Origin: Ruegeria sp. THAF57 | GTDB lineage: Bacteria; Pseudomonadota; Alphaproteobacteria; Rhodobacterales; Rhodobacteraceae | NCBI RefSeq assembly: GCF_903914075.1 | Contig: NZ_CAIWNQ010000008.1 | Coordinates: 1 to 64,000, forward strand | Direction: 5' to 3' | DNA: 64,000 nt | Shown: positions 1-64,000 of the stretch, one piece after another | Layout: each line of letters starts with the position of its first letter | Position numbering within the stretch: the first letter of the stretch is position 1 | Notes under the pieces: generated by a model | Told to the model about the DNA's origin: nothing | Databases searched by the model: none | Seen by the model: the letters and a program-made list of their open reading frames with translations, nothing else | Translations under genes and position numbers: made by a program

Positions 1-265
1 TCTCAACTGTCTCTCCAGCCCGTCCGACCGTCTCTCCGATCCGTCAGCACAACCTCAGCTGCGCCGGTGAAGGGGGTTCTAAGGTTTACCCCACAAAGCC
101 GCAAGTGGAAAATTCAGAAAAATTCGAAAAAACTCAGGATTTATAATTTATTGTTTAATTACAGATTATTGTACAAAACTCACCTGACAAAACGAACACC
201 CCAGGCCACCGTTTTCATGTGCGACTCAGGTTTTGCACAAGCTTACCCACAGACTCAGTCAGCGA
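1..265. other. AT-rich intergenic left edge
   Basis: No convincing gene is visible here. Positions 100-190 are strikingly AT-rich compared with the GC-rich surroundings. The single frame that stays open across it reads as low-quality sequence with no recognisable motif. One near-consensus DnaA box (TTACCCACA, 243-251) is present, but there is no cluster. It lies beyond the 3' end of msrQ, so it may hold the promoter of a gene to the left of the window. Confidence 0.4.
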
Positions 266-880
266 TCAGGCGGAATCGACTTGTCGGAATCGGCTGAACG
301 GGTTCGACAGGGGCAAACGCAGGGCCAGAAGGGCCAGAATCGCACTCAGGTAGATCAGCGGTTCGATCTGGAACCCTTTTGCCAGCATCACGTAATGCAA
401 CCCCCCCAAAATCGCAGCCGGATAGACCAGGCGCTGCAGGACGCGCCAACGTGAACCCAAACGGCGTACCGACAGATCGTTGGAAGACAGGGCCAAGGGC
501 AACAGCAACAAGAACCCGGCCATGCCCACCGTAATATATGGACGTTTGAGGATGTCCGCCCAAATCTGACTCGGCAGCTGCACATCCAGAACAAGCCACA
601 CCAGCAGGTGCAGGCTGACATAGGTAAATGTCAGCACACCCAGTGCACGTCGAAACTTAAACAGATTGAGGCCTGCAAAGCGCCTTAGTGGAGAAACAGC
701 AAGCACTGCGATCAAAAGCTGCAACGCCAACTCTCCGTACCGGTGCTCCAGCGCCTCGATTGGATCAATACCCAGCCCTCCGGTCAGACCCTGATAGAAC
801 AGCCACGGTGCCGGGATCAGGCCCAGCAGGTAGACGGCCCATACAGGCACCCGGCGGAGTATCTGGTTCACGGTCTGCAT
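266..880 (-). CDS. msrQ: MsrQ, haem-binding membrane subunit of the periplasmic methionine sulfoxide reductase
   Basis: This is the 204-residue inner-membrane partner of MsrP (formerly YedZ), in the ferric-reductase-like transmembrane family. It passes electrons from the quinone pool or flavin to the periplasmic molybdoenzyme. About six hydrophobic segments are visible, with histidines inside helices (for example SLHLLVWLV and GGLHYVML) that fit b-haem ligands. The start at 880 (MQTVNQILRR) is preferred over the longer open frame because it lies 4 bp after the msrP stop, as expected for a coupled operon. Family length is about 200 residues, so it looks complete. Confidence 0.93.
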   Translation of the reverse strand: MQTVNQILRRVPVWAVYLLGLIPAPWLFYQGLTGGLGIDPIEALEHRYGELALQLLIAVLAVSPLRRFAGLNLFKFRRALGVLTFTYVSLHLLVWLVLDVQLPSQIWADILKRPYITVGMAGFLLLLPLALSSNDLSVRRLGSRWRVLQRLVYPAAILGGLHYVMLAKGFQIEPLIYLSAILALLALRLPLSNPFSRFRQVDSA

Positions 881-884
881 ACGC

Positions 885-1787
885 TTAGTAGTATTCCGAC
901 AGATCCATGCCGTCGTAAAGACCTGCCACCTCGGCCTCATAGCCGTTGAACATCAGCGTCGGAATACGTTTTGAGAACAGCCCGCCGCCAATGGTGCGCT
1001 CTGACGCCTGAGACCAGCGCGGATGATCTACGTTCGGGTTCACATTGCTATAGAACCCGTATTCGCGCGGATTGGCCATGTTCCAACTGGTCGGCGGCTC
1101 AACATCCGAAAGAGTAATGCGCACGATCGACTTGATGGACTTGAACCCGTATTTCCACGGCACCACCAGACGCAAAGGAGCCCCGTTCTGGTTCGGGATT
1201 GGGCGATCATAAATACCGGTTGCCATGATCGTAAGCGGATGCATCGCCTCATCCAGCCGCAGCCCCTCACGATAGGGCCAGTCGAGAACCGGATATTGGA
1301 CACCGGGCATTTCATCCGGACGGTATGCCGTCTCGAACGCCACGAATTTGGCACCCTCTTGCACACCGGCCATGTTCAACAAATCCGACAGTTCGAATCC
1401 ATTCCATGGAATGACCATTGACCATGCCTCGACACAGCGAAACCGATAGATGCGTTCTTCCACGGTCATCTCGGACATTACATCCTTGAAGTCGTACTCA
1501 CCCGGTCTGTCGACCAGACCGTCGATTTTGATGCTCCAGGGCTCCGTCACCAGGGAATGGGCATATTTGGCCGGATCATCCTTGCGCGTCCCGAACTCAT
1601 AATAATTGTTGTACGAGGTGATTTCTTCCCAAGTGTTCGGCTCCAGCGCTTCCTGCGCGCTGGCTTTATGCGACATCCCGGCCAAACCAACTCCGGCCAG
1701 CCCCGCCATCACCTGGCGACGATTCAAGAAGGCCGCCCGCGGGGTGATATCTGCCCGCGTCAATGTGTTGGTCCAGCGATGCGCCAT
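885..1787 (-). CDS. msrP: MsrP, periplasmic protein-methionine-sulfoxide reductase (molybdopterin subunit)
   Basis: This 300-residue enzyme of the sulfite-oxidase fold reduces methionine sulfoxide in periplasmic proteins damaged by oxidants such as hypochlorite. The N-terminus carries a twin-arginine-type signal: NRRQVMAG followed by a hydrophobic, alanine-rich stretch ending near residue 45 (KASAQ). YRFRCVEAWSMVIPW supplies the conserved cysteine that ligates molybdenum, and the C-terminal half contains the WKYGFKSIKSI stretch typical of the family. It is the first gene of the msrPQ operon, with msrQ 4 bp downstream. Export by Tat in a folded, cofactor-loaded state is expected. Confidence 0.95.
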   Translation of the reverse strand: MAHRWTNTLTRADITPRAAFLNRRQVMAGLAGVGLAGMSHKASAQEALEPNTWEEITSYNNYYEFGTRKDDPAKYAHSLVTEPWSIKIDGLVDRPGEYDFKDVMSEMTVEERIYRFRCVEAWSMVIPWNGFELSDLLNMAGVQEGAKFVAFETAYRPDEMPGVQYPVLDWPYREGLRLDEAMHPLTIMATGIYDRPIPNQNGAPLRLVVPWKYGFKSIKSIVRITLSDVEPPTSWNMANPREYGFYSNVNPNVDHPRWSQASERTIGGGLFSKRIPTLMFNGYEAEVAGLYDGMDLSEYY

Positions 1788-2170
1788 TTATGTCTCCGTC
1801 ATTGGCCAGTGTTAAGGAACAGGTAGGTCGGTCTTATCACAGGACCAAGGCAACATGCGTCACGATTGGGAGAAGTGACTGTAACGAAAACGGCCGCCGA
1901 CCGAGGGCTTGGCCATGATCCAATAGCGGATCACGCCCGACAACCTGCAAATTTCGGGTCTAGTGACGCATACAGGCCATTCCGCTTTGTTTTTTTCGCT
2001 TTGTTTACATAGGGGACCTAGCGTCATGCTTGATATTGACGCCATACAGCGCACAGTTCCTGCGCTTACGTTTTTCTAGGCGCGAAGGGACGGAGTTTAC
2101 GACCAATGGACATCGGTCGCTGAGGTCGCGCTTTGAATGAAACGGCAAATTTGATCGGAAAGGACGAATT
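1788..2170. other. Intergenic region between divergent msrP and a small lipoprotein gene
   Basis: About 380 bp with no credible gene. It must hold the promoter of msrPQ on the minus strand and of the lipoprotein gene on the plus strand. A T-rich stretch near 1987-2005 stands out, but no promoter pair could be assigned with confidence. Confidence 0.4.
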
Positions 2171-2362
2171 ATGAAAACGAAACTGGTTGCGGGCCTGTCG
2201 CTGGTTCTGTTTATCGCTGCATGCGCAGAGAAAGAAACCTACCCCATCTCCGGGTGCGACTCGAATGAAACCTTCCCCGTGACCTGCGAGGAAATCGGAG
2301 AAGACACGAACCTGGATGAAAACAACGCACAGGACCTGAACGCATTGCCGACCGGCGCCTGA
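2171..2362 (+). CDS. Small acidic lipoprotein, unknown function
   Basis: This 63-residue protein has an n-region MKTK, a hydrophobic core and a lipobox ending FIAAC, so cleavage before Cys18 and lipidation are predicted. The mature part is about 45 residues, acidic, and contains two further cysteines (SGCDS and VTCEE) that could form a disulfide. The start is preceded by an AG-rich ribosome site (GGAAAGGAC) and the gene is followed by a strong terminator, which supports a real monocistronic gene despite its size. No family was recognised. Confidence 0.7.
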   Translation: MKTKLVAGLSLVLFIAACAEKETYPISGCDSNETFPVTCEEIGEDTNLDENNAQDLNALPTGA

Positions 2363-2411
2363 CGGCACCTGATCCAAAACACGGGGCTGTACCAGCCCCA
2401 ACCGGCCCTGG

Positions 2412-2440
2412 AAAAACCCGCCTTCTCTGGCGGGTTTTTT
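2412..2440 (+). terminator. Rho-independent terminator after the small lipoprotein gene
   Basis: Perfect stem AACCCGCC / GGCGGGTT around the short loop TTCTCT, followed by a run of T. It lies 50 bp after the stop of the lipoprotein gene. Confidence 0.85.
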
Positions 2441-2504
2441 GTTGGGGCTGCGCATTCCGACAAGCAGATACATTGGGTCGCCGTGGGGACACGTTCACAC
2501 CAAA

Positions 2505-2842
2505 AGGCTATGCAGGTTGATTTTCAAAGCGGCGGTTGCGTCTGGGGTGGCTGCAACAGCCGCCAGCGCGTCGACACCTATGACTATGGCCGCGGGTCAT
2601 AGCAAGATCCAAGACATGACCCATACCATACGCCCCAACTTTCCCACCTAGTGGGCGAACCCGGCTACGCCCCAGAGCCGATGTTCAAGTTTTCTGAACA
2701 CGGTTTCAACCTGCAACGCCTGTCGGTGAACGAACATACGGGTACTCATATTGATGCGCCGTTGCGTTTTTCGGCTGACGGGGCTTCCGTCGACGAAATT
2801 TCGTTATCGGATCTGATCGCACCACTGTGCGCCGAAACATAG
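2505..2842 (+). pseudogene. Broken cyclase-family (KynB-like metal-dependent hydrolase) gene
   Basis: Two adjacent reading frames together give the N-terminal third of a secreted cyclase-family protein. The first frame has an alanine-rich leader and then GHSKIQDMTHTIRPNFPT. The second frame, joined at about 2650, has GEPGYAPEP and the family metal motif HTGTHIDAPLRF (normally HxGTHxDxPxHF). A one-base loss at ACCTAGTGGG (2647-2655) explains the frame change, since ACC TAC GTG GGC would read through. The gene stops at 2842 with no C-terminal two-thirds, and the last histidine of the motif is Arg. Intact homologues are about 250-300 residues, so this is a degraded remnant. Confidence 0.75.
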
Positions 2843-2966
2843 AGGGGGGGGTGCGGGCCTGCGCGGATATTCGCGATGATCTGAAGAAGTCGGGATGGAA
2901 CCAACCTATTCCTGCGTGTCCCACCCCATCTGAAAAGTGAACTTGTGCATTTTGATCCGGGCAACA

Positions 2967-2997
2967 AAAAAGACCCTCCGATCGGGAGGGTCTTTCT
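2967..2997 (-). terminator. clpB terminator
   Basis: Inverted repeat AGACCCTCCGATC / GATCGGGAGGGTCT flanked by A and T runs, 12 bp past the clpB stop. On the minus strand it is followed by TCTTTTTTGTTG. The near-symmetric flanks mean it could also stop transcription arriving from the pseudogene side. Confidence 0.85.
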
Positions 2998-3008
2998 TGT
3001 TCTTTAGG

Positions 3009-5627
3009 TCAGTGAACCACGGCGTCATCTGGTCTGGGTCGTTCAGACGTTCCCAGCCGATCCCCAATGATCAGCCCATCCGATCCGGCGGTCACGGGGA
3101 CAGTCTCACCATCCTTGATCTCTCCGGCTAACAAAGCCTCGGCCAGCGGGTTCTGCAGCGCTCGCTGAATCACGCGTTTCAACGGACGTGCGCCGAAAAC
3201 CGGATCATAGCCTTCGTTCGCCAGCCATTCCTTGGCCCCGTCGTCCAGCGCCAGTTCGATCTTGCGGGCGGCCAGACGTTTTTGCAGACGTGCCATCTGG
3301 ATATCAACGATGCCATCCATATCTGCCCGCTTGAGCCGGTCAAAGATGATGGTCTCGTCCAGACGATTCAGGAACTCGGGCCTGAAATGTGCCCGGACTG
3401 CATCCATCACATCGCGTCGTGCCTGCGCACTGTCGGCACCTTCCGGCAGTTGGCTGAGCGCCTGAGACCCGAGGTTCGACGTCAGAATGATCAGCGTCTG
3501 CTTGAAATCCACGGCACGGCCCTGACCATCGGTCAGAACACCATCGTCCAGAACCTGCAACAGCACGTTGAACACATCCGGGTGCGCCTTTTCGACCTCA
3601 TCGAACAGCACGACCTGATAGGGCCTGCGCCGCACGGCCTCGGTCAGCACACCGCCTTCGTCATAGCCGACATAGCCCGGAGGGGCCCCGATCAGACGGG
3701 CGACCGCGTGTTTCTCCATGAACTCCGACATATCGATGCGCACCATCGCGTTGTCGTCGTCAAAGAGGAAGTTGGCCACAGCCTTGGTCAGCTCGGTCTT
3801 ACCCACGCCGGTCGGCCCGAGGAACAGGAACGAGCCCAGCGGGCGGTTCTCATCGTTCAGGCCCGCGCGCGCACGGCGCACGGCGTTGGCAACGGCGGTC
3901 ACGGCGGCATCCTGACCGATCACGCGAGAATGCAGATCGTCTTCCATCCGCAGCAGCTTCTCGCGCTCACCCTCCAGCATTTTCGAGGTCGGGATTCCGG
4001 TCCAGCGCTCGACAACACTGGCGATCTGTTCCGGACGCACGGTTTCCTCAGCCATCATGGCGTTGCTTTCGGCGTTTTCGGCCTCGGTCAGCGTTTTCTC
4101 AAGCTCGGGGATGACGCCGTAGGAGAGTTCCCCGGCCTTGGCCAGATTGCCTTCGCGCTTGGCGATCTCCAGATCGGCGCGTGCCTTGTCGAGTTGTTCT
4201 TTCAGATCACGCGCACCGGCCAGCTTGTCGCGTTCGGCTTGCCATTGCGCGGTCATCTCTGCGGATTTCTCCTGCAGATCGGCCAGGTCCTTTTGCAAGG
4301 TTTCCAGACGGTCTTTGGAGGCCGCGTCATCCTCAAGCTTCAACGCCTCTTCCTCGATCTGCATTTGCAGAATCTGACGGTCGAGTTGGTCCAGCTCCTC
4401 GGGTTTGGAGTCTACCTCCATCCGCAAACGCGACGCCGCCTCATCGACAAGGTCGATGGCTTTGTCGGGCAGGAAACGGTCGGTGATATAGCGATGCGAC
4501 AGCGTCGCCGCCGACACCAACGCCGAGTCCGAGATGCGCACACCGTGGTGCAACTCGTACTTCTCCTTGATGCCGCGCAGGATGCTGATCGTGTCCTCGA
4601 CCGTGGGCTCCTGCACCATGACGGGCTGGAACCGGCGTGCAAGGGCCGCGTCTTTTTCAACGTATTTGCGGTATTCATCCAGCGTGGTCGCGCCGATACA
4701 ATGCAACTCACCCCGCGCCAAAGCGGGTTTGATCAGGTTGGCCGCATCCATCGCGCCGTCGGATTTCCCGGCGCCGACCAGCGTATGCATCTCGTCGATG
4801 AACAGGATGATCTCACCCGCGGCTTCGGTGACTTCGGTCAGAACGGCCTTGAGGCGTTCTTCGAACTCACCCCGGTATTTCGCACCAGCAATCAGCGCGC
4901 CCATATCCAGCGCCAGCAGCTTCTTGTCCTTCAGCGATTCCGGCACATCGCCGTTGACGATACGCAGGGCCATGCCCTCGGCAATCGCGGTTTTACCCAC
5001 GCCGGGCTCACCGATCAGAACCGGGTTGTTCTTGGTCCGGCGCGACAGAACCTGCATCGAACGTCGGATTTCCTCATCCCGCCCGATGATCGGGTCGATC
5101 TTGCCCTCAGCCGCAGCCTCGGTCAGGTCGCGCGCGTACTTCTTCAATGCGTCATATCCGTCCTCGGCAGACGCAGTGTCGGCGGTACGGCCCTTACGGA
5201 TGTCGTTGATCGCTTCGTTCAGTTTCTGCGCCGTCACAGCGCCATCTTCCAAGGCATCCTTGGCCTTGGATTTCACCATGCACAACGCCATTAGAATGCG
5301 TTCAACAGGAACAAAGCTGTCCCCTGCCTTGGTGGCAAGCTTTTCGGCCTCAGCCAGAACCTTGGCGGTCTGGCCATCCAGATAGACCTGCCCGGTATCG
5401 CCTTTGACCTTAGGAATGCGTGCCATAGATGCGTCCAGCGCGTTTACAACGCGGCTGGGCGCGCCCCCGGCGCGGGTGATCAGGTTGCTGGCCAGTCCCT
5501 GATCGTCATCCATTAATGCTTTCAGCAAATGTTCGGGCGTCAGGCGCTGATGCTCTTCCCGCATCGCAATGGTCTGCGCCGCTTGCACGAAACCCCGTGC
5601 CCGCTCGGTGAACTTGTTCAAGTCCAT
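3009..5627 (-). CDS. clpB: ClpB, protein-disaggregating AAA+ chaperone
   Basis: This 872-residue hexameric cytoplasmic disaggregase works with DnaK to rescue aggregated proteins after heat stress. Domains in order are the Clp N-domain (about 1-145), the first AAA+ module with Walker [10 protein letters not shown], a coiled-coil middle domain rich in Glu/Lys/Leu (about 400-530), the second AAA+ module with Walker [10 protein letters not shown], and the C-terminal small domain. The start at 5627 ([12 protein letters not shown]) is chosen over a longer frame because AAGGAG lies just upstream and the N-terminus then matches the family. A sigma-32-type promoter lies about 80-100 bp upstream. Length is normal. 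Confidence 0.97.
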
Positions 5628-5701
5628 AATAATCTCCTTTTCCAAGCGCCCTGTTTTGATGCACCCGCTTGGCGGCATGCGTCGGTCAGAGCCTCACATT
5701 C

Positions 5702-5730
5702 AATCTGGGAAATATCTGCCCCCGTTCAAG
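5702..5730 (-). promoter_or_regulatory. Probable RpoH (sigma-32) promoter of clpB
   Basis: On the minus strand CTTGAA (5730-5725) is followed after 15 bases by CCCAGATT (5709-5702). This resembles the alphaproteobacterial heat-shock promoter CTTG-N15-17-CCCATNT with one off-consensus base in the -10. It is 75 bp upstream of the clpB start, the expected kind of place for a heat-shock gene. Confidence 0.6.
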
Positions 5731-5752
5731 AGGCTGAACACAGATTCAGCCC

Positions 5753-6091
5753 CTATCTGCGCGGTATAGTGTAAACCGTGTACCCTCCGGTCTGGGCCAC
5801 TTTCCGCGCGTTGTACATTGCAACCAACGATTGGGCTGCGTCGCTACCCGTCGGGCAAGACACAAGATCAGCCGCATCATCCAGGAAGTCGATGGTAAAG
5901 GCCGTTTCCCCGGTCAACTGACAATCGTCGTCGGTCGAGCGATAGCCCCCAACCAAACGTAGGTTATCGTTGGTCGGGGTCTTGATCACCATGTCAGCCG
6001 CCTCCTCCTCCAGTGGCATGTCCTGACACGCTGCCAATGCCAGGGCTGAACCCAGCATGATTAGTCGTTGTATTTTTTGTTTCATTCTCAA
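5753..6091 (-). CDS. Lipoprotein, unknown function
   Basis: This 112-residue protein has a lipoprotein signal (basic start, hydrophobic core, lipobox ALAAC at about residue 22). The mature domain contains DDCQLTGE and DLVSCPTGSDAA, giving two conserved-looking cysteines, and it ends with YTVYTIPRR. It resembles small uncharacterised Rhodobacteraceae lipoproteins, but no domain was recognised. Translation may begin at 6091 or at the second Met (6085). It stands alone between clpB and pyrF, and a GGCTGAA/TTCAGCC hairpin (5733-5750) follows the stop. Confidence 0.75.
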   Translation of the reverse strand: MRMKQKIQRLIMLGSALALAACQDMPLEEEAADMVIKTPTNDNLRLVGGYRSTDDDCQLTGETAFTIDFLDDAADLVSCPTGSDAAQSLVAMYNARKVAQTGGYTVYTIPRR

Positions 6092-6226
6092 ATCCGCTCC
6101 TGCAATTCAGGGGCATGATATCACATTAAGCACTCTATGCCGTGATCTGAGTCACTCCTCTATCCTGCATGGACAGAAGCCACCAAACCCGGTAGGACGC
6201 CGACGTTTGCCAAAAAGGAGCGCCCC

Positions 6227-6916
6227 ATGTCCGATGACCGCCTGATCGTTGCCCTCGATGTCCCGAATGCGCTGCAGGGTCTGGCCATGGCCGAACGCCT
6301 TGGTGACTCGGTATCTTTCTACAAAATCGGTCTGGGTATGCTAACCGGTGGCGGGCTGGCGCTGGCCAATGAGCTGAAGCAGGATCATGGCAAACGCATC
6401 TTTCTGGACATGAAACTGTTCGATATCGGCAATACCGTCGAAAATGCCGTTCGGGGTCTGGCGCAGTTCGATCTGGACTTTCTGACGGTGCATGGAGATC
6501 CCCATGTAGTGCGCGCCGCAAAAGAAGGCGCTGCGGGCAAGGACCTGAAGATCCTTGCTGTCACGATCCTTACTTCGCTGAACCGCGACGATCTGGATGC
6601 GAGCCTGCTGAAAGACGGCGACGTGCAGGACCTGGTGGTTGAACGTGCCGCGCGCGCGCTTGAGGCCGGGGCGGACGGCGTCATCGCAAGCCCGCAAGAG
6701 GCTGCTTTGATCCGCGCCCTGCCCGAATCCGAGGGACGGTTGATCGTAACACCCGGTGTCCGCCCCGCTGGGGCCGAGCTTGGCGACCAAAAGCGTGTGG
6801 CCACCCCCGCAAACGCCATCGCTGACGGGGCAGATCACGTCGTGGTTGGCCGCCCGATCTATCGCGCCGACGATCCTAAAACCGCCGTTGACGCGATTCT
6901 GAACGAGCTTTCATAG
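6227..6916 (+). CDS. pyrF: Orotidine 5'-phosphate decarboxylase
   Basis: This 229-residue TIM-barrel enzyme makes the last step of de novo UMP synthesis, decarboxylating OMP in the cytoplasm. Seen motifs: VALDVP near the N-terminus, FLDMKLFDIGNTV (catalytic Asp-Lys-Asp region), VTILTSL, VTPGVRP and the phosphate-binding VVGRPIYRA at the C-terminus. AAAAGGAG lies 7-8 bases before the ATG. Length is usual for the family. It appears monocistronic, with 430 bp of non-coding sequence downstream. Confidence 0.96.
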   Translation: MSDDRLIVALDVPNALQGLAMAERLGDSVSFYKIGLGMLTGGGLALANELKQDHGKRIFLDMKLFDIGNTVENAVRGLAQFDLDFLTVHGDPHVVRAAKEGAAGKDLKILAVTILTSLNRDDLDASLLKDGDVQDLVVERAARALEAGADGVIASPQEAALIRALPESEGRLIVTPGVRPAGAELGDQKRVATPANAIADGADHVVVGRPIYRADDPKTAVDAILNELS

Positions 6917-7346
6917 CCTCAGGAAGCCAAGTCCAACCGGGGCTGACTAAAAAATTGGCACGTTAATTTCTTTGGAGCCACGGCCACGGACCGCGTGAAC
7001 CACCCGGAAAATCGCACAAAAACGGCTAACAACAACTTGACCTTACGTCACTTTTCCCGCGCTCCGCGCCAAATCGTCCCTGTGCCCCAAAACACACATG
7101 AAAAATACGAGAATTCGTTATGTGATCTAGGTTCTATCGAAACGCGGGTTTTTGCGCGATTCTAGACTTGTGATACTCCCCGCGGACCGTATCTTCCTGA
7201 GGTCCGTTACCTCCCCCCGCCCACTTGCGGGGGGTCTTCTTTCGAAAACAATTTTCACGATTTTCACCTGTCCGCGCTTTGCCCGACGAGACAGAGTGCT
7301 ATAAGTGTCCCTCCGATTTGCACTGACGTTTAGGGGAAAGTGCCCG
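6917..7346. other. Intergenic region between pyrF and dinB
   Basis: About 430 bp with no credible protein gene. It contains an isolated hairpin plus terminator (about 7178-7245), far from the pyrF stop, described separately as a possible small RNA. The dinB ribosome site (TAGGGGAAAG) is at its right end. Confidence 0.5.
7130..7245 (+). ncRNA. Possible small RNA with intrinsic terminator
   Basis: Two hairpins lie in a gene-free stretch: CGGACC / GGTCCG (7184-7207), with a pyrimidine-rich loop CTTCCT, and then CCCCCCGC / GCGGGGGG (7213-7236) followed by a T/C-rich tail. A strong terminator about 300 bp past pyrF and 100 bp before dinB has no obvious protein-gene customer, which suggests a short independent transcript. 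The 5' end is a guess, and no known RNA family was recognised. Confidence 0.35.
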
Positions 7347-8600
7347 ATGCCCGGCTTTTGCCGAGATTGCCTGTCCATATCCTCGGATGCTCACCGATGC
7401 GGTGCCTGTGGTAGCCCCCGGATCAAATCGCATCCAGAGCTGTTCGACCTGTCGATTGCGCATATGGATTGTGATGCTTTCTATGCCTCGGTCGAAAAAC
7501 GGGACAACCCGGAACTTGCGGATAAGCCGGTGATCATCGGCGGGGGCAAACGCGGTGTTGTGTCAACCGCCTGCTATGTTGCCCGCATCCGTGGGGTGCG
7601 GTCTGCGATGCCGATGTTCAAGGCGCTGCAACTCTGCCCGGATGCCGTCGTGATAAAGCCCCGCATGTCAGTTTACGCCGAGGTTTCGCGCAAGATACGC
7701 GCCATGATGGATGAGCTCACCCCGGTGATCGAACCCTTGTCCTTGGACGAGGCGTTCATGGACCTGTCTGGCACGGAACGCCTGCACGGTGCGCCGCCTG
7801 CTGTAATGTTGGCAGGCCTCGTAAAGCGTATGAAGGATGAACTGGGCGTCACAGGTTCGATCGGGCTGTCGCATAACAAGTTCCTGGCAAAGGTTGCCTC
7901 GGATCTGGACAAACCACGCGGGTTCTCTGTGATCGGACAGGCGGAAACGGCGACCTTTCTGTACGACAAGCCCGTCCGCCTGATCTGGGGCATCGGCCCC
8001 GCCGCGCAAGAGTCGCTGGATCGCGCCGGTATCCGCGCATTCTCGGACTTGTTGCGCTGGGACCAAGAGGCGCTGACCGCGCGCTTTGGGTCAATGGGTT
8101 ATCGGCTTTGGCACCTGGCGCGCGGGCAGGACAAACGCCGTGTTTCCGCGCATGAACCGATGAAGTCCATCAGCAACGAAACAACGTTTTTTGAAGATAC
8201 GGCCAATTTGGACATTCTGGATGGCCACCTGTGGCGCATGGCGGAAAAGGTGGCTGACCGGGCCAAAGCCAAAGGGCTGGCGGGGCGCGTCGTGACCCTG
8301 AAGCTGAAAAAAGCCGACCACAAAGTACTAACCCGGCGCGTGTCGCTCCGGGACGCAACTCAGATCGCGGATCGTATTTACCGCACCGCGCGTGGGCTGT
8401 TCGATCAGGTGGGCGATCAAGGTCCGTATCGCTTGTTGGGATGTGGCATTTCCGATCTCTGCTCTGAAGATCAGGCTGATATCTCGGGCGACTTGTTGGA
8501 TCCGGGCGCATCCCAGCGATCGCAGGCCGAACGCGCCACGGACGAAATCCGGCGTCGCTTCGGAACCGACGCCATCGTCAAGGGTCGCGCCTTGCGGTGA
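7347..8600 (+). CDS. dinB: DNA polymerase IV (Y family) with N-terminal zinc ribbon
   Basis: This 417-residue translesion polymerase has catalytic acidic motifs AHMDCDAFYASVE and LSLDEAFMDL. A helix-hairpin-helix region (LIWGIGPAAQESL) and the little-finger domain follow. The N-terminus carries a CxxC...CxxC cluster (FCRDCLS and RCGACGS), an extension typical of one alphaproteobacterial DinB class. The start at 7347 is chosen because GGGGAAAG lies 7-8 bases upstream and the frame upstream lacks family character. It converges with the next gene, leaving 2 bp between the stops. Confidence 0.92.
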   Translation: MPGFCRDCLSISSDAHRCGACGSPRIKSHPELFDLSIAHMDCDAFYASVEKRDNPELADKPVIIGGGKRGVVSTACYVARIRGVRSAMPMFKALQLCPDAVVIKPRMSVYAEVSRKIRAMMDELTPVIEPLSLDEAFMDLSGTERLHGAPPAVMLAGLVKRMKDELGVTGSIGLSHNKFLAKVASDLDKPRGFSVIGQAETATFLYDKPVRLIWGIGPAAQESLDRAGIRAFSDLLRWDQEALTARFGSMGYRLWHLARGQDKRRVSAHEPMKSISNETTFFEDTANLDILDGHLWRMAEKVADRAKAKGLAGRVVTLKLKKADHKVLTRRVSLRDATQIADRIYRTARGLFDQVGDQGPYRLLGCGISDLCSEDQADISGDLLDPGASQRSQAERATDEIRRRFGTDAIVKGRALR

Positions 8601-8602
8601 CG

Positions 8603-9463
8603 CTATTCTGCGGCCAGTCGCACAGACTCGTCGCCGATCTGTGAGATTTCCATGATGACCTGCCGCAGAGTGTCCCGGAATGGGGCGAAATTGGCGTTTG
8701 GCGTAATCCGCGTTTCGTCCATATATAGCGACCGGTCGATCTCAATTTGAATTGCGTGCTGATTGCGTCCGGGCCGACCATACGTCTGCGTAACATAGGC
8801 CCCCGCGAACGGCGCATTCCGGGCGACCGTCAGCCCGGCTGAGACAAACGCCGCTTCGATCCGATCCACGATCTCGGGCGAGGCAGACGCCCCAAACCGA
8901 TCCCCCAAAACAATCTGTGGTCGGCGGGTGCTGTTGGTCCCTGCCATTGCAACCGCCTCATGCGGCATTGAATGACAGTCGATCAAAATCGCCTGTCCAA
9001 AAGAATCCAGCGATTCCTTCAGCAAGGACTTCAGGCGCGCATGATATGGGCGCCAACAAGTGTCGATACGCAGGCGCGCTTCATCCATCGTCAACTTGCC
9101 ACGATAAATCGCGCGCCCATTCGCAACGACGCGTGGAATCACACCCAACCCCGATGTAACCCGAGGATTGTGACCCTGACGGCGCGCGCCTTCGATCAAA
9201 GCCGGGTCCAGCTCTTCGGCACTGCGGTTGAGGTCCAGATAGGCGCGGGGCTTGGTCGCCGAGATCAGCGGTGCGCCGCATTCGGCTGCGGGCGAAAACA
9301 ACTGATCCACAAAGGCATCTTCCGAGGATCGAATCACATCCCGGCTCAGAACCGTCCGCTGCAGCAACGATTGCGGGTAATTCCGACCGCTATGAGGAGA
9401 GGAAAACACAACACAAGACGTGCGCTTGGCGGGCAAATCCAATACATAGGCTGTGTTCTGCAT
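8603..9463 (-). CDS. N-formylglutamate amidohydrolase family protein
   Basis: This 286-residue zinc-dependent hydrolase is of the HutG/N-formylglutamate deformylase family, which releases formate and glutamate from N-formylglutamate or related N-formyl amino acids. Motifs: SPHSGRNYP near the N-terminus, a predicted metal region ILIDCHSMPHEA, and GRNQHAIQIEIDRSLYMDE near the C-terminus. The start at 9463 (MQNTAYVLDL) has AAGGAGT 7 bases upstream. No other histidine-degradation (hut) gene is in the window, so the true substrate is open. Confidence 0.85.
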   Translation of the reverse strand: MQNTAYVLDLPAKRTSCVVFSSPHSGRNYPQSLLQRTVLSRDVIRSSEDAFVDQLFSPAAECGAPLISATKPRAYLDLNRSAEELDPALIEGARRQGHNPRVTSGLGVIPRVVANGRAIYRGKLTMDEARLRIDTCWRPYHARLKSLLKESLDSFGQAILIDCHSMPHEAVAMAGTNSTRRPQIVLGDRFGASASPEIVDRIEAAFVSAGLTVARNAPFAGAYVTQTYGRPGRNQHAIQIEIDRSLYMDETRITPNANFAPFRDTLRQVIMEISQIGDESVRLAAE

Positions 9464-9610
9464 AACGACTCCTTGTTCGCGCCCAACATAGACCGGAAAA
9501 TAGTTCTTCCAAACCCCTTGAACCCCTTTGCGACTCCTTTTATAGACCCCGCTACCGGCGCGGGGTTCCGCGCCCCATTTCGTTATGGGGCAGGGCACGC
9601 AAAGGTAAGT

Positions 9611-9685
9611 GGGCGGTTAGCTCAGCGGTAGAGCACTTCGTTGACATCGAAGGGGTCACAAGTTCGATCCTTGTACCGCCCACCA
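9611..9685 (+). tRNA. tRNA-Val (anticodon GAC)
   Basis: A full cloverleaf can be drawn: acceptor GGGCGGT (9611-9617) with ACCGCCC (9675-9681), D-arm GCTC...GAGC, anticodon stem CTTCG/CGAAG around loop TTGACAT, and T-arm with GTTCGATCC. Discriminator A is followed by a gene-encoded CCA (9683-9685). The anticodon GAC reads valine codons GUC and GUU. It is transcribed in the same direction as rpmJ, 91 bp downstream. Confidence 0.97.
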
Positions 9686-9776
9686 TGATTTCACTGTCCC
9701 GGTTTTCCGGGGCACCCGATTAACCCAGGCGCTGGCCACGTCTTTGATGAAGGCGCCGCAGATTGGAGACAGACCC

Positions 9777-9902
9777 ATGAAGGTCAAGAACTCGCTCCGC
9801 TCGCTCAAGAACCGGCACCGTGATTGCCGGATTGTGCGTCGCAAAGGCCGCGTCTACGTGATCAACAAGACGCAGCGCAAGTTCAAAGCTCGCCAGGGCT
9901 AA
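9777..9902 (+). CDS. rpmJ: Ribosomal protein bL36
   Basis: This 41-residue, very basic protein of the large ribosomal subunit begins [17 protein letters not shown] and ends [11 protein letters not shown]. This is the longer form that lacks the zinc-binding CxxC set and is common in alphaproteobacteria. It is preceded by GGAGAC and followed closely by a terminator. The gene is intact, with an unambiguous start. Confidence 0.96.
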
Positions 9903-9924
9903 GAACCGCTTAATTCGAATAGAG

Positions 9925-9954
9925 AAAACCGCGCCTCCGAGCGCGGTTTTTTTA
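9925..9954 (+). terminator. rpmJ terminator
   Basis: Stem AAAACCGCGC / GCGCGGTTTT with loop CTCCGA and a T run, 22 bp past the rpmJ stop. The flanking A run means it could also serve the converging SemiSWEET-like gene. Confidence 0.9.
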
Positions 9955-9962
9955 TTGGCAGG

Positions 9963-10286
9963 TCAGAAAGTGATCCCTGCATGGATCAAGATACCGATGA
10001 CCATCAGAATGTTGAGTACCATCGAGATTCCGTTGCCCACATAGATCGGTAATTTTCCAACAACCAGACCGTAGAAAAACCACAGCATCGAAAGCACGGC
10101 GTAAAGAGACCATGACAACAGGGACTGACCGCTTGCATGCTGGGAATGCGTAAAATACAGCTTCATGAGTTGCGGCAGCGTTGCAAACGGACCGACGACG
10201 CCAATGAAAACCATGAATCCCTCGAACCGGGCCATCCAGTGGCCGAGGTTTGATTTCTCCAGTTTTTCAGCCAGCGTTTCCGTCAT
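9963..10286 (-). CDS. SemiSWEET/PQ-loop small membrane transporter-like protein
   Basis: This 107-residue protein has three predicted transmembrane helices and a PQ-loop motif in the first helix (GPFATLPQLMKLY). SemiSWEETs are half-size sugar transporters that work as homodimers. Seen here: helix 1 about 27-45, helix 2 about 60-80 (LSWSLYAVLSMLWFFYG) and helix 3 about 85-105. The start at 10286 (MTETLAEK) is chosen from family length. The substrate cannot be deduced, since it stands alone between rpmJ and an iron-binding protein gene. Confidence 0.75.
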   Translation of the reverse strand: MTETLAEKLEKSNLGHWMARFEGFMVFIGVVGPFATLPQLMKLYFTHSQHASGQSLLSWSLYAVLSMLWFFYGLVVGKLPIYVGNGISMVLNILMVIGILIHAGITF

Positions 10287-10537
10287 CAGATGTGTCCTTT
10301 CGCATGGCACTCAATACAAACAATCCGCAGTCATCGCCCGGAAGCTTCCCGGCAATTTAGCCGTTTCCGGGCCCGCCACCAAGAAAAACGAAGAACCCGG
10401 GCACGGTAAATTCCCGTATCAGCGATCATTTTCCCAAGTAAATTTGTCAGATTATCTTGCATCCCTCTGAGAATCGTTTAATTGACCAAATCAGTCGGGT
10501 TACAGCCCGGCACGAAATTTCACTGTTGGGACATATG

Positions 10538-11554
10538 ATGCTGAAATCCTCTACATGCGTTGCCGCCGCTCTGACGGCCCTGATTTCAACCTCCGCCGTG
10601 GCCGAGGGGGAACTGAACCTTTATTCCTCGCGCCATTACGACACCGACGAGCGCCTCTATTCCGATTTCGAAGACGCCACCGGCATCACCATCAACCGTA
10701 TCGAAGGCAAGGCCGATGAGCTGATCGCCCGTATGGAGGCCGAAGGCGCGAACTCACCCGCCGATATCCTGCTGACTGTGGATACCTCGCGCCTGGCCCG
10801 CGCCAAGAACGCCGGCATCCTGCAACCGATCGACAGCGCGGTTCTGGAAGAACGCATCCCGGCCAACCTCCAGGACGAAGACAACCAGTGGTACGGCTTC
10901 TCGCAGCGTGCGCGGATCATCTTCTATGACAAGGCCGATGTCGCAAACCCTCCTGCCAGCTATCTGGATCTGGCCAAGCCGGAATACAAAGGTCTGGTCT
11001 GCATCCGGTCGTCCAGCAACACCTACAACCAGACCCTGCTGGCGTCGATCATCACCAATCACGGTGCCGAGGCCGCAAAATCATGGGCCGAAGGCGTTGT
11101 CTCAAACATGGCACGCGAACCGCAGGGCGGTGATACCGACCAGCTACGCGGGATCGTCTCGGGTGAATGTGAGATCGCCGTTTCCAACTCGTACTACTTC
11201 GCCCGCGCGCTGCGTAAAGATGTGAAGGGCCTGAGCGCAGATATCGACATGATCGGCGTGCAGTTCCCCGCACAGGACGCCGAGGGCGCGCATATGAACC
11301 TGTCGGGCGCAGGCGTCGCGGCCCATGCGCCGAACAAAGAGAACGCGGTAAAGTTCCTGGAATATCTCGCCGGTGAGCAAGCGCAGGTTTATTTCTCGAA
11401 CGGCAATGATGAATTCCCCGCCGTGGAAGGTGTGGCGCTGGCCGACAACGTCGCATCGCTGGGCGCGTTCAAGGCAGACAAGGTGAACCTGTCCGAAGTC
11501 GCCAAGAACATCCCCGAGGCGCAGAAAATCTTCAACGAAGTTGGTTGGAAGTAA
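10538..11554 (+). CDS. Iron(III)-type ABC transporter substrate-binding protein (FbpA/FutA-like)
   Basis: This 338-residue periplasmic binding protein has a Sec signal peptide (MLKSSTCVAAALTALISTSAVAEG, cleavage near residue 24, given here only as a description of a leader). The mature protein opens with LNLYSSRHYDTDERLY, and later carries the tyrosine pair NSYYFARAL that ligates ferric iron in this family. Two ATGs sit together (10535 and 10538). The second is better spaced from TTGGGA. No permease or ATPase gene is adjacent, so its partners lie elsewhere. A terminator follows at once, consistent with a single-gene unit. Confidence 0.88.
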   Translation: MLKSSTCVAAALTALISTSAVAEGELNLYSSRHYDTDERLYSDFEDATGITINRIEGKADELIARMEAEGANSPADILLTVDTSRLARAKNAGILQPIDSAVLEERIPANLQDEDNQWYGFSQRARIIFYDKADVANPPASYLDLAKPEYKGLVCIRSSSNTYNQTLLASIITNHGAEAAKSWAEGVVSNMAREPQGGDTDQLRGIVSGECEIAVSNSYYFARALRKDVKGLSADIDMIGVQFPAQDAEGAHMNLSGAGVAAHAPNKENAVKFLEYLAGEQAQVYFSNGNDEFPAVEGVALADNVASLGAFKADKVNLSEVAKNIPEAQKIFNEVGWK

Positions 11555-11578
11555 TCAACCCAACAAAGTCACGAACCT

Positions 11579-11606
11579 GGGCGCAGAGAATTCTGCGCCC
11601 TTTTTT
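11579..11606 (+). terminator. Terminator after the iron-binding protein gene
   Basis: Stem GGCGCAGA / TCTGCGCC closed by a small loop (GAAT) and followed by six T. It lies 25 bp after the stop codon. Confidence 0.92.
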
Positions 11607-11668
11607 GTTGATTTTAGATGTGTTTTTCGCATACTTCTCATATATGAAAATTTTTCTCACTTTTGACA

Positions 11669-12223
11669 ATGATGCATGACATATCGCATCGCCTCGCCAA
11701 CAGGCTGAATGAGCTGCGCCGCGCGCGGGGTTTATCGCTGGACCAATTGGCAGATCAAAGCGGGGTCAGCCGGGCAACGCTGTCCCGCATGGAAAAGGGT
11801 GATGTCAGCCCCTCTGCAGAAACGCTTGGCCGGATTTGCGCCGCCTACGGCTTGCCGATGTCGCGCCTGCTGATGATGGTCGAGGACAGTTTTGAACCTC
11901 GCGTGCCATTTGAAAGTCAACCGGAATGGCGTGATCCGGACACCGGGTTTACGCGCCGGTCTGTCTCGCCTCCGGCCGCTGGGCTAAGTGGCGAAGTGCT
12001 GGAGGGGCACCTACCACCCGACACCGAGATCACTTATGACACGCCGCCCAAACCCGGGCAGGAACATCACCTGATCCTTCTTGATGGTGCCCTGACCCTG
12101 AGCGTGGATGGCGTTGCACATACGCTCACCGGGGGGGACTGCCTGCGGTATCACCTGTCCGGCCCCACGCGATTTGAAACGCCTGCGACCCGAGGTGCGC
12201 GATATTTATTGGTGCTGATATGA
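11669..12223 (+). CDS. XRE-family transcriptional regulator with C-terminal cupin domain
   Basis: This is a cytoplasmic regulator of about 184 residues. An N-terminal helix-turn-helix (LDQLADQSGVSRATLSRMEK, about residues 25-45) is followed by a C-terminal cupin (about 110-180, containing PGQEHHLILLDG) that may sense a small ligand. The ATG at 11669 or 11672 is likely, and a TTG at 11663 is in frame but less likely. Its stop overlaps the start of the next gene (ATGA), so it is translationally coupled to a GNAT acetyltransferase and probably controls that unit. Confidence 0.85.
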   Translation: MMHDISHRLANRLNELRRARGLSLDQLADQSGVSRATLSRMEKGDVSPSAETLGRICAAYGLPMSRLLMMVEDSFEPRVPFESQPEWRDPDTGFTRRSVSPPAAGLSGEVLEGHLPPDTEITYDTPPKPGQEHHLILLDGALTLSVDGVAHTLTGGDCLRYHLSGPTRFETPATRGARYLLVLI

Positions 12224-12738
12224 TTTCACGGCTTGTGGAAAGTGAGCTCGACTATGCGTTGGACGATTTGTCCGACATCCTACATACCTGCGTGCAGAAT
12301 GGTGCCAGCGTTGGATTCGTCCTGCCCTTTTCACCGGATGAGGCACGCGAGTATTGGCGAACGCACGTGTGGCCCAGCGCGCAATCGGGTGCCTTGGACA
12401 TGTTCGCCGCACGGGACGCGGGCCGGATTGTCGGGACCGTGCAACTGATACCCGCGACCATGCCAAACCAGCCACACAGGGCAGATGTGGCCAAGCTGTT
12501 GGTTCACCCTAAAGCCCAGCGCAAAGGGCTGGGTCGCGCATTGATGACCGCCCTTGAGGAACGGGCGCGACAACTGGGTCGAACGATGCTGGTTCTGGAT
12601 ACGCGCAGCACGGACCCGTCGCTTATCCTCTATCAATCCCTTGGCTTTCAGATCGCCGGGGAAATACCGAATTATTGCCGGAACCCGTTCGAAAACCGGT
12701 TAGAGCCGACAACCTATATGTTCAAGGACCTGTCCTAA
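12220..12738 (+). CDS. GNAT-family N-acetyltransferase
   Basis: This 172-residue protein carries the acetyl-CoA-binding signature VHPKAQRKGLGRALM (the R/Q-x-x-G-x-G/A loop of GNAT enzymes) preceded by DVAKLL, and the C-terminal YQSLGFQIAGEIP typical of the fold. The acceptor is unknown. The start overlaps the stop of the XRE-cupin regulator by 4 bp. A CCTAGGC/GCCTAGG hairpin without a T run follows (12740-12758). Confidence 0.88.
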   Translation: MISRLVESELDYALDDLSDILHTCVQNGASVGFVLPFSPDEAREYWRTHVWPSAQSGALDMFAARDAGRIVGTVQLIPATMPNQPHRADVAKLLVHPKAQRKGLGRALMTALEERARQLGRTMLVLDTRSTDPSLILYQSLGFQIAGEIPNYCRNPFENRLEPTTYMFKDLS

Positions 12739-12739
12739 A

Positions 12740-12758
12740 CCTAGGCATTGCGCCTAGG
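12740..12758. other. Short perfect hairpin between GNAT and PLD genes
   Basis: CCTAGGC and GCCTAGG flank a 5-base loop directly after the GNAT stop codon. There is no T tract, so it may be a weak terminator or an mRNA-end stabiliser rather than a standard intrinsic terminator. Confidence 0.45.
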
Positions 12759-12855
12759 CGACAACGGCACCAGAAACGCCGGGCAACAACCGGAACAGGC
12801 TTGCAACACCTCCGCTTCGCGGTGTCACTATCAACAGGATGGTTGGAGAAGCTGC

Positions 12856-14388
12856 ATGAAGCCGCGATTGATTGGGGGTCTGTTTATGTGCGCCGTGGTT
12901 CTGGCCGCCTGTGCGCAGACGCAACGATCATATGAAAAGACCGTAACAACTTCGGTTTCGGCTCGCCCGAACAGCGGCTTGTCACAAACGGCGCAAAGAC
13001 TGGGCGACCCAAGGGACGGCCGGTCCGGCGTCAAGCTCATCAGTGACGGAGAAGAGGCGCTTGTATCGCGCCTTTTGCTTGCCGCCGCAGCGGAACAGAC
13101 GATCGACGCGCAGTATTACCTTCTGCACAACGACACGACGGGGCACCTGTTTGCCGCCAGCCTGCTGCAGGCCGCCGACCGAGGAGTTCGGGTCCGACTG
13201 CTGCTGGATGATATGGACACGTCCAGCTATGATGCGATGACAGCCGCGTTGGACAAGCACGAGAATATCGAGATCCGCCTTTTCAACCCATTCTGGCGCG
13301 ATCAAAGCCTGCTGGTCGCCGGACTGACCGACTTCAAACGCATCAACCGCCGCATGCACAACAAGTCGATGACGGCCGACAATGTGTTTACCATCGTAGG
13401 TGGTCGCAATATCGGCTCCGAGTACTTTCTGGCCCGCAAAGAAATGAACTATGCAGACCTTGATGTGCTGGCGACAGGCCCTGTCGTGCGTCAGGTCTCG
13501 GACAGCTTTGATTCCTACTGGAACAGCGAGTTTGCCGTCCCAGCGAGCGTTGTCATCGAAGACCCCGAAACCATCTCGTTAAGCGACGCCCGTATCCGCC
13601 TGACCGAGCTTGTGGAGGAGGCAAAGCCGACGCCTTATGGATCAGCCTTGCGCAGATCAGCGAAAGAAAACTTTGCAGATGGGGCACTGAGGCTGGATTG
13701 GGTTCCCGCACAGCTTTACGCCGACCCGCCGTCCAAAGCGGCCGGTGCAGACAGCGCGGACCCCATTCTTGCCTCGCAACTGCTACCTTATTTTGAAGAT
13801 GCTGAAAGGGAAGTGAACATCATCTCGGCCTATTTCGTGCCGCGCACCAATGGCGTCAGGTGGATGACCGAGATGGAAAACCGCGGCGTCGAGGTGAAGG
13901 TCGTGACCAATTCGCTGGCCTCCAACGATGTGGCCCCGGTCTATGCCCACTATGCCAAGAAACGCCGCGCCCTGTTGCGCGGCGGGGTCGAACTTTATGA
14001 GCTGCGCCCCGACGCCTATCAGGTTCAACGGCGGGGCATAAACTGGGCGCAATCGCGTTCGGGCCTGCATTCCAAAGCGTTTGCTGTTGATGACCGTTAC
14101 CTATTCGTGGGGTCATTCAACTGGGATCCGCGATCGGTCAATATCAACACAGAAATGGGTATCTTGATCGACTCGCCTGCGCTGACCACGCAGACTATGG
14201 CCGCGCTTGATAATGCTTTGCCGGCTTATACCTACAGCGTCACACTCGAAAGGGCCGGTCAGTTGAAGTGGACCACCCAGAACGAGGACGGCACCATAGC
14301 GGAATATGATGCGGAACCAACCGGGTCCGTTTGGGATCATATTCTGGCCGGTTTCTTTGCGGTTCTGCCCATCGGATCACAGCTTTAG
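12856..14388 (+). CDS. Phospholipase D/cardiolipin synthase-like lipoprotein
   Basis: This is a 510-residue protein of the PLD superfamily with two catalytic HKD motifs: MHNKSMTAD (about residue 170) and LHSKAFAVDD followed by GSFNWDPRS (about residue 405). That pair is the full set for phosphodiester transfer or hydrolysis. The leader ends in a lipobox VVLAAC, so the mature enzyme should be lipid-anchored facing the periplasm, unlike cytoplasmic-membrane cardiolipin synthases. The start at 12856 (MKPRLIGG) has TTGGAGAAG upstream. Its likely job is phospholipid remodelling or head-group hydrolysis at the envelope, but the substrate is not deducible. Confidence 0.88.
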   Translation: MKPRLIGGLFMCAVVLAACAQTQRSYEKTVTTSVSARPNSGLSQTAQRLGDPRDGRSGVKLISDGEEALVSRLLLAAAAEQTIDAQYYLLHNDTTGHLFAASLLQAADRGVRVRLLLDDMDTSSYDAMTAALDKHENIEIRLFNPFWRDQSLLVAGLTDFKRINRRMHNKSMTADNVFTIVGGRNIGSEYFLARKEMNYADLDVLATGPVVRQVSDSFDSYWNSEFAVPASVVIEDPETISLSDARIRLTELVEEAKPTPYGSALRRSAKENFADGALRLDWVPAQLYADPPSKAAGADSADPILASQLLPYFEDAEREVNIISAYFVPRTNGVRWMTEMENRGVEVKVVTNSLASNDVAPVYAHYAKKRRALLRGGVELYELRPDAYQVQRRGINWAQSRSGLHSKAFAVDDRYLFVGSFNWDPRSVNINTEMGILIDSPALTTQTMAALDNALPAYTYSVTLERAGQLKWTTQNEDGTIAEYDAEPTGSVWDHILAGFFAVLPIGSQL

Positions 14389-14436
14389 GGAAAGAACGAC
14401 CCGGCACGCTAGCCCACTTCAGGAAGGAGCAAGGCC

Positions 14437-14802
14437 ATGAAGTATTTCAAGCTGTATGCCGACGCCGACGGGGAAAGCCATTGGACCGACATCGACGTTC
14501 CGCTGCGTGAACGCAGCTTTGCCCCGCCCGCCAAAGCCATCGAAATATCTGACCCCGAGCCTGCCACTCAATTCATGTTTCTGCGGTTGCAATCCGGGTG
14601 GGACGAACCCGTTCACCCAACGCCTGTCGCGCAGAAACTTGTCTGCCTGTCCGGGTCTGTGCGGGTCACCGCAAGCGATGGCGACATGCGCGATGTGGGT
14701 CCGGGGGACGTTTGGCATATGGAAGATACCCACGGCAAAGGTCACCACACCGTTGTCACCAGCGCCGACGATTTTGAAGCCGTCATTATCCAGTACGGAT
14801 AG
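14437..14802 (+). CDS. Small cupin-domain protein
   Basis: This 121-residue single-domain beta-barrel is predicted to be cytoplasmic. The barrel is suggested by VAQKLVCLSGSVRVTASDGDMRDVGPGDVW and histidines in EDTHGKGHHTVV (described, not aligned). Some metal-binding cupins use such histidines. A good ribosome site (AGGAAGGAG) precedes it. It follows the PLD lipoprotein by 48 bp on the same strand and could be co-transcribed, but no shared pathway is evident. Confidence 0.75.
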   Translation: MKYFKLYADADGESHWTDIDVPLRERSFAPPAKAIEISDPEPATQFMFLRLQSGWDEPVHPTPVAQKLVCLSGSVRVTASDGDMRDVGPGDVWHMEDTHGKGHHTVVTSADDFEAVIIQYG

Positions 14803-14897
14803 CTCTCTACCTCAATCAAAACCCCGCGCGGGCAGATTTCGGGTATACTGGCCCCGATGAATTGCACCTTCTCGCGGGCGTTCTGGAGGAGACGGAT

Positions 14898-16289
14898 ATG
14901 GAACAGCGGCTTTCGGCCATCCTTGCCGCCGATATGGTGGGTTACTCGCGGCTAATGGAATTTGACGAACTGGGCGTTCTGACCCGTCAAAAAAAATATC
15001 GCCGGGAATTGATCGACCCCGAAATCGCACGCAGCCGTGGCAGTATCGTGAAAACCACAGGTGACGGTATGCTTGCCACATTCGAGTCTGTGCAAGACGC
15101 GGTCAAATGTGCCGTCAACATCCAGAAAGCTATGAACCAAAACGAAACCGAACTGGAGGACGATCAGAGAATTCGGTTTCGCGTCGGTATCAATCTGGGC
15201 GACGTCATTTTCGATGACGGTGATATATTCGGCGACGGGGTGAACGTGGCCGCGCGGCTGGAAGGTCTTGCGGAACCGGGCGGTGTCTGCGTTTCCGATA
15301 TCGTGCATCAAGCCGTCCAAGACAGGGTCGATGCCCCGTTTCGCGACATGGGCGGCCAGCGCGTTAAGAATATCAGCCGTCCGATCCGTGTCTGGCACTG
15401 GTCGCCACAAGCACCCCGGCAACGAAAAGCGCCTGACATCTCGCTGCAGCAGCGCGTCAAGTTTTGCCGGTCACAGGACGGGGTCAACCTTGCATGGGCA
15501 AGCACCGGACAGGGAACGCCTGTACTGAAGGCTCCGAACTGGCTCAACCACATCGAATACGAATGGACCAGCCCGGTCTGGGGCGATTTCCTGTCCGAGA
15601 TGTCGAAACTGTGCCAACTGGTTCGTTTCGACCAGCGAGGCAATGGCCTGTCCGATTGGGACGTTGACGACATATCCGAGGACCGGATGATTGATGACAT
15701 GGTCGCCGTTGCCGACGCCGCCGGGCTGGAGCGTTTCGGGCTGTTGGGGATCAGTCAGGGATCGGCGTTTTCCGTCCGATTTGCCACAAAATACCCCGAG
15801 CGAGTCAAATTCCTTGTCCTCCTCGGAGGTTACGTCCGAGGGCGCATGTCGCGCGGTGACGCAGAGGCCGAGCAATTCTACGAAGCGTCACGCGCCATGG
15901 TATCGACCGGCTGGGGGTCACCCAATCCGGTTTACCGCCACTTCTTTACGTCATGCTATATGCCTGATGCCACGCCGGAAGAAGGGGCCAGCTTTGATGA
16001 AATGCAACGCATTTCCGCCAGCCCTGAAACGGCGCTTCGCATCATGGAAATGAACGCCCATGTAGATGCGCGCGCCGATGCGCAGGGCATTCGTGTCCCA
16101 ACGCTGGTCCTGCACGCAAAGGGCGATTTGGCCGCCCCAATCAGCGAAGGCCGCGAAACTGCGCGTGAAATTCCCACAGCGGAGTTCGTCGAACTTCCCG
16201 GTTCGAACCATTGCATGATCCGGGGTCATGCGGGATTTAATGAGTTCTTTCAGGAAATCGGACCCTTTCTGAAAGAACACGGCAGCTAG
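14898..16289 (+). CDS. Class III adenylate/guanylate cyclase domain fused to an alpha/beta hydrolase
   Basis: This 463-residue cytoplasmic protein has two domains. Residues 1-170 are a class III nucleotide cyclase: metal-binding Asp12 (ILAADMVGYSRLM) and Asp56 (KTTGDGM), Lys52 and Asp113 in positions that favour ATP, and the FGDGVNVAARLE motif ending in the transition-state Arg120. Residues 190-463 are an alpha/beta hydrolase with nucleophile Ser286 in GISQGS and a C-terminal histidine candidate in SNHCMIRGHAG. The start at 14898 follows GGAGGA. Similar fusions are known in alphaproteobacteria, but I cannot name the hydrolase substrate. The cyclase could signal in response to the hydrolase ligand. 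Confidence 0.88.
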   Translation: MEQRLSAILAADMVGYSRLMEFDELGVLTRQKKYRRELIDPEIARSRGSIVKTTGDGMLATFESVQDAVKCAVNIQKAMNQNETELEDDQRIRFRVGINLGDVIFDDGDIFGDGVNVAARLEGLAEPGGVCVSDIVHQAVQDRVDAPFRDMGGQRVKNISRPIRVWHWSPQAPRQRKAPDISLQQRVKFCRSQDGVNLAWASTGQGTPVLKAPNWLNHIEYEWTSPVWGDFLSEMSKLCQLVRFDQRGNGLSDWDVDDISEDRMIDDMVAVADAAGLERFGLLGISQGSAFSVRFATKYPERVKFLVLLGGYVRGRMSRGDAEAEQFYEASRAMVSTGWGSPNPVYRHFFTSCYMPDATPEEGASFDEMQRISASPETALRIMEMNAHVDARADAQGIRVPTLVLHAKGDLAAPISEGRETAREIPTAEFVELPGSNHCMIRGHAGFNEFFQEIGPFLKEHGS

Positions 16290-16473
16290 GGCCCAATTCG
16301 AACGCGCCAAAGACTTAACCTGTTGTCAGGGTGCTGCGTTGGGCGCCCGATCAAACTGTGTTCCCGCGCCACGCCAAGAAATTGAGTCTGCTGAGTGATC
16401 AGTTTCATTTTGCCGGGAATCACTTTCGGGCATTATGATCCAAGAATGTTTAATGAGTTTTATGAGTTGATAG

Positions 16474-16893
16474 ATGTACCCTTCGCATATTGGCGCGCAT
16501 TGCAGCGCCACCACTGACGTTCAAAGAAACGAGTTCGCGCAGAAATACCCTTTGCTGGATGACGCATCGGTTCATGCGCAATGGAAGAACGGATCCTGGC
16601 AGATCACGAGGATCGGAGATATCTGGAAGAGAACGGGAAAAATAATGTCCGTACCTCATGACGGGACGGATGCTTTCCCCTCGTTTCAGTTCGCCGAGGA
16701 CGGGACCCCATTGCCCCTGATGGAAAAAGTCCTCAAGGCGCTGCCCTGTGAAATGACGCCCTGGCAACGGGCTTATTGGATGACATCCCCCAGAAAGGAA
16801 CTCGGGGGCCAATTCCCGGCACAATGCATAAGAGCGGGAGACGAACGCGTGATCGACGCCGCCGGACGCACCAAAGGCGTTCCGCGCGAGTAA
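16474..16893 (+). CDS. MbcA/ParS/Xre-antitoxin-like protein, orphan
   Basis: This 139-residue protein has an N-terminal segment like the DNA-binding part of some Xre/MbcA-type antitoxins (residues about 20-65, ending SVPHDGTDAFPSFQF). Its C-terminal half resembles the toxin-binding domain, with PLMEKVLKALPCEMTPWQ and then FWMT-like YWMTSPRKELGG. In type II RES/Xre systems such a gene normally sits beside a RES-domain toxin. None is present upstream or in the following 450 bp, which are gene-free. It may be an orphan antitoxin, a regulator, or the survivor of a decayed pair. Confidence 0.55.
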   Translation: MYPSHIGAHCSATTDVQRNEFAQKYPLLDDASVHAQWKNGSWQITRIGDIWKRTGKIMSVPHDGTDAFPSFQFAEDGTPLPLMEKVLKALPCEMTPWQRAYWMTSPRKELGGQFPAQCIRAGDERVIDAAGRTKGVPRE

Positions 16894-17359
16894 GCTGTGG
16901 CCCACCTCTCAGAACGCAGCTTTTAGCCGTATATTCACGCTAAGCCGTCGTGCTTTGGCTGTTTCGATGCGCAACTCGCGGAATGACGGCTGCCAACGCG
17001 ACCGTATATAAGCCCGCAAGCAGGTGAGCTTCGACCATACCCAAAAGCCTCCCGAACGAGGTTTAGATCGGAGCGAGGACCTGACCGTATTGGAGGATGA
17101 CAGCTTCGAAGTCACGGGGCTGCAGGCCACAGCCGGCGGACAAGAGGATCTGGAATTCCATTGCTTAAAAATTTGTAGGGACGCTCATAACGATGCATTC
17201 CCAACATTGATTTCATTGAAGAAAATCTTGGAAGCTTGTCCATAACTCTGCGCGGTATTTGCGCATAACTTTGCACGATTTGCCCATAAGTTTGCGTGCC
17301 ACAGAGAACCCATCGAACAAACCAGCTCCTATGGCTTATCTGCAATTCTCAAATGCAAC
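16894..17359. other. Gene-free stretch at the left border of the island
   Basis: About 465 bp without a credible gene. It carries the repeat array at 17237-17296 described separately. Short open frames on both strands here have no family character. Confidence 0.5.
17237..17296 (+). repeat. Array of about 21-bp direct repeats, transposon-end-like (left border)
   Basis: TGTC is followed by three consecutive units: CATAACTCTGCGCGGTATT..., CATAACTTTGCACGATTTGC... and CATAAGTTTGCG (truncated). Spacings are 23 and 21 bp. The second unit matches a unit at 27364-27384 in 20 of 21 positions. A terminal TGT with tandem 20-odd-bp sites pointing inwards is how ends of Tn7/Tn5053/Mu-type transposons look (transposase-binding sites). 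No transposase gene is in the window. Confidence 0.55.
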
Positions 17360-17842
17360 TTATTCCCAATCGCCAGCAGACGAGCGCCACGTCTTAGCGT
17401 CCGCATCCCAAGCACTGGCGGTGACGCAAGGCGTCGGGTTTATTCCATCGCAATTGGATCCATGAATATCTGCCACAACAACGCGTTGACGCCCAAAATC
17501 AACGACCGTCCAGCCTTGGTTAAGCAAGGAGTGCACCTCTTCACTAATCCAAAAGTGCGACATGCATCCGCCAGTACCGCAATAAAGAGATGCGGCGCTT
17601 GAACACGCGAATCCAGACTCATTCAGAACCCAGTCGTGTTGAAGATCTCCGTCGAGATCGACCCTCTCAACCGCACCCCAGGCTATGTCAAACTGACCGT
17701 CGTTGAACTCCCCGCAGGCCTGTTCCGCCAGATCAACCTTTGCCCGCAAACCGGGCGGAAGTTGCGAAACATCAGCCGCAACAGCTGGTGAGGTCCAAAC
17801 AAGGCCCGAAGCAAGCACAATCCCGGCGACCAAACATTTCAT
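17360..17842 (-). CDS. Secreted protein, unknown function, cysteine-rich
   Basis: This 160-residue protein has a Sec signal peptide (MKCLVAGIVLASG, cleavage after a TSPAVAA-like site). The mature part contains six cysteines, with YCGTGGCMSHFW and SNCDGINPTPC giving likely disulfide pairs. It also has an aspartate-rich loop VDLDGDLQHDW reminiscent of calcium-binding or FG-GAP-type repeats. Similar uncharacterised periplasmic proteins occur in Rhodobacteraceae. The start at 17842 is chosen over an upstream Met because the signal peptide begins there. It lies 37 bp downstream of another exported protein and is probably in one operon with it. Confidence 0.7.
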   Translation of the reverse strand: MKCLVAGIVLASGLVWTSPAVAADVSQLPPGLRAKVDLAEQACGEFNDGQFDIAWGAVERVDLDGDLQHDWVLNESGFACSSAASLYCGTGGCMSHFWISEEVHSLLNQGWTVVDFGRQRVVVADIHGSNCDGINPTPCVTASAWDADAKTWRSSAGDWE

Positions 17843-17879
17843 CTGACGCGCTATTTGGAAAGCTGGTAGGCAGGAGGTA

Positions 17880-18650
17880 TCAATTGCACTGATCATACCT
17901 GTAGTCCCCATATTCCAGCCAGTTTTCCGAGCCGTCGCTAAAAATCAGAAACTCGGACCTGTCTTCCCCAAGCAGGGCGACGAAAAATCCGGTCGGCGGC
18001 TCAGAGTTTCCGAAGTAGCTGTAGGCGGTCATGGCTCTGATCGACTCGCCGTTGACCGTCACTCGCGCGTCCCACTCCCCCTCTGGATTGTCCAAAATTA
18101 CGGGTTCGATCACGCGCTCTATCGCCCCGCCACCACAATAGACGATGCCTTCGGGTGCTTCGTAGGAGGCCCCCTGACCATCATCTGAATCGCACGCGGA
18201 ACGAAGGGACCGAATTGCCGCGCCGGAACCTTTTAAGTCAAAGATTCCATAGCTGATATCTTGATCAACCATCGACAAGTTTACCGATGCATTGGCCGCA
18301 AGCTGGTCTAGTACAAAACCATAGTCCTGCTGACTGTTGAAGCTGACCTCGACCGGATAATTGTCGACGATTTGCACGGCAGCGTTTTCTGCGCCAACCT
18401 GAAATGCCCCAACTTCGGTGGTGCCGTTCTTCAAAAAACGAATGGAGAGCCCTTGCTTCTCCACAATGTCCCGGCTGTCCTCATATCCAGCCGGAGCAAA
18501 GCGGATACGGTTACACTGAAGCTCCAGGGTCATGTTTCCTGTCTGAATAAATGCATTGGGATTAGGCCCGGAGTTGAACGACCACTCCGCTGATGCTGTG
18601 GTCGCTCCTGCCATCAGTAGCATTCCAATGGAAATGGTTTTTAAGCTCAT
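17880..18650 (-). CDS. Exported protein, unknown function
   Basis: This 256-residue protein begins MSLKTISIGMLLMAG with a cleavage site after ASA, so it is predicted periplasmic. The mature region opens WSFNSGPNPNAF. A later FDLKGSGAAIRSLRSACDSDD resembles the C-terminal motif of small Rhodobacterales proteins of unknown function. GAGAGAAAAA precedes the start. It lies upstream of the cysteine-rich secreted protein gene in the same direction. No catalytic motif was recognised. Confidence 0.72.
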   Translation of the reverse strand: MSLKTISIGMLLMAGATTASAEWSFNSGPNPNAFIQTGNMTLELQCNRIRFAPAGYEDSRDIVEKQGLSIRFLKNGTTEVGAFQVGAENAAVQIVDNYPVEVSFNSQQDYGFVLDQLAANASVNLSMVDQDISYGIFDLKGSGAAIRSLRSACDSDDGQGASYEAPEGIVYCGGGAIERVIEPVILDNPEGEWDARVTVNGESIRAMTAYSYFGNSEPPTGFFVALLGEDRSEFLIFSDGSENWLEYGDYRYDQCN

Positions 18651-18723
18651 TTTTTCTCTCCATTGAGTTACGGTTCGCACTGTCATTCGGCAGAGATTCC
18701 GGCCAATTGCCCGGACAGCCAGG

Positions 18724-19239
18724 TCAGAAAACAGGTTCGCCGTATTCGTTTGCGCCTTCTTGAGAAGGTCGTGTCAGCCACCAGATCATCAGGACGGACA
18801 GAACCAATTGAAGAATTGAGACAACAACAATACCGGTCACGCCCAGGACTGCCGCTGGTCCTCGCAATGCATCGGGGTTTTCGGTCCCTTGCTCCAATAC
18901 CGAAAAGAACGCTACCCCACCCAGCATAACAAAAAGCGTTGTAATGCTGAGCGCCATCGGCAGCAGCAAATACCAGCCAGGTCGTCCTGTATCATGCAGC
19001 CTTCGCCAACCGGCGGCCAGCATAGGTACGAGAACAGCCAGTTGGAAAACAGAGGACAGAACCCGAGATCCCTGCCCTGTTTCGGGGTTGGTCCCGAATA
19101 TGATCGTATCCAGCACAGCTAAAGCAGCACTCATGAGAACCACAAACAAGAAGAACCACCAGTATTCTGAGCGTATGGCCCGACCGGAGAACTGGAAGTA
19201 TTTCGAGAAACACGTCTTAACGGCTTCACCAAATCCCAT
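18724..19239 (-). CDS. DUF805 family inner-membrane protein
   Basis: This 171-residue protein has four predicted transmembrane helices and the DUF805 features FSGRAIRSEYWWFFLF near the N-terminus and GWRRLHDTGRPGWYLLLP in the middle. DUF805 proteins are inner-membrane proteins without an agreed function. It faces the same way as the two exported proteins downstream, with a 73-bp gap to the next start, so it may head a three-gene unit. Confidence 0.88.
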   Translation of the reverse strand: MGFGEAVKTCFSKYFQFSGRAIRSEYWWFFLFVVLMSAALAVLDTIIFGTNPETGQGSRVLSSVFQLAVLVPMLAAGWRRLHDTGRPGWYLLLPMALSITTLFVMLGGVAFFSVLEQGTENPDALRGPAAVLGVTGIVVVSILQLVLSVLMIWWLTRPSQEGANEYGEPVF

Positions 19240-19788
19240 CTTTCAATCCCTTAATTGTTTCTTTGCGGCCTCAAACGCTTCGCCGCTCAGGGGAACACAC
19301 TCGCAGCTCCCACTTACTTTTTTGTTTGAACGCAGAGGCCTATCGTACGAGAGCGTAGAGAAATTTACGCGCGGAAAAAATATTGATTTATTAAAAATTA
19401 GATTCAAACATGCGAATTCGACATAAGCTTACGTTACCCCCGTTGTTGTCGTTGCTGCTCGCTGTGCCGGCCCTTCCAACTGCTGGAGTGAGTGCTGGCG
19501 GTCGGAAGGCACTTTACAATGATTGAGCGTTGGGAGGACGCGATGCTTAGACTTAGTGTACTCGGCCTCCCTCCAGAATTCGCTCGAGCTTATGCCAGTG
19601 TCGTCATTCAGCCTTCACACGTTGTCGGCGGTTTCGGTTGTCAAAGTAATATCGCTCCGCCCCCCGCGACAAGTTATTGGGAAGGGAAGTTACAGGGCCG
19701 AAGTATGTTTCATAGCCTGCTCTGACGCGAGAACTTCCAACAAGCCATCCAATTTCACTAATTTCAAGGGAACCAGAGGGAGAAGAAA
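19240..19788. other. Gene-poor region with a possible decayed signal-peptide gene
   Basis: About 550 bp between divergent genes. Positions 19360-19405 are very AT-rich and could hold promoters for both sides. A 38-codon frame (19410-19526) is listed separately as a possible remnant. Otherwise no gene was seen. Confidence 0.4.
19410..19526 (+). pseudogene. Possible remnant of an exported-protein gene
   Basis: A 38-codon frame begins MRIRHKLTLPPLLSLL and continues as a textbook signal peptide (basic start, leucine-rich core, small residues near VSAGG), then stops at once with ALYND. A signal peptide with almost no mature protein suggests a truncated gene, although a small secreted peptide cannot be ruled out. 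There is no clear ribosome site. Confidence 0.25.
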
Positions 19789-20088
19789 ATGTCTGACAAG
19801 ATGGTGATGATTGCAGGCGCGACATGTTTCGCACTGCTTGCGGCCTGCGACGATACGAGTACATCAAGCGCGTCCGCCGAGCTCACGCCGGCTCAGCAGG
19901 CGTGTTTGCGAGATGTAGCCAGCGCGACGAACAACTCGCAAGTCGTAGTACTCTCATCCGCGTTTAGCGAGGCGGGAACACAAGTCACTGTCGGCGTTGG
20001 CGAGGATCGTGCTCCTTGGAATTGCATTGCTTACAGTGATGGCGCGACAGCTGGTATCGAGTTCCTGGGCGACGAAGGCGCATTGTAA
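19789..20088 (+). CDS. Lipoprotein with FSEAGT...CIAY domain, unknown function
   Basis: This 99-residue lipoprotein has the lipobox LLAAC, a linker rich in Ser/Thr/Ala, then a compact domain with QQACLRDV, SSAFSEAGTQVTV and APWNCIAYSDGATAG. The same pattern (SS-x-FSEAGT-x-V ... W-x-CIAY-x-DG) recurs in the exported protein at 20807-21421, so the two share a paralogous domain with two conserved cysteines. The gene has GGGAGAAGAAA just upstream. It is the first of a run of small exported proteins that leads to the kinase-like/phosphatase-like genes. Confidence 0.75.
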   Translation: MSDKMVMIAGATCFALLAACDDTSTSSASAELTPAQQACLRDVASATNNSQVVVLSSAFSEAGTQVTVGVGEDRAPWNCIAYSDGATAGIEFLGDEGAL

Positions 20089-20149
20089 GCAGTCTGATGC
20101 GTAGCCGATAACGGCTGCGCAGCACTGGCTTGATCTGCTGAGGCTCGAC

Positions 20150-20413
20150 TTGGTTTGTAGAATAACCACCATCGTATTCGCGGTCCTGTACCTGTTGGCG
20201 TTGGTTGCGTTTTTGACGGGTACATTTGGCTGGTTTGGACAGGAACGAGACCCTTTGTCCGGAGTGTTCCTACTGCCGTTGGGACTACCTTGGATATTTG
20301 TTGCGGACTTAGTTTCGGAGTCCGCCAAGCCGTGGTTCGCGGCGATTGCACCGGCGCTCAACCTGTTAGCGCTGGTTTTGATTTCCAGATGGGCACGCAG
20401 ATTGCGCCAGTAG
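20150..20413 (+). CDS. Small membrane protein, unknown
   Basis: This 87-residue frame has two or three hydrophobic segments (IVFAVLYLLALVAFL, FLLPLGLPWIFVADL and AIAPALNLLALVLI) and a basic C-terminus SRWARRLRQ, typical of an inner-membrane protein with a cytoplasmic tail. The start is TTG at 20150 if the full frame is used, and the ribosome site is weak. It lies 61 bp after the lipoprotein gene and 38 bp before the next gene, on the same strand. Confidence 0.5.
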   Translation: MVCRITTIVFAVLYLLALVAFLTGTFGWFGQERDPLSGVFLLPLGLPWIFVADLVSESAKPWFAAIAPALNLLALVLISRWARRLRQ

Positions 20414-20451
20414 TGGTGGCTGAACACTTTCTCACCAAAAGGGAGGAAAAC

Positions 20452-20751
20452 ATGGGAAAAATGATCTTGGGTATTGTGATCGGGCTCGTCCTCGGCGTGG
20501 TTGGGGCGATGACCTTGGGTGGCGGGGCCGCAGTGGGTGTCGGCGTTGCGACAGGCTTGTCCGCCGGTGTCTGCACCACATTGAAAGGAGCACAAGCTGA
20601 GAACCTTATCACCGCCGAGCAAGCGGATCAGATCCTCAACCGCGTAAACTCCGAAATGGCGTCACTGCAAGGAATTGAAACGACGGGCGAGATCGTCGGC
20701 AGCGCACAGGCGTGCGATGAATTTCTGTCAAAGTTACGAGAAGCGAAGTGA
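20452..20751 (+). CDS. Small protein with N-terminal glycine/valine-rich membrane segment
   Basis: This 99-residue protein begins MGKMILGIVIGLVLGVVG, and its hydrophobic, glycine-rich stretch runs to about residue 42, a signal anchor or signal peptide. It is followed by a polar helical domain with NLITAEQADQILNRVNSEM and two cysteines (GVCTTLK and AQACDEF). The start at 20452 is fixed by the strong GGGAGGAAAA just upstream. A longer frame without a ribosome site was rejected. No family was recognised. Confidence 0.7.
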   Translation: MGKMILGIVIGLVLGVVGAMTLGGGAAVGVGVATGLSAGVCTTLKGAQAENLITAEQADQILNRVNSEMASLQGIETTGEIVGSAQACDEFLSKLREAK

Positions 20752-20806
20752 GGTTTCGCTTTGTAAGGAACAAATCTCTAAGGACAAGCCAACAGGGAAC
20801 CATCTG

Positions 20807-21421
20807 ATGAAACTCGTTTTATTCAAACTCCTCACGCCCATGTTCGCAATCGCGGGCGCAGCTGCCTTTGCAATGTCAGAAGCCGACGACGCGTGTATCG
20901 ACCATTTGCGGCAGGTTGGTGGACCAGACGGTCAGTCCGGTACGATTGAAAGCTCAGAGTTCTCAGAAGCGGGCACGCTCGTCATGCTGCGAGATGCAGG
21001 TGGAACACTTTGGCGCTGCATCGCGTACAAGGATGGAAGCATCGGCGAGATGTCGGTTGTCGAAGCGATGGATGATGGCAGTGGAGCCATGGCAGGCGCC
21101 GCCGGGTCTACTGGTAGCCAACGTGTCAAATTTGATTCTGGTTCCACTGGCGCAGAACTTGTTGGTGAACTCGCGCCCGGAGCGTCGCATCAATACGTTC
21201 TGGGTGCCAAAAACGAACAGTTCCTCTGCGTTCGCGTTGCTCCGCGAAATGGCTCCTTGGACTACGTTATTCGCAACCCCGATGGTTCTGAACTGTTGGG
21301 ATTGATGTCGGCGGACAAGGAGTATCGAGGACAGCTTTGGCAATCTGGTGATCATGTTGTGGAGGTCATCAATCGCAGCAACTCTTCCGTCGGCTACAAC
21401 GTAATTTTCGGAATTGAATAG
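20807..21421 (+). CDS. Exported protein with FSEAGT...CIAY domain plus C-terminal beta domain
   Basis: This 204-residue protein has a Sec signal peptide (MKLVLFKLLTPMFAIAG, cleavage near AFA-MSEA). Residues 25-85 repeat the domain of the lipoprotein at 19789: DDACIDHLRQ, SSEFSEAGTLV and TLWRCIAYKDGS. After a glycine/serine linker, residues 110-204 form a second domain (FLCVRVAPRNGSLDYVIRNP ... DHVVEVINRSNSSVGY) that looks like the pre-peptidase C-terminal type beta-sandwich found on secreted proteins. It belongs to the same run of exported proteins. Function is unknown. Confidence 0.72.
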   Translation: MKLVLFKLLTPMFAIAGAAAFAMSEADDACIDHLRQVGGPDGQSGTIESSEFSEAGTLVMLRDAGGTLWRCIAYKDGSIGEMSVVEAMDDGSGAMAGAAGSTGSQRVKFDSGSTGAELVGELAPGASHQYVLGAKNEQFLCVRVAPRNGSLDYVIRNPDGSELLGLMSADKEYRGQLWQSGDHVVEVINRSNSSVGYNVIFGIE

Positions 21422-21473
21422 GTGATCAATCAGAAACCCTGGAACGCAAGTCCAAAAAGCGAAGGAAAAACAG

Positions 21474-21779
21474 ATGAAACCCAAGGTCCTATTGGTGATC
21501 GGCACAGCGTGTATTACTGCGCTTGCAGCATGCGACGACAGTGGTGGATCAGTGGATGCGAGTGCACCAACTGTGGGCAGCTCTAGCGATCTTTCGTCAT
21601 TTGAAGGGGCAAGAGCGGGCCAAGCTGAAATGGGCATCCAGAGTCTCGGATTTGAACTCGTCCGCAGCGAAGGGCTGACCTCGTACTGGTTTAACAAGGA
21701 TACTGGTGCTTGTGCTCGGATCACGACGTCTGAGGGAAGGTACTCAGATGTAACTATGCTGCCATCAGGTGACTGCTGA
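21474..21779 (+). CDS. Small lipoprotein with C-terminal YWFNKDTGAC motif
   Basis: This 101-residue protein has the lipobox ALAAC, a Ser/Gly linker, and a folded C-terminal part: MGIQSLGFELVRSEGLTSYW, FNKDTGACARITTSEGRYSD and a terminal SGDC. Two cysteines could pair. Small proteins with this YWF-N-x-x-TG-x-C pattern are common and uncharacterised in proteobacteria. It has AAGGAAAAA upstream and lies 52 bp after the preceding exported-protein gene. Confidence 0.72.
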   Translation: MKPKVLLVIGTACITALAACDDSGGSVDASAPTVGSSSDLSSFEGARAGQAEMGIQSLGFELVRSEGLTSYWFNKDTGACARITTSEGRYSDVTMLPSGDC

Positions 21780-21822
21780 CACATTTTTCATCAATCAAAT
21801 ATCTGCAAAAGGGAGCTTTAGT

Positions 21823-21996
21823 TTGCATTTCGACTTGGCACATGCGGCGGTTACCATCGTCGCTCTAATTGTAACAAACCTGGCATTGAAATCGGCCGGC
21901 GTGATAAACGAAGAAAACAAACACCAATTGAACTGGAAAGTTTTTTTGGCCTACTTCGTGGTTGTCTTTATCATCAATCTGGTGTGGCCGATTTAA
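21823..21996 (+). CDS. Small two-helix membrane protein, unknown
   Basis: This frame encodes a 57-residue protein if the TTG at 21823 is used. That start has GGGAGC 6 bases upstream, whereas the longer GTG-initiated frame (21769) would overlap the previous gene. It has two hydrophobic helices (AAVTIVALIVTNLALK and VFLAYFVVVFIINLVW) joined by a charged loop NEENKHQLNWK. Nothing else is recognisable. Confidence 0.5.
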   Translation: MHFDLAHAAVTIVALIVTNLALKSAGVINEENKHQLNWKVFLAYFVVVFIINLVWPI

Positions 21997-22116
21997 AGCT
22001 TCAGGTCGGAAAGTCTATCGCGCACTTGATACGGCTGCCGAGAATGAGCCGCTTCAATAGACTGCCAAGTGGGAAAAGTGTGAGCATAACAGGCTGAAAA
22101 ATAGAAAGGAGCTGGC

Positions 22117-22761
22117 ATGCGGTTTTTGATATCCCTCATATTCATTGGTGTTCTCGCAACCGCTGCGAGTTCTGACGTGACCAGTCGAAATGGCGGTCCA
22201 AGCAGCAGTCAAATGCTCTCAAAGGGTGGTGACGGTGGCGTCGATGGTGTCGCTTTCTTTCGCCCGGTCTTGAGCGGTGTCTTGTATCGATCCGGTTTCA
22301 AGGGCGGCGACAAGGAGCGAACGGGCCTGAGTGAAGGTCAACGCGAAACTCTGTGCGGTGAAGGGTTTTCAACCGGGTTTTATGCCGACTTTGGCAAAAA
22401 CACTGAATACGGTCGCACCAGTTGTGGAAACGGATCCTTTGACTATCAAAGTGCCAGATCCTCCCGACCCGGTGCTGTCATGGCGTCCATACACGAGGTG
22501 ATTGAAAACCCTGGAAAAGGCCCTGTTCTGGTGCACTGCATGTGGGGCGTTCATTCCTCCGGAGTTTTGTCGGCAATGGCGCTCGTTCAGTTTTGCGGTT
22601 GGACGGAAGAAAGGGCCAAGGATTATTGGAATGAGGCCCGAAACGGGGCCCCATGTTCAGGCGGGTGTGACCAGTGGATTGACTCAAAGTTCTCCAAATT
22701 CAGTGTCGACCCCAATTTGACGATCTCTACCGAACAACAGGCAGCGATTTGCCCCAAATGA
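22117..22761 (+). CDS. Exported dual-specificity/tyrosine phosphatase-like protein lacking the catalytic Arg
   Basis: This 214-residue protein has a Sec signal peptide (MRFLISLIFIGVLATAAS), so it acts outside the cytoplasm. Near residue 140 it carries VLVHCMWGVHSSG, which aligns with the cysteine-phosphatase P-loop HCx5R. The catalytic Cys is present (Cys141), but the invariant Arg position (147) is Ser. FFRPVLSGVLYRSG resembles the phosphatase segment before the core. Either it is a pseudophosphatase that binds phospho-ligands, or a divergent enzyme with altered chemistry. AAAGGAG precedes the start. It lies 19 bp upstream of the kinase-like gene and is surely in one operon with it. Confidence 0.72.
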   Translation: MRFLISLIFIGVLATAASSDVTSRNGGPSSSQMLSKGGDGGVDGVAFFRPVLSGVLYRSGFKGGDKERTGLSEGQRETLCGEGFSTGFYADFGKNTEYGRTSCGNGSFDYQSARSSRPGAVMASIHEVIENPGKGPVLVHCMWGVHSSGVLSAMALVQFCGWTEERAKDYWNEARNGAPCSGGCDQWIDSKFSKFSVDPNLTISTEQQAAICPK

Positions 22762-22780
22762 TATTGGGAGAACTATCCAA

Positions 22781-24214
22781 ATGAAGTTCATTCTTCTGTG
22801 GTCACTTGCTTTCATTGCACCCACCGTCGTGTGGGCGAACGACGATGTTCTAGGTGAAGCCACGACATTTGATAGTCCCAACGGCGTTACGGAACGCTGC
22901 ATTCGGATCGAAAAAGTTCCAACGGGCGCGTATCAAAAAAGCGATCTTGAGGAAGAGACAGCCTATTGCGAGATCGATTTCTATGCGTCCGAATTTGCCA
23001 TTTGCCCAAAAACCTGGAGCACCAGCCCAGGAATGGCCGTCTACGATATTTCGGAAGGTCCCTACGTGGGGAAGCGCTCTGAGTTCGAGAGAAACGCTTG
23101 CAAAGAGGGGAAGGCGGCGAAAGATCTAGCCAAGGACAGGGTGGCCAAATTCAAATCCACCATGAACCAAAAGGGCACCAGTGGAACCTTTTCTACCTCG
23201 TCGCTGCTTTACTATCATTTCTCCAGATATTTCGACGCGACTGTAAAAGTTCCAGTCGCCGTTTGGCGAAGCATGGACGCCCAGACGCATTTTTCCGAGG
23301 TTGCAGAGCCTGGCCTTGCGATTTCTGGCGGCTCTCATGGCGGGCGCATGAACCACGAAGGCTGGCGGGTCTTCGCGGCTGCGGATGCCGACCCAAACTC
23401 ATACCAACCAACCGATGATCTGTTCACCTCGGATCGAACGCAAATATACGGTGTACTGCTTGATAGTCCTGGGCATCGATACGGTTCGGAAATCAACGGC
23501 ACCCGCAAGTCTGGATGGGGGAAGGGTCAGAACCGCGATTTTCAGGAAACCCCCGCTTTCCTAGCTTTGCGTTCTTCAAAACCCATGCCAGAGGCAATTG
23601 CAGAGGGTGTTAGTGAAGGCCGAAAAGACCGGATGATCAACAAGGATCTCGGCCCGGATGTCAGTGACCAACAGATGGCGTTTTGGATGCAAGAGCTTAC
23701 CGAGATCGTGCTCCTCGACTTCATCTTTAGCCAGCAAGACCGCGTGGGAAACATAGACTTCACACCCTATTGGTATTGGGTCGAAGACGGAGAACTGAAG
23801 CATAAGAAAGCCAAGCACCATGAGCCAAACGATGGAGACATTCCCGCCGAGGCACGATTGATCCGTCGCAGCAATCTAAACGACAACGATGCTGGTGGGC
23901 GGGTAGCGTATGCCAACTTCGCGAAGTCCACTCAAATGCTGGAGAAAATGCGACACTTCTCTCCAAGTACGTATCGACGCTTGGTTTCTTTGAATAACGA
24001 TCTTAAATCTCAAGGTCCCGTCTACGGCTGGCTGTCGCAGAGCCTTGGGTTGTCAGATAGGCAGATTGCACAAGTTGTAAAAAACACCCAGCTGGCAACG
24101 TCCATCCTCCAGGACAATTGTTCAAATGGCGATTTGATGTTCGACTTGGATCCTGTCGCATTCTTTTTGAGAAACGGCACCGAGGTAGAGGCTGTGGACT
24201 GTTATGAACCGTAG
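22781..24214 (+). CDS. Predicted secreted atypical kinase-like protein (FAM20/HipA-like motifs)
   Basis: This 477-residue protein has a signal peptide (MKFILLWSLAFIAPTVVWA). Its middle part has SSLLYYHFSRYFDATVKVPV, like the segment that places VPp in HipA/FAM20-type kinases. LLDFIFSQQDRVGNIDF (Asp320, Asn324) resembles the catalytic loop D-x-x-x-N, and RRSNLNDNDAGGRVAY (Asp368, Asp370) resembles the metal-binding DFG-like Asp. The C-terminal helical region follows. The assignment to a kinase fold is inference from these motifs only. It could phosphorylate exported proteins, sugars or lipids. It lies between the phosphatase-like gene and a metallophosphoesterase that overlaps its end by 11 bp. 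Confidence 0.6.
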   Translation: MKFILLWSLAFIAPTVVWANDDVLGEATTFDSPNGVTERCIRIEKVPTGAYQKSDLEEETAYCEIDFYASEFAICPKTWSTSPGMAVYDISEGPYVGKRSEFERNACKEGKAAKDLAKDRVAKFKSTMNQKGTSGTFSTSSLLYYHFSRYFDATVKVPVAVWRSMDAQTHFSEVAEPGLAISGGSHGGRMNHEGWRVFAAADADPNSYQPTDDLFTSDRTQIYGVLLDSPGHRYGSEINGTRKSGWGKGQNRDFQETPAFLALRSSKPMPEAIAEGVSEGRKDRMINKDLGPDVSDQQMAFWMQELTEIVLLDFIFSQQDRVGNIDFTPYWYWVEDGELKHKKAKHHEPNDGDIPAEARLIRRSNLNDNDAGGRVAYANFAKSTQMLEKMRHFSPSTYRRLVSLNNDLKSQGPVYGWLSQSLGLSDRQIAQVVKNTQLATSILQDNCSNGDLMFDLDPVAFFLRNGTEVEAVDCYEP

Positions 24215-25145
24215 GTGGTCTGCTCTTATTGCGGTGTTCATTTGGACCGCTCTGCTAACCTGCAAAGCGGCGGCATTGGATGTCATCGTCATATCGGATC
24301 TGAACGGAAGCTATGGCTCGGTAAAATACGATGCGCGCGTCGACAAGGCGATTAAGCGGATAATCGAGATTAATCCCGATCTGGTGATTTCGACGGGCGA
24401 TATGGTCGCGGGACAACGAATTCCCAATCTGTCAGACAAACAGGTCAGGGAGATGTGGAAGGCGTTTCACAAGGCCGTATCAGATCCTTTAGCGGCTGCC
24501 GGAATTCCATTTGCGGTCACGCCTGGAAACCATGATGCCTCCGCCTACCGAGGGTTCGAGCGTGAAAGAAAAATATACGCAGAGGAATGGGCACCAAGAA
24601 AGCCAGATGTCGATTTCCAGGTTTCGGATGACTACCCGTTCTTCTACGCGTTTGAGATGCAGGGCGTAACGTTTGCATCTTTGGATGCTACGACCTTAGG
24701 GCCGCTATCCGGTGATCAGCAGGACCGACTTGTGGAACTGGGTGCAAATGGAAATCCGGTTGTCACTTTCAGTCACCTCCCGCTTTGGCCCTTCGCGATC
24801 CAGCGCGAACGCGAAATTATCGGTGACCCAACACTTGAAAAAATCTATCTAGAAAGCGGTGTCGTTCTGCATCTGTCAGGCCACCATCATGCCTTCTACC
24901 CAGGCTGGAAAGACGGTGTGGCTTATGTTTCCCAAGCTTGTTTGGGAGGTGGCCCGCGACGGCTTATTGGTGACAATGTCAAATCACCTCACAGCTTCAC
25001 TCATGTTACGTTCCAACCAAACGGAGAGTTTGGGATAGCAGTATATCGAGGGCCTGATTTCGAAAGGTCAGTAAACTTCAAATCGCTCCCGAAAGAGATC
25101 AGATCCCCGAATGCGGTGTTGAAACGCTTAGACCTTGTGAAATAA
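24204..25145 (+). CDS. Exported calcineurin-like metallophosphoesterase
   Basis: This 313-residue protein starts 11 bp inside the end of the kinase-like gene. A signal peptide (residues 1-25, ending KAAALD) targets it to the periplasm. Metal motifs in order: VISDLNGSYGS (Asp32; the usual His of DxH is Asn34), STGDMV (Asp66), TPGNHD (Asn109, His110), FSHLPL and SGHHHAF. The active site is otherwise complete for a binuclear phosphoesterase. The substitution at the first motif recalls a family subset with SDLN, so activity is plausible. Its placement suggests removal of phosphate or a phosphodiester in the same process as its two neighbours. Confidence 0.85.
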   Translation: MNRRWSALIAVFIWTALLTCKAAALDVIVISDLNGSYGSVKYDARVDKAIKRIIEINPDLVISTGDMVAGQRIPNLSDKQVREMWKAFHKAVSDPLAAAGIPFAVTPGNHDASAYRGFERERKIYAEEWAPRKPDVDFQVSDDYPFFYAFEMQGVTFASLDATTLGPLSGDQQDRLVELGANGNPVVTFSHLPLWPFAIQREREIIGDPTLEKIYLESGVVLHLSGHHHAFYPGWKDGVAYVSQACLGGGPRRLIGDNVKSPHSFTHVTFQPNGEFGIAVYRGPDFERSVNFKSLPKEIRSPNAVLKRLDLVK

Positions 25146-25964
25146 TTAGAGGTTGAGTTTCAGCTCAACTTTTTCAGGGACCAGATCGTTTATCATCTCT
25201 TCGATCCGGGCTTCTGAAAGTCCTCCCGAGGTGATGAAAAGCAATGAAACGCGAGATTTTCCAGGGACGTGGTGTTTTCTGACAAGCTTCCAGCCAGCGT
25301 CCGCGGCCATGGCTTCAATGTCTCCGCTGACTTTCAATGAGTGTTCTTCATCTGAAGCCTTGAGTGAAACTTCCACGCCCTTGTTTCGCCCTCCGAGCCA
25401 AATGAAGCACCAACACACAATCGCCACCAGTGTGGCCATCAGCGGTAAGCCCAGCCCTACCGCCAGCCCAAGCACGGTCACTATAATCATTTCGACTGTA
25501 TCGACCGGATCATCCAGATTGGAGCGGAACCTGAGCAACGCACCGATGCCAAAAATAACGAAACCAATCATTGACCCGTGCTGGACTACCAGGAATCCCA
25601 CAGCCATTCCAATTAGCGCGTAAAGGAAGAACAGTCTGGGCATAACCAGATCGTTGACACTTCGGCGTGATTTACGTCGTACGGGATGATAAACAATCAA
25701 AGCGGTCAAAATGATCGTTACAATGACGTCTAGAGTGAAGAAGTAGAGCTCCTGCTTGCCGCGGAACTGAGTCCAGCCTCGTTCAATCACTATCTCTGAC
25801 TCGGATGTTCCCGCAAGCAAGGAAGCTGGATCGATCTGAGAATAGCTAACACTAGGTAAAAGCACCGCCAAAAGGACCGATGCAATCGAAAATAGCTTAC
25901 TCAACAGACTTTCCCTCCCGCTGAAACGTCGAATAGTCGCTCTGTAGTGAGTAACTTGGCTCAA
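25146..25964 (-). CDS. DUF4956-like multi-helix membrane protein
   Basis: This 272-residue protein has an N-terminal hydrophobic leader (LLSKLFSIASVLLAVLL), then about four transmembrane helices. GFVIFGIGALLRFRSNLDDP is the hallmark of DUF4956, and a soluble C-terminal domain (about 190-272, ending VPEKVELKLNL) follows. DUF4956 genes are often found beside VTC-type polyphosphate polymerases and CotH-like kinases, none of which is seen here. The gene is convergent with the metallophosphoesterase, with adjacent stops (25145/25146). Function is unknown. Confidence 0.7.
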   Translation of the reverse strand: MSQVTHYRATIRRFSGRESLLSKLFSIASVLLAVLLPSVSYSQIDPASLLAGTSESEIVIERGWTQFRGKQELYFFTLDVIVTIILTALIVYHPVRRKSRRSVNDLVMPRLFFLYALIGMAVGFLVVQHGSMIGFVIFGIGALLRFRSNLDDPVDTVEMIIVTVLGLAVGLGLPLMATLVAIVCWCFIWLGGRNKGVEVSLKASDEEHSLKVSGDIEAMAADAGWKLVRKHHVPGKSRVSLLFITSGGLSEARIEEMINDLVPEKVELKLNL

Positions 25965-26107
25965 TCCTCCACATCTCGCGATTAAGCCGAACTCCCATGG
26001 ACCAATTCAACCTTATGAATTTAGTTCCGGTAAAGCCTTGTGGGGTCAAACATCATACTTCCGCCAAATACTGTGTTAGGTTGGACAACATCGATTTTTG
26101 ATCGAAT

Positions 26108-27052
26108 ATGAACAAAGTCCACACGAGCGCAGATTTATCTCGAATGAACCAGCCAAATGATCGGCACAAACGAAGAGTAGCGAAGGTAATTTGCGCGAGC
26201 CTGACTCTGCTCGCCAACACTTTAGCGTCGACGAGCCATGTGAGAGCGCAGATTGATATGTTGGAACTTATTAAGTCTCACAAAGTGGCAGATAAATCTG
26301 AGGGCTTTTCTGAGCCATCTGGGTTATCGCTTTCCAGCGTTGATGGATTCTTATGGGCAGTAAGCGATGAAGCATCGAAGCTGCACCTTCTAGGAGTAGA
26401 TGGAGAGCTAAAGAGTTCGTTCAGACTTCCAGAATATCTAGGCGCAGACTTGGAAGGTGTCGCGGGAAGAAAGGATGGGTCTGTATTGCTGTTACAAGAA
26501 ACTGACCGATCAATCGTAACGGTCCAACCTACAGACCCAATTAAAATCAACTCTACTCCAATTTCTTCACTCAGGGGCTACGGCAAAGTTGCTGAAATGC
26601 TTGCTGAGAACCCTTTGAACAAGGGGCCGGAAGGGATCACTGTAGATCAAGACTCTGGGAAAATATTCTTGGTCATAGAGGGTCAACCAAGACTGCTGCT
26701 CATCATTTCGCCAGAGATTGATGAGATTATTGGAGTAGTTCCATTGACGGCTGAGGCTGGTTTCGTTTCATCTCGTGCCGACGATGACGAATTAGACATC
26801 AGCGGGATCGCCTGGTCCGGCAAGACCAAGTCTTTATGGGTACTCAGCGATGAAGGGCGCCGAATATTCGTTTTTGATCCTGAAGTTCTGACGGTCAAAA
26901 CTATCGACTTAATTTACTCCAAAAAGGATGAAGTAAAGGAAGTGAAGAACCCTGAGGGGATAGCTTTGGATGAAAGTAGTGGCGTTCTATACATCTTGAC
27001 CGATGATGGAAAAAAGTCACGCCTCTACGCATTTGTTTTACCGCAGGTTTGA
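26108..27052 (+). CDS. SdiA-regulated/esterase-like beta-propeller exported protein
   Basis: This 314-residue protein is predicted to be exported: HKRRVAKVICASLTLLA is a signal core, with a site near VRA-QIDM. The mature protein has repeated blades with FSEPSGLSLSSVDGFLWAVS, GADLEGVAGRKDGSVLLLQE, KGPEGITVDQDSGKIFLV, DISGIAWSGKTKSLWVLS and KNPEGIALDESSGVLYI, the pattern of SdiA-regulated/phytase-like propellers. Such proteins may bind calcium or act on phosphate esters, but their activity is mostly untested. The base composition is visibly AT-richer than the catabolic cluster to its right. A second in-frame Met is at 26144. Confidence 0.7.
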   Translation: MNKVHTSADLSRMNQPNDRHKRRVAKVICASLTLLANTLASTSHVRAQIDMLELIKSHKVADKSEGFSEPSGLSLSSVDGFLWAVSDEASKLHLLGVDGELKSSFRLPEYLGADLEGVAGRKDGSVLLLQETDRSIVTVQPTDPIKINSTPISSLRGYGKVAEMLAENPLNKGPEGITVDQDSGKIFLVIEGQPRLLLIISPEIDEIIGVVPLTAEAGFVSSRADDDELDISGIAWSGKTKSLWVLSDEGRRIFVFDPEVLTVKTIDLIYSKKDEVKEVKNPEGIALDESSGVLYILTDDGKKSRLYAFVLPQV

Positions 27053-27278
27053 TTGCCGTAAGAAGCTTGCACTGGCTTGTCGCATTCAATTTTAGAAAAA
27101 CGAGATGGCCACCTCTTCCCGCATCTCGGGAGTTGCGAATCCCAGTATCGAATTTCCTCTTTGTGCTGGAAGCGGCCATCAGAAAACCTTCCCCGGCAAT
27201 ACGGCGATGGCGCGAAATAAGCAAAGAATGAGACCCGAAGATATGGAGCCTCGAACTAAGAAAGTTGAAGGTTAATAC

Positions 27279-27344
27279 GCCCAAGGTTTTGGGCCAAAAA
27301 ATGCAATTCTTTGGGCGAAATGCAAAGCTATTGGCACACCTACA
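27279..27344 (-). repeat. Transposon-end-like repeat array pointing left (right border of island)
   Basis: Read on the minus strand from 27344: TGTAGGTG, then units CAATAGCTTTGCATTTCGCC (27333-27314), CAAAGAATTGCATTTTTTGG... (27313-27292) and CAAAACCTTGGGCG (27292-27279). The units resemble, more loosely, those at 17241-17296. TGT at the edge with tandem inward units is the layout of Tn7/Mu-like element ends. Confidence 0.4.
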
Positions 27345-27351
27345 CAAAAGA

Positions 27352-27397
27352 TGTAGGTGCTCTCATAACTCTGCACGATTTGCCCAAAAGTCTGCGC
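27352..27397 (+). repeat. Transposon-end-like repeat array pointing right
   Basis: TGTAGGTG (27352-27359) is followed by CATAACTCTGCACGATTTGC... (27364-27384) and CAAAAGTCTGCGC (27385-27397). The first unit is 20/21 identical to 17264-17284. Together with the leftward array it forms the perfect inverted pair CACCTACA / TGTAGGTG separated by 7 bp. No matching far end was found to the right within the window. Confidence 0.5.
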
Positions 27398-27418
27398 ACT
27401 CCCCTTTTCGGTGCTGGA

Positions 27419-28060
27419 TTAAATCCTTCCGAAAGTCTCTTTGAGTTCTGTGACTTGAGCTACATCCAACATTCGGGTTGGCATACCTCGCAGTGCCAAG
27501 AGTAACTTGGCTGTTTCTTCTAACTCTTCTGCTGCACAGACCGCTGAGAAGAGATCCTTTCCCGATACGACGGGTCCGTGATTGGCCATTAGAACAGCAC
27601 TATATTTCCCGCCCAATTCGCGGATCAAATCACCAATTTTCGGGTCACCCGGCTTGACGTATGGAACCAGTTTGACCGTGCCGACGCGCATGACCACGTA
27701 TGGTGTAAGCGGCGGAATACAGTCATTGGGATCGGTGTCTTCCAAACACGACAGTGCGGTGGCCCAGGTCGAATGTAGATGAACCACTGCACCAGCTTGT
27801 GGCCTCGTCTCGTAGAAGGCTTGATGCAGAAAAACTTCCTTGGTCGGCTTGTCTCCTGAAACGTGGTTTCCATCCAAATCAATCTTGGCAATGCGCTCTG
27901 GGTCGATATCACCCAAGGTGGAATTGGTTGGCGTCATGAGGATTCCGTCATCAAGGCGCGCGGAGACATTGCCCGCTGTGCCGACGGAAAAGCCACGCGC
28001 AAACAGCGAAGCACACAGTTCCGACATCTGCTGCCGCAAAGCCGATTCATCCGAACTCAT
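27419..28060 (-). CDS. otnC: 3-oxo-tetronate 4-phosphate decarboxylase (class II aldolase family)
   Basis: This 213-residue cytoplasmic enzyme is of the class II aldolase/adducin family. Zinc ligands are suggested by VVHLHSTWATALS and ANHGPVV, with SVGTAGNVSAR at the N-terminus. OtnC converts 3-oxo-tetronate 4-phosphate to dihydroxyacetone phosphate and CO2 in four-carbon sugar acid degradation. Its start overlaps the otnK stop by 4 bp, which fixes the specific assignment better than the fold alone. Confidence 0.88.
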   Translation of the reverse strand: MSSDESALRQQMSELCASLFARGFSVGTAGNVSARLDDGILMTPTNSTLGDIDPERIAKIDLDGNHVSGDKPTKEVFLHQAFYETRPQAGAVVHLHSTWATALSCLEDTDPNDCIPPLTPYVVMRVGTVKLVPYVKPGDPKIGDLIRELGGKYSAVLMANHGPVVSGKDLFSAVCAAEELEETAKLLLALRGMPTRMLDVAQVTELKETFGRI

Positions 28061-29334
28061 TTGCCTGCCTCCATCATTCTGAGCGCCTTCGCGAAAAAGT
28101 CCGGAGCGCCGAAGTTTCCAGACTTTAGTGCCAGCGCAACGGGTTCAGTTTTTCCAACGCTCAGGACTGGCACGCCCGGATCGATCTCTGGCCCAATTGA
28201 CATGGCCGGTGATCCCAGTGCCTCAGAGACGGCTTTGGCAACAGCTCCCGACGTCTCTCCTCCGGCCACGACAAGGCGCTTGTACCCAGTTTTGGCAAGT
28301 GCTCGTGCTGTATCTGCAAAGAGATTGTCCAGCTTTTCCGCCACAGCTTCTTGACTGAATTGTTTTTGGATCGCGCGCACCTCTTCCGGGCTTCCTGAAG
28401 AATACGCGAGAGGGGCCTCACCTGAATGCTTTTCAAAGAAATCCAGAAGCGTTTGCGTGGTCACACCCCCCGACATGACACCCGGAACATCGATGGCGAA
28501 CGTCGGATTGGACTTCGCGTGAACATCAATCTGCCCTCGGGTCGCTCCCGAGCAAGACCCAGCAAGGATGGCGGCGGGCCCTGCGATACCAGTGAACGCA
28601 CTGCCACCTCTTTTGGAGGAAGCTTTTCTGACAAAGTTTCTGGGTAGACCCAATGCTATCCCCGAACCGCCAGTAACGAGCTTGGCATCCTTTAGAGCCT
28701 CACCCCAAGCCAGCAAATCCTCGTCCGAAATCGCATCACCGATCACAAAGCGCCCGTCTGCGTTCCGCAACGCATCAGAAATCGCCTCTGGTCCCTGCTT
28801 CACGGCGTCAATTGACACCGACCCAACAGCTTCTTGGGTCTGATGTTGCAACCAGCGCTTGATGTTGGCATCCGTCATCGGAGTAAGAGGGTGATTTTCC
28901 ATCCCGGACTCGTTCAACAGCTTGCCGAGCACAAATAGATGGCCCTGATAAACCGTACGCCCCGTGGTGGGAAAGGCCGGACAGAAAACCACCTTTTGCG
29001 CACTTAGTTCATTGGCCAACGCTTCCGCGACGGGGCCGATGTTCCCTTCTTTTGTGGAATCGAATGTCGAGCAATATTTGAAGATGAACTGCTGGCATCC
29101 TTGATCCGCGAGCCACCGCAAAGCACTCAAACTGTCTGCAATGGCTTCCGCGACCGGAGCAGTGCGGCTTTTGAGCGAGATCACACCCGCCTCGATTTCT
29201 TCGTTGGCTGGGGTCGTGGGAATACCCGGAAACTGAGCCGTAAGTAATCCACCTTCCGGCTCAACGCCCTTGGCCAAGGTGTTCGCAATATCACTCGCAC
29301 CAGTGAAGTCGTCTGCAATGACACCGATTTTCAT
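28057..29334 (-). CDS. otnK: 3-oxo-tetronate kinase (four-carbon acid sugar kinase, former DUF1537)
   Basis: This 425-residue kinase begins MKIGVIADDFTGASDIAN, the hallmark of the family, and has the C-terminal nucleotide-binding GGETSGAVAKA. It phosphorylates 3-oxo-tetronate at O4 with ATP, feeding OtnC. It overlaps both neighbours by 4 bp (otnC and the lactonase-like gene), so all are translated from one mRNA. Length is usual. The other usual partners, LtnD (a tetronate 2-dehydrogenase) and OtnI (an isomerase), are absent from the cluster. Confidence 0.9.
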   Translation of the reverse strand: MKIGVIADDFTGASDIANTLAKGVEPEGGLLTAQFPGIPTTPANEEIEAGVISLKSRTAPVAEAIADSLSALRWLADQGCQQFIFKYCSTFDSTKEGNIGPVAEALANELSAQKVVFCPAFPTTGRTVYQGHLFVLGKLLNESGMENHPLTPMTDANIKRWLQHQTQEAVGSVSIDAVKQGPEAISDALRNADGRFVIGDAISDEDLLAWGEALKDAKLVTGGSGIALGLPRNFVRKASSKRGGSAFTGIAGPAAILAGSCSGATRGQIDVHAKSNPTFAIDVPGVMSGGVTTQTLLDFFEKHSGEAPLAYSSGSPEEVRAIQKQFSQEAVAEKLDNLFADTARALAKTGYKRLVVAGGETSGAVAKAVSEALGSPAMSIGPEIDPGVPVLSVGKTEPVALALKSGNFGAPDFFAKALRMMEAGK

Positions 29335-30128
29335 AGAAAAATTTCCCTCGTCGGTCCTGGATCCAGCCTATGGATATGCGGTGCAGCACCTACGGGAAAA
29401 ATCTCACGCACAAGTGGATCATGGCCGGGCACGATAAGTCGAGGATGCGAAGCCAACCTCTCCAGGGTCTTGAAACCATCCATCATGTCCTGCAAATCGA
29501 CGACGATGGGAAAGGCTTTGCGCGCCATGAAATTCTCGTAGTAATGCGAGGCATCAGAGGCGAGCACCATCCACCCGGCTGCCGTTCTTACGCGAACACA
29601 TTGCAACCCGCGCGAATGCCCACCGATGCAGTGTACCGTAACCCCATCTGCAATCTCGGCTTCTCCGTCGTAGAATATGACCTGGCCTGAATAGAGACGC
29701 TTTACGACCTCGCAGACATGGTCAGCCGTGAAAGGTGCACGCAGATGGTCATGGCACATGCAGGGACCTGTAGCGAAGGCCATTTCCGCCGATTGCATGT
29801 GCAACTTAGCATTCGGGAACATGTGCAGCCCCCCTGCATGGTCATAATGAAGGTGGGTCACGATGACCTCAGTCACCGCTTCCGGCGCGATGTCTAGAGG
29901 CCGCAAAGCTTCGCGAGGGTCCATCGCGATTGGGCGGCCACGAGCGGCGGCCTCATCGGAGTCGTAACCGGTATCGACCAGAATGACTTTGTTGCCGCGT
30001 TTGAGCACCCAAACGAAATAATCCATCGCATGAGGCGCGTCATGATTATCATCGATAATGAAACTATCAGCGCGCGTCCGGGCGTTGCGATCCGCGTATT
30101 TCACAGCGTGGATTTCCCAATCGTTCAT
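29331..30128 (-). CDS. MBL-fold hydrolase, N-acyl-homoserine-lactonase-like
   Basis: This 265-residue metallo-beta-lactamase-fold protein has the zinc motif VTHLHYDHAGG and further ligands in CIGGHSRG, ASDASHYYE and VPGHDP. It is closest in feel to the AttM/AiiB group of lactonases. Given the neighbours, opening a sugar-acid lactone is a more natural role than quorum quenching, but either is possible. The gene overlaps otnK and the ABM gene by 4 bp each, so it belongs to the same operon. Confidence 0.8.
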   Translation of the reverse strand: MNDWEIHAVKYADRNARTRADSFIIDDNHDAPHAMDYFVWVLKRGNKVILVDTGYDSDEAAARGRPIAMDPREALRPLDIAPEAVTEVIVTHLHYDHAGGLHMFPNAKLHMQSAEMAFATGPCMCHDHLRAPFTADHVCEVVKRLYSGQVIFYDGEAEIADGVTVHCIGGHSRGLQCVRVRTAAGWMVLASDASHYYENFMARKAFPIVVDLQDMMDGFKTLERLASHPRLIVPGHDPLVREIFPVGAAPHIHRLDPGPTREIFL

Positions 30129-30412
30129 CGAATAACCTCGGAATACTGGTGAACCACCTTGGTGGCGATCATATCAGCCACTGCCGTATCAAAGGACTGA
30201 AAGTGCGCGCTTTCTAGGTGGGCAGAGAACGCCATGCTGTCATCATAAACCTCATAGAGAAAAACTGTCTCGGGATCGTCGCCGAGGCAAACGTCAAACT
30301 GCTGGCATCCGGGTTCTCCACGCAAAGAAGTTGAAGCGTTTTCTACCATCAGCGGCAAGAAAGCGCTTCTCTTACCGGGTTTGAGAGTGAAAGTGACAGT
30401 GACTACAAACAT
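30125..30412 (-). CDS. Antibiotic-biosynthesis-monooxygenase (ABM)-like protein
   Basis: This 95-residue dimeric alpha+beta barrel protein opens MFVVTVTFTLKPGKRSAFLP, and ASTSLRGEPGCQQFDV and VFLYEVYDDSMAFSAHLES are diagnostic of the YgiN/ABM family. Members oxidise quinols, isomerise small sugars (as in the L-rhamnose mutarotase fold) or only bind ligands. In a sugar-acid operon a non-oxygenase role is possible. The start overlaps the tctA stop by 1 bp. Confidence 0.82.
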   Translation of the reverse strand: MFVVTVTFTLKPGKRSAFLPLMVENASTSLRGEPGCQQFDVCLGDDPETVFLYEVYDDSMAFSAHLESAHFQSFDTAVADMIATKVVHQYSEVIR

Positions 30413-31923
30413 CAGACAGAAAGTCCTTTCAGACGTGAGAAAGCGCGCTTTGCGACAGGCAGTTGGCTGAGGATCAGACCAATGTTGAGCACCAGCAGAA
30501 TGGCCGCACCGGGTCGTGAAAAGAAGACCGAAAGATCCCCGTCCGACAAGAACAGCGACCGACGGAAGGTTTCGTCAAACAGGCTGCCCAGAATAACCCC
30601 GATCACCAGCGGCGCGATTGGGTACTTCATCAGGTTCATGAAATAGGCAACGGCACCGACGCCGAGCATCAGGTAGAGATCATTGATGCCCCCACCAACG
30701 CTGAAAGATCCAATTGTTGTCAGAACCATAACGACGGGCAAAAAGATGGTCTGCGGGATGGCAAGGATTTTGATAAATACCCGAGCGGTGAAAAGCCCCA
30801 TCAGGAACATTGTCAGGGATGCTAGAACCAAGATCGCAACCACGCGCAGAATGATCTCGGGATCAATCGTCGGCCCCGGGATCACATTGTTAATCTTGAA
30901 AGCCCCCATCAAAGCGGCGGCTGGTGGTGAGCCAGGAATGCCCAACACCAAAAGTGGGATTAGCGCGCCGCCAATACAGGCGTTGTTTGCAGTCTCAGAG
31001 CACAGCAGACCTTCCAAGGAACCTTTTCCAAACTTGTTGCCCTCGGCAGATACAGTCTTACCGACACCGTAGCTGACCCAACCTGCGACATCTTCGCCAA
31101 CTCCGGGAAGCGCTCCTACCCCAGTCCCAATCACTCCTGACCGGCCAATGGTGGGCAGGTAGCGCCGAATAGAGCGAAGGTTCGGAAGAATGCGGCCTTT
31201 CAGGGCCAGAACTTTCCCGGCCTCAACGTGCCTCAAACCGTCAATGATTTGGGGAATGGCAAAGGCCCCCATCAAAACTGGCACGACCTGAAACCCGCTC
31301 ATCAGGTAAGACCAGCCGAAAGTATAGCGCGGCTCAGACAACAAAGGGTCGAGGCCCACCATGGACATCGCAAGCCCGATCAAACCGGCGATCCATCCCT
31401 TAATCACCAGGTCTTCGCTCATCAAAGTACCAGAAAGCAGAATGCCGAACAGGGCCAGCAATGCTTTCTCCGGGCTTGCGATGTTCTTTGAAACCAAAAG
31501 CAGCGCCCAGACAAAAATCAAAAGCGTGATGGTTCCGATAACTGTGCCAATGAAACTGGCCGTCGTGGTCAGCCCTAGTGCTTCGCCCCCTCGACCCGCT
31601 TTGGCCAGAGGGTAGCCATCCATGGCCGTCGCCGCGCTGGCTGCCGTGCCCGGAATGTTCAGCAAAATAGACGGGTAAGAGCCGCCGTAAATCGCGCCGA
31701 CATAGGCCCCGAGCAATGCGATGAGCGAATAGTCGAGCGGGATTTTGTTGCCGAAGAAACCCGTCAGGATCGTCACGGCCAGGGTTGCCGTAAGGCCGGG
31801 CAATGCGCCGAACGTGATGCCCAGGAACACGGATGCAATCAAATACAGATAGGTCAGCGGGTCCACTGCCAGGCCCACGAATGCAGTCCCAAATCCAGCC
31901 AGTTGCGAGAGAATAAAGTCCAT
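30412..31923 (-). CDS. tctA: TctA, large permease of a tripartite tricarboxylate-type transporter
   Basis: This 503-residue inner-membrane protein has about 11-12 hydrophobic helices and the family motif FGALPGLTATLAVTILTGF near residue 40, repeated as GALPGVGEDVAGWVSYG in the second half. TTT systems take up organic or sugar acids using a proton or sodium gradient with a periplasmic binding protein. It lies 4 bp downstream of tctB. Substrate is inferred from the operon to be a sugar acid or its derivative. Confidence 0.93.
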   Translation of the reverse strand: MDFILSQLAGFGTAFVGLAVDPLTYLYLIASVFLGITFGALPGLTATLAVTILTGFFGNKIPLDYSLIALLGAYVGAIYGGSYPSILLNIPGTAASAATAMDGYPLAKAGRGGEALGLTTTASFIGTVIGTITLLIFVWALLLVSKNIASPEKALLALFGILLSGTLMSEDLVIKGWIAGLIGLAMSMVGLDPLLSEPRYTFGWSYLMSGFQVVPVLMGAFAIPQIIDGLRHVEAGKVLALKGRILPNLRSIRRYLPTIGRSGVIGTGVGALPGVGEDVAGWVSYGVGKTVSAEGNKFGKGSLEGLLCSETANNACIGGALIPLLVLGIPGSPPAAALMGAFKINNVIPGPTIDPEIILRVVAILVLASLTMFLMGLFTARVFIKILAIPQTIFLPVVMVLTTIGSFSVGGGINDLYLMLGVGAVAYFMNLMKYPIAPLVIGVILGSLFDETFRRSLFLSDGDLSVFFSRPGAAILLVLNIGLILSQLPVAKRAFSRLKGLSV

Positions 31924-31927
31924 CCGG

Positions 31928-32677
31928 TCAGTCTTTCCATAGCGGACGAAGCGTCACGTAGTAGTGGTATTCGATTTGCTTGAAGATCAGCCCGCCGCGC
32001 GCGGGCACGTTCTGCCGGAAAACAAAGGCCATCGCACAAACAAGGATGAGCGGGGCAAGTATTGCCACCAATGGAACGAACCGCAAAACGCGTTCGGAAG
32101 CCGCTTTGGTCAACACCACTAGTGTTAACGCGACCCACAAGGCCAGTGTGAACCAATCATCACCGCGTGCATTCCAATCCGCCTGAGCAGGAAACGCGGC
32201 GAACGCAAACAAACCGGCGACGACAACTGCGACACAGGCCACCAAAGCACGTCGCGCATGACCTCCGTAGTAGCCGTAAGTCAAAGCTGTAATCAGCAAC
32301 CCAGAACACAGAATGAAGTCCACTCTGGGGACCAGTCCGACGACATATGCAAGAAGCATCAGGCCGATTGTTGATGCTCGATAGGCTTCCGACTTATCCC
32401 ATCCGATCCCCAAAGCACTGAGCGCGTTTTGGGCTCCACCTGAACGGATCGAAATAGCCAGCAAGACGAAGGACAAGCCAAGCAATCCACCGAAGATGGA
32501 CAGCGGTACAATTGCAGCCGAGTTGTACCAATCAGATCCACTTACACCTGCGCGGTTTTCACCCCAAAGCGGGATGTCCGACGTCTTCCAAAGGAAAAAG
32601 GTGGAAATTGCTATCAGACCAATCGATGCCCAGAAATCGCGCGCCCGCATGATCAGTGTATCGTCAGATTCGTCCAT
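31928..32677 (-). CDS. tctB: TctB, small permease of a tripartite tricarboxylate-type transporter
   Basis: This 249-residue protein has four or more transmembrane helices, somewhat longer than typical TctB (about 150-180). The first helix (FWASIGLIAISTFFLWKTSD) is the recognisable feature of the family. It is separated from tctC by 57 bp holding a strong hairpin and from tctA by 4 bp. The extra length lies in the C-terminal membrane part and is a mild oddity. Confidence 0.85.
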   Translation of the reverse strand: MDESDDTLIMRARDFWASIGLIAISTFFLWKTSDIPLWGENRAGVSGSDWYNSAAIVPLSIFGGLLGLSFVLLAISIRSGGAQNALSALGIGWDKSEAYRASTIGLMLLAYVVGLVPRVDFILCSGLLITALTYGYYGGHARRALVACVAVVVAGLFAFAAFPAQADWNARGDDWFTLALWVALTLVVLTKAASERVLRFVPLVAILAPLILVCAMAFVFRQNVPARGGLIFKQIEYHYYVTLRPLWKD

Positions 32678-32694
32678 TGCCTGCCTCTTGTCGG

Positions 32695-32720
32695 AAAGGG
32701 CGCGATCAGACGCGCCCTTT
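32695..32720 (-). terminator. Intercistronic hairpin between tctC and tctB
   Basis: AAAGGGCGCG / CGCGCCCTTT with a 6-base loop lies between the tctC stop and the tctB start. Such a hairpin usually protects or partly terminates the mRNA so that the binding protein is made in excess over the permeases. Confidence 0.75.
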
Positions 32721-32734
32721 CAAAAGTGATCGGA

Positions 32735-33742
32735 TTATGGCTTCTCGATGCCCAGCGACGCCGGATCGACGGTCGCTGCGCCCAGATCTTGCAAGGTATA
32801 GGCAAAGGTAGCTTCGAGGTTCGCAAACAGCTCTTGAGCTTCTTCGCCGTGTTGACCACCGACATCATAATTGTTTGCAGAAGCCCATTCAGCGACGGTG
32901 TCGGAGGCAATCGCTTGCTCGAAGGCATCACCAAGCGCGGCCTTTACGTCGTCCCCGGCTGAACTGTGAACTGCAAACCCGATGGCCTGCTTGAGCGGCA
33001 AATACTGATCGAGACCGTCATATATGCCAAAGGCAGAAGGAACTGTTGCCCCTGCAATCTGCGCATCTTCGGGCGTCAACATCGCAAGCGGTTTAAGTTG
33101 ACCGCCTTCGATCAACGGGGCCTGTTCAGCTAGAGAAGTCACAACCAACGCAACTTCACCCGCAATCGCTGCTTCCTGCCCTGGCGCTGAGCCTTTGTAT
33201 GGAACAAACTTGAACTCTGCACCGGACCCTTTTTCGATGGCCAGAAGGTTCAAGTGGTGGATCGAACCTGCGCCGGAAGCCGCCGCTGGAATAGTGCCGG
33301 GCGCAGCCTTTGCAGCGTCGACGAGTTCTTCCAGAGTATTGTAAGGGCTGTCTGCCGGGACCGAGATCAGATCAGGTGATCCGCCAACAATGAACGGATA
33401 CCAAAAATCAAATTTCTTATCCCAACCACCTTGCACAGCAGCGGTGACGTTCGACTCTGACAGACCAACCAATGTATAACCATCGTCTGGTTGGTTCATG
33501 ACATAGACCATCCCGTTGGAGCCCGCGACACCACCTGTTTGATTGATCACATTGATCGAGACGGGAAGGTGTTTTTCCATCTCGGCCATGATCATTCGGT
33601 TGATCGTGTCCGTCCCGCCACCGGCCCCCCAGACCACAGCTGTGGTGATATCACGATAGGGGTAATCCTGCGCTGCGGCAGTCCCTGCTATCCCGGTCGC
33701 CATCACGGCTGCGGCCGCCAACCGCCCTAGCTTTAGTTTCAT
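32735..33742 (-). CDS. tctC: TctC-type periplasmic substrate-binding protein
   Basis: This 335-residue protein of the Bug/TctC family has a signal peptide (MKLKLGRLAAAAVMATG, cleavage after GTAAA). The mature protein begins DYPYRDITTAVVWGAGGGTD, the ligand-loop signature, and contains YPFIVGGSPDLI and FKFVPYKGSAPGQEA. The start at 33742 has GGGAGGACTTGGAG upstream, whereas the longer frame does not. It is the first gene of the minus-strand operon and shares a 136-bp regulatory gap with the divergent dehydrogenase gene. Confidence 0.93.
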   Translation of the reverse strand: MKLKLGRLAAAAVMATGIAGTAAAQDYPYRDITTAVVWGAGGGTDTINRMIMAEMEKHLPVSINVINQTGGVAGSNGMVYVMNQPDDGYTLVGLSESNVTAAVQGGWDKKFDFWYPFIVGGSPDLISVPADSPYNTLEELVDAAKAAPGTIPAAASGAGSIHHLNLLAIEKGSGAEFKFVPYKGSAPGQEAAIAGEVALVVTSLAEQAPLIEGGQLKPLAMLTPEDAQIAGATVPSAFGIYDGLDQYLPLKQAIGFAVHSSAGDDVKAALGDAFEQAIASDTVAEWASANNYDVGGQHGEEAQELFANLEATFAYTLQDLGAATVDPASLGIEKP

Positions 33743-33784
33743 CTCCAAGTCCTCCCAAAATGACTTCGCGTTTATTGTTGCATT

Positions 33785-33822
33785 TATTTGCGTATACATT
33801 AAAGAATGCATTGTCAACGGAC
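33785..33822. promoter_or_regulatory. Possible operator in the divergent tctC/dehydrogenase gap
   Basis: The core GTATAC (33792-33797) is a perfect 6-bp palindrome within TGCGTATACATT, in the only control region shared by both arms of the catabolic cluster. GntR/FCD regulators often bind short palindromes of the type TNGTNNNACNA or TTGTATACAA. The regulator at 35992 is an obvious candidate, but the site is short. Confidence 0.3.
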
Positions 33823-33878
33823 TGTAGTGGAAGCTGCTATCGCGCTATGAATGCGAAACAGGAAGGAAGCGGGCCAAA

Positions 33879-34967
33879 ATGAAAAAGACATACGATGTTG
33901 CAGTGTTCCACGGGGACGGGATCGGCCCGGAAATTATGGCCCCTACGCTTGAAATCCTGCGTGAGCTCTCACACAGCAATCCCTCCTACGAGTTGGTGTT
34001 TACAGACGCTCCGGCGGGCGCAGGCCACTACGCCAACACTGGAGAATCGTTTCCGGCTGAATCACTCGAAACTGCACGCAACGCTGACGCGATTCTGCTG
34101 TCTGCAATGGGCTTGCCGGATGTTCGATACCCTGACGGAACCGAGATTTCACCGCAGATTGATCTGCGAAAGCAACTGGGACTTTTCGCTGGTGTACGTC
34201 CAGTAAAGGTAAGCAGCGGACAAATGACCCCCTTGGCGCTGCCTCCCGGAAAAGAGATCGACTTTGTCTTGATACGCGAAAGCACAGAAGGACTGTTCTT
34301 CACTCAAGGCGCTGGAGAAGTTACCGAACACGAAGCACGTGAAACTCTGCTGATCACTCGTGAGGTGTCCGAAAAACTGTTCCGTTTCGCGTTTGAACTC
34401 GCCCAGAACCGCAAAAGAACCGGGCGCGGTCAGGGTCGAGTTACATGTGTCGACAAAGCCAATGTATTCCGCGCCTTTGCATTCTTCAGATCGATGTTTG
34501 ATGCAGAAGCCGCCCACCATCCCGATTTGCAGGCAGACCATGCTTATGTTGATGCCACCGCACTGTGGATGGTCCAGAAGCCTTGGGAGTTTGATGTCTT
34601 GGTGACCGAGAACATGTTCGGAGACATCCTCTCCGACCTTGGTGCAGGTCTTATGGGTGGTCTTGGACTGGCTCCGTCAGCGGATATCGGGTTGAATCAC
34701 GCTGTATTCCAACCCTGCCATGGTTCCGCTCCAGACATCGCAGGACAGGGTATTGCCAACCCCTTTGCGATGATCCTGTCCGCAGCAATGATGCTTGAAT
34801 GGTTGGGTTTGACCCATGCTCACCCAGGCCTGTCCAACGACGGAGAACGATTGCGTGAAGCCGTGGAAAAGGTGACCGCGAACGGACAGAACCTGACGCG
34901 TGACCTAGGTGGCACCGCCGGAACGCAGGACGCAGCCTCATCGGTATTGGAAGCATTGCGGGCATGA
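33879..34967 (+). CDS. Isopropylmalate/tartrate-dehydrogenase-family enzyme
   Basis: This 362-residue NAD-dependent beta-hydroxyacid oxidative decarboxylase has [11 protein letters not shown] at the start, [14 protein letters not shown] (normally DKANVL), [18 protein letters not shown] for the catalytic Tyr/Asp metal region, and [20 protein letters not shown] for cofactor binding. It is not the biosynthetic LeuB context. Tartrate dehydrogenase or D-malate-type activity on a sugar acid is the best guess. AGGAAGGAAG precedes the ATG. It overlaps the next gene by 4 bp. Confidence 0.85.
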
Positions 34968-35995
34968 ATACTCAACAAGCCATCAGGGTCGCGTGTGTAG
35001 GTGCGGGATATTTCAGTAGGTTCCACTACGAAAGTTGGTCCCGAATGCCCGGAGCGGTTCCGATTGCATCCTGCAACCGTGATATCAACAAGGCGAAGGA
35101 AACAAGGCTGGCCGCTTACGATGATCTGTCAAAAATGCTGGAGGTGGAAAAACCAGATCTCGTGGACATCATCCTTCCACCGTTGGCGCAGGCCCACGCC
35201 ATCCGAACGGCACTGCGCTCTGGCATCAAATGGCTGATCTGCCAGAAGCCTTTCTGCACGTCTTTGGATGAAGCAGAGAAGATCGTGTCCGAGGCTGAAG
35301 CGGTAGGCGCAACTATTGTCGTACACGAGAACTTTCGTTTCCAGCCTTGGTATCGTGCGATCAAGGTGGCGATGACCGAGGGTCGAATTGGAACACCTCT
35401 ACAAGCGACTTTCCGGCTTCGGCCCGGCGACGGACAGGGACCACGCGCCTACCTTGACCGGCAGCCATACTTTCAGAACATGCCGCGTTTCCTCGTTCAT
35501 GAAACAGCAGTTCACTGGGTAGACACATTCCGTTTTTTGTTCGATGCGCCCAGCGCAGTTTATGCGGACTTGCGCCAAGTTAACCCCGTTATCGCGGGGG
35601 AGGATGCAGGTTTCATCCTGTTTGACCACCCCAACGGTTTGAAAGCTCTGTTCGATGGCAACAGATGCCTTGACCACAGTGCGGAAAACTTGCGTCAGAC
35701 CATGGGCGAAGCTCTCATAGAGGGAACGGAAGGATCACTGGTTCTTAACGGCGACGGTTCAGTTGACCTCCGCGCTTTTGGAAAACAGGAGCGACAGCAG
35801 ATTTTACCTCCGAGCGATCATGATGGGTTTGGAGGAGACTGCGTACACGCCTTGCAAAGTCACGTCGTTTCAGGCCTTGTAAAGGGCACGCCGCTGGAAA
35901 ACACGGCTCGCGACTATTTGGAAGTGATCCGAATCGAAGAGAGCATCTATCTCTCGGCTGCGGAGGGACGAAAGATCAACCTGGAGACGCCGTGA
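34964..35995 (+). CDS. Gfo/Idh/MocA-family oxidoreductase
   Basis: This 343-residue protein has an N-terminal Rossmann fold (AIRVACVGAGYFSRFHYESW, dinucleotide loop GAGYFS), the family CQKPFCTS (usual EKP with Glu replaced by Gln), and the catalytic-domain segment FLVHETAVHWVDTFRFLF. The usual substrates are sugars, inositols or sugar acids. It overlaps both neighbours (ATGA with each), so it is part of a tightly coupled operon. The EKP to QKP change is shared by some family branches. Confidence 0.88.
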   Translation: MNTQQAIRVACVGAGYFSRFHYESWSRMPGAVPIASCNRDINKAKETRLAAYDDLSKMLEVEKPDLVDIILPPLAQAHAIRTALRSGIKWLICQKPFCTSLDEAEKIVSEAEAVGATIVVHENFRFQPWYRAIKVAMTEGRIGTPLQATFRLRPGDGQGPRAYLDRQPYFQNMPRFLVHETAVHWVDTFRFLFDAPSAVYADLRQVNPVIAGEDAGFILFDHPNGLKALFDGNRCLDHSAENLRQTMGEALIEGTEGSLVLNGDGSVDLRAFGKQERQQILPPSDHDGFGGDCVHALQSHVVSGLVKGTPLENTARDYLEVIRIEESIYLSAAEGRKINLETP

Positions 35996-36669
35996 AGGGT
36001 CAAGACGCAAAAACTCTTTCCAATACGCAACGCGCTGTTAGGGATTTGCGACAGATGATCCTGTCCGGCGAACTTGCAGCCGGAACTGACCATCTGGAAT
36101 CGGAACTCGCCGAGACCCTTGGCATGTCCCGCACCCCGATACGGGAAGCTGCGCTGATGCTGGAAAGTAAGGGCTTGCTTGAAATGCGGCCCCGAAAGGG
36201 CGTGCGAATACTGCCTGTTTCATCAGATGATATGCGTGAAATCTACGACATACTGACGGAACTCGAGAGCCTCGCAGCACAGCGCGCTGCCGAAGCGGGT
36301 TATTCAGAAGATGAACTGGCGGTCCTTGCTGGATCAATTGCAAAGATGGACCAAGCCATCGAGGCCGAAGACCTTGAAGCCTGGGCCGAGGCCGACGAGT
36401 TGTTTCATCAGGAGCTTGTTCGGTTGGGCGGCAACAAACGGGTCGAAGCGATTGTCGCCATGATGAGCGACCAGGTAAGTCGCGCGCGCACAACGACGTT
36501 GTTCATCAGGCCCCTGCCCATCAAGTCCAATGAAGATCACCGAGTGGTTTTCCAAGCGATTAGTGAAGGTCGACCGGATGTCGCCCGTGAACGCCATCGA
36601 GAACACAGGCTGCAAGCACAGGCTATGCTTTGCGGGATACTCGAAAAGCATCGCCTCAACAGTCTTTGA
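35992..36669 (+). CDS. GntR-family (FCD subfamily) transcriptional regulator
   Basis: This 225-residue regulator starts at GTG 35992, overlapping the oxidoreductase stop. The winged helix (about 10-75) contains HLESELAETLGMSRTPIREA and LLEMRPRKGVRI. The all-helical FCD ligand domain (about 85-215) has DELFHQELVRLGGNKRV and later a DHRVVFQAI metal-ligand region. FCD domains bind carboxylate ligands, often with zinc. It most likely senses the pathway substrate and controls both arms of this cluster. Confidence 0.92.
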   Translation: MKGQDAKTLSNTQRAVRDLRQMILSGELAAGTDHLESELAETLGMSRTPIREAALMLESKGLLEMRPRKGVRILPVSSDDMREIYDILTELESLAAQRAAEAGYSEDELAVLAGSIAKMDQAIEAEDLEAWAEADELFHQELVRLGGNKRVEAIVAMMSDQVSRARTTTLFIRPLPIKSNEDHRVVFQAISEGRPDVARERHREHRLQAQAMLCGILEKHRLNSL

Positions 36670-36792
36670 TCTAATTGCCCATTTGATGCAGATTGCATCG
36701 ACACTTTCAGTACAAGCCTTCGTGCCTGCGACGATGGCCCTTCAAAACCTCGCGTGCATCGCAATCCAGCCGTCGGCGCGTATAATGCGAAT

Positions 36793-37569
36793 ATGACAAG
36801 AGATATTGAATCTAACGCTCAGAAAATTGCTGATGCCCTGACCTCTGCCCAGCAGATACCTAAACTGTCTTCAGAGGCAGGACAGCTATCGCTGGATGAC
36901 GCATATTCGATTGCTAGTCGTGTCCGCGAGATTCTGGGCAAAGAAAGAGTTGGCAGAAAAGTCGGCTTCACGAACCGCACGATTTGGCCTGTTTACGGTG
37001 TGGACCAACCCATTTGGGGAGAGGTTCACTCAGATGGACTGTTTTCGACTGATCAGCCGGTAAACTTGGCAAGGTACTCAGAACCGAGGATTGAACCAGA
37101 AATCGTACTAGGCCTTGGTTATGCGCCAACGGCTGAAATGAACAATGAACAGTTGGCAGGTTGCGTGGATTGGGTTGCCCCGGGATTTGAAATTGTTCAA
37201 TCAATTTATCCCGACTGGAAATTCTCAGTCGAAGATTCAATCGCAGCACAAGGATTGCATGGCTGCCTTGTTCTTGGCGACAAAATCGCGGCGACGCATG
37301 ATGTTTTGATCGGCTTGGCCGAAGTGCCACTAGCATTGTTCAAGGGCACCGAGGCTATCGAGTCCGGTAAGGGTGAAAACGCGCTTGGAGGCCCAATCGA
37401 AGTCCTGGCTCATCTTGTGTCTCTGCTCTCCGAAGCCGACCAGCTTCAGGGAGGCGAGCTGGTTACAACCGGTACTTTGACAGACGCATGGCCAGTGTCT
37501 CCGGGTGCAGAATGGTCAGCTGGTTTTGGTGGCGTGATGGACACCGAGCTATCGGTACGATTTACATGA
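36793..37569 (+). CDS. 2-keto-4-pentenoate hydratase / FAH-family protein
   Basis: This 258-residue protein has KVGFTNRTIWPVYGVDQPIW and the metal-site segment PRIEPEIVLGLG, with a further EIVQS, all typical of MhpD-type hydratases and decarboxylases that act on 2-oxo acids. It follows the GntR gene by 123 bp, so it may have its own promoter. The start at 36793 lacks a strong ribosome site, and a longer frame begins at 36754. It probably acts on a 2-oxo acid made by the cluster's dehydrogenases. Confidence 0.85.
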   Translation: MTRDIESNAQKIADALTSAQQIPKLSSEAGQLSLDDAYSIASRVREILGKERVGRKVGFTNRTIWPVYGVDQPIWGEVHSDGLFSTDQPVNLARYSEPRIEPEIVLGLGYAPTAEMNNEQLAGCVDWVAPGFEIVQSIYPDWKFSVEDSIAAQGLHGCLVLGDKIAATHDVLIGLAEVPLALFKGTEAIESGKGENALGGPIEVLAHLVSLLSEADQLQGGELVTTGTLTDAWPVSPGAEWSAGFGGVMDTELSVRFT

Positions 37570-37677
37570 GGCTTTGGTAGAGTGGTGACGCCGACTGCAC
37601 CAAAGAAAAGTTGCTCTCAATAGCTGACCATGATGGTCTTCCACTGGTTTCGTCAATTCTGGGTTGCAAATTAAACG

Positions 37678-39150
37678 ATGCTATCCAAATCAGATTACAT
37701 GATGTTTCTTAGGCACCCTGCCTGGCTATGGATCAAGAAACACGCCAGGCATCTGTTGCCGCCGATTGACCCTTCATTGCAAGCGCGTTTTGACGAGGGG
37801 CACGCGTTTGAGCCTTATGCTGAAGAGCTATTTGGTGATCTCATTCACCTCGGTTTTTCAGATTTTTCAGAATACCAGACTCTGCCCGCGCGCACGTTAG
37901 AAACCTGGAGGGACGGTGCAGACGCCGTGGCGCAGGGACGCTATGAAGATGGAACTATAACTTGCATCTCCGACATCGTGAGCCGCGGTGGCGATGGGTA
38001 CGTTCTGACAGAGATCAAGAGCGGGACATCTGCAAAGCCCGAACACACTTTTGATCTCGCATTCCAACGTGTCGTGCTTGAGGCAGCCGGGTTCCCCATT
38101 ACGCGCTGCGAAGTGGCACATGTGAACCGTGACTACGTCAGAAACGGCGAAATCAATCCGCAAGAGCTTGTCAGCATCACTGACATCACGGATGCGGTGA
38201 CTGAGCAGCTCGAAAAAACGCGCACGCGTATCGATCAGGCATTGAGCATCGTTGCCACTGGTACGATGCCTGACCCGTCCCCCGAACGCGCGCGCCTTAA
38301 ATCCTACGGTGAATGGCTGGACATTCGCGAAAAACTCGACCCACCTCTCGCGCAGGACAGTATCCACCGCCTTCCGTTCATGAATGCGGAAAAAGCCTCG
38401 GAACTCATCGCAAATGGGATCACAAAGATAGACGAGATCAGCGATACATCTGTGGTGGGCAAGTCGACGCAACGCTACTTGAGAGCCACGGCGAATGGTG
38501 GGCGCACAATCGATCATCAGGACTTAAGCAGGTTTCTGAGCGAGATTGTGTATCCGGTTTATTACTTTGACTACGAGACGTCTCAGAGTTTGCTGCCACC
38601 CTGGGACGGAACGCGTCCCTATCAGCAAGTGGCTTTCCAGTATTCCTTGCATATTCAGCATGAGCCTGACGGAGAAATTGAGCACAGGGAGTATCTCCAC
38701 CGAGACATCAGTAACCCAATGCCGGCCTTGCTGAAAAGGCTTCGTGAGGACATAGGAAACGTTGGCTCTGTAGTGGTTTGGTATGCTCCGTTCGAGAAAT
38801 CGCGCAATACGGAAATGGCGGAAACTTATCCAGAGCATGCAGAGTTTCTGGAAGGCTTAAATGCACGCGTTGTAGATCTGATGAAGCCGTTTGCGGATGA
38901 AGTGATCAACGATCCCGCGTTCAAGGGAAGCGCCTCTATCAAGGCCGTTCTTCCAGCGTTTTTGCCAGAACTTTCATACGATGATCTGGACATCAAAGAG
39001 GGGGCGAGCGCGTCTCGCCTTTGGAAGGACGTAACACTGACCGAACCGGATGATCCAGCGCGCGAGAAGGTCTATTCTGATCTTGTGGCGTATTGCACGC
39101 GCGACACCTGGGCGATGGTCGCAATTCATCGGGAATTGCTGGCGATGTGA
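37678..39150 (+). CDS. Cas4-like nuclease plus DEDD exonuclease domain protein (DUF2779)
   Basis: This 490-residue protein has two nuclease-like domains. The N-terminal half has a Cas4/RecB-type PD-(D/E)xK site: Asp99 (ISDIVSRG), Glu112-x-Lys114 (TEIKSGTSAK) and a following FDLAFQRVVLEAAG like the Cas4 QxxxY helix. The C-terminal half is DUF2779 with YYFDYET (Asp298, Glu300), VVWYAPFEK, VVDLMKPF and YCTRDTWAM, a DEDD-type 3'-5' exonuclease set. No cas gene or CRISPR array is near. The role is unknown, and DNA or RNA processing or defence is plausible. It sits between the catabolic cluster and the hydrolase operon. Confidence 0.82.
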   Translation: MLSKSDYMMFLRHPAWLWIKKHARHLLPPIDPSLQARFDEGHAFEPYAEELFGDLIHLGFSDFSEYQTLPARTLETWRDGADAVAQGRYEDGTITCISDIVSRGGDGYVLTEIKSGTSAKPEHTFDLAFQRVVLEAAGFPITRCEVAHVNRDYVRNGEINPQELVSITDITDAVTEQLEKTRTRIDQALSIVATGTMPDPSPERARLKSYGEWLDIREKLDPPLAQDSIHRLPFMNAEKASELIANGITKIDEISDTSVVGKSTQRYLRATANGGRTIDHQDLSRFLSEIVYPVYYFDYETSQSLLPPWDGTRPYQQVAFQYSLHIQHEPDGEIEHREYLHRDISNPMPALLKRLREDIGNVGSVVVWYAPFEKSRNTEMAETYPEHAEFLEGLNARVVDLMKPFADEVINDPAFKGSASIKAVLPAFLPELSYDDLDIKEGASASRLWKDVTLTEPDDPAREKVYSDLVAYCTRDTWAMVAIHRELLAM

Positions 39151-39334
39151 GGTGAGCCGCGAACCTCAAAACAACTGGCGGTGCTGCTCCCCTACCTATG
39201 CGGCGATGTTTACTGGCACTACAGTGTTCAAAATCGTTTACGAATTGTTTGGCTTTTCGGTCATTGCACTACTATCCGCTGCTTGCATCGCGCCCGCTTT
39301 AATCGGCGCAGTTCGAAGACAAAACCGCGTCTCG

Positions 39335-39358
39335 AAAGCGGACGTTCATCGCAATGCA
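39335..39358 (+). repeat. Short interspersed repeat, copy 1
   Basis: AAAGCGGACGTTCATCGCAA and following TGC recur in degenerate form at 39425-39448 (GAAGCGGACCTTCATTGCC...) and inverted at 43148-43175. Motifs of this kind (AAGCGGACATTC) are, from memory, common between genes in Rhodobacteraceae, but their role is unknown. Confidence 0.45.
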
Positions 39359-39424
39359 GAAAACGGCTAGTTTGGGCTAAATATTGCCGCTCTCTGCGGT
39401 TTGCATGGTTGGGGGGTCGCAGCC

Positions 39425-39448
39425 CGAAGCGGACCTTCATTGCCAAGC
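39425..39448 (+). repeat. Short interspersed repeat, copy 2
   Basis: Direct, imperfect copy of the repeat at 39335, with GAAGCGGACCTTCATTGCC as its core. It lies 90 bp downstream in the same gene-free region. Confidence 0.4.
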
Positions 39449-39533
39449 TTTGTATACTCCGAGATGCGGGACAAATTTTGATTTCGCCGCGAATGCTCCA
39501 ATGTCCGCAATATGAACCTGATGCAAGTGATGT

Positions 39534-40022
39534 CTACTGATCAACCGCACGCTCAAGAAGTGCGTCCAAAACTCTTTGATAGGCCGGTTGGACCCAATCC
39601 GAGTTCCAGAACCAGAGCCAAATGCCTCGGTCAACTTCGTGCTGAGTGACACGGGTTCCACCTTTGACAGGCTCAAGGAGCCACTGGTGATCGAAGGTCA
39701 TGAAACCCGGTACGCCCCCGCTTTGGTGTAGCTGACGGTTGTCAGTCAGGGTTAGGATTTTGGCTTTCATGTCTACGACTGACCCGTCTGGGAATTGTAC
39801 GGAATTCGTGACAGTGGCGCCTTCGCGATATTGCCCATCTACTGCGACAAAAACCGGGTTCCAGATGGGGTAACTTTCAGTGTCCATCAACACCGCCCAG
39901 ACCGTCTCCGGCGGTGCGGGGATGATAGTTTCTACATGAAAGGTCTTCTTGGTGAACACGGCCGCCGCAGCCAGAAGGGCCACTAGCGACGGCAGCGTCC
40001 ACTTTAGGACCGCCCAAGTCAT
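39534..40022 (-). CDS. SRPBCC-family (START-like) ligand-binding protein
   Basis: This 162-residue protein has an N-terminal transmembrane or signal-anchor segment (LKWTLPSLVALLAAAAVF) and then a Bet v1-type domain: HVETIIPAPPETVWAVLMD, ESYPIWNPVFV and TFDHQWLLEPVKGGTRVTQHE. Such domains bind hydrophobic ligands or act as cyclases. The start at 40022 overlaps the hydrolase stop by 1 bp (TGATG), which fixes it as the last gene of the four-gene operon. Confidence 0.82.
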   Translation of the reverse strand: MTWAVLKWTLPSLVALLAAAAVFTKKTFHVETIIPAPPETVWAVLMDTESYPIWNPVFVAVDGQYREGATVTNSVQFPDGSVVDMKAKILTLTDNRQLHQSGGVPGFMTFDHQWLLEPVKGGTRVTQHEVDRGIWLWFWNSDWVQPAYQRVLDALLERAVDQ

Positions 40023-40918
40023 CACAGATATTTGCCAAACCAGATTAGGATCTGGTCTGGGTTTTTTCCGATCCACTCATATGCTGCCATTCGGTTCTGG
40101 TTAGCGTTCTTCTTTTTGGGGATTTCGATCCAGGCCATTTCCTTTTCGACGTTCAACTTGTCGAAAAAGCTCTCTACGAACGCCTCATCCAAGTAGCCGT
40201 CATTGCGGTTCTGTATCACCAGCGTCGGCACCGAGATGTCTTTGGTATGCGGGAACCAGCTTGCTGCTTCGAGATCAAGCCCAGTTCTCTTTTGCATCAC
40301 CTTGCGAACACTGCCCCTAACAAAGCTGGGCAGGCCCATAGCCTTGGCAAAGGTTGGATAATCCAGCGGCTGCTCTGACACCATGGCCTTGATTTGCGGA
40401 TAAGTCCGCAAGCCGTTTTCCAGACCAAAGGCTTCCGTCGAAGCGCCTTGTCCCATGCAAATACTAAAAAGACCGATAGAGGCGTCCTTGTACTCCGGGT
40501 GTGTGGCTATGAAGTCCACCGCAGCCACCACGTCCTTTGCTTCATGTGTCCCCCACGTGATCCAGGGCGGGCTATTGGTGTCGCTCTCACCGTGGCCGCG
40601 AAAGTCATACATCAGCACTGTAAAACCTGCCTCATGCAGGTATTTCGCTTGATTGAGGAAGTGAATGTCTTCGTCGTATCCTTTGAGCCATCCCTTGCCT
40701 TCGTTGGTGTATCCGGCGCGACAGCACATTGTGCCGAAGTGGCTTTGAATGATCACCTTGTCAGTGTCGCCGGGAATGAGCCAGCCGCGTAGGGTAATCC
40801 CGTCACTTGCTTTGAATTCCACGTCCTCGTAGGCCAGGCCGTAGTTGGACGGGCTGTCAAAGAGCGGGGCCTGGCCCGGTTTGAACAGCATGTTTGAAAC
40901 CAAATTGCCGAACATCAA
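40022..40918 (-). CDS. Alpha/beta hydrolase with probable Cys nucleophile (paralogue 1)
   Basis: This is a 298-residue hydrolase-fold protein. MYDFRGHGESD is the strand-4 region of the fold, and LFSICMGQGAS is the nucleophile elbow. Where most have G-x-S-x-G, this reads S-I-C-M-G, so Cys is the likely nucleophile, as in dienelactone hydrolases. VPTLVIQNRNDGYLD gives the acid. No clear catalytic His is visible near the C-terminus. It shares about the same length and layout with the protein at 41455-42354. It lies 2 bp downstream of the SnoaL-like gene. Confidence 0.75.
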   Translation of the reverse strand: MMFGNLVSNMLFKPGQAPLFDSPSNYGLAYEDVEFKASDGITLRGWLIPGDTDKVIIQSHFGTMCCRAGYTNEGKGWLKGYDEDIHFLNQAKYLHEAGFTVLMYDFRGHGESDTNSPPWITWGTHEAKDVVAAVDFIATHPEYKDASIGLFSICMGQGASTEAFGLENGLRTYPQIKAMVSEQPLDYPTFAKAMGLPSFVRGSVRKVMQKRTGLDLEAASWFPHTKDISVPTLVIQNRNDGYLDEAFVESFFDKLNVEKEMAWIEIPKKKNANQNRMAAYEWIGKNPDQILIWFGKYL

Positions 40919-40920
40919 GT

Positions 40921-41445
40921 TTACTCCGGGATTGGGTCGTGGATCTTGTTTTCAAGGCTGATGAAGCGCGGAACCCCTTCGCGAGACGTGAGGCGGCAGA
41001 TGCCATCCTTGAACTCATAGGTGTCGCGGTATTCGGCGACGCCGGTGACGCCGAAGTCGTGGGTCATGTCGGCGCCAATAGGGTGGATATAAAACTCCAC
41101 ATAGCTGGTGCCGGTGCCAGTGGTTTCCGAGGTTGGGTTCACACGATGGTTGGTGATCAGGTGCATGAACCGGAACTGATCGCGCCCCTGCTTATAACCA
41201 GCCATGATTTCTTTGGCGCCCGTGTGTGTTTCCATCTGCAACTCCATGTTGCTTACCTGCCAAGAACCATCTGAGGTGAAAAGATCGGCAAAGTTCAGGG
41301 CGGTGGTGTCGATATCCTCGTCAGGGTGATCCAGATACCAAGCGTAGTCGGCACCCAGTTGTTGGCAGGCGACGATCATCCCGGTGTTTTCGGCCAAGAC
41401 CGGTGAGGCCAGCAAGGTTAGAATGGTGGGGAACAAGGGTTTCAT
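40921..41445 (-). CDS. Exported SnoaL-like (NTF2 fold) protein
   Basis: This 174-residue protein has a signal peptide (MKPLFPTILTLLASPVLAE). The mature domain is a cone-shaped NTF2 fold by its features: CQQLGADYAWYLDH, ALNFADLFTSDGSW, FRFMHLITNHRV and YRDTYEFKDGICRL. SnoaL-like proteins may be isomerases, cyclases or hydrolases, or non-catalytic. It is embedded between the two hydrolase genes with 2- and 9-bp gaps. Confidence 0.8.
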   Translation of the reverse strand: MKPLFPTILTLLASPVLAENTGMIVACQQLGADYAWYLDHPDEDIDTTALNFADLFTSDGSWQVSNMELQMETHTGAKEIMAGYKQGRDQFRFMHLITNHRVNPTSETTGTGTSYVEFYIHPIGADMTHDFGVTGVAEYRDTYEFKDGICRLTSREGVPRFISLENKIHDPIPE

Positions 41446-41454
41446 TGTTTATCC

Positions 41455-42354
41455 TCACTTGTGCGCGTCAAACCAATCGATCATCTGTTGTGGATGGTCA
41501 CTGAAGAATTGGTAGCCTTTGAACCGCCAAGGCGTGTCTTCGATGTAGTGGATTTTCTTGTCAGCGTTGGTCGCCAGCTCATACATCTGCTGCACGTCCT
41601 GCCAACGTGAGTTCATGTCATCGCGGACCTGCACGAAGAAAGTCGGCAGGGTAATGGCCTTGGCTTTTGGGATGATGTTGTGGTCGTCCACAGTGAGACC
41701 GGTGATTTCATTATAAATCGGCGCGAAGGTGGCAACGCCTTCTTCGGGATTGATGCCCATCTTTTCACACTGCCGTTCAATCGTGGTGCGACCCTTGAGC
41801 GGGGCGATGCAGATCATCGACTTTAGGCCCTCGAAGGCTTCAGGGCGTTTGTCCATGGCATTCAGGGTCGCGTTTGCGCCCATACACATGGTGTATAGGG
41901 AGATTTCAGTAATGTCTTTGCGGCCCCGGACATAGTCCAACGCGGCCAATACTTCTTGCCATTCATAGTACCCAACGCCGGAAATGCCTTCAGCGCTATC
42001 CCCGCTGCCACCATGGCCCCGAAGGTCGTAGGCCAGCACGCTATAGCCTGCGTCGACCAGCGCCTTGTAACGGGGCAGGAAATTCACTTCGAACCCTCCG
42101 GCAAATTCCAGACCATCGAGGTGTCCCGCGAACCCATACTTGTTGCCGGGCGAAAAATGGTTGCTGAGGATCACATGCCCGGTCGCACCCGGCATGAACC
42201 ACGCAGACACTTCGACACCATCCTCGGTAACAAATGACACCTCTTCAAAGGCCATGTCATATTCGGCCGGTTTCCTGAGAATTGGCAGGCGGGGCGGCTT
42301 TGACAATCCGCTCGCAAGCACTTCGAGCATATTGTTCTGTTCAGGCGAGATCAT
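41455..42354 (-). CDS. Alpha/beta hydrolase with probable Cys nucleophile (paralogue 2)
   Basis: This 299-residue paralogue of the protein at 40022 has AYDLRGHGGSGDS, the elbow LYTMCMGANAT (T-M-C-M-G, Cys in the nucleophile place) and VQVRDDMNSRWQ. The C-terminus ends YQFFSDHPQQMIDWFDAHK, again without an obvious catalytic His in the standard position. It is the first gene of the operon, divergent from the TetR gene with a palindromic operator between them. Confidence 0.75.
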   Translation of the reverse strand: MISPEQNNMLEVLASGLSKPPRLPILRKPAEYDMAFEEVSFVTEDGVEVSAWFMPGATGHVILSNHFSPGNKYGFAGHLDGLEFAGGFEVNFLPRYKALVDAGYSVLAYDLRGHGGSGDSAEGISGVGYYEWQEVLAALDYVRGRKDITEISLYTMCMGANATLNAMDKRPEAFEGLKSMICIAPLKGRTTIERQCEKMGINPEEGVATFAPIYNEITGLTVDDHNIIPKAKAITLPTFFVQVRDDMNSRWQDVQQMYELATNADKKIHYIEDTPWRFKGYQFFSDHPQQMIDWFDAHK

Positions 42355-42382
42355 TCTGTCCTCATCCGGTTGCGCTGACAGT

Positions 42383-42407
42383 TTTACGAGTTTATGAATT
42401 TCGTAAA
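42383..42407. promoter_or_regulatory. Palindromic operator between hydrolase operon and tetR
   Basis: TTTACGA-N11-TCGTAAA is a perfect 7+7 inverted repeat midway in the divergent gap. It overlaps the upstream in-frame ATG of the regulator (42394), which is one reason to put the tetR start at 42442 instead. It is the natural target of the adjacent TetR-type regulator. Confidence 0.6.
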
Positions 42408-42441
42408 GATGGTATTTAACGAAAAAACGAAAATCGTCAAT

Positions 42442-43002
42442 ATGGAAAACACTGTGAACGAGCAGAGATTCGCCCGTGCCGCGCTGGCCGTGTTCAAACG
42501 ATTTGGCGCGCGGAAGGCCACGATGGAGGAAATCGCAGCGGAGGCAGGCGTTTCGAAGCCGACGCTCTACGCGACATTCCGCAACAAGGATGCGGCTCTG
42601 GCCGGGGCAATTCGCTTTTCACAGGGCGCGTTGCTGGGCAAGGTGCGTGAAGATTGGAAATCAACACCGGGGCTCGGCCCCAAACTGGACATCTTTTTCG
42701 AGAAACTTGTTATTAGTGGGTTTGACATGTTGCATAGCGCACCCGATGCAAGCGCATTTGAAAATGCTGTCGGCGATGCAAGCTCTGCCGCGATTATTGA
42801 GACGAGAGAGGCTGAAATCCTTGCCTTGGCGGAAGCCATGAAAGACAGCGCGGGTTTGGCAAGAAACGGGCTGAGTCCTGAGGCCTTTGCCCGTTTCACG
42901 GTAAATGCTGCAATGAACGAAAAGCGGCAGGCAACGCACCGGGAAGACCTAGTCGACTTTCTGGAAACTTTGAAGAAATGTGTTTTGACCGTCGCAGGTT
43001 AG
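42442..43002 (+). CDS. TetR-family regulator of the hydrolase operon
   Basis: This is a 186-residue regulator. The helix-turn-helix (about 20-50) contains RKATMEEIAAEAGVSKPTLYATFRNKDA. I give it here as overlapping parts: MEEIAAEAGVSKPTL and YATFRNKDAAL. The C-terminal helical domain is for ligand binding. Divergent placement and the palindrome at 42383 suggest it represses the hydrolase/SnoaL/SRPBCC operon and itself. An upstream ATG (42394) is in frame but lies in the operator. Confidence 0.85.
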   Translation: MENTVNEQRFARAALAVFKRFGARKATMEEIAAEAGVSKPTLYATFRNKDAALAGAIRFSQGALLGKVREDWKSTPGLGPKLDIFFEKLVISGFDMLHSAPDASAFENAVGDASSAAIIETREAEILALAEAMKDSAGLARNGLSPEAFARFTVNAAMNEKRQATHREDLVDFLETLKKCVLTVAG

Positions 43003-43147
43003 ACCGTTTCTGGAGGGCTGCACAGGCAAGGCGCGCGGCGTGAATGCCAGCGCGCAACATGCGTTCAGTCGTCGCACTTAAATGCCAGAAAGCTGACCTT
43101 CGGGCAGGTCGCAGTATTCGGTAGTAACGGCTCAACGCAGTTATCCG

Positions 43148-43175
43148 CTGCATTTCGCATGAACGACCGCTTCTG
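43148..43175 (-). repeat. Short interspersed repeat, inverted copy
   Basis: On the minus strand AGAAGCGGTCGTTCATGCGA followed by AATGCAGC matches the repeat at 39335 with a few changes. It lies in the gap between tetR and the APCDD1-like gene. Confidence 0.4.
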
Positions 43176-43195
43176 AGTAGTCTGAGTTGCGGGTA

Positions 43196-44149
43196 TCAAA
43201 GACCAGTGTCGTAGCTGGTCAGACGAACGCTACTTGGCTTCACCAACGCCCCCATCGCCGCAAACTCCTCGGCCCAGTTTTGTGCTTGTGCGTTCAAAGC
43301 CTCCATGTCCGGGCGGTTTGTCCAATAGTTGACGCAAAGCCAGGCCCCGCCTTCGCCTTGCCCGACCGTTCGGTAGAGAAGCGTGTCGTTCTGGTTCATC
43401 TTTTGGGTGATCGCCTCGAAGAATGCGCGCACCTTCTCCGGGTCTGCACCGTCGGCCTGTTCGAATAATACGATCTCGACATGTTTGGGGACCCTTGGGT
43501 CATCTGCGCCAACTTTCTGAGTCATACCGCCCTCCAGCCGCTTGAGCGGCATTTGTAGGGTCGTCGGACGATCCTCAGGCGCCGCAAGAGGCCGACCATC
43601 AACTGGGCGCGCACCGAAATATAGGTGCCCAGCCGAAAAATGGAGCACTTCGTATTCTGTCGTTGGTGCGTTCGCGGCCACGCCCAAAACAGAGCAACCG
43701 CTTTCAAAGATGTCCTGCTCGACACCGACCACCCATTGCTCGGCGCCACATGCTCCCGGATCAGCGCTGTTTAGGAATCCGGCGAACCCCTCCATCTTGG
43801 GCGTGACGGTAAGGTAATCGTTCACGATCAGATCGACTTCTTTAGCCCCCGGCGCCACGTCCGAAGCCCCAACGACGTTCACGTCGCCGCCGAATTTAAG
43901 CTCCACGAGGGGCGCGGAACACGCCGGATCGGCAAATGTCGTGAAGTGAGCGTCAATGCGACCTGGAGCGAAGTTGATAGAACGCTTGAGATACCAAGAG
44001 GCAATCCCGTCCGGCCCGGCCTGTGGGCGTAGTTCACAGGCGATGCTCTCCCATGTGCCGTCCAGGTCGATTGATTGATCCTGCGCCGACGCGGGTGTCC
44101 CGAGCATACTGGCGACAAGCAGGCAAAGCGAAGAGCGTGGAATTTCCAT
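43196..44149 (-). CDS. Exported APCDD1-like domain protein with C-terminal dimeric alpha/beta-barrel region
   Basis: This 317-residue protein has a signal peptide (MEIPRSSLCLLVASMLG, site after ASA). The mature N-terminal region has IDLDGTWESIACELRP, WYLKRSINFAPGRIDAHF, then FADPACSAP and LHFSAGHLYFGARP, which resemble the APCDD1 domain (known mainly from an animal Wnt inhibitor). The last 100 residues (VEIVLFEQADGADPEKVRAF ... LCVNYWTNRPDMEALN) look like a dimeric alpha/beta-barrel of the ABM type. The start at 44149 is chosen for the signal peptide. Function is unknown. Confidence 0.6.
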   Translation of the reverse strand: MEIPRSSLCLLVASMLGTPASAQDQSIDLDGTWESIACELRPQAGPDGIASWYLKRSINFAPGRIDAHFTTFADPACSAPLVELKFGGDVNVVGASDVAPGAKEVDLIVNDYLTVTPKMEGFAGFLNSADPGACGAEQWVVGVEQDIFESGCSVLGVAANAPTTEYEVLHFSAGHLYFGARPVDGRPLAAPEDRPTTLQMPLKRLEGGMTQKVGADDPRVPKHVEIVLFEQADGADPEKVRAFFEAITQKMNQNDTLLYRTVGQGEGGAWLCVNYWTNRPDMEALNAQAQNWAEEFAAMGALVKPSSVRLTSYDTGL

Positions 44150-44183
44150 GGTGATGTCCTGGTTTGTAAAATTGCACAAAATT

Positions 44184-46703
<2,520 letters not shown>

Positions 46704-47276
46704 TCACAGCCGATCTAGATCGGCCGCAATATCCGACGCCAATTCTATCGCATTCACATCGTCACGCTCGGCTGACAACCGCAACCCCAAAAGATCCGAT
46801 TGATACCGTGCGGCCAACCGATCCGGGTCATGATGTGCGCCAATTTCTCCGGCCGCTTGCGCACGTCGGAAAAGGGTGGCGAAACACTCTTTCATCTCCT
46901 CCAGATGAGCGCCTGCCTTGTCCGCTAATCCATGCCCCTTGGCCTGCAGTTCAGCGAATGTCTTGGCCAGCATACAAGCACGCGCTGGCATTTCCTTGGC
47001 GCTTATCACGATCTGCGGCTGCGTTTTTAACGCCTGTAATGGCCCAACCTCGTCCGCCATGGCCGTCAATCGCGACACGCCATCCTGCGCGTACCGCTCC
47101 AACGCCAAAGCATAAAGCGCATCCTTGGATCCAAAGGCCGCATAGAAACTGCCAGGTTTCAGATTCAGTTCGCGCTCAAGATCCTTGAGCGACGTTCCAG
47201 CCCACCCCTGACGCCAAAAAATATCCCTGGCCTGCGCGATCAGCGCATCGCGGTCGTATGAAGGTTTGCGAGGCAT
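46704..47276 (-). CDS. TetR-family regulator divergent from a CMD-family gene
   Basis: This is a 190-residue regulator. RDALIAQARDIFWRQGWAGT and FYAAFGSKDALYALALERY frame the DNA-binding domain at residues 8-50, and the C-terminal part is of the TetR_C/AcrR type with QLQAKG-like FAELQAKGHGLADKAG. The start is put at 47276 (MPRKPSYDRDA). Two perfect 16-bp palindromes in the gap to the divergent gene are its probable operators. Related regulators respond to electrophiles or quinones, but the ligand is not known. Confidence 0.88.
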   Translation of the reverse strand: MPRKPSYDRDALIAQARDIFWRQGWAGTSLKDLERELNLKPGSFYAAFGSKDALYALALERYAQDGVSRLTAMADEVGPLQALKTQPQIVISAKEMPARACMLAKTFAELQAKGHGLADKAGAHLEEMKECFATLFRRAQAAGEIGAHHDPDRLAARYQSDLLGLRLSAERDDVNAIELASDIAADLDRL

Positions 47277-47291
47277 CGGGTTCACCAATTC

Positions 47292-47307
47292 TTGAGCGTT
47301 TGCTCAA
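47292..47307. promoter_or_regulatory. TetR operator 1
   Basis: TTGAGCGTTTGCTCAA: 6+6 perfect arms TTGAGC/GCTCAA about a 4-base centre. It lies 15 bp from the tetR start in the divergent gap. Confidence 0.7.
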
Positions 47308-47315
47308 ATATATAC

Positions 47316-47331
47316 TTGAGTGATCACTCAA
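47316..47331. promoter_or_regulatory. TetR operator 2
   Basis: TTGAGTGATCACTCAA is a perfect 16-bp palindrome, 24 bp centre-to-centre from operator 1. Two similar sites on related helical faces suggest cooperative binding that represses both tetR and the CMD-family gene. Confidence 0.72.
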
Positions 47332-47376
47332 TAAAGCCTAAATACGACTCACAGCGCCAGAAACAGGAGTTTTGAC

Positions 47377-47943
47377 ATGGCAAACTTCCCCTCTCATGAC
47401 CTTGAAACCGCCCCTGAAGGGTCCAAACCGCTGCTGGAAAAGTCTCAGGCCGCGTTTGGCCGCCTGCCCGGCCTACATAAAGTGATGGCGGAAAGCCCGC
47501 AGCATCTGGAGGGCTATCAGGTTCTGCATCATTTGTTCCTGCAGACCGACTTTGACAATGACGAGAAGACTGTTGTCTGGCAGACAATCAACGTGGAAAA
47601 CGAATGCCACTATTGTGTGCCTGCCCATACCGGCATCGCCAAGATGATGAAGGTCTCGGACGAAATCACCGAGGCCCTGCGCAACGAAACTCCGCTCCCG
47701 TCGGCCAAGCTTGAGGCCCTGCGGACCTTCACGTTGCAAATGATGGAAACCCGTGGCAACCCGTCCGATGCACAGCTTCAGGCGTTCTTTGACGCCGGGT
47801 ATTCGCACCGCGCCGTTCTGGATGTGGTGCTGGGCCTGGCACAGAAAACCATGTCGAACTACGTCAACCACATGGCCCAAACACCCGTTGATGAGGTGAT
47901 GCGCGGCTTCTTGTGGGAACGCAAAGTCGGCGAACCGGCCTAA
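47377..47943 (+). CDS. Carboxymuconolactone decarboxylase/AhpD-family protein
   Basis: This 188-residue protein has the redox motif ECHYCVPAH (CxxC plus His) of AhpD-like peroxidase-related enzymes. The rest is helical. Such proteins reduce peroxides with a thiol partner or have no known substrate. The divergent TetR and its operators probably control it. AAACAGGAG lies upstream. Its TAA stop overlaps the recF stop on the other strand. Confidence 0.88.
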   Translation: MANFPSHDLETAPEGSKPLLEKSQAAFGRLPGLHKVMAESPQHLEGYQVLHHLFLQTDFDNDEKTVVWQTINVENECHYCVPAHTGIAKMMKVSDEITEALRNETPLPSAKLEALRTFTLQMMETRGNPSDAQLQAFFDAGYSHRAVLDVVLGLAQKTMSNYVNHMAQTPVDEVMRGFLWERKVGEPA

Positions 47944-49037
47944 GCCGTCACGACTGAGCCCTTATCGCTTTCGGTAACAACCAGCGTTTGGGCCCGGTCC
48001 CCCAACTCTGCAAACAGCTCAGGCCCGGTGCCTGTCATCCAGGCCTGAGCCCCCAGCGCGCAAATCTCATCATAAAGCGCAGCCCGCCGCCCGGCATCCA
48101 GATGTGCCGCAACCTCATCCAGCAATACGATCGGCGGCGCACCCACTGTCTCAGCCAGTGCACGTGCATTCGACAGGATCAACGACACCAACAGCGCCTT
48201 CTGCTCTCCGGTTGAACAATCCCTGGCGGGAACGCCCTTGGCTGCAAATACCCCATACACGTCAGAACGATGTGGCCCCACCAATGTCCGCCCTGCAGCC
48301 AAATCGCGGAACCGGCTTTCGGCCAGTGCCTCGCGCAGATCGTCTGCTGTTTCGGGCATCGCACCTTCGGTTTGCACCAGCTCCAGATCAGCCGATGGAA
48401 AGGCGGTTTCCGCCCTCTCCTGCGCCGCGCGCAAACAATCCAATGCCGCCAGCCGCGCTGCGTGGATACGATATCCGGTCTCGGCCATCTGTCCTTCCAG
48501 CGCGGCATACCAATGGGCATCGCGCACCTGCTCTTTCAGCAGGCGGTTCCGCTCGCGCATGGACTTCTCATAAGTCAGGGACGCCTCAGCGTGGGTCGGA
48601 TCAAAACTCAAGGCTATGCGATCCAGAAACCGCCGCCGCCCTTCAGCCCCTTCGATCCATAACCGGTCCATTGATGGGATCAGCCAGACCACCCGCGCCA
48701 GCTTGCCCAGATCAATCTGACTGGCCGCCTTGCCATCAATCCGAACTTGCCGTGCCGCGCCACCCTCGGACCACGTCTCGATCTCATAGCTTTGCCCCTG
48801 CGCCTGCAACACACCAGACAGCTTCCAGCCCAGCGCCTCGGGCCGCCGCGTCATCTCAGCCGCACTCGCCCGCCGCATCCCACGTCCGGGCGAGAACAAC
48901 GACACCGCCTCAAGAATGTTGGTCTTACCGGCCCCGTTTGGCCCATGCAGCGCAACCGGCCGCCCATCCAAAGCCAGCCGCGCCAGCTTATGCGACCGAA
49001 AATGCGAGACCGTCAGCTCGGTCAGGGCCAATCCCAT
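47940..49037 (-). CDS. recF: RecF, recombination mediator ATPase
   Basis: This 365-residue SMC-like ATPase loads RecA at gaps with RecO and RecR. Walker A HGPNGAGKTN is at residues 31-40, the Q-loop lies in the coiled middle region, the ABC signature is near DCSTGEQKALLVS, and Walker B is IVLLDEVAAHLD. The order dnaA-dnaN-recF is the classic conserved one, with 59 bp between dnaN and recF. Length is normal. Confidence 0.97.
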   Translation of the reverse strand: MGLALTELTVSHFRSHKLARLALDGRPVALHGPNGAGKTNILEAVSLFSPGRGMRRASAAEMTRRPEALGWKLSGVLQAQGQSYEIETWSEGGAARQVRIDGKAASQIDLGKLARVVWLIPSMDRLWIEGAEGRRRFLDRIALSFDPTHAEASLTYEKSMRERNRLLKEQVRDAHWYAALEGQMAETGYRIHAARLAALDCLRAAQERAETAFPSADLELVQTEGAMPETADDLREALAESRFRDLAAGRTLVGPHRSDVYGVFAAKGVPARDCSTGEQKALLVSLILSNARALAETVGAPPIVLLDEVAAHLDAGRRAALYDEICALGAQAWMTGTGPELFAELGDRAQTLVVTESDKGSVVTA

Positions 49038-49096
49038 GACCCCACCCTTCTTCTGTTCAAAAATACTTCCGCCGGAGGCATCGCGCGCCAGCGCGA

Positions 49097-50218
49097 TCAG
49101 ACGCGCATCGGCATGACGACGTAAACCGCGCTCTGATCATTGCCTTCGCGCATCAAGGTCGGATCACCGGCCGAGTTAAACAGGAACACCGCATTCTCGC
49201 GATCCACCTGAGAGGCAATCTCGAGCAGGTATTTCGCATTGAATCCAATCTCAAGCCGCTCGTCGCCATAAGCCACGGCCAGCTCTTCCTCGGCGGCACC
49301 GCTGTCAGGGGCATTGACCGACAGAACCAGCTTATCGGCATCCAACTGCAACTTCACCGCGCGCGAGCGCTCGGACGATACGGTCGCCACCCGATCCACG
49401 GCTTGCGCGAATTCGGCGGCATCCACTTCCAACTGGCGCGTGTTGCCCTGCGGAATCACACGAGTGTAGTCGGGGAAGGTGCCGTCGATCACTTTCGAAG
49501 TCAGCGTGATATCAGGCGTCGCAAAGCGCACCTTGGTTTCGCTGACCGAAACCGCGATATCCATCTCGTCATCGTCCAGCAGCTTGCGCAGCTCACCCAC
49601 GGTCTTGCGCGGTACGATCACGCCCGGCATATCAGCCGCCCCATCAGGCAGATCCGCATCAATCCGCGCCAGACGGTGCCCGTCTGTGGCCACACAGCGC
49701 AGCACCTTACCGCCCTCGGATCCATCGGCCACATGCATATAAACGCCATTCAGGTAATAGCGTGTCTCTTCGGTCGAGATCGCAAATTTCGACTTGTCAA
49801 ACAAACGCCGCAACAGCGCCGCTGAGGCGGTAAAGTTCGACTGATATTCCGAGGACGCCATCACCGGGAAATCCTCTTTCGGCAGGGTCGCCAGCGAAAA
49901 GTTCGACCGCCCCGCTTCAACCGTCAGACGACCTGCGGCACTGTCAGCGGTCAACGTCACCAAAGCCCCATCCGGCAGCTTCCGCACGATTTCATGCAAG
50001 GTCGTCGCCGCTACGGTGGTCGCACCGGCTTTTTCGACCTGTGCGGGCGCCTTATCAACCACTTCGATATCCAGATCGGTGGCTCGGAACAAGGCCACAT
50101 CGCCTTCGGCTTCGATCAGCACGTTGGCAAGTATTGGAATGGTGTTGCGACGTTCCACAACGGATTGGGCCTGCGAGACGGCCTTAAGAAGGGTGCCGCG
50201 TTCGATGCTGATCTTCAT
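49097..50218 (-). CDS. dnaN: DNA polymerase III beta subunit (sliding clamp)
   Basis: This 373-residue clamp dimerises into a ring of six similar domains that tethers polymerase III. The start is MKISIERGTLLKAVSQAQSV, and the end ...VYVVMPMRV is the conserved clamp C-terminus next to the peptide-binding cleft. A terminator of dnaA lies 170 bp upstream, so dnaN probably has its own promoter. Length is standard. Confidence 0.97.
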   Translation of the reverse strand: MKISIERGTLLKAVSQAQSVVERRNTIPILANVLIEAEGDVALFRATDLDIEVVDKAPAQVEKAGATTVAATTLHEIVRKLPDGALVTLTADSAAGRLTVEAGRSNFSLATLPKEDFPVMASSEYQSNFTASAALLRRLFDKSKFAISTEETRYYLNGVYMHVADGSEGGKVLRCVATDGHRLARIDADLPDGAADMPGVIVPRKTVGELRKLLDDDEMDIAVSVSETKVRFATPDITLTSKVIDGTFPDYTRVIPQGNTRQLEVDAAEFAQAVDRVATVSSERSRAVKLQLDADKLVLSVNAPDSGAAEEELAVAYGDERLEIGFNAKYLLEIASQVDRENAVFLFNSAGDPTLMREGNDQSAVYVVMPMRV

Positions 50219-50390
50219 ACCCTCAATTCCTTTGACTTGCGTGCCGATTTGGGCGGGACTGGCACGTTAGCGGTTCCACCCTGAGGCACAAGGATTTTTT
50301 ATGGATTTCTGAGTCGGATTGACCAAAGCGTCAAGAGGGGCGTGACCAAGCGGGCACAGTTCCCACCCAACCGTGGGTTAAAGCCCACAA

Positions 50391-50425
50391 GAAAGCGCCC
50401 CGGACCAAAGGACCGGGGCGCTTTC
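50391..50425 (-). terminator. dnaA terminator
   Basis: Long stem GAAAGCGCCCCGG / CCGGGGCGCTTTC with a 9-base loop, 20 bp past the dnaA stop on the minus strand. It has a short T run after the stem. It separates dnaA from dnaN. Confidence 0.8.
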
Positions 50426-50444
50426 AAATGACTGAGGCTGGAAA

Positions 50445-51830
50445 TCAGGCTTCCAGCGACCGGCGCAGCATCTCGACGTCTTCGGCGATCTGGCCGTCGG
50501 TCGTTTTCAGCTCTTCGATACGTTTGACGCCGTGCATGACCGTTGTGTGATCACGCCCGCCGAAACGGCGCCCGATCTCGGGCAGGGACCGGCTGGTGAG
50601 TTGCTTGCACAGATACATCGCCACCTGACGCGGACGCGCATAAGACCGCAGGCGCTTGGGGCCGATGATGTCGGACAGGCGGATGTTGTAGTATTCTGAA
50701 ACCTTGCGCTGGATTTCCTCGACGGTGATCTTGCGCTCGGATGCGCGCAACACGTCGGCCAGACAATCCTGCGTCAGTTCCATATCAATCTCGCGCCCCA
50801 CCAGCGACGCAAAGGCGAACAACCGCGTTAGCGCGCCTTCCAGCACACGAACATTGGTCGAGATGCGATGGGCCAGAAACTCCAGCACGCCGTCTGCGAT
50901 TTTCAGATCGGGATAGGTGCTGCTGTACTGTTGCACCTTGTTCTGAAGAATACCCAGACGCAGTTCATAGTCAGTCGGGTGCAAATCCACGACCAGACCA
51001 CATTGCAGGCGCGATTTTACACGGTCCTCCAGATCCTTGATCTCACCCGGTGCGCGGTCGGCCGAGATGATGATCTGTTTGTTCTGATCCACCAGCGCAT
51101 TGAACGTGTGAAAGAACTCTTCCTGCGTAGAATCCTTGCCTGCGATGAATTGCACATCGTCTACCATCAGCACATCGACCGACCGGAATAGGTGTTTGAA
51201 ATCCATCATGCGGCGTTCGCGCAGAGCCTGCACAAAGCGATACATGAACTGTTCCGCTGACAGGTAAAGCACGTTCAGGTCGGGCCGTTTGGTTTTCAGT
51301 TCCCATGCAATGGCGTGCATCAGGTGCGTTTTACCCAGGCCAACTCCACCGTACAGAACCAGCGGATTGAAAGTCACGGGGCCACCTTCGGACACGCGGC
51401 GCGCAGCGGCATGGGCCAATTCGTTGGGCTTACCAACCACAAAAGTGTCAAATGTGAAACGGGCATCCAGAGGCGCGGCCTGCAAGGATTCCAACGCATC
51501 ATTTGCTACTTCGGTCAAATGGGGCACAGCGGCCTCTGGCCCGGGCGCTTGCACCGGCTCTGCCTCGACTGACGGGCGCGTCGGTGAATTTGCTGCGACC
51601 CGGAACGCAAGGCGTTGAACGGGCTCACCTGCCGTATTCAACTCATACAAGATGAGATCTGCAAAATTTTGGCTGACGTAATTGCCCATAAAATTCGTAG
51701 GCACCGAAAATACAGCTACCCCATCCTGAACCTCTTGGAACTCCAGAGGTTCGATCCAGGTGGTGTAGTTATTTTTTCCAATAGCCTTGAGCAGTTTATT
51801 ACGCAGTAGTCCCCATTTTTCTTGTGTCAT
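50445..51830 (-). CDS. dnaA: Chromosomal replication initiator DnaA
   Basis: This 461-residue AAA+ initiator melts the origin. Domain I is about 1-80 (LLRNKLLKAIGKNNYTTWI), and a Pro/Ala/Glu-rich linker follows to about 125. Domain III has Walker A YGGVGLGKTHLM and Walker B VLMVDDVQFIAGK. Domain IV has the DNA-binding signature GGRDHTTVMHGVKRI. The start at 51830 (MTQEKWGLL) is chosen over a further upstream Met because the family begins there, with GTGAGG upstream. Confidence 0.97.
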   Translation of the reverse strand: MTQEKWGLLRNKLLKAIGKNNYTTWIEPLEFQEVQDGVAVFSVPTNFMGNYVSQNFADLILYELNTAGEPVQRLAFRVAANSPTRPSVEAEPVQAPGPEAAVPHLTEVANDALESLQAAPLDARFTFDTFVVGKPNELAHAAARRVSEGGPVTFNPLVLYGGVGLGKTHLMHAIAWELKTKRPDLNVLYLSAEQFMYRFVQALRERRMMDFKHLFRSVDVLMVDDVQFIAGKDSTQEEFFHTFNALVDQNKQIIISADRAPGEIKDLEDRVKSRLQCGLVVDLHPTDYELRLGILQNKVQQYSSTYPDLKIADGVLEFLAHRISTNVRVLEGALTRLFAFASLVGREIDMELTQDCLADVLRASERKITVEEIQRKVSEYYNIRLSDIIGPKRLRSYARPRQVAMYLCKQLTSRSLPEIGRRFGGRDHTTVMHGVKRIEELKTTDGQIAEDVEMLRRSLEA

Positions 51831-52384
51831 TAAGCGCCTCACGCATCCCATTCTTTATTGGCCTGTCGGCCTTATTTCTAAGTCCCGGTTGCCCGGTACG
51901 CGCACTCACACGCAAAAGGGTACCCATCCGCCAAACTGAAATAGCCTGACGCCTTGTTTTTGAATGTCGACACTACCTGGCACAAAGGCATTCCAAATAA
52001 CGGAACCGCCCCGGAAACCGGGTTGCGTGTCGCAATCTTCTTTTTTTTAGACAGGGCTAGGAAGCCTGAATGCATCAGGTCCCAAAGCAGATCAGCAAAC
52101 CAGCAGTCCCGGTTGCCAACATTCGTTCCCGATCGCCCTGATGCCCGTCAGTTTGATCCCTGGAACAGCCTGTCCCCCCAAGCGAGTGAATCGCTGAATC
52201 AGTGGTAACAAGATGGCGAGGTCCCCGGCAACGAAACTCTGATATTGACTCGCCTCTGAGCGCGAAAGAATCTCTTGGCTTGGTGAAGCGCGGTATTCTG
52301 GCAACAGCAAAAAGGGCGCCGCGATGCGCGACGCCCTTCAAAATAGTTCAGCCTTTCTTACGTGACCCCAGGTCAGAGAAAGAC
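51831..52384. other. Long gene-free region between dnaA and rpsT
   Basis: About 550 bp. It contains the dnaA promoter region on the left and the rpsT terminator on the right. By eye there is no cluster of TTATCCACA-type DnaA boxes and no AT-rich unwinding stretch, so it does not look like oriC. An isolated run of eight T (about 52043-52050) is the only other structure. Confidence 0.5.
52311..52340 (-). terminator. rpsT terminator
   Basis: Minus-strand stem AAGGGCGTCGCGC with its mate ending GGCGCCCTT, followed by TTTTGCTG. It lies 45 bp past the rpsT stop. Confidence 0.8.
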
Positions 52385-52648
52385 TCAGCCCAGCGCCTTC
52401 ACGCGCGAGGACAGGCGCGACATTTTACGCGCTGCGGTGTTCTTGTGGAAAACGCCTTTGGTGACGCCGCGCATCAGCTCGGGCTGTGCCGCGCGCAGAG
52501 CGGCGGTTGCTGCGTCCTTGTCGCCGGATGCGATCGCTTCTTCGACCTTGCGCAGGTAGGTGCGGATGCGCGAACGACGTGCTTTGTTAATTGCGAAACG
52601 CTTCTCGTTCTGACGAGCGCGTTTTTTTGCCTGGGGCGAGTTAGCCAT
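52385..52648 (-). CDS. rpsT: Ribosomal protein bS20
   Basis: This 87-residue, lysine/arginine-rich helical protein binds the 5' domain of 16S rRNA. It begins [18 protein letters not shown] and ends [11 protein letters not shown], as in the family. It lies upstream of dnaA on the same strand, a neighbourhood typical of alphaproteobacteria. The start and length are standard. Confidence 0.96.
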
Positions 52649-52829
52649 GTGTCTCTGACCTTTGTACGGTACGGTTCTATGAATTGCGCGCCACGGGTAA
52701 TCCGCACCGGATCAGAAATCACGAGTGTGAGTCGGGCCAAAGCGGGCCGCACGCGCATGTATAGCGGCGCTTACTATCCAAGTTGGAAGGGTTTGCCAAG
52801 CAGATTCTTATTGCTGCAAGGCAGGTATG

Positions 52830-52853
52830 AAAAAGGCGGGCATGTACCCGCCT
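52830..52853 (-). terminator. Terminator of the enoyl-CoA hydratase gene
   Basis: Stem GGCGGG / CCCGCC around a 6-base loop with five T after it on the minus strand, about 20 bp past the stop. Confidence 0.85.
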
Positions 52854-52873
52854 GACCCGATCTGAAAGGTCGC

Positions 52874-53650
52874 TTACTTGTCGCGGAACTGGGCCGCGCG
52901 CTTTTCAAGAAATGCAGCCATACCTTCTTTTTGATCTTCGCTTGCAAACATCGAATGGAACACCCGACGCTCAAACAGCATCCCTTCGCTCAGCGGCAGT
53001 TCATAGCTGCGATTCACAGCCTCTTTTGCTGCTATTGCGCTCAACTGGGATTTTTCAGCAATCTTTTGGGCTGCGGCCGTCGCCTCATCCAAAAGTTTCT
53101 TTGCAGGGACAACCCGACTGACCAAGCCCGCCCGTTCTGCTTCTTCGGCATCCATGAAGCGCCCGGTCAGGTTCATGTCCATTGATTTGGACTTGCCAAC
53201 AAACCGGGTCAGGCGCTGCGTGCCACCCAGACCCGCAATAACTCCGAGATTGATTTCAGGCTGACCGAACTTGGCCGAATCTGCCGCGATTATGAAATCG
53301 CACATCATCGCCAGTTCGCATCCACCGCCCAGCGCGTAACCTGCAACTGCGGCAATGATTGGTTTGCGGATGGCCGTTATCCGGTCATTTACATCACCGA
53401 ATAGGTTTTTGGTGTAGACATCGACAAAACCCATCTCGGACATCTCTTTGATGTCCGCGCCGGCGGCAAAAGCCTTTTCCGAGCCGGTGATGATGATGCA
53501 GCGCACTTTGTCGTTTTGATCCGCCTCTTCCAGTGCTGTGCACAATTCCTGCGTCAACTGCGAGTTCAGCGCATTCAGAGCATCTGGTCTATCAAGCTTG
53601 ATAAGGGCGACGTGGTCTTCGATTTCGACGATGATCGTCTCAAAAGCCAT
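52874..53650 (-). CDS. Enoyl-CoA hydratase (crotonase family)
   Basis: This 258-residue enzyme adds water to trans-2-enoyl-CoA in fatty-acid or amino-acid breakdown. The oxyanion-hole segments are [11 protein letters not shown] and [17 protein letters not shown], and the catalytic glutamates fall in the CELAMM and QPEINLGV stretches. The C-terminal helix ends [10 protein letters not shown]. It stands alone between rpsT and mutM. Whether it favours short-chain substrates cannot be told. Confidence 0.93.
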
Positions 53651-53716
53651 GAGGTGTAAGCTTCCGGTTGTTCCGTTCAGTAACGATTCATTATCACGCG
53701 AAAACGTTGGATCAAG

Positions 53717-54568
53717 TTATCTTTGGCATTGCGCGCAATAGAAGGATGAGCGACCGGACTGGGTGATTCTTTTTATGGCAGCCCCACATCCTTCGGTGCG
53801 GCAGGGGTCACCCTCGCGGCCATAGACTTCAAAGCTGTGCTGAAAATATCCAAGTTCTCCATCGGCTTGGCGGAAATCACGCAGCGATGAACCACCCGCA
53901 TCAATCGCCTCGAGAAGCACCTGACGAATGATGGGAACCATGGCACCGACACGCTGTGCAGAAATTTGACCAGCTTTTCGACGTGGCGACACTCTGGCGC
54001 GATAAAGCGCCTCGCAAACGTAGATATTTCCCAATCCGGCAACGATTCCCTGATCCAGCAGCGCGGATTTGACCGGAGTGTTCCGGCCTTTGAACGCGTC
54101 AATCAGGTGTTGCTCATGAAAGTCATTGCCCAAGGGTTCCGGCCCGAGAACCGACAGCAGCTTGTGTTCTTCAGCGGTGGCCGTGGGCAGCAAGTCCATC
54201 GCGCCGAATCTGCGCGGGTCATTGAAGGTGATCCGCGCGCCATTTTCCATGTGAAAGACGACGTGGTCGTGCTTTGCCGGCATCGGGTGATCATGCACGA
54301 ACTGCCCCAGTGGATCGCCCGACACCGTCATCCGGCCGGACATGCCCAGATGAATCAGCAAGGTCTCACCGCTGCTGAGATCCGCCAGAATGTATTTCGA
54401 ACGTCGTCGCAGCCGATCCACCCGCTGCCCGGTCAACCGTTCGGCCATCCGTTCGGGAAAAGGCCAACGCAGATCGGGGCGGTTCACATCGGCGCGTCCG
54501 ATAACGACACCCTCCATCGCCGGGGTCAAACCGCGTTTTACTGTCTCGACCTCGGGCAATTCGGGCAT
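53717..54568 (-). CDS. mutM: Formamidopyrimidine-DNA glycosylase
   Basis: This 283-residue enzyme excises 8-oxoguanine and ring-opened purines and then cuts the AP site. The start at 54568 gives [13 protein letters not shown], where Pro2 is the catalytic base after Met removal and Glu3 follows. The helix-two-turn-helix region has [17 protein letters not shown]. The C-terminal zinc finger has CRTEGC and YCAQC. A longer frame upstream has no family character. The gene is divergent from ubiE with an 86-bp gap. Confidence 0.96.
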
Positions 54569-54654
54569 TACTTGGCTCCTATTCCAAAGGGCCGCATTGT
54601 GCCCAATACCAATGGCCCTATAACAGAGGCGAAATTCGACAAACGGCAAGGCAA

Positions 54655-55407
54655 ATGTCCGACACCAACGACAAGACCACACATTTCGGGTTCGAAACCG
54701 TGCGCGAGGCTGAAAAGGCCGGGCGCGTGCAGGGCGTGTTTAACTCGGTCGCCTCGAAATATGACGTGATGAACGATGTCATGTCGATGGGAATCCACCG
54801 GGTCTGGAAAGACGCGATGATGGATTGGCTGGCCCCGCGCCCCGGCCAACGCCTGCTGGATGTGGCGGGCGGCACGGGGGACATTTCCTTCCGCTTCCTC
54901 AAACGCGCGGGCCACGGCCACGCCACCGTGCTGGACCTGACCGAGCCGATGCTGGTCGAAGGCCGCCAGCGCGCCGAAGCCGATCAGATGTCGGACAGTC
55001 TGAACTGGGTGGTGGGCGACGCCATGTCCCTGCCGTTCGAGGACAACACGTTCGACGTCTACACGATCTCATTCGGCATCCGAAACGTCACCCGCCCGCA
55101 GGAGGCACTGAACGAGGCGTTCCGCGTGCTGAAACCCGGTGGCCGCCTAATGGTGCTGGAATTCAGCCAGTTGCCGAATGACGGGCTGCAAAAGCTCTAT
55201 GACCTCTACAGCTTCAACGTGATCCCTCGCATGGGCAAACTGATCGCCAATGATTACGACAGCTATCAGTACCTGGTAGAATCCATCCGCAAGTTCCCCG
55301 ATCAGGAAACGTTTCTGGGCATGGTCCGCGCCGCAGGGTTCGAGAACGCGAAATACCGCAACCTGAGCATGGGTATCGCCGCCTTGCATTCCGGTTGGAA
55401 GATCTGA
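54655..55407 (+). CDS. ubiE: Ubiquinone/menaquinone biosynthesis C-methyltransferase
   Basis: This 250-residue SAM-dependent methyltransferase acts on the quinone ring (demethoxy-ubiquinol step). SAM motifs are [17 protein letters not shown] (motif I), the [10 protein letters not shown] post-motif, and [13 protein letters not shown] and [12 protein letters not shown], all typical of UbiE. It overlaps ubiB by one base (TGATG), so the two are coupled. Length is normal. Confidence 0.96.
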
Positions 55408-56936
55408 TGCGCGGCCCCCATAACATCATCCGCCTGATCCGCACAGGTGCCACGTTCGAACGCACCGGTGCGATGAATGTGGTGCTTGACGCATTCGAGG
55501 CTCCAAAAGCTCTGCGCGTTCTTGCGCACACTTTAGGCAAACCGTTCCAGTGGCTCGGGTATAAGGGCGATCCGTCGATGCCACCGGCCACCCGCGCGCT
55601 CACGGCGCTGGGTCCGGCATATATCAAATTTGGCCAGGTTCTCTCGACCCGCCCCGATGTCGTCGGCAACGAATTGGCCGAACAACTGCGCGTCCTCCAG
55701 GACAAACTGCCCCCCTTTCCCAAGGCCGAGGCCATGGCCGAAGTCGAAAAGGAATTGGGACAACCCGTTTCGAATATATTCGACGAATTCAGCGAACCCA
55801 TTGCTGCCGCATCCATCGCCCAGGTTCACAAGGCAAAGCTGACCAGCACCGGCGAAGATGTCGCCGTCAAAGTCCTGCGCCCCGGGATCGAGCGCGCCTT
55901 CCGCAGGGACGTCGACGCCTTCTATTTCGCGGCACGCATCGTACAACTGTTTGCCCCAGGCGCGCGCCGCCTGCGACCCATGGAAGTGATCGAACATTTC
56001 GACGGCGTCGTGCGGGGTGAGCTTGATCTGCGTCTCGAAAGCGCCGCCGCCTCGGAATACGCCGCCAATACCAAGGACGATACCGGGTTTTGGCTGCCCC
56101 CTGTGGTCTGGTCCCTGTCCGCGCGTCGGGTCATGACCCTCAGTTGGGCCGACGGCATACCGCTAGGCGACAATGACGCGCTGGATGCGGCCAATCATAA
56201 CCGCCGCGATCTTGGCGAGCGCGTATTGCGTCTGTTCCTGCTGCACGCTTTGCGCGACGGTTTTTTTCATGCCGATATGCATCAGGGCAACCTCAAGGTC
56301 GCCGCCAATGGTGATATCATTGCCTATGACTACGGGATCATGGGCCATATCGACGAATACACCCGCCGGGTCTATGCCGAGATCCTCTTTGGCTTCATCC
56401 GTCGCGACTATAAACGCGTGGCCGAGGTCCATTTCGAAGCGGGCTACGTTCCCGCCGACAGGGATGTCGACGAATTTGCCCGCGCCCTGCGCGCGGTCGG
56501 AGAACCCATCTTTGGAATGGACGCCACCCATATCTCAATGGGCCGCCTGCTGAATTACCTGTTCGAAGTCACCGAACGGTTCGGCATGGAAACCCGCACC
56601 GAATTGATCCTGTTGCAGCGCACAATGGTGGTGGTCGAAGGTGTCGCGCGCTCGCTTGACCCGCAAGTCAACATCTGGGAAGTCGCCCGCCCCGTGGTCG
56701 AGGACTACATCAAGCAATCCATCGGCCCGCGCGCGGCCCTGCGCGACTTCGGAAAAACGGCCATGGTTCTGGCCCGCTTTGGCCCTCGCCTGCCGGCTCT
56801 GGTGGAAAACGCACTGATCTCACAAACCCAGAAGGACGAACCGAGACCCCCCCGCTTCTGGTCAATGGCGCTTCCAGCGACCATCGGCGCAGCCGCGGGC
56901 GCGGTTCTCGTTCTGATCGTGAACGCGCTCAGCTAA
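55407..56936 (+). CDS. ubiB: UbiB, atypical kinase-like ubiquinone biosynthesis protein
   Basis: This 509-residue protein of the ABC1/ADCK/UbiB family is needed for normal ubiquinone synthesis, probably as an ATPase or unorthodox kinase at the inner membrane. It has the KxGQ motif in AYIKFGQVLSTRPDVVG, AAASIAQVHKAKL, and the kinase-core sites HADMHQGNLKV and DYGIMGHI. The C-terminal hydrophobic segment GAAAGAVLVLIVNAL anchors it. The start at 55407 is set by the overlap with the ubiE stop. Length is normal. Confidence 0.94.
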   Translation: MRGPHNIIRLIRTGATFERTGAMNVVLDAFEAPKALRVLAHTLGKPFQWLGYKGDPSMPPATRALTALGPAYIKFGQVLSTRPDVVGNELAEQLRVLQDKLPPFPKAEAMAEVEKELGQPVSNIFDEFSEPIAAASIAQVHKAKLTSTGEDVAVKVLRPGIERAFRRDVDAFYFAARIVQLFAPGARRLRPMEVIEHFDGVVRGELDLRLESAAASEYAANTKDDTGFWLPPVVWSLSARRVMTLSWADGIPLGDNDALDAANHNRRDLGERVLRLFLLHALRDGFFHADMHQGNLKVAANGDIIAYDYGIMGHIDEYTRRVYAEILFGFIRRDYKRVAEVHFEAGYVPADRDVDEFARALRAVGEPIFGMDATHISMGRLLNYLFEVTERFGMETRTELILLQRTMVVVEGVARSLDPQVNIWEVARPVVEDYIKQSIGPRAALRDFGKTAMVLARFGPRLPALVENALISQTQKDEPRPPRFWSMALPATIGAAAGAVLVLIVNALS

Positions 56937-56962
56937 AACCGATCGGCCCCTTCATCTGGCCC

Positions 56963-57021
56963 AAAATATCCTCGGGGGGAATCGCGCCCAAAGGTGCGAT
57001 GGGGGGGCAGACAGCCCCCCG
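56963..57021 (-). repeat. Rhodobacteraceae-type intergenic repeat/hairpin
   Basis: AAAATATCCTCGGGGGGA, a spacer GCGCCCAAAGGTGCG, then GGGGGG-CAGACAG-CCCCCC. Elements of this build (AAATAYYCC-GGGGG followed by a G-run/C-run hairpin) are, from memory, common between genes in this family. It is also placed to act as a terminator of the minus-strand thiolase gene. A shorter relative is at 49058-49079 (AAATACTTCCGCCGGAGGC). Confidence 0.5.
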
Positions 57022-57034
57022 CCAACTTCTCAAA

Positions 57035-58210
57035 TCAGAGCAGTTCAAAGGCAATGGCGATCCCCTGACCACCGCCGATGCACATCGTCACCAGACCTTT
57101 GGACCCACCGATCCGCTCCAGTTCATACAGTGTTTTCAGCGTGATGATTGCACCAGTCGCCCCGACAGGGTGACCCAATGCAATCGCGCCGCCGTTCGGG
57201 TTAACCTTGGCAGTATCCAGCCCCAGTTCGTTGTTGACGGCAATCGCCTGCGACGCAAAGGCTTCGTTGCTTTCGATCACGTCAAAATCCTCGACCGTCA
57301 AGCCAGTGCGCGCCAGCAGGTTCTGCACCGCAGGCACCGGACCGATGCCCATCACTTCGGGCCGCACACCCGCGTGGCCATAGCCCAGAATACGCGCTTT
57401 CGGCTTCAGACCGGCTTTCTCAGCCGCCTCCGCCGTCGCCAAAACCATCGCGGCTGCGCCGTCATTGATGCCCGAGGCATTGCCTGCCGTCACACGACCG
57501 TCCTTCTTGAACGCCGGACGCAACCCGGCCAGCGCCTCGATCGAGGTCGCCTTGGGGTGCTCATCAACCATGAAGTCCACCATGTCGCGCTTGACCTTGA
57601 CCTGAACCGGCGTGATTTGGCTTTGGAAATATCCGGCCTCAATGGCCGCCGCAGCACGGGTTTGGCTGGTCAGTGCGAACGCATCCATCTGCTCGCGTGT
57701 CACCTGATGTTCGTCCGCCACGTTTTCGGCCGTCACACCCATGTGCCCAGTGCCAAACGGGCAGTTCAGCGCTCCCAGCATCATGTCCAACGATGTAACG
57801 TCGCCCATTTTCGCGCCCCAACGTGCCTGCGGCACGATGTACGGGCTGCGCGACATGCTCTCGGCGCCACCAGCGACTGCGAATTCGGCATCGCCCAACA
57901 TCAGCGATTGCACCGCCGACACAATCGCCTGCGCACCCGAACCACACAGGCGGTTCACGTTCATCGCCGGAGTTTCGACCGGGATACCCGCCTGCTTCGC
58001 CGCCGCACGAGACAGATACATATCGCGCGGTTCGGTGTTTATCACATGGCCGAAAACCACGTTGCCGATCTGGCCACCCTCGACGCCCGACTTCTCCATC
58101 GCGGCTTCGGTCACTACAGTTGCCAGATCAATCGGCGCGGTCGAGGACAACGCTCCGCCGAACGTTCCAACAGCCGTACGGGCCCCATCCAGAATGACGA
58201 TATCTTTCAT
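57035..58210 (-). CDS. Acetyl-CoA acetyltransferase (thiolase II family)
   Basis: This 391-residue tetrameric thiolase condenses or cleaves acetoacetyl-CoA. Active sites: NVNRLCGSGAQAIVSA (nucleophilic Cys), LGHPVGATGA (His) and VTMCIGGGQGIAIAFE (second Cys) near the C-terminus. The start at 58210 (MKDIVILDGART) is chosen over the longer frame, as GGAGAAGAC lies upstream. No phaB or atoDA genes are close, so the pathway (PHB, ketone bodies or beta-oxidation) is open. It is divergent from an XRE-cupin gene. Confidence 0.94.
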   Translation of the reverse strand: MKDIVILDGARTAVGTFGGALSSTAPIDLATVVTEAAMEKSGVEGGQIGNVVFGHVINTEPRDMYLSRAAAKQAGIPVETPAMNVNRLCGSGAQAIVSAVQSLMLGDAEFAVAGGAESMSRSPYIVPQARWGAKMGDVTSLDMMLGALNCPFGTGHMGVTAENVADEHQVTREQMDAFALTSQTRAAAAIEAGYFQSQITPVQVKVKRDMVDFMVDEHPKATSIEALAGLRPAFKKDGRVTAGNASGINDGAAAMVLATAEAAEKAGLKPKARILGYGHAGVRPEVMGIGPVPAVQNLLARTGLTVEDFDVIESNEAFASQAIAVNNELGLDTAKVNPNGGAIALGHPVGATGAIITLKTLYELERIGGSKGLVTMCIGGGQGIAIAFELL

Positions 58211-58328
58211 GTGTCTTCTCCTCTTGGAATTGGCGCCACTATGCATCTGCAGCACAAAGCTGTCCCATAGGACGTACCGTCACAAGCAGAATTGACAAGC
58301 CATCCTGAAAAGCGCATCAGATTCCGCC

Positions 58329-58892
58329 ATGACGGAAAAATCAGACGGTATCCTGACACGGCTGCCCACCCGCCTGAAAGAAGCGCGCCGCGCCAAGGGC
58401 CTGTCCCTCGAAGCGGTCGCCAACCTCAGCGGTGTGTCCCGGTCCATGGTCAGTCAGATCGAACGGGGCGAGAGCAGCCCAACAATATCGACCCTGTGGA
58501 ATTTGACCCGGGCCCTTCAGGTAGATTTTGCAGGTTTATTGGAGGAATCTGACAGCGCCGATCAAATCGAAGTTCTGCGCAGCGCAGAGGTGCCCAGCAT
58601 CGACAATATGGGCCAGAACTGCCGTATTCGCATCCTCTCGCCGCCCGAAGAAGCAGGCGGCCACGAGGTCTATGATATCTACTTTGAGCAAGATGGCGGG
58701 CTGACCAGCCAGCCCCACGCGCGGGGCGCGCGCGAGCAACTGACAGTGCTGGAAGGCGCGGTTCGCATCACATCCGGGTCCGCCACCCGCGATCTGAAAC
58801 AGGGTGACACGGCACGATATGCCGCGGACGTTGCCCATTCGATCACCGCCGAAGGTACCGCCAGAGTTTTTCTTATCGTCAAAAACGCCTGA
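58329..58892 (+). CDS. XRE-family regulator with cupin domain (second in window)
   Basis: This is a 187-residue regulator. HTH (about 15-65) has LSLEAVANLSGVSRSMVSQ and a following IERGESSPT. The cupin half (about 115-185) has HARGAREQLTVLEGAVRIT and DTARYAADVAHSI. It has the same architecture as the protein at 11669 but is clearly diverged. It sits 108 bp upstream of kbl-tdh on the same strand and divergent from the thiolase gene, so it could control either. In other bacteria such regulators sit beside amino-acid catabolism genes. Confidence 0.88.
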   Translation: MTEKSDGILTRLPTRLKEARRAKGLSLEAVANLSGVSRSMVSQIERGESSPTISTLWNLTRALQVDFAGLLEESDSADQIEVLRSAEVPSIDNMGQNCRIRILSPPEEAGGHEVYDIYFEQDGGLTSQPHARGAREQLTVLEGAVRITSGSATRDLKQGDTARYAADVAHSITAEGTARVFLIVKNA

Positions 58893-59000
58893 ACTGGCAA
58901 AAATCCGCCTTCACGGAAATTTTTCCGTCATTATGTCGATCCCCTATTTGGGAATTTCATCCGCTATGTTAGATACGCGACTCAGAGCAAGGAGATCGCC

Positions 59001-60185
59001 ATGGCTGATACGTTCCTGTCCCACGTCACGGACACCCTCGCGCAGATCGAAGCGGAAGGTCTGTATAAACGCGAGCGCATGATCACCTCACCTCAGGGCG
59101 GAGAAATCACGGTAGGTGGCAAGCAGGTCATCAACCTGTGCGCCAACAATTATCTGGGGCTGGCCGATCACCCGGCGTTGATCGACGCGGCCAAAGGCGC
59201 GATGGAGCCCAAAGGGTTCGGCATGGCCTCGGTCCGGTTTATCTGTGGCACGCAGGATATTCACCGCGAATTGGAGCAGAAGCTGGCACAGTTCCTGAAC
59301 AAGGATGATGCGATCCTGTTTGCCGCTTGTTTCGACGCAAATGGCGGGTTGTTTGAACCCCTTCTGGGCCCCGATGACGCGATTATCTCGGACAGTCTGA
59401 ACCATGCCTCAATCATCGACGGGGTGCGCCTGTGTAAGGCGAAACGCTATCGGTACATGAACAATGACATGAACGATCTTGAGGCCTGGCTGAAACAGGC
59501 GCGCGCGGATGGGGCGCGGCATATCATGATTGCCACGGACGGCGTGTTCTCGATGGATGGTTATCTGGCCAACCTTCCGAAGATCCGCGAACTAGCTGAC
59601 AAGTACGACGCCATCGTCATGGTCGACGATTGCCACGCCACCGGCTTCATGGGACCGAACGGCGCGGGGACGCCGGATCATTTCGGTGTTGATGTGGACA
59701 TCCTGACGGGAACCCTGGGCAAGGCACTTGGGGGGGCAATCGGCGGTTACATCGCTGGGCCGCAGCCAGTGATCGACCTGCTGCGGCAGCGGGCGCGGCC
59801 CTATCTGTTCTCGAACTCGCTGCCGCCATCCATTGTGGCCGCTGGGCTAGAGGCCATTCGCCTTGTCAACGACGGCGCAGACCTGCGCGCCCGGCTGTTC
59901 GAAAACGCAAACTACTGGCGGGCCGGTCTGGAAAAACTGGGATTTGACCTGCTGCCCGGTGAACACCCGATCATCCCGGTGATGCTGGGCGAAGCGACGC
60001 TGGCACAGGATATGGCCGCGCGACTATTTGATGAGGGCGTCTATGTCTCGGGCTTTTTCTTCCCGGTCGTCCCACGCGGACAGGCCCGGATCAGAACCCA
60101 GATGAACGCCGCTCTGACCCGTGACGAGTTGGACCGCGCGCTGGCCGCCTTTGGCAAGGTTGGCAGCGAACTGGGAGTGATCTGA
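59001..60185 (+). CDS. kbl: 2-amino-3-ketobutyrate CoA ligase (glycine C-acetyltransferase)
   Basis: This 394-residue PLP enzyme cleaves 2-amino-3-oxobutyrate with CoA to glycine and acetyl-CoA. PLP lysine is in [34 protein letters not shown] and [14 protein letters not shown] are diagnostic of the Kbl branch of the alpha-oxoamine synthases. Its TGA overlaps the tdh ATG (TGATG), so both are translated together. AAGGAG lies 8 bases upstream. Length is normal. Confidence 0.96.
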
Positions 60186-61228
60186 TGCACCCCAACACCA
60201 TGAAAGCGCTTGAGAAATCCAAGCCTGAAGAAGGTCTTTGGATGGTGCAAGCCCCGGTCCCCGAGATCGGCCCGGACGAGGTTCTGATCCGCGTCAACAA
60301 GACGGGCATCTGCGGTACAGACATTCACATCTGGAACTGGGACGAATGGGCCGCAGCTACCGTTCCGGTACCCATGATCACTGGCCACGAATTCGCCGGC
60401 GAGATCGTCGAGATCGGGCGCAATGTGGCTGGGCTTGAGGTTGGCCAGCGTTGCTCGGGCGAGGGCCATCTGATCACCAATGACAGCCGTCAAAGCCGCG
60501 CCGGAAAGTTCCACCTAGACCCCGGCACGCGCGGTATCGGTGTGAATGAGCAGGGGGCCTTTGCGCAGTATCTTAAGCTGCCTGCCTTCAACGTGGTCCC
60601 TCTGCCTGACGACGTGCCAGACGAAATCGGTGCCATTCTTGACCCGCTGGGAAACGCTGTTCACACCGCGCTCAGTTTTGATTTGCTGGGCGAGGATGTT
60701 CTGATCACTGGCGCGGGGCCAATCGGTATCATGGCAGCCGCTGTCGCCCGCCATGCCGGTGCGCGACACGTAGTGATCACCGACATCAACCCCGACCGCC
60801 TGAAACTGGCCGAACATGTGGTGCCCACCGTGCGAACAGTCGATGTTTCCCGCGAGGACCTACAGGACGTCATTTCAGACCTTGGCATGACGCAGGGGTT
60901 TGATGTGGGGTTGGAAATGTCAGGCTCGCAAGCCGCGCTGGATCAGATGGTCGAGGCACTGGTGATGGGCGGCAAGATCGCACTGCTGGGGATACCGCCC
61001 GGCAAGTCGCCTGTGGACTGGTCACGCATCGTGTTCAAGGCCATCACCATCAAGGGTGTCTATGGCCGCGAGATGTTCGAGACATGGTACAAGATGATCG
61101 CCATGTTGCAGAACGGATTGGATGTCAGCCGGGTCATCACGCATCGGTTCAGGGTCGTCGACTTTGCCCAAGGGTTTGCCGCCATGAAATCCGGGCAATC
61201 CGGCAAGGTGGTGCTGGACTGGACCTGA
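60185..61228 (+). CDS. tdh: L-threonine 3-dehydrogenase, structural zinc site lost
   Basis: This 347-residue zinc medium-chain dehydrogenase oxidises threonine to 2-amino-3-oxobutyrate. Catalytic zinc residues are present: [10 protein letters not shown] and [14 protein letters not shown] loop is [14 protein letters not shown]. Where E. coli Tdh has four cysteines for a structural zinc just after SGEGH, this protein reads [18 protein letters not shown] with no cysteine, so that zinc must be absent. [17 protein letters not shown] continues normally. The overlap with kbl suggests the start at 60185. The second Met (60200) is an alternative. Confidence 0.94.
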
Positions 61229-61291
61229 CGCTCTGGCACCGCACGAAATTTGACCCTAAACATAGGGCGAACCCGGCGGTTGGAGGAGCAC

Positions 61292-62170
61292 ATGAGCGAC
61301 AATGACAGGTATCTGGAACGCGGGATCGAGGACTCTCTGGTCACCGATTTCGCGGACACCCACCGCAAGAGTTACGGGGATTTCCTGCAGCTCAAGACCC
61401 TGCTGAACCTGCAAAAGACCTTTCAGGACCCAGCCCAACCCGATGAGATGCTGTTCATCATCATCCATCAGGTCAGCGAGTTGTGGCTGAAATTGATGCA
61501 TCACCAACTGGTCGAGGTGCGCCGGTTTCTGCAGCAGGACGAGTTTGGCCCCGCGATGAAGAACCTTGACCGGGTAAAAGCCATCCAGCGACAGTTTATC
61601 GCGTCGTGGGAAACACTTCTGACCATGACTCCTGCCGATTACATGACTTTCCGGCAGGCCTTGGGCAGCTCGTCCGGCTTCCAAAGCTATGGCTACCGCC
61701 AGATCGAGTTCATTCTGGGCAACAAGGACGCCGCGACCCTGAAGGTTCACGCGCATGATCCCGAAGTAATGGAAATGCTGTCCGCTGCCCTTACCAAACC
61801 TTCGCTATATGACGAAGTCCTCCACATGATGGCGCGGCAAGGGTTCGATGTGCCGGACGACTTGCTGAACCGCGACTATGCGCAGCCATACTCCGGTGAC
61901 CCGCGCATCGTGAAGCTGTGGGTGCAAGTCTTCCGCGACACGAACACATATTGGGATCTCTATGCGCTGGCCGAAAAACTGATGGATGTGGAGTCCTTGT
62001 TTCAACGCTGGCGTTTTGACCATGTCACCGCGGTTGAGCGCGTGATAGGTAACCAACCCGGCACCGGTGGCTCCAGCGGTGTGTCCTTTCTGCGCAAGGC
62101 CTTGGAATTGCGGTTTTTCCATGATCTCTACGATGTACGTACCGAACTGATGTATGCCGAGCAGGAGTAA
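61292..62170 (+). CDS. kynA: Tryptophan 2,3-dioxygenase
   Basis: This 292-residue haem enzyme converts tryptophan to N-formylkynurenine, the first step of the kynurenine path. SYGDFLQLKTLLNLQKT and FQSYGYRQIEFILGNKD are strong family signatures, and GTGGSSGVSFLRKAL near the C-terminus is the substrate-loop region. The start at 61292 has GGAGGAGCAC. The next gene, probably the formamidase, begins 3 bp downstream of the stop. Confidence 0.96.
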   Translation: MSDNDRYLERGIEDSLVTDFADTHRKSYGDFLQLKTLLNLQKTFQDPAQPDEMLFIIIHQVSELWLKLMHHQLVEVRRFLQQDEFGPAMKNLDRVKAIQRQFIASWETLLTMTPADYMTFRQALGSSSGFQSYGYRQIEFILGNKDAATLKVHAHDPEVMEMLSAALTKPSLYDEVLHMMARQGFDVPDDLLNRDYAQPYSGDPRIVKLWVQVFRDTNTYWDLYALAEKLMDVESLFQRWRFDHVTAVERVIGNQPGTGGSSGVSFLRKALELRFFHDLYDVRTELMYAEQE

Positions 62171-62173
62171 GTG

Positions 62174-63001
62174 ATGCTGTACCGGGGTTTCACACAGGAA
62201 GAACTGGATCAGGAATATTCACCCCGTTCGATGATCGGCGGCGACCTGACACCTTATGTCGACAGTTGGGCTGCACTCAGCGCGCAGCATCGGGCGCATA
62301 TGGAATGCCACGAGAACCTCGCTTACGGCGACAGCCCGTCGCAGGTTCTGGATTTCTTTCCAGCAAAAGGCACCGGCGCGCCGCTGCACGTGTTTATCCA
62401 CGGCGGCTATTGGCAAGCGATCAGCCAGCGCGAATCCGCGATGATGGCCCCGGCCCTGATCGAGGCCGAACAGTCCTTTGCGACCTTGAACTATACGCTG
62501 GCCCCGAACGCGCGGATCGGCGACATGATCGAGGAATGCCGCACTGCGATACTCTGGCTGGCGGCGAACGCCCCCCGCTTGGGCTATGACCCTTCCCGCG
62601 TGACACTGTCCGGCCACAGCGCCGGGGCGCATCTGGCCAGCATGGTCATGGCAACGTCCGCCGACGCGCTGGCGCGCGCGGGACTGCGCGTGCGCGAGGT
62701 GATCCTGATCAGCGGGGTCTATGATCTGGAGCCGATCAGCCTGACACCGGTCAACGACCCGCTGCAACTAACCCCGGTCGAGGTCCACGACCTGTCGCCC
62801 ATCCGGCGCCTTCCGGCCCCCGGCCCACGCTATCGCGTGACCGTAGGCGAGCGCGACACGCCCGAGTTCATCCGCCAAAGCCGACACTACGCGGAACTTT
62901 TGCGAAAGGCCGGGCATTCGGTGAGTTTTGACCTGCAAAATGGGGTGCATCATTTCGACATCGTCATGCATCCGGGGACGTTTTTGGCGGCGACAAAATA
63001 G
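62174..63001 (+). CDS. Arylformamidase-like alpha/beta hydrolase
   Basis: This 275-residue hydrolase of the HSL/AFMID type has the oxyanion motif FIHGGYWQAIS and nucleophile elbow SGHSAGAHLA; the aspartate is in VTVGERDTPEF and the histidine in NGVHHFDIV. Coupling to kynA makes it the likely N-formylkynurenine formamidase, done by a serine hydrolase as in eukaryotes rather than by the metal-dependent KynB found in many bacteria. The start is ATG 62174, with CAGGAG upstream. A GTG at 62171 is also in frame. Confidence 0.85.
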   Translation: MLYRGFTQEELDQEYSPRSMIGGDLTPYVDSWAALSAQHRAHMECHENLAYGDSPSQVLDFFPAKGTGAPLHVFIHGGYWQAISQRESAMMAPALIEAEQSFATLNYTLAPNARIGDMIEECRTAILWLAANAPRLGYDPSRVTLSGHSAGAHLASMVMATSADALARAGLRVREVILISGVYDLEPISLTPVNDPLQLTPVEVHDLSPIRRLPAPGPRYRVTVGERDTPEFIRQSRHYAELLRKAGHSVSFDLQNGVHHFDIVMHPGTFLAATK

Positions 63002-63161
63002 CCAACGGCATTTTCTGCAACGCCAGGAACGTCTGGTTCGAGCCTAAAGCGGTCACGCAAAAGCGAAAATATAAACCCAAGTTACCATCGCTCACTGCGA
63101 CCCGGTTTTATGTTAAGGTAAGCAGGCACCAAGTAGAGATTGTTAGTTCGGAGCGACAAAG

Positions 63162-64000
63162 ATGGAACGCAAATTAGCGGCCATTCTAGCCACCGATATA
63201 GTTGGTTTCGCTGGGCTGGTTTCACGCGATGAAAGCGGGACAATAGGTAAGTTGGTTCGTCTGGAACGTGAAATCATCGGTATGCAAGTGGAAGCAAACC
63301 GAGGGCGAGTATTTAAGTCTACCGGAGATGGGTTTTTAGCTGAGTTCTCCAGTGTCTTTGAGGCGGTCAATTGTGCAATTAACATCCAAAGAGCCTGCGC
63401 GCGCGAAGCACACCAGTCGAACGGTGACGACCCTCTCGTCTTACGCGTCGGCGTTTCTCTCGGTGATGTCGTTGTACACGGCGAAGACATCCTAGGAGAC
63501 GGTGTAAACACCGCCGCACGGCTGGAAGCAATTGCAGAACCGGGTGGAATTGCGATCTCAGCAGAGGTAATGGCGCAAATAGCTGGCAAGATAGATCTTC
63601 CGCTGGCGGATTGCGGTCACAAAAGACTCAAGAGCACTGATAGTCCAATACATGTTTACATGACCGTTTCAGAACCCGGAGAAGAAGGAGGTTTTCTGGA
63701 TTTTGATGAAGATGAATTGGCCAAAACCTTAGTAACTGGTGGCTGCATCTGTGGGGCGGTCCGGTATGAAATAAACGCGCCCGCAATCAGCACAGGGTAT
63801 TGCCATTGCAGTTGTTGTAGAAAATTTTCTGGGTCAGCTGTTAATGCATGGGCGGCCTTTCCCGCCTCTTCTGTTCGATTTCTCACCGAGGAACCTCGAT
63901 ACTTCGCAACTACGCCAATTGCGAATCGTGGCTTTTGTGCCAAATGCGGGGCGAGCTTGACTTACAAGCTCGTGAAGCCTCGAGAAACGGCCTATCTGGT
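63162..64000 (+). CDS. Class III cyclase domain fused to GFA/CENP-V-type zinc domain (partial at window end)
   Basis: The frame is open from ATG 63162 to the window end (279 codons seen). Residues 1-165 are a class III cyclase with Asp12 (ILATDIVGFAGLV), Lys52 and Asp56 (KSTGDGFL), and LGDGVNTAARLE ending at Arg120. After an acidic linker (GEEGGFLDFDEDELA) comes a GFA/CENP-V-type domain from about residue 192: TGGCICGAVRYE, GYCHCSCCRKFSGSAV and FCAKCGASLTY, giving cysteines 195, 197, 214, 216, 218, 219, 259 and 262 for zinc. GFA proteins are known as putative glutathione/formaldehyde-binding enzymes. This pairing is not one I recall as common. No internal stop is seen, and the linker keeps the frame. 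Confidence 0.82.
   Translation, partial: MERKLAAILATDIVGFAGLVSRDESGTIGKLVRLEREIIGMQVEANRGRVFKSTGDGFLAEFSSVFEAVNCAINIQRACAREAHQSNGDDPLVLRVGVSLGDVVVHGEDILGDGVNTAARLEAIAEPGGIAISAEVMAQIAGKIDLPLADCGHKRLKSTDSPIHVYMTVSEPGEEGGFLDFDEDELAKTLVTGGCICGAVRYEINAPAISTGYCHCSCCRKFSGSAVNAWAAFPASSVRFLTEEPRYFATTPIANRGFCAKCGASLTYKLVKPRETAYL

Follow-up and report, generated by a model that had tools for sequence, protein, structure and literature searches.

INTRODUCTION

Among kinases of atypical fold that act outside the cytoplasm, the bacterial CotH is described in an extract of PMC7821199 as carrying out phosphorylation in spore coats, and the source of the phosphate donor is a question that the same extract leaves open even for this kinase. 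In Gram-positive Pel loci, DUF4956 stands beside CotH, according to a passage of PMC7112168. The Fam20 family is also secreted, and the part of PMC7948968 drawn on here names Fam20A as a secreted pseudokinase. On the phosphatase side, the closest described case is the periplasmic TpbA of Pseudomonas aeruginosa, whose P-loop, in an excerpted account, carries Cys132 and Arg138, the latter gripping the phosphate.

Here, we analysed a window of 64,000 nucleotides (the whole stretch of DNA examined) from Ruegeria sp. THAF57, in which three adjacent genes code for a phosphatase-fold protein (PTP), a kinase-like protein (KIN) and a metallophosphoesterase (MPE). The kinase-like protein and its partner without the phosphate-gripping arginine suggest that phosphate is used as a tag outside the cytoplasm. 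No description of such a module was found among the titles and abstract beginnings listed by searches of the openly licensed PubMed Central literature.

RESULTS

Three genes for probably exported proteins lie in one row

The PTP and KIN genes are separated by 19 bp and the KIN and MPE genes overlap by 11 bp, all on the forward strand (Table 1). The initial annotation had given the three genes and these spacings, together with the motifs HCMWGVHSSG in PTP, D-x-x-x-N and DND in KIN and SDLN in MPE, and all of them were recovered. All three proteins open with a positive charge (one or two residues) ahead of a hydrophobic run and a plausible small-residue cleavage site, and in each protein the top 12-residue hydrophobic stretch within residues 1-40 exceeds any later one. 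Moreover, six cysteines are invariant in KIN (16 sequences) and seven in PTP (15 sequences). Because of these N-terminal features, and of the invariant cysteines of KIN and PTP, we infer that the trio is probably exported, as the signal peptides claimed earlier would have it. Scans for promoters and terminators gave results at the level of shuffled sequence.

Table 1. Features of the module and its surroundings in the window
Feature	Positions	Strand	Remarks
PTP, probably exported protein of predicted PTP/DSP fold, no CX5R arginine	22117..22761	+	214 aa
P-loop HCMWGVHSSG of PTP, Cys141 invariant, Ser147 at the CX5R Arg position	22534..22563	+	residues 140-149
KIN, probably exported protein of predicted kinase fold, Fam20/CotH/HipA-like	22781..24214	+	477 aa
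Lys125 of KIN, invariant, candidate nucleotide-binding lysine	23153..23155	+	
D320-R-V-G-N324 of KIN, candidate catalytic loop	23738..23752	+	residues 319-323 pLDDT < 50
D368-N369-D370 of KIN, candidate metal-binding site	23882..23890	+	residues 369-378 pLDDT < 50
MPE, probably exported calcineurin-like metallophosphoesterase, first motif DxN	24204..25145	+	313 aa
DUF4956-like membrane protein, convergent with MPE	25146..25964	-	
PHY, probably exported SdiA-regulated/phytase-like beta-propeller	26108..27052	+	
u1, small probable lipoprotein, linked to module	21474..21779	+	
u2, small exported protein, tracks module across genomes	20675..21421	+	start probably 20807
u4, small exported protein, linked to module	19789..20088	+	
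u5, DUF805 membrane protein, within block common to several Ruegeria loci	18724..19239	-	
u3, exported protein, within block common to several Ruegeria loci	17880..18686	-	
Probable exported protein, within block common to several Ruegeria loci	17360..17911	-	

KIN is predicted to be kinase-like in fold

The AlphaFold model of KIN has a pLDDT of 69.9 and a pTM of 0.76. When it was compared with the PDB by Foldseek, the top five matches were all Fam20 (best E 0.018); the Foldseek E values were only 0.02-0.2 and the TM-scores 0.29-0.42. A second structural comparison also placed Fam20 first, with a Z-score of 12.9 over 258 residues at 4.3 A and ∼11% identity, followed by PI4KII (11.7), CtkA (9.6), HipT (8.4) and CotH, and its best 50 entries were kinases or kinase complexes without exception. 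The kinase-like fold that had been proposed for this protein from its motifs therefore holds up in the model, in which the candidate active-site segments 319-323 and 369-378 have an uncertain geometry (pLDDT < 50).

At the sequence level, no match of KIN to any kinase family was found. Neither Fam20C nor CotH of Pfam matched any of 16 KIN members at E up to 10, and HipA_C (PF07804) had no match among these members and none in the genome itself. The sole Pfam matches of the 16 were Stealth_CR1 (E 0.0078) and DUF6496 (E 0.61), in one member each. A single weak match to the PADLOC model SWIM_XIII (E 0.048) was taken as chance. An exported neighbour at one other locus (L110), with a QQWDRYSGGN/TDNGG motif, did not resemble KIN significantly (E 0.28), and a second kinase there is at most a lead.

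Pseudokinases usually lose some of the lysine, the catalytic Asp/Asn and the metal-binding Asp. In KIN, K125, D320, R321, N324, D368, N369 and D370 are invariant among 10 sequences, down to 29% identity. This conservation of the lysine, the catalytic-type Asp and Asn and the metal-type Asp argues against an improbable reading in which KIN is a pseudokinase, a transferase of another kind (AMPylation or glutamylation) or an activator resembling Fam20A, with a structural or regulatory role for the module. Such a reading has precedents in Fam20A and in the AMPylating and glutamylating pseudokinases that appear in the extract of PMC7948968, and PTP, having already lost a catalytic residue, makes non-catalytic phospho-enzyme folds plausible in this module.

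PTP keeps the P-loop cysteine and has lost the arginine

The model of PTP clearly has a dual-specificity-phosphatase fold: its best match was DUSP23 (Z 14.2), and the best 50 structural entries were all PTP-fold proteins, including the PP-InsP phosphatase SIW14, AtPFA-DSP1 and PTPMT1 with PI(5)P. PTP also resembled TpbA, both by sequence profile (E 0.014) and by Foldseek (E 1.1e-4), and it stayed below the curated Pfam cut-offs of DSPc (15.1 bits vs 33.5) and Y_phosphatase (14.8 vs 20.9). The replacement of the arginine by serine with retention of the cysteine, which had been noted initially for this one protein, extends to its relatives: none of the 18 distinct aligned sequences has Arg at the CX5R position, which is Ser or Ala throughout, and all keep Cys. 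The 18 include the 33%-identical PTP that is the only relative known here from another order. Judged from these residues, PTP is probably non-hydrolytic.

MPE and the genes around the trio

MPE scored 59.5 bits with PF00149 (calcineurin-like), above the curated threshold of 21.5, and its metal-ligand motifs are invariant. The canonical first motif of calcineurin-like metallophosphoesterases is DxH, the place taken in MPE by SDLN at residues 31-34.

The profile similarity of MPE to purple acid phosphatases (E 1.6e-6) and the phytase-like family match of PHY would both fit ordinary phosphorus scavenging, in which exported phosphatases and a phytase-like esterase free phosphate from organic esters. 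We regard this explanation as very improbable, as PTP is without the phosphate-gripping arginine of TpbA and KIN has a predicted kinase fold. Moreover, a scan of the window with an 18-bp PHO-box pattern gave three matches, each with three mismatches, where 4.6 would be expected by chance on average; the region immediately 5' of the operon had none, and one match was inside the MPE gene.

The initial annotation had treated the trio as the whole unit. The three genes do co-occur, and the set is larger: the DUF4956-like gene, PHY and small exported genes accompany the trio, while the flanks of the shared block vary between loci. By its profile similarity the membrane protein next to MPE is DUF4956-like and not a family member by cut-off (PF16316, 18.8-19.0 bits vs 30.6); 12 of the 13 aligned members matched the DUF4956 profile at E up to 0.1, the best at 8.8e-5. 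A Pfam scan of 11 proteins from the block within the window gave no match to a VTC polymerase. Pairs of DUF4956 and VTC are present in two Ruegeria genomes that have no KIN (G003 and G009).

It is possible, if unlikely, that KIN, as an exported kinase, acts on an envelope lipid, glycan or small molecule and not on a protein, and that PTP, MPE and PHY bind or process the same small phosphate ester (e.g. inositol phosphate). The second place of PI4KII among the structural groups of KIN, the structural neighbours of PTP named above (SIW14, AtPFA-DSP1, PTPMT1 with PI(5)P) and the family match of PHY all point this way, as does Fam20B, which carries the title 'the secreted xylose kinase' in the extract of PMC7948968. 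Structural and family matches, however, do not show a substrate; Fam20 ranks first structurally, and Fam20C, in the partial account used here, phosphorylates proteins. No family of glycan or lipid biosynthesis was matched among the 11 block proteins scanned with Pfam.

The trio is kept together and the module is patchily distributed

PTP, KIN and MPE stood together at 30 of 30 loci, with MPE cut by the contig end at one of them (L036). Of 390 genomes, 26 had KIN and 26 had PTP, with 25 having both, and PTP adjoined KIN in every genome seen with both. MPE was present in 18/18 KIN-positive Ruegeria and in 0/19 KIN-negative ones. The window genes compared with three other loci (L030, L040 and L041) gave dN/dS of 0.07-0.14 in all nine comparisons. 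Since selection is this strong and the trio is kept together at every locus, the arrangement is not due to chance.

A distant PTP-KIN pair occurs in a genome of another order (G606), at 33% (PTP) and 29% (KIN) identity, and the surrounding 18 kb showed neither an MPE nor a DUF4956-like gene. A phylum-wide search found KIN in two of 398 genomes, this one and G606; within the order of G606 it was found in 1/297 genomes and within its genus in 1/60, each time in G606 itself. As PTP and KIN are the sole module genes seen at that distant locus, the pair may be the core of the module. Another genome (G306) has a KIN at 42-44% identity without PTP or MPE nearby. Together with the distant pair that lacks MPE and DUF4956-like genes, this lone KIN indicates that the full circuit is not obligatory.

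Two further candidates were set aside: a KIN fragment in G066 (L024/L090) was read as a remnant, near which reading frames look like transposases by eye, and a lone PTP in G197 is a 42-residue piece with a stop. A search of a plasmid collection at E up to 0.001 returned neither KIN nor PTP. The collection did contain one relative of MPE, from Acaryochloris (31% identity); the 11 features annotated around it include no further gene of the module. The distribution of the module is patchy.

DISCUSSION

We put at roughly one in two the chance that the block around the trio serves phosphorylation outside the cytoplasm, as a module carried by a patchily distributed island and including an arginine-less, probably non-hydrolytic PTP-fold partner. 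This reading stands on fold, conservation, co-occurrence and selection; export, catalysis, the direction of phosphate flow, the target, and the roles of PTP, MPE and the DUF4956-like protein are inferred. What stands of the earlier interpretation is the kinase-like fold and the co-occurrence of the trio; the trio as the complete unit does not. Neither of the two outcomes named there as refuting it, a model with no kinase-like fold and homologues that never co-occur with the neighbours, was obtained.

How the module could work is as follows. KIN, a kinase with a fold of the Fam20/CotH/HipA/PI3K-like class, would be exported and would phosphorylate a periplasmic or surface target via K125, D320/N324 and D368/D370. 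PTP, whose phosphate-gripping arginine is lost while Cys141 and much of the P-loop are kept under strong purifying selection, would most likely serve KIN as a non-hydrolytic partner, either as adaptor or regulator or by binding the phosphorylated target. MPE is a plausible hydrolytic counterpart. The DUF4956-like protein and PHY could be accessory and might help in anchoring or provide the phosphate donor, and u1, u2 and u4 are candidate targets by linkage only. KIN, PTP and MPE could act as writer, reader and eraser. That these parts make up a self-contained Gram-negative phospho-circuit outside the cytoplasm, with a Fam20-like writer, an arginine-less reader, an MPE eraser, a membrane protein that supplies the donor or couples to it and small exported targets, all on one mobile island, seems to us rather doubtful.

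If the module is active, the envelope of marine bacteria would contain a Fam20-like kinase together with partners dedicated to it, and it would become testable how bacteria use phosphate marks beyond the cytoplasm and what supplies the donor. PTP would offer a natural test case of a non-hydrolytic phosphatase fold.

The initial annotation held that a writer, reader and eraser of a phosphate mark beyond the cytoplasm would be a new kind of bacterial module. Extracytoplasmic phosphorylation as such has a bacterial precedent in CotH, an atypical kinase that works in spore coats. KIN shares with CotH an atypical kinase fold, as predicted, and a probable place outside the cytoplasm; structurally it is nearer to Fam20 (Z 12.9 vs 7.8). 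With Fam20A/B/C it has in common the best structural match, probable secretion, conserved cysteines and candidate Asp motifs of the catalytic and metal types. It differs from them in its low identity and the lack of a sequence-profile match, and in being a bacterial protein encoded beside an arginine-less PTP-fold gene. The CotH groups of Gram-positive Pel loci, as far as the passage of PMC7112168 goes, likewise pair an atypical kinase with a neighbouring membrane protein of DUF4956 type. In comparison with the groups of CotH, polyphosphate polymerase and DUF4956, the module has no VTC in the 11 scanned proteins, adds PTP and MPE and resides in a Gram-negative host. MPE is set among the PF00149 phosphoesterases by its score and invariant metal motifs and apart from them by DxN in place of DxH. 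PTP shares with TpbA a probable exported location, the PTP/DSP fold and the P-loop Cys, whereas the position of Arg138, which in the account of TpbA used here grips the phosphate, is Ser or Ala in PTP.

Sequence and predicted structure of the three proteins

Re-reading the window bore out the three open reading frames, the 19-bp gap, the 11-bp overlap and the motifs of the initial annotation, which had described an exported phosphatase-like (PTP), kinase-like (KIN) and phosphoesterase (MPE) operon and proposed a writer, reader and eraser of a phosphate mark. In each protein, the N-terminal hydrophobic stretch exceeds any later stretch of the same protein. Helped by the invariant cysteines of KIN (six in an alignment of 16 sequences) and of PTP (seven in 15), these stretches suggest from sequence that all three are exported.

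Coordinates of the features discussed
Feature	Source	Position	Strand	Description
u4	window	19789-20088	+	small, probably exported
u2	window	20675-21421	+	small, probably exported
u1	window	21474-21779	+	small, probably exported
u4 to u1	window	19789-21779		region of the three small genes
PTP	window	22117-22761	+	phosphatase-like
KIN	window	22781-24214	+	kinase-like, 477 aa
MPE	window	24204-25145	+	phosphoesterase
DUF4956-like	window	25146-25964	-	membrane protein
PHY	window	26108-27052	+	SdiA-regulated/phytase-like
Lone KIN	L087	2088-3587	-	genome G306
Motif-bearing protein	L110	5176-6339	+	beside the G606 pair
DUF4956 and VTC	L115	5580-6997		KIN-negative Ruegeria
DUF4956 and VTC	L116	6515-7887		KIN-negative Ruegeria
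Two gene sets	G001 C1	about 46,000-83,000		KIN/PTP/MPE and u2

No Pfam or NCBIfam family matched the window KIN at E up to 1, and no PDB entry matched it by single-sequence or profile search; at E up to 10, the 16 aligned KIN sequences gave no match to a kinase family and two weak matches to unrelated Pfam families, in one member each. A model built from this alignment (pLDDT 69.9, pTM 0.76) had Fam20 proteins as its top five PDB matches in Foldseek (E 0.018 to 0.19; TM-scores 0.29-0.42). A second structural aligner placed it closest to hydra Fam20 (Z 12.9, 258 residues, 4.3 Å) among the proteins compared here, with PI4KII (11.7), Golgi casein kinase (10.7), CtkA (9.6), HipT (8.4), CotH (7.8) and HipA (7.4) following, and all 50 matches listed were kinases or kinase complexes. 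The kinase-like fold proposed for the 477-residue protein thus survives this test, a model lacking such a fold being what would have refuted it. Residues K125, D320-R321-x-x-N324 and D368-N369-D370 are kept in ten sequences, down to 29% identity, as are five of the six cysteines, Cys447 being missing from one sequence. In the model, pLDDT falls below 50 in the candidate active-site segments (residues 319-323 and 369-378).

The Pfam matches of PTP all fall below cut-off (best E 0.021). Its model (pLDDT 74.5) predicts a clear PTP/DSP fold, with Z 14.2 to DUSP23, PTP-fold proteins in all 50 matches listed, and Foldseek matches to DUSP5 (E 6.4e-5) and TpbA (E 1.1e-4). According to an excerpt of PMC4409338, the TpbA loop spans residues 131-138 and Arg138 contacts the phosphate, whereas the corresponding residue of the window PTP is Ser147. 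This position is Ser or Ala in 15/15 sequences of one alignment and 9/9 of another; with the window protein and five loci common to both, they hold 18 distinct sequences. One of these, from a different order, is just 33% identical and has the loop HCWYGLHASG. In comparisons with three relatives, PTP, KIN and MPE all show dN/dS of 0.07-0.14, so the arginine loss is ancient and PTP is still constrained.

MPE matches Metallophos at 59.5 bits (cut-off 21.5). An alignment of 15 sequences keeps D32, N34, G65-D66, N109-H110, H191 and G226-H-H-H229 throughout, and every member has DxN as its first motif. Nothing tested argues against its predicted enzyme activity, and MPE is likely hydrolytic.

On balance, the set is best read as a kinase acting outside the cytoplasm, together with a PTP-fold partner that probably does not hydrolyse phosphate and a phosphoesterase that probably does. 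Because PI4KII for KIN and PP-InsP phosphatases for PTP are close structural neighbours of the models, the strongest rival is that KIN is a kinase of lipid, glycan or inositol phosphate. Phosphate scavenging fits poorly.

Co-occurrence of the genes

A scan of the genome collection gave 36 stretches, 32 of them with an encoded relative, and 30 loci, whose gene content was called with tblastn (E up to 1e-5). The best matches among named loci came from Ruegeria species, which places the host in Ruegeria or close to it. The trio is together in 30/30 loci (MPE is cut by a contig end in L036), so that its co-occurrence, left by the initial annotation to a neighbourhood search, was not refuted. The DUF4956-like gene is present in 29/30 and PHY in 26/30; contig ends truncate L036, lacking both, and L047, lacking PHY, and no PHY was detectable at this threshold in L050 and L052. 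In L039 and L056 the beginning of PHY is uncertain, since a stop falls close to where its match begins.

Within the order, KIN is found in 26/390 genomes (own genome counted) and 13/139 genera, and PTP in 26/390, 25 of them shared and with the two genes adjacent by listed coordinates. KIN alone, 42-44% identical and with intact motifs, occurs in G306, with no PTP or MPE in 12 kb; PTP without KIN, in G197, is a 42-residue piece with a stop. MPE is present in 18/18 KIN-positive and 0/19 KIN-negative Ruegeria (end fragments only in G034). Fisher p is about 4e-37 for KIN/PTP and 6e-11 for MPE, values that ignore relatedness and overstate the association. Gene order varies: in L049, L053 and L054 the trio comes after the DUF4956-like and phytase-like genes, so the linkage is not merely inherited synteny. 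One genome, G001, carries two sets of KIN/PTP/MPE and u2, which point the same way and are separated by about 32 kb.

All five genes are present in L089; in L088 the trio is present and no DUF4956-like or phytase-like gene is detectable. G606, from another order by kinship label, has overlapping PTP and KIN (33% and 29% identity). The 18 kb examined around this pair holds a histidine-phosphatase-like gene just below Pfam cut-off and another exported-looking protein, and yielded neither an MPE nor a DUF4956-like gene; the pair may thus be the core of the module, on the evidence of one distant genome. KIN occurs in 1/297 genomes of that order and 1/60 of the genus, each time G606 itself. The exported-looking protein beside the pair has motifs (QQWDRYSGGN and TDNGG) resembling those of KIN; profile comparison of the two was not significant.

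The surrounding block

DNA comparison with 16 Ruegeria and Tropicibacter loci delimits a larger shared block. It starts at about 17170-17280 in L027, L032, L033, L036, L038 and L055; the remaining loci, some cut by contig ends, share it from 18.5-22 kb onwards. It ends near 25800 in most loci and about 27110 in L031, L034 and L039; in L041 a second shared piece extends to 27057. Outside the block collinearity is lost: five loci match the window DNA that starts at about 36.7 kb, and two the DNA that starts at about 44.2 kb, much nearer the block than it lies in the window. GC is 0.46-0.55 across 17-27 kb versus 0.55-0.59 just upstream, and mixed (0.50-0.57) downstream.

In several genera the small genes u1, u2 and u4 are found close to the module, their positions varying from locus to locus; Pfam, searched at E up to 0.1, matched none of them. 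u2 is present in 18/18 KIN-positive Ruegeria (one at E 5e-4) versus 2/19 KIN-negative (one at E 9.7e-4), and in other genera in 16/18 versus 4/20, with weak cases on both sides. We regard the three as candidate partners or targets of the module.

Ruegeria loci carry PHY as one of two diverged alleles, with identities of 88-91% in L031, L034 and L039 and 57-64% in other loci of the genus. KIN is 88-96% identical across Ruegeria loci despite these alleles, as if the phytase-like gene had been swapped by recombination.

Comparison with known systems

Among openly licensed PubMed Central papers, no listed title or abstract opening reports this module. Excerpts of PMC7821199 and PMC12189002 report extracytoplasmic phosphorylation by atypical kinases (CotH), so the module is better regarded as a variation on known systems than as the new kind of module that had been suggested.

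The window DUF4956-like protein is below Pfam cut-off, with weak DUF4956 matches in 12/13 aligned sequences, its own included. True DUF4956 genes were found in 3/91 relatives; in two that were inspected, the KIN-negative Ruegeria G003 and G009, the gene directly adjoins a VTC polyphosphate polymerase gene. Pel loci of Gram-positive bacteria have DUF4956 beside CotH and a polyphosphate polymerase (excerpt of PMC7112168). With VTC and CotH as neighbours, this membrane family thus recurs beside phosphotransfer enzymes, another atypical kinase included, which is an association rather than a mechanism.
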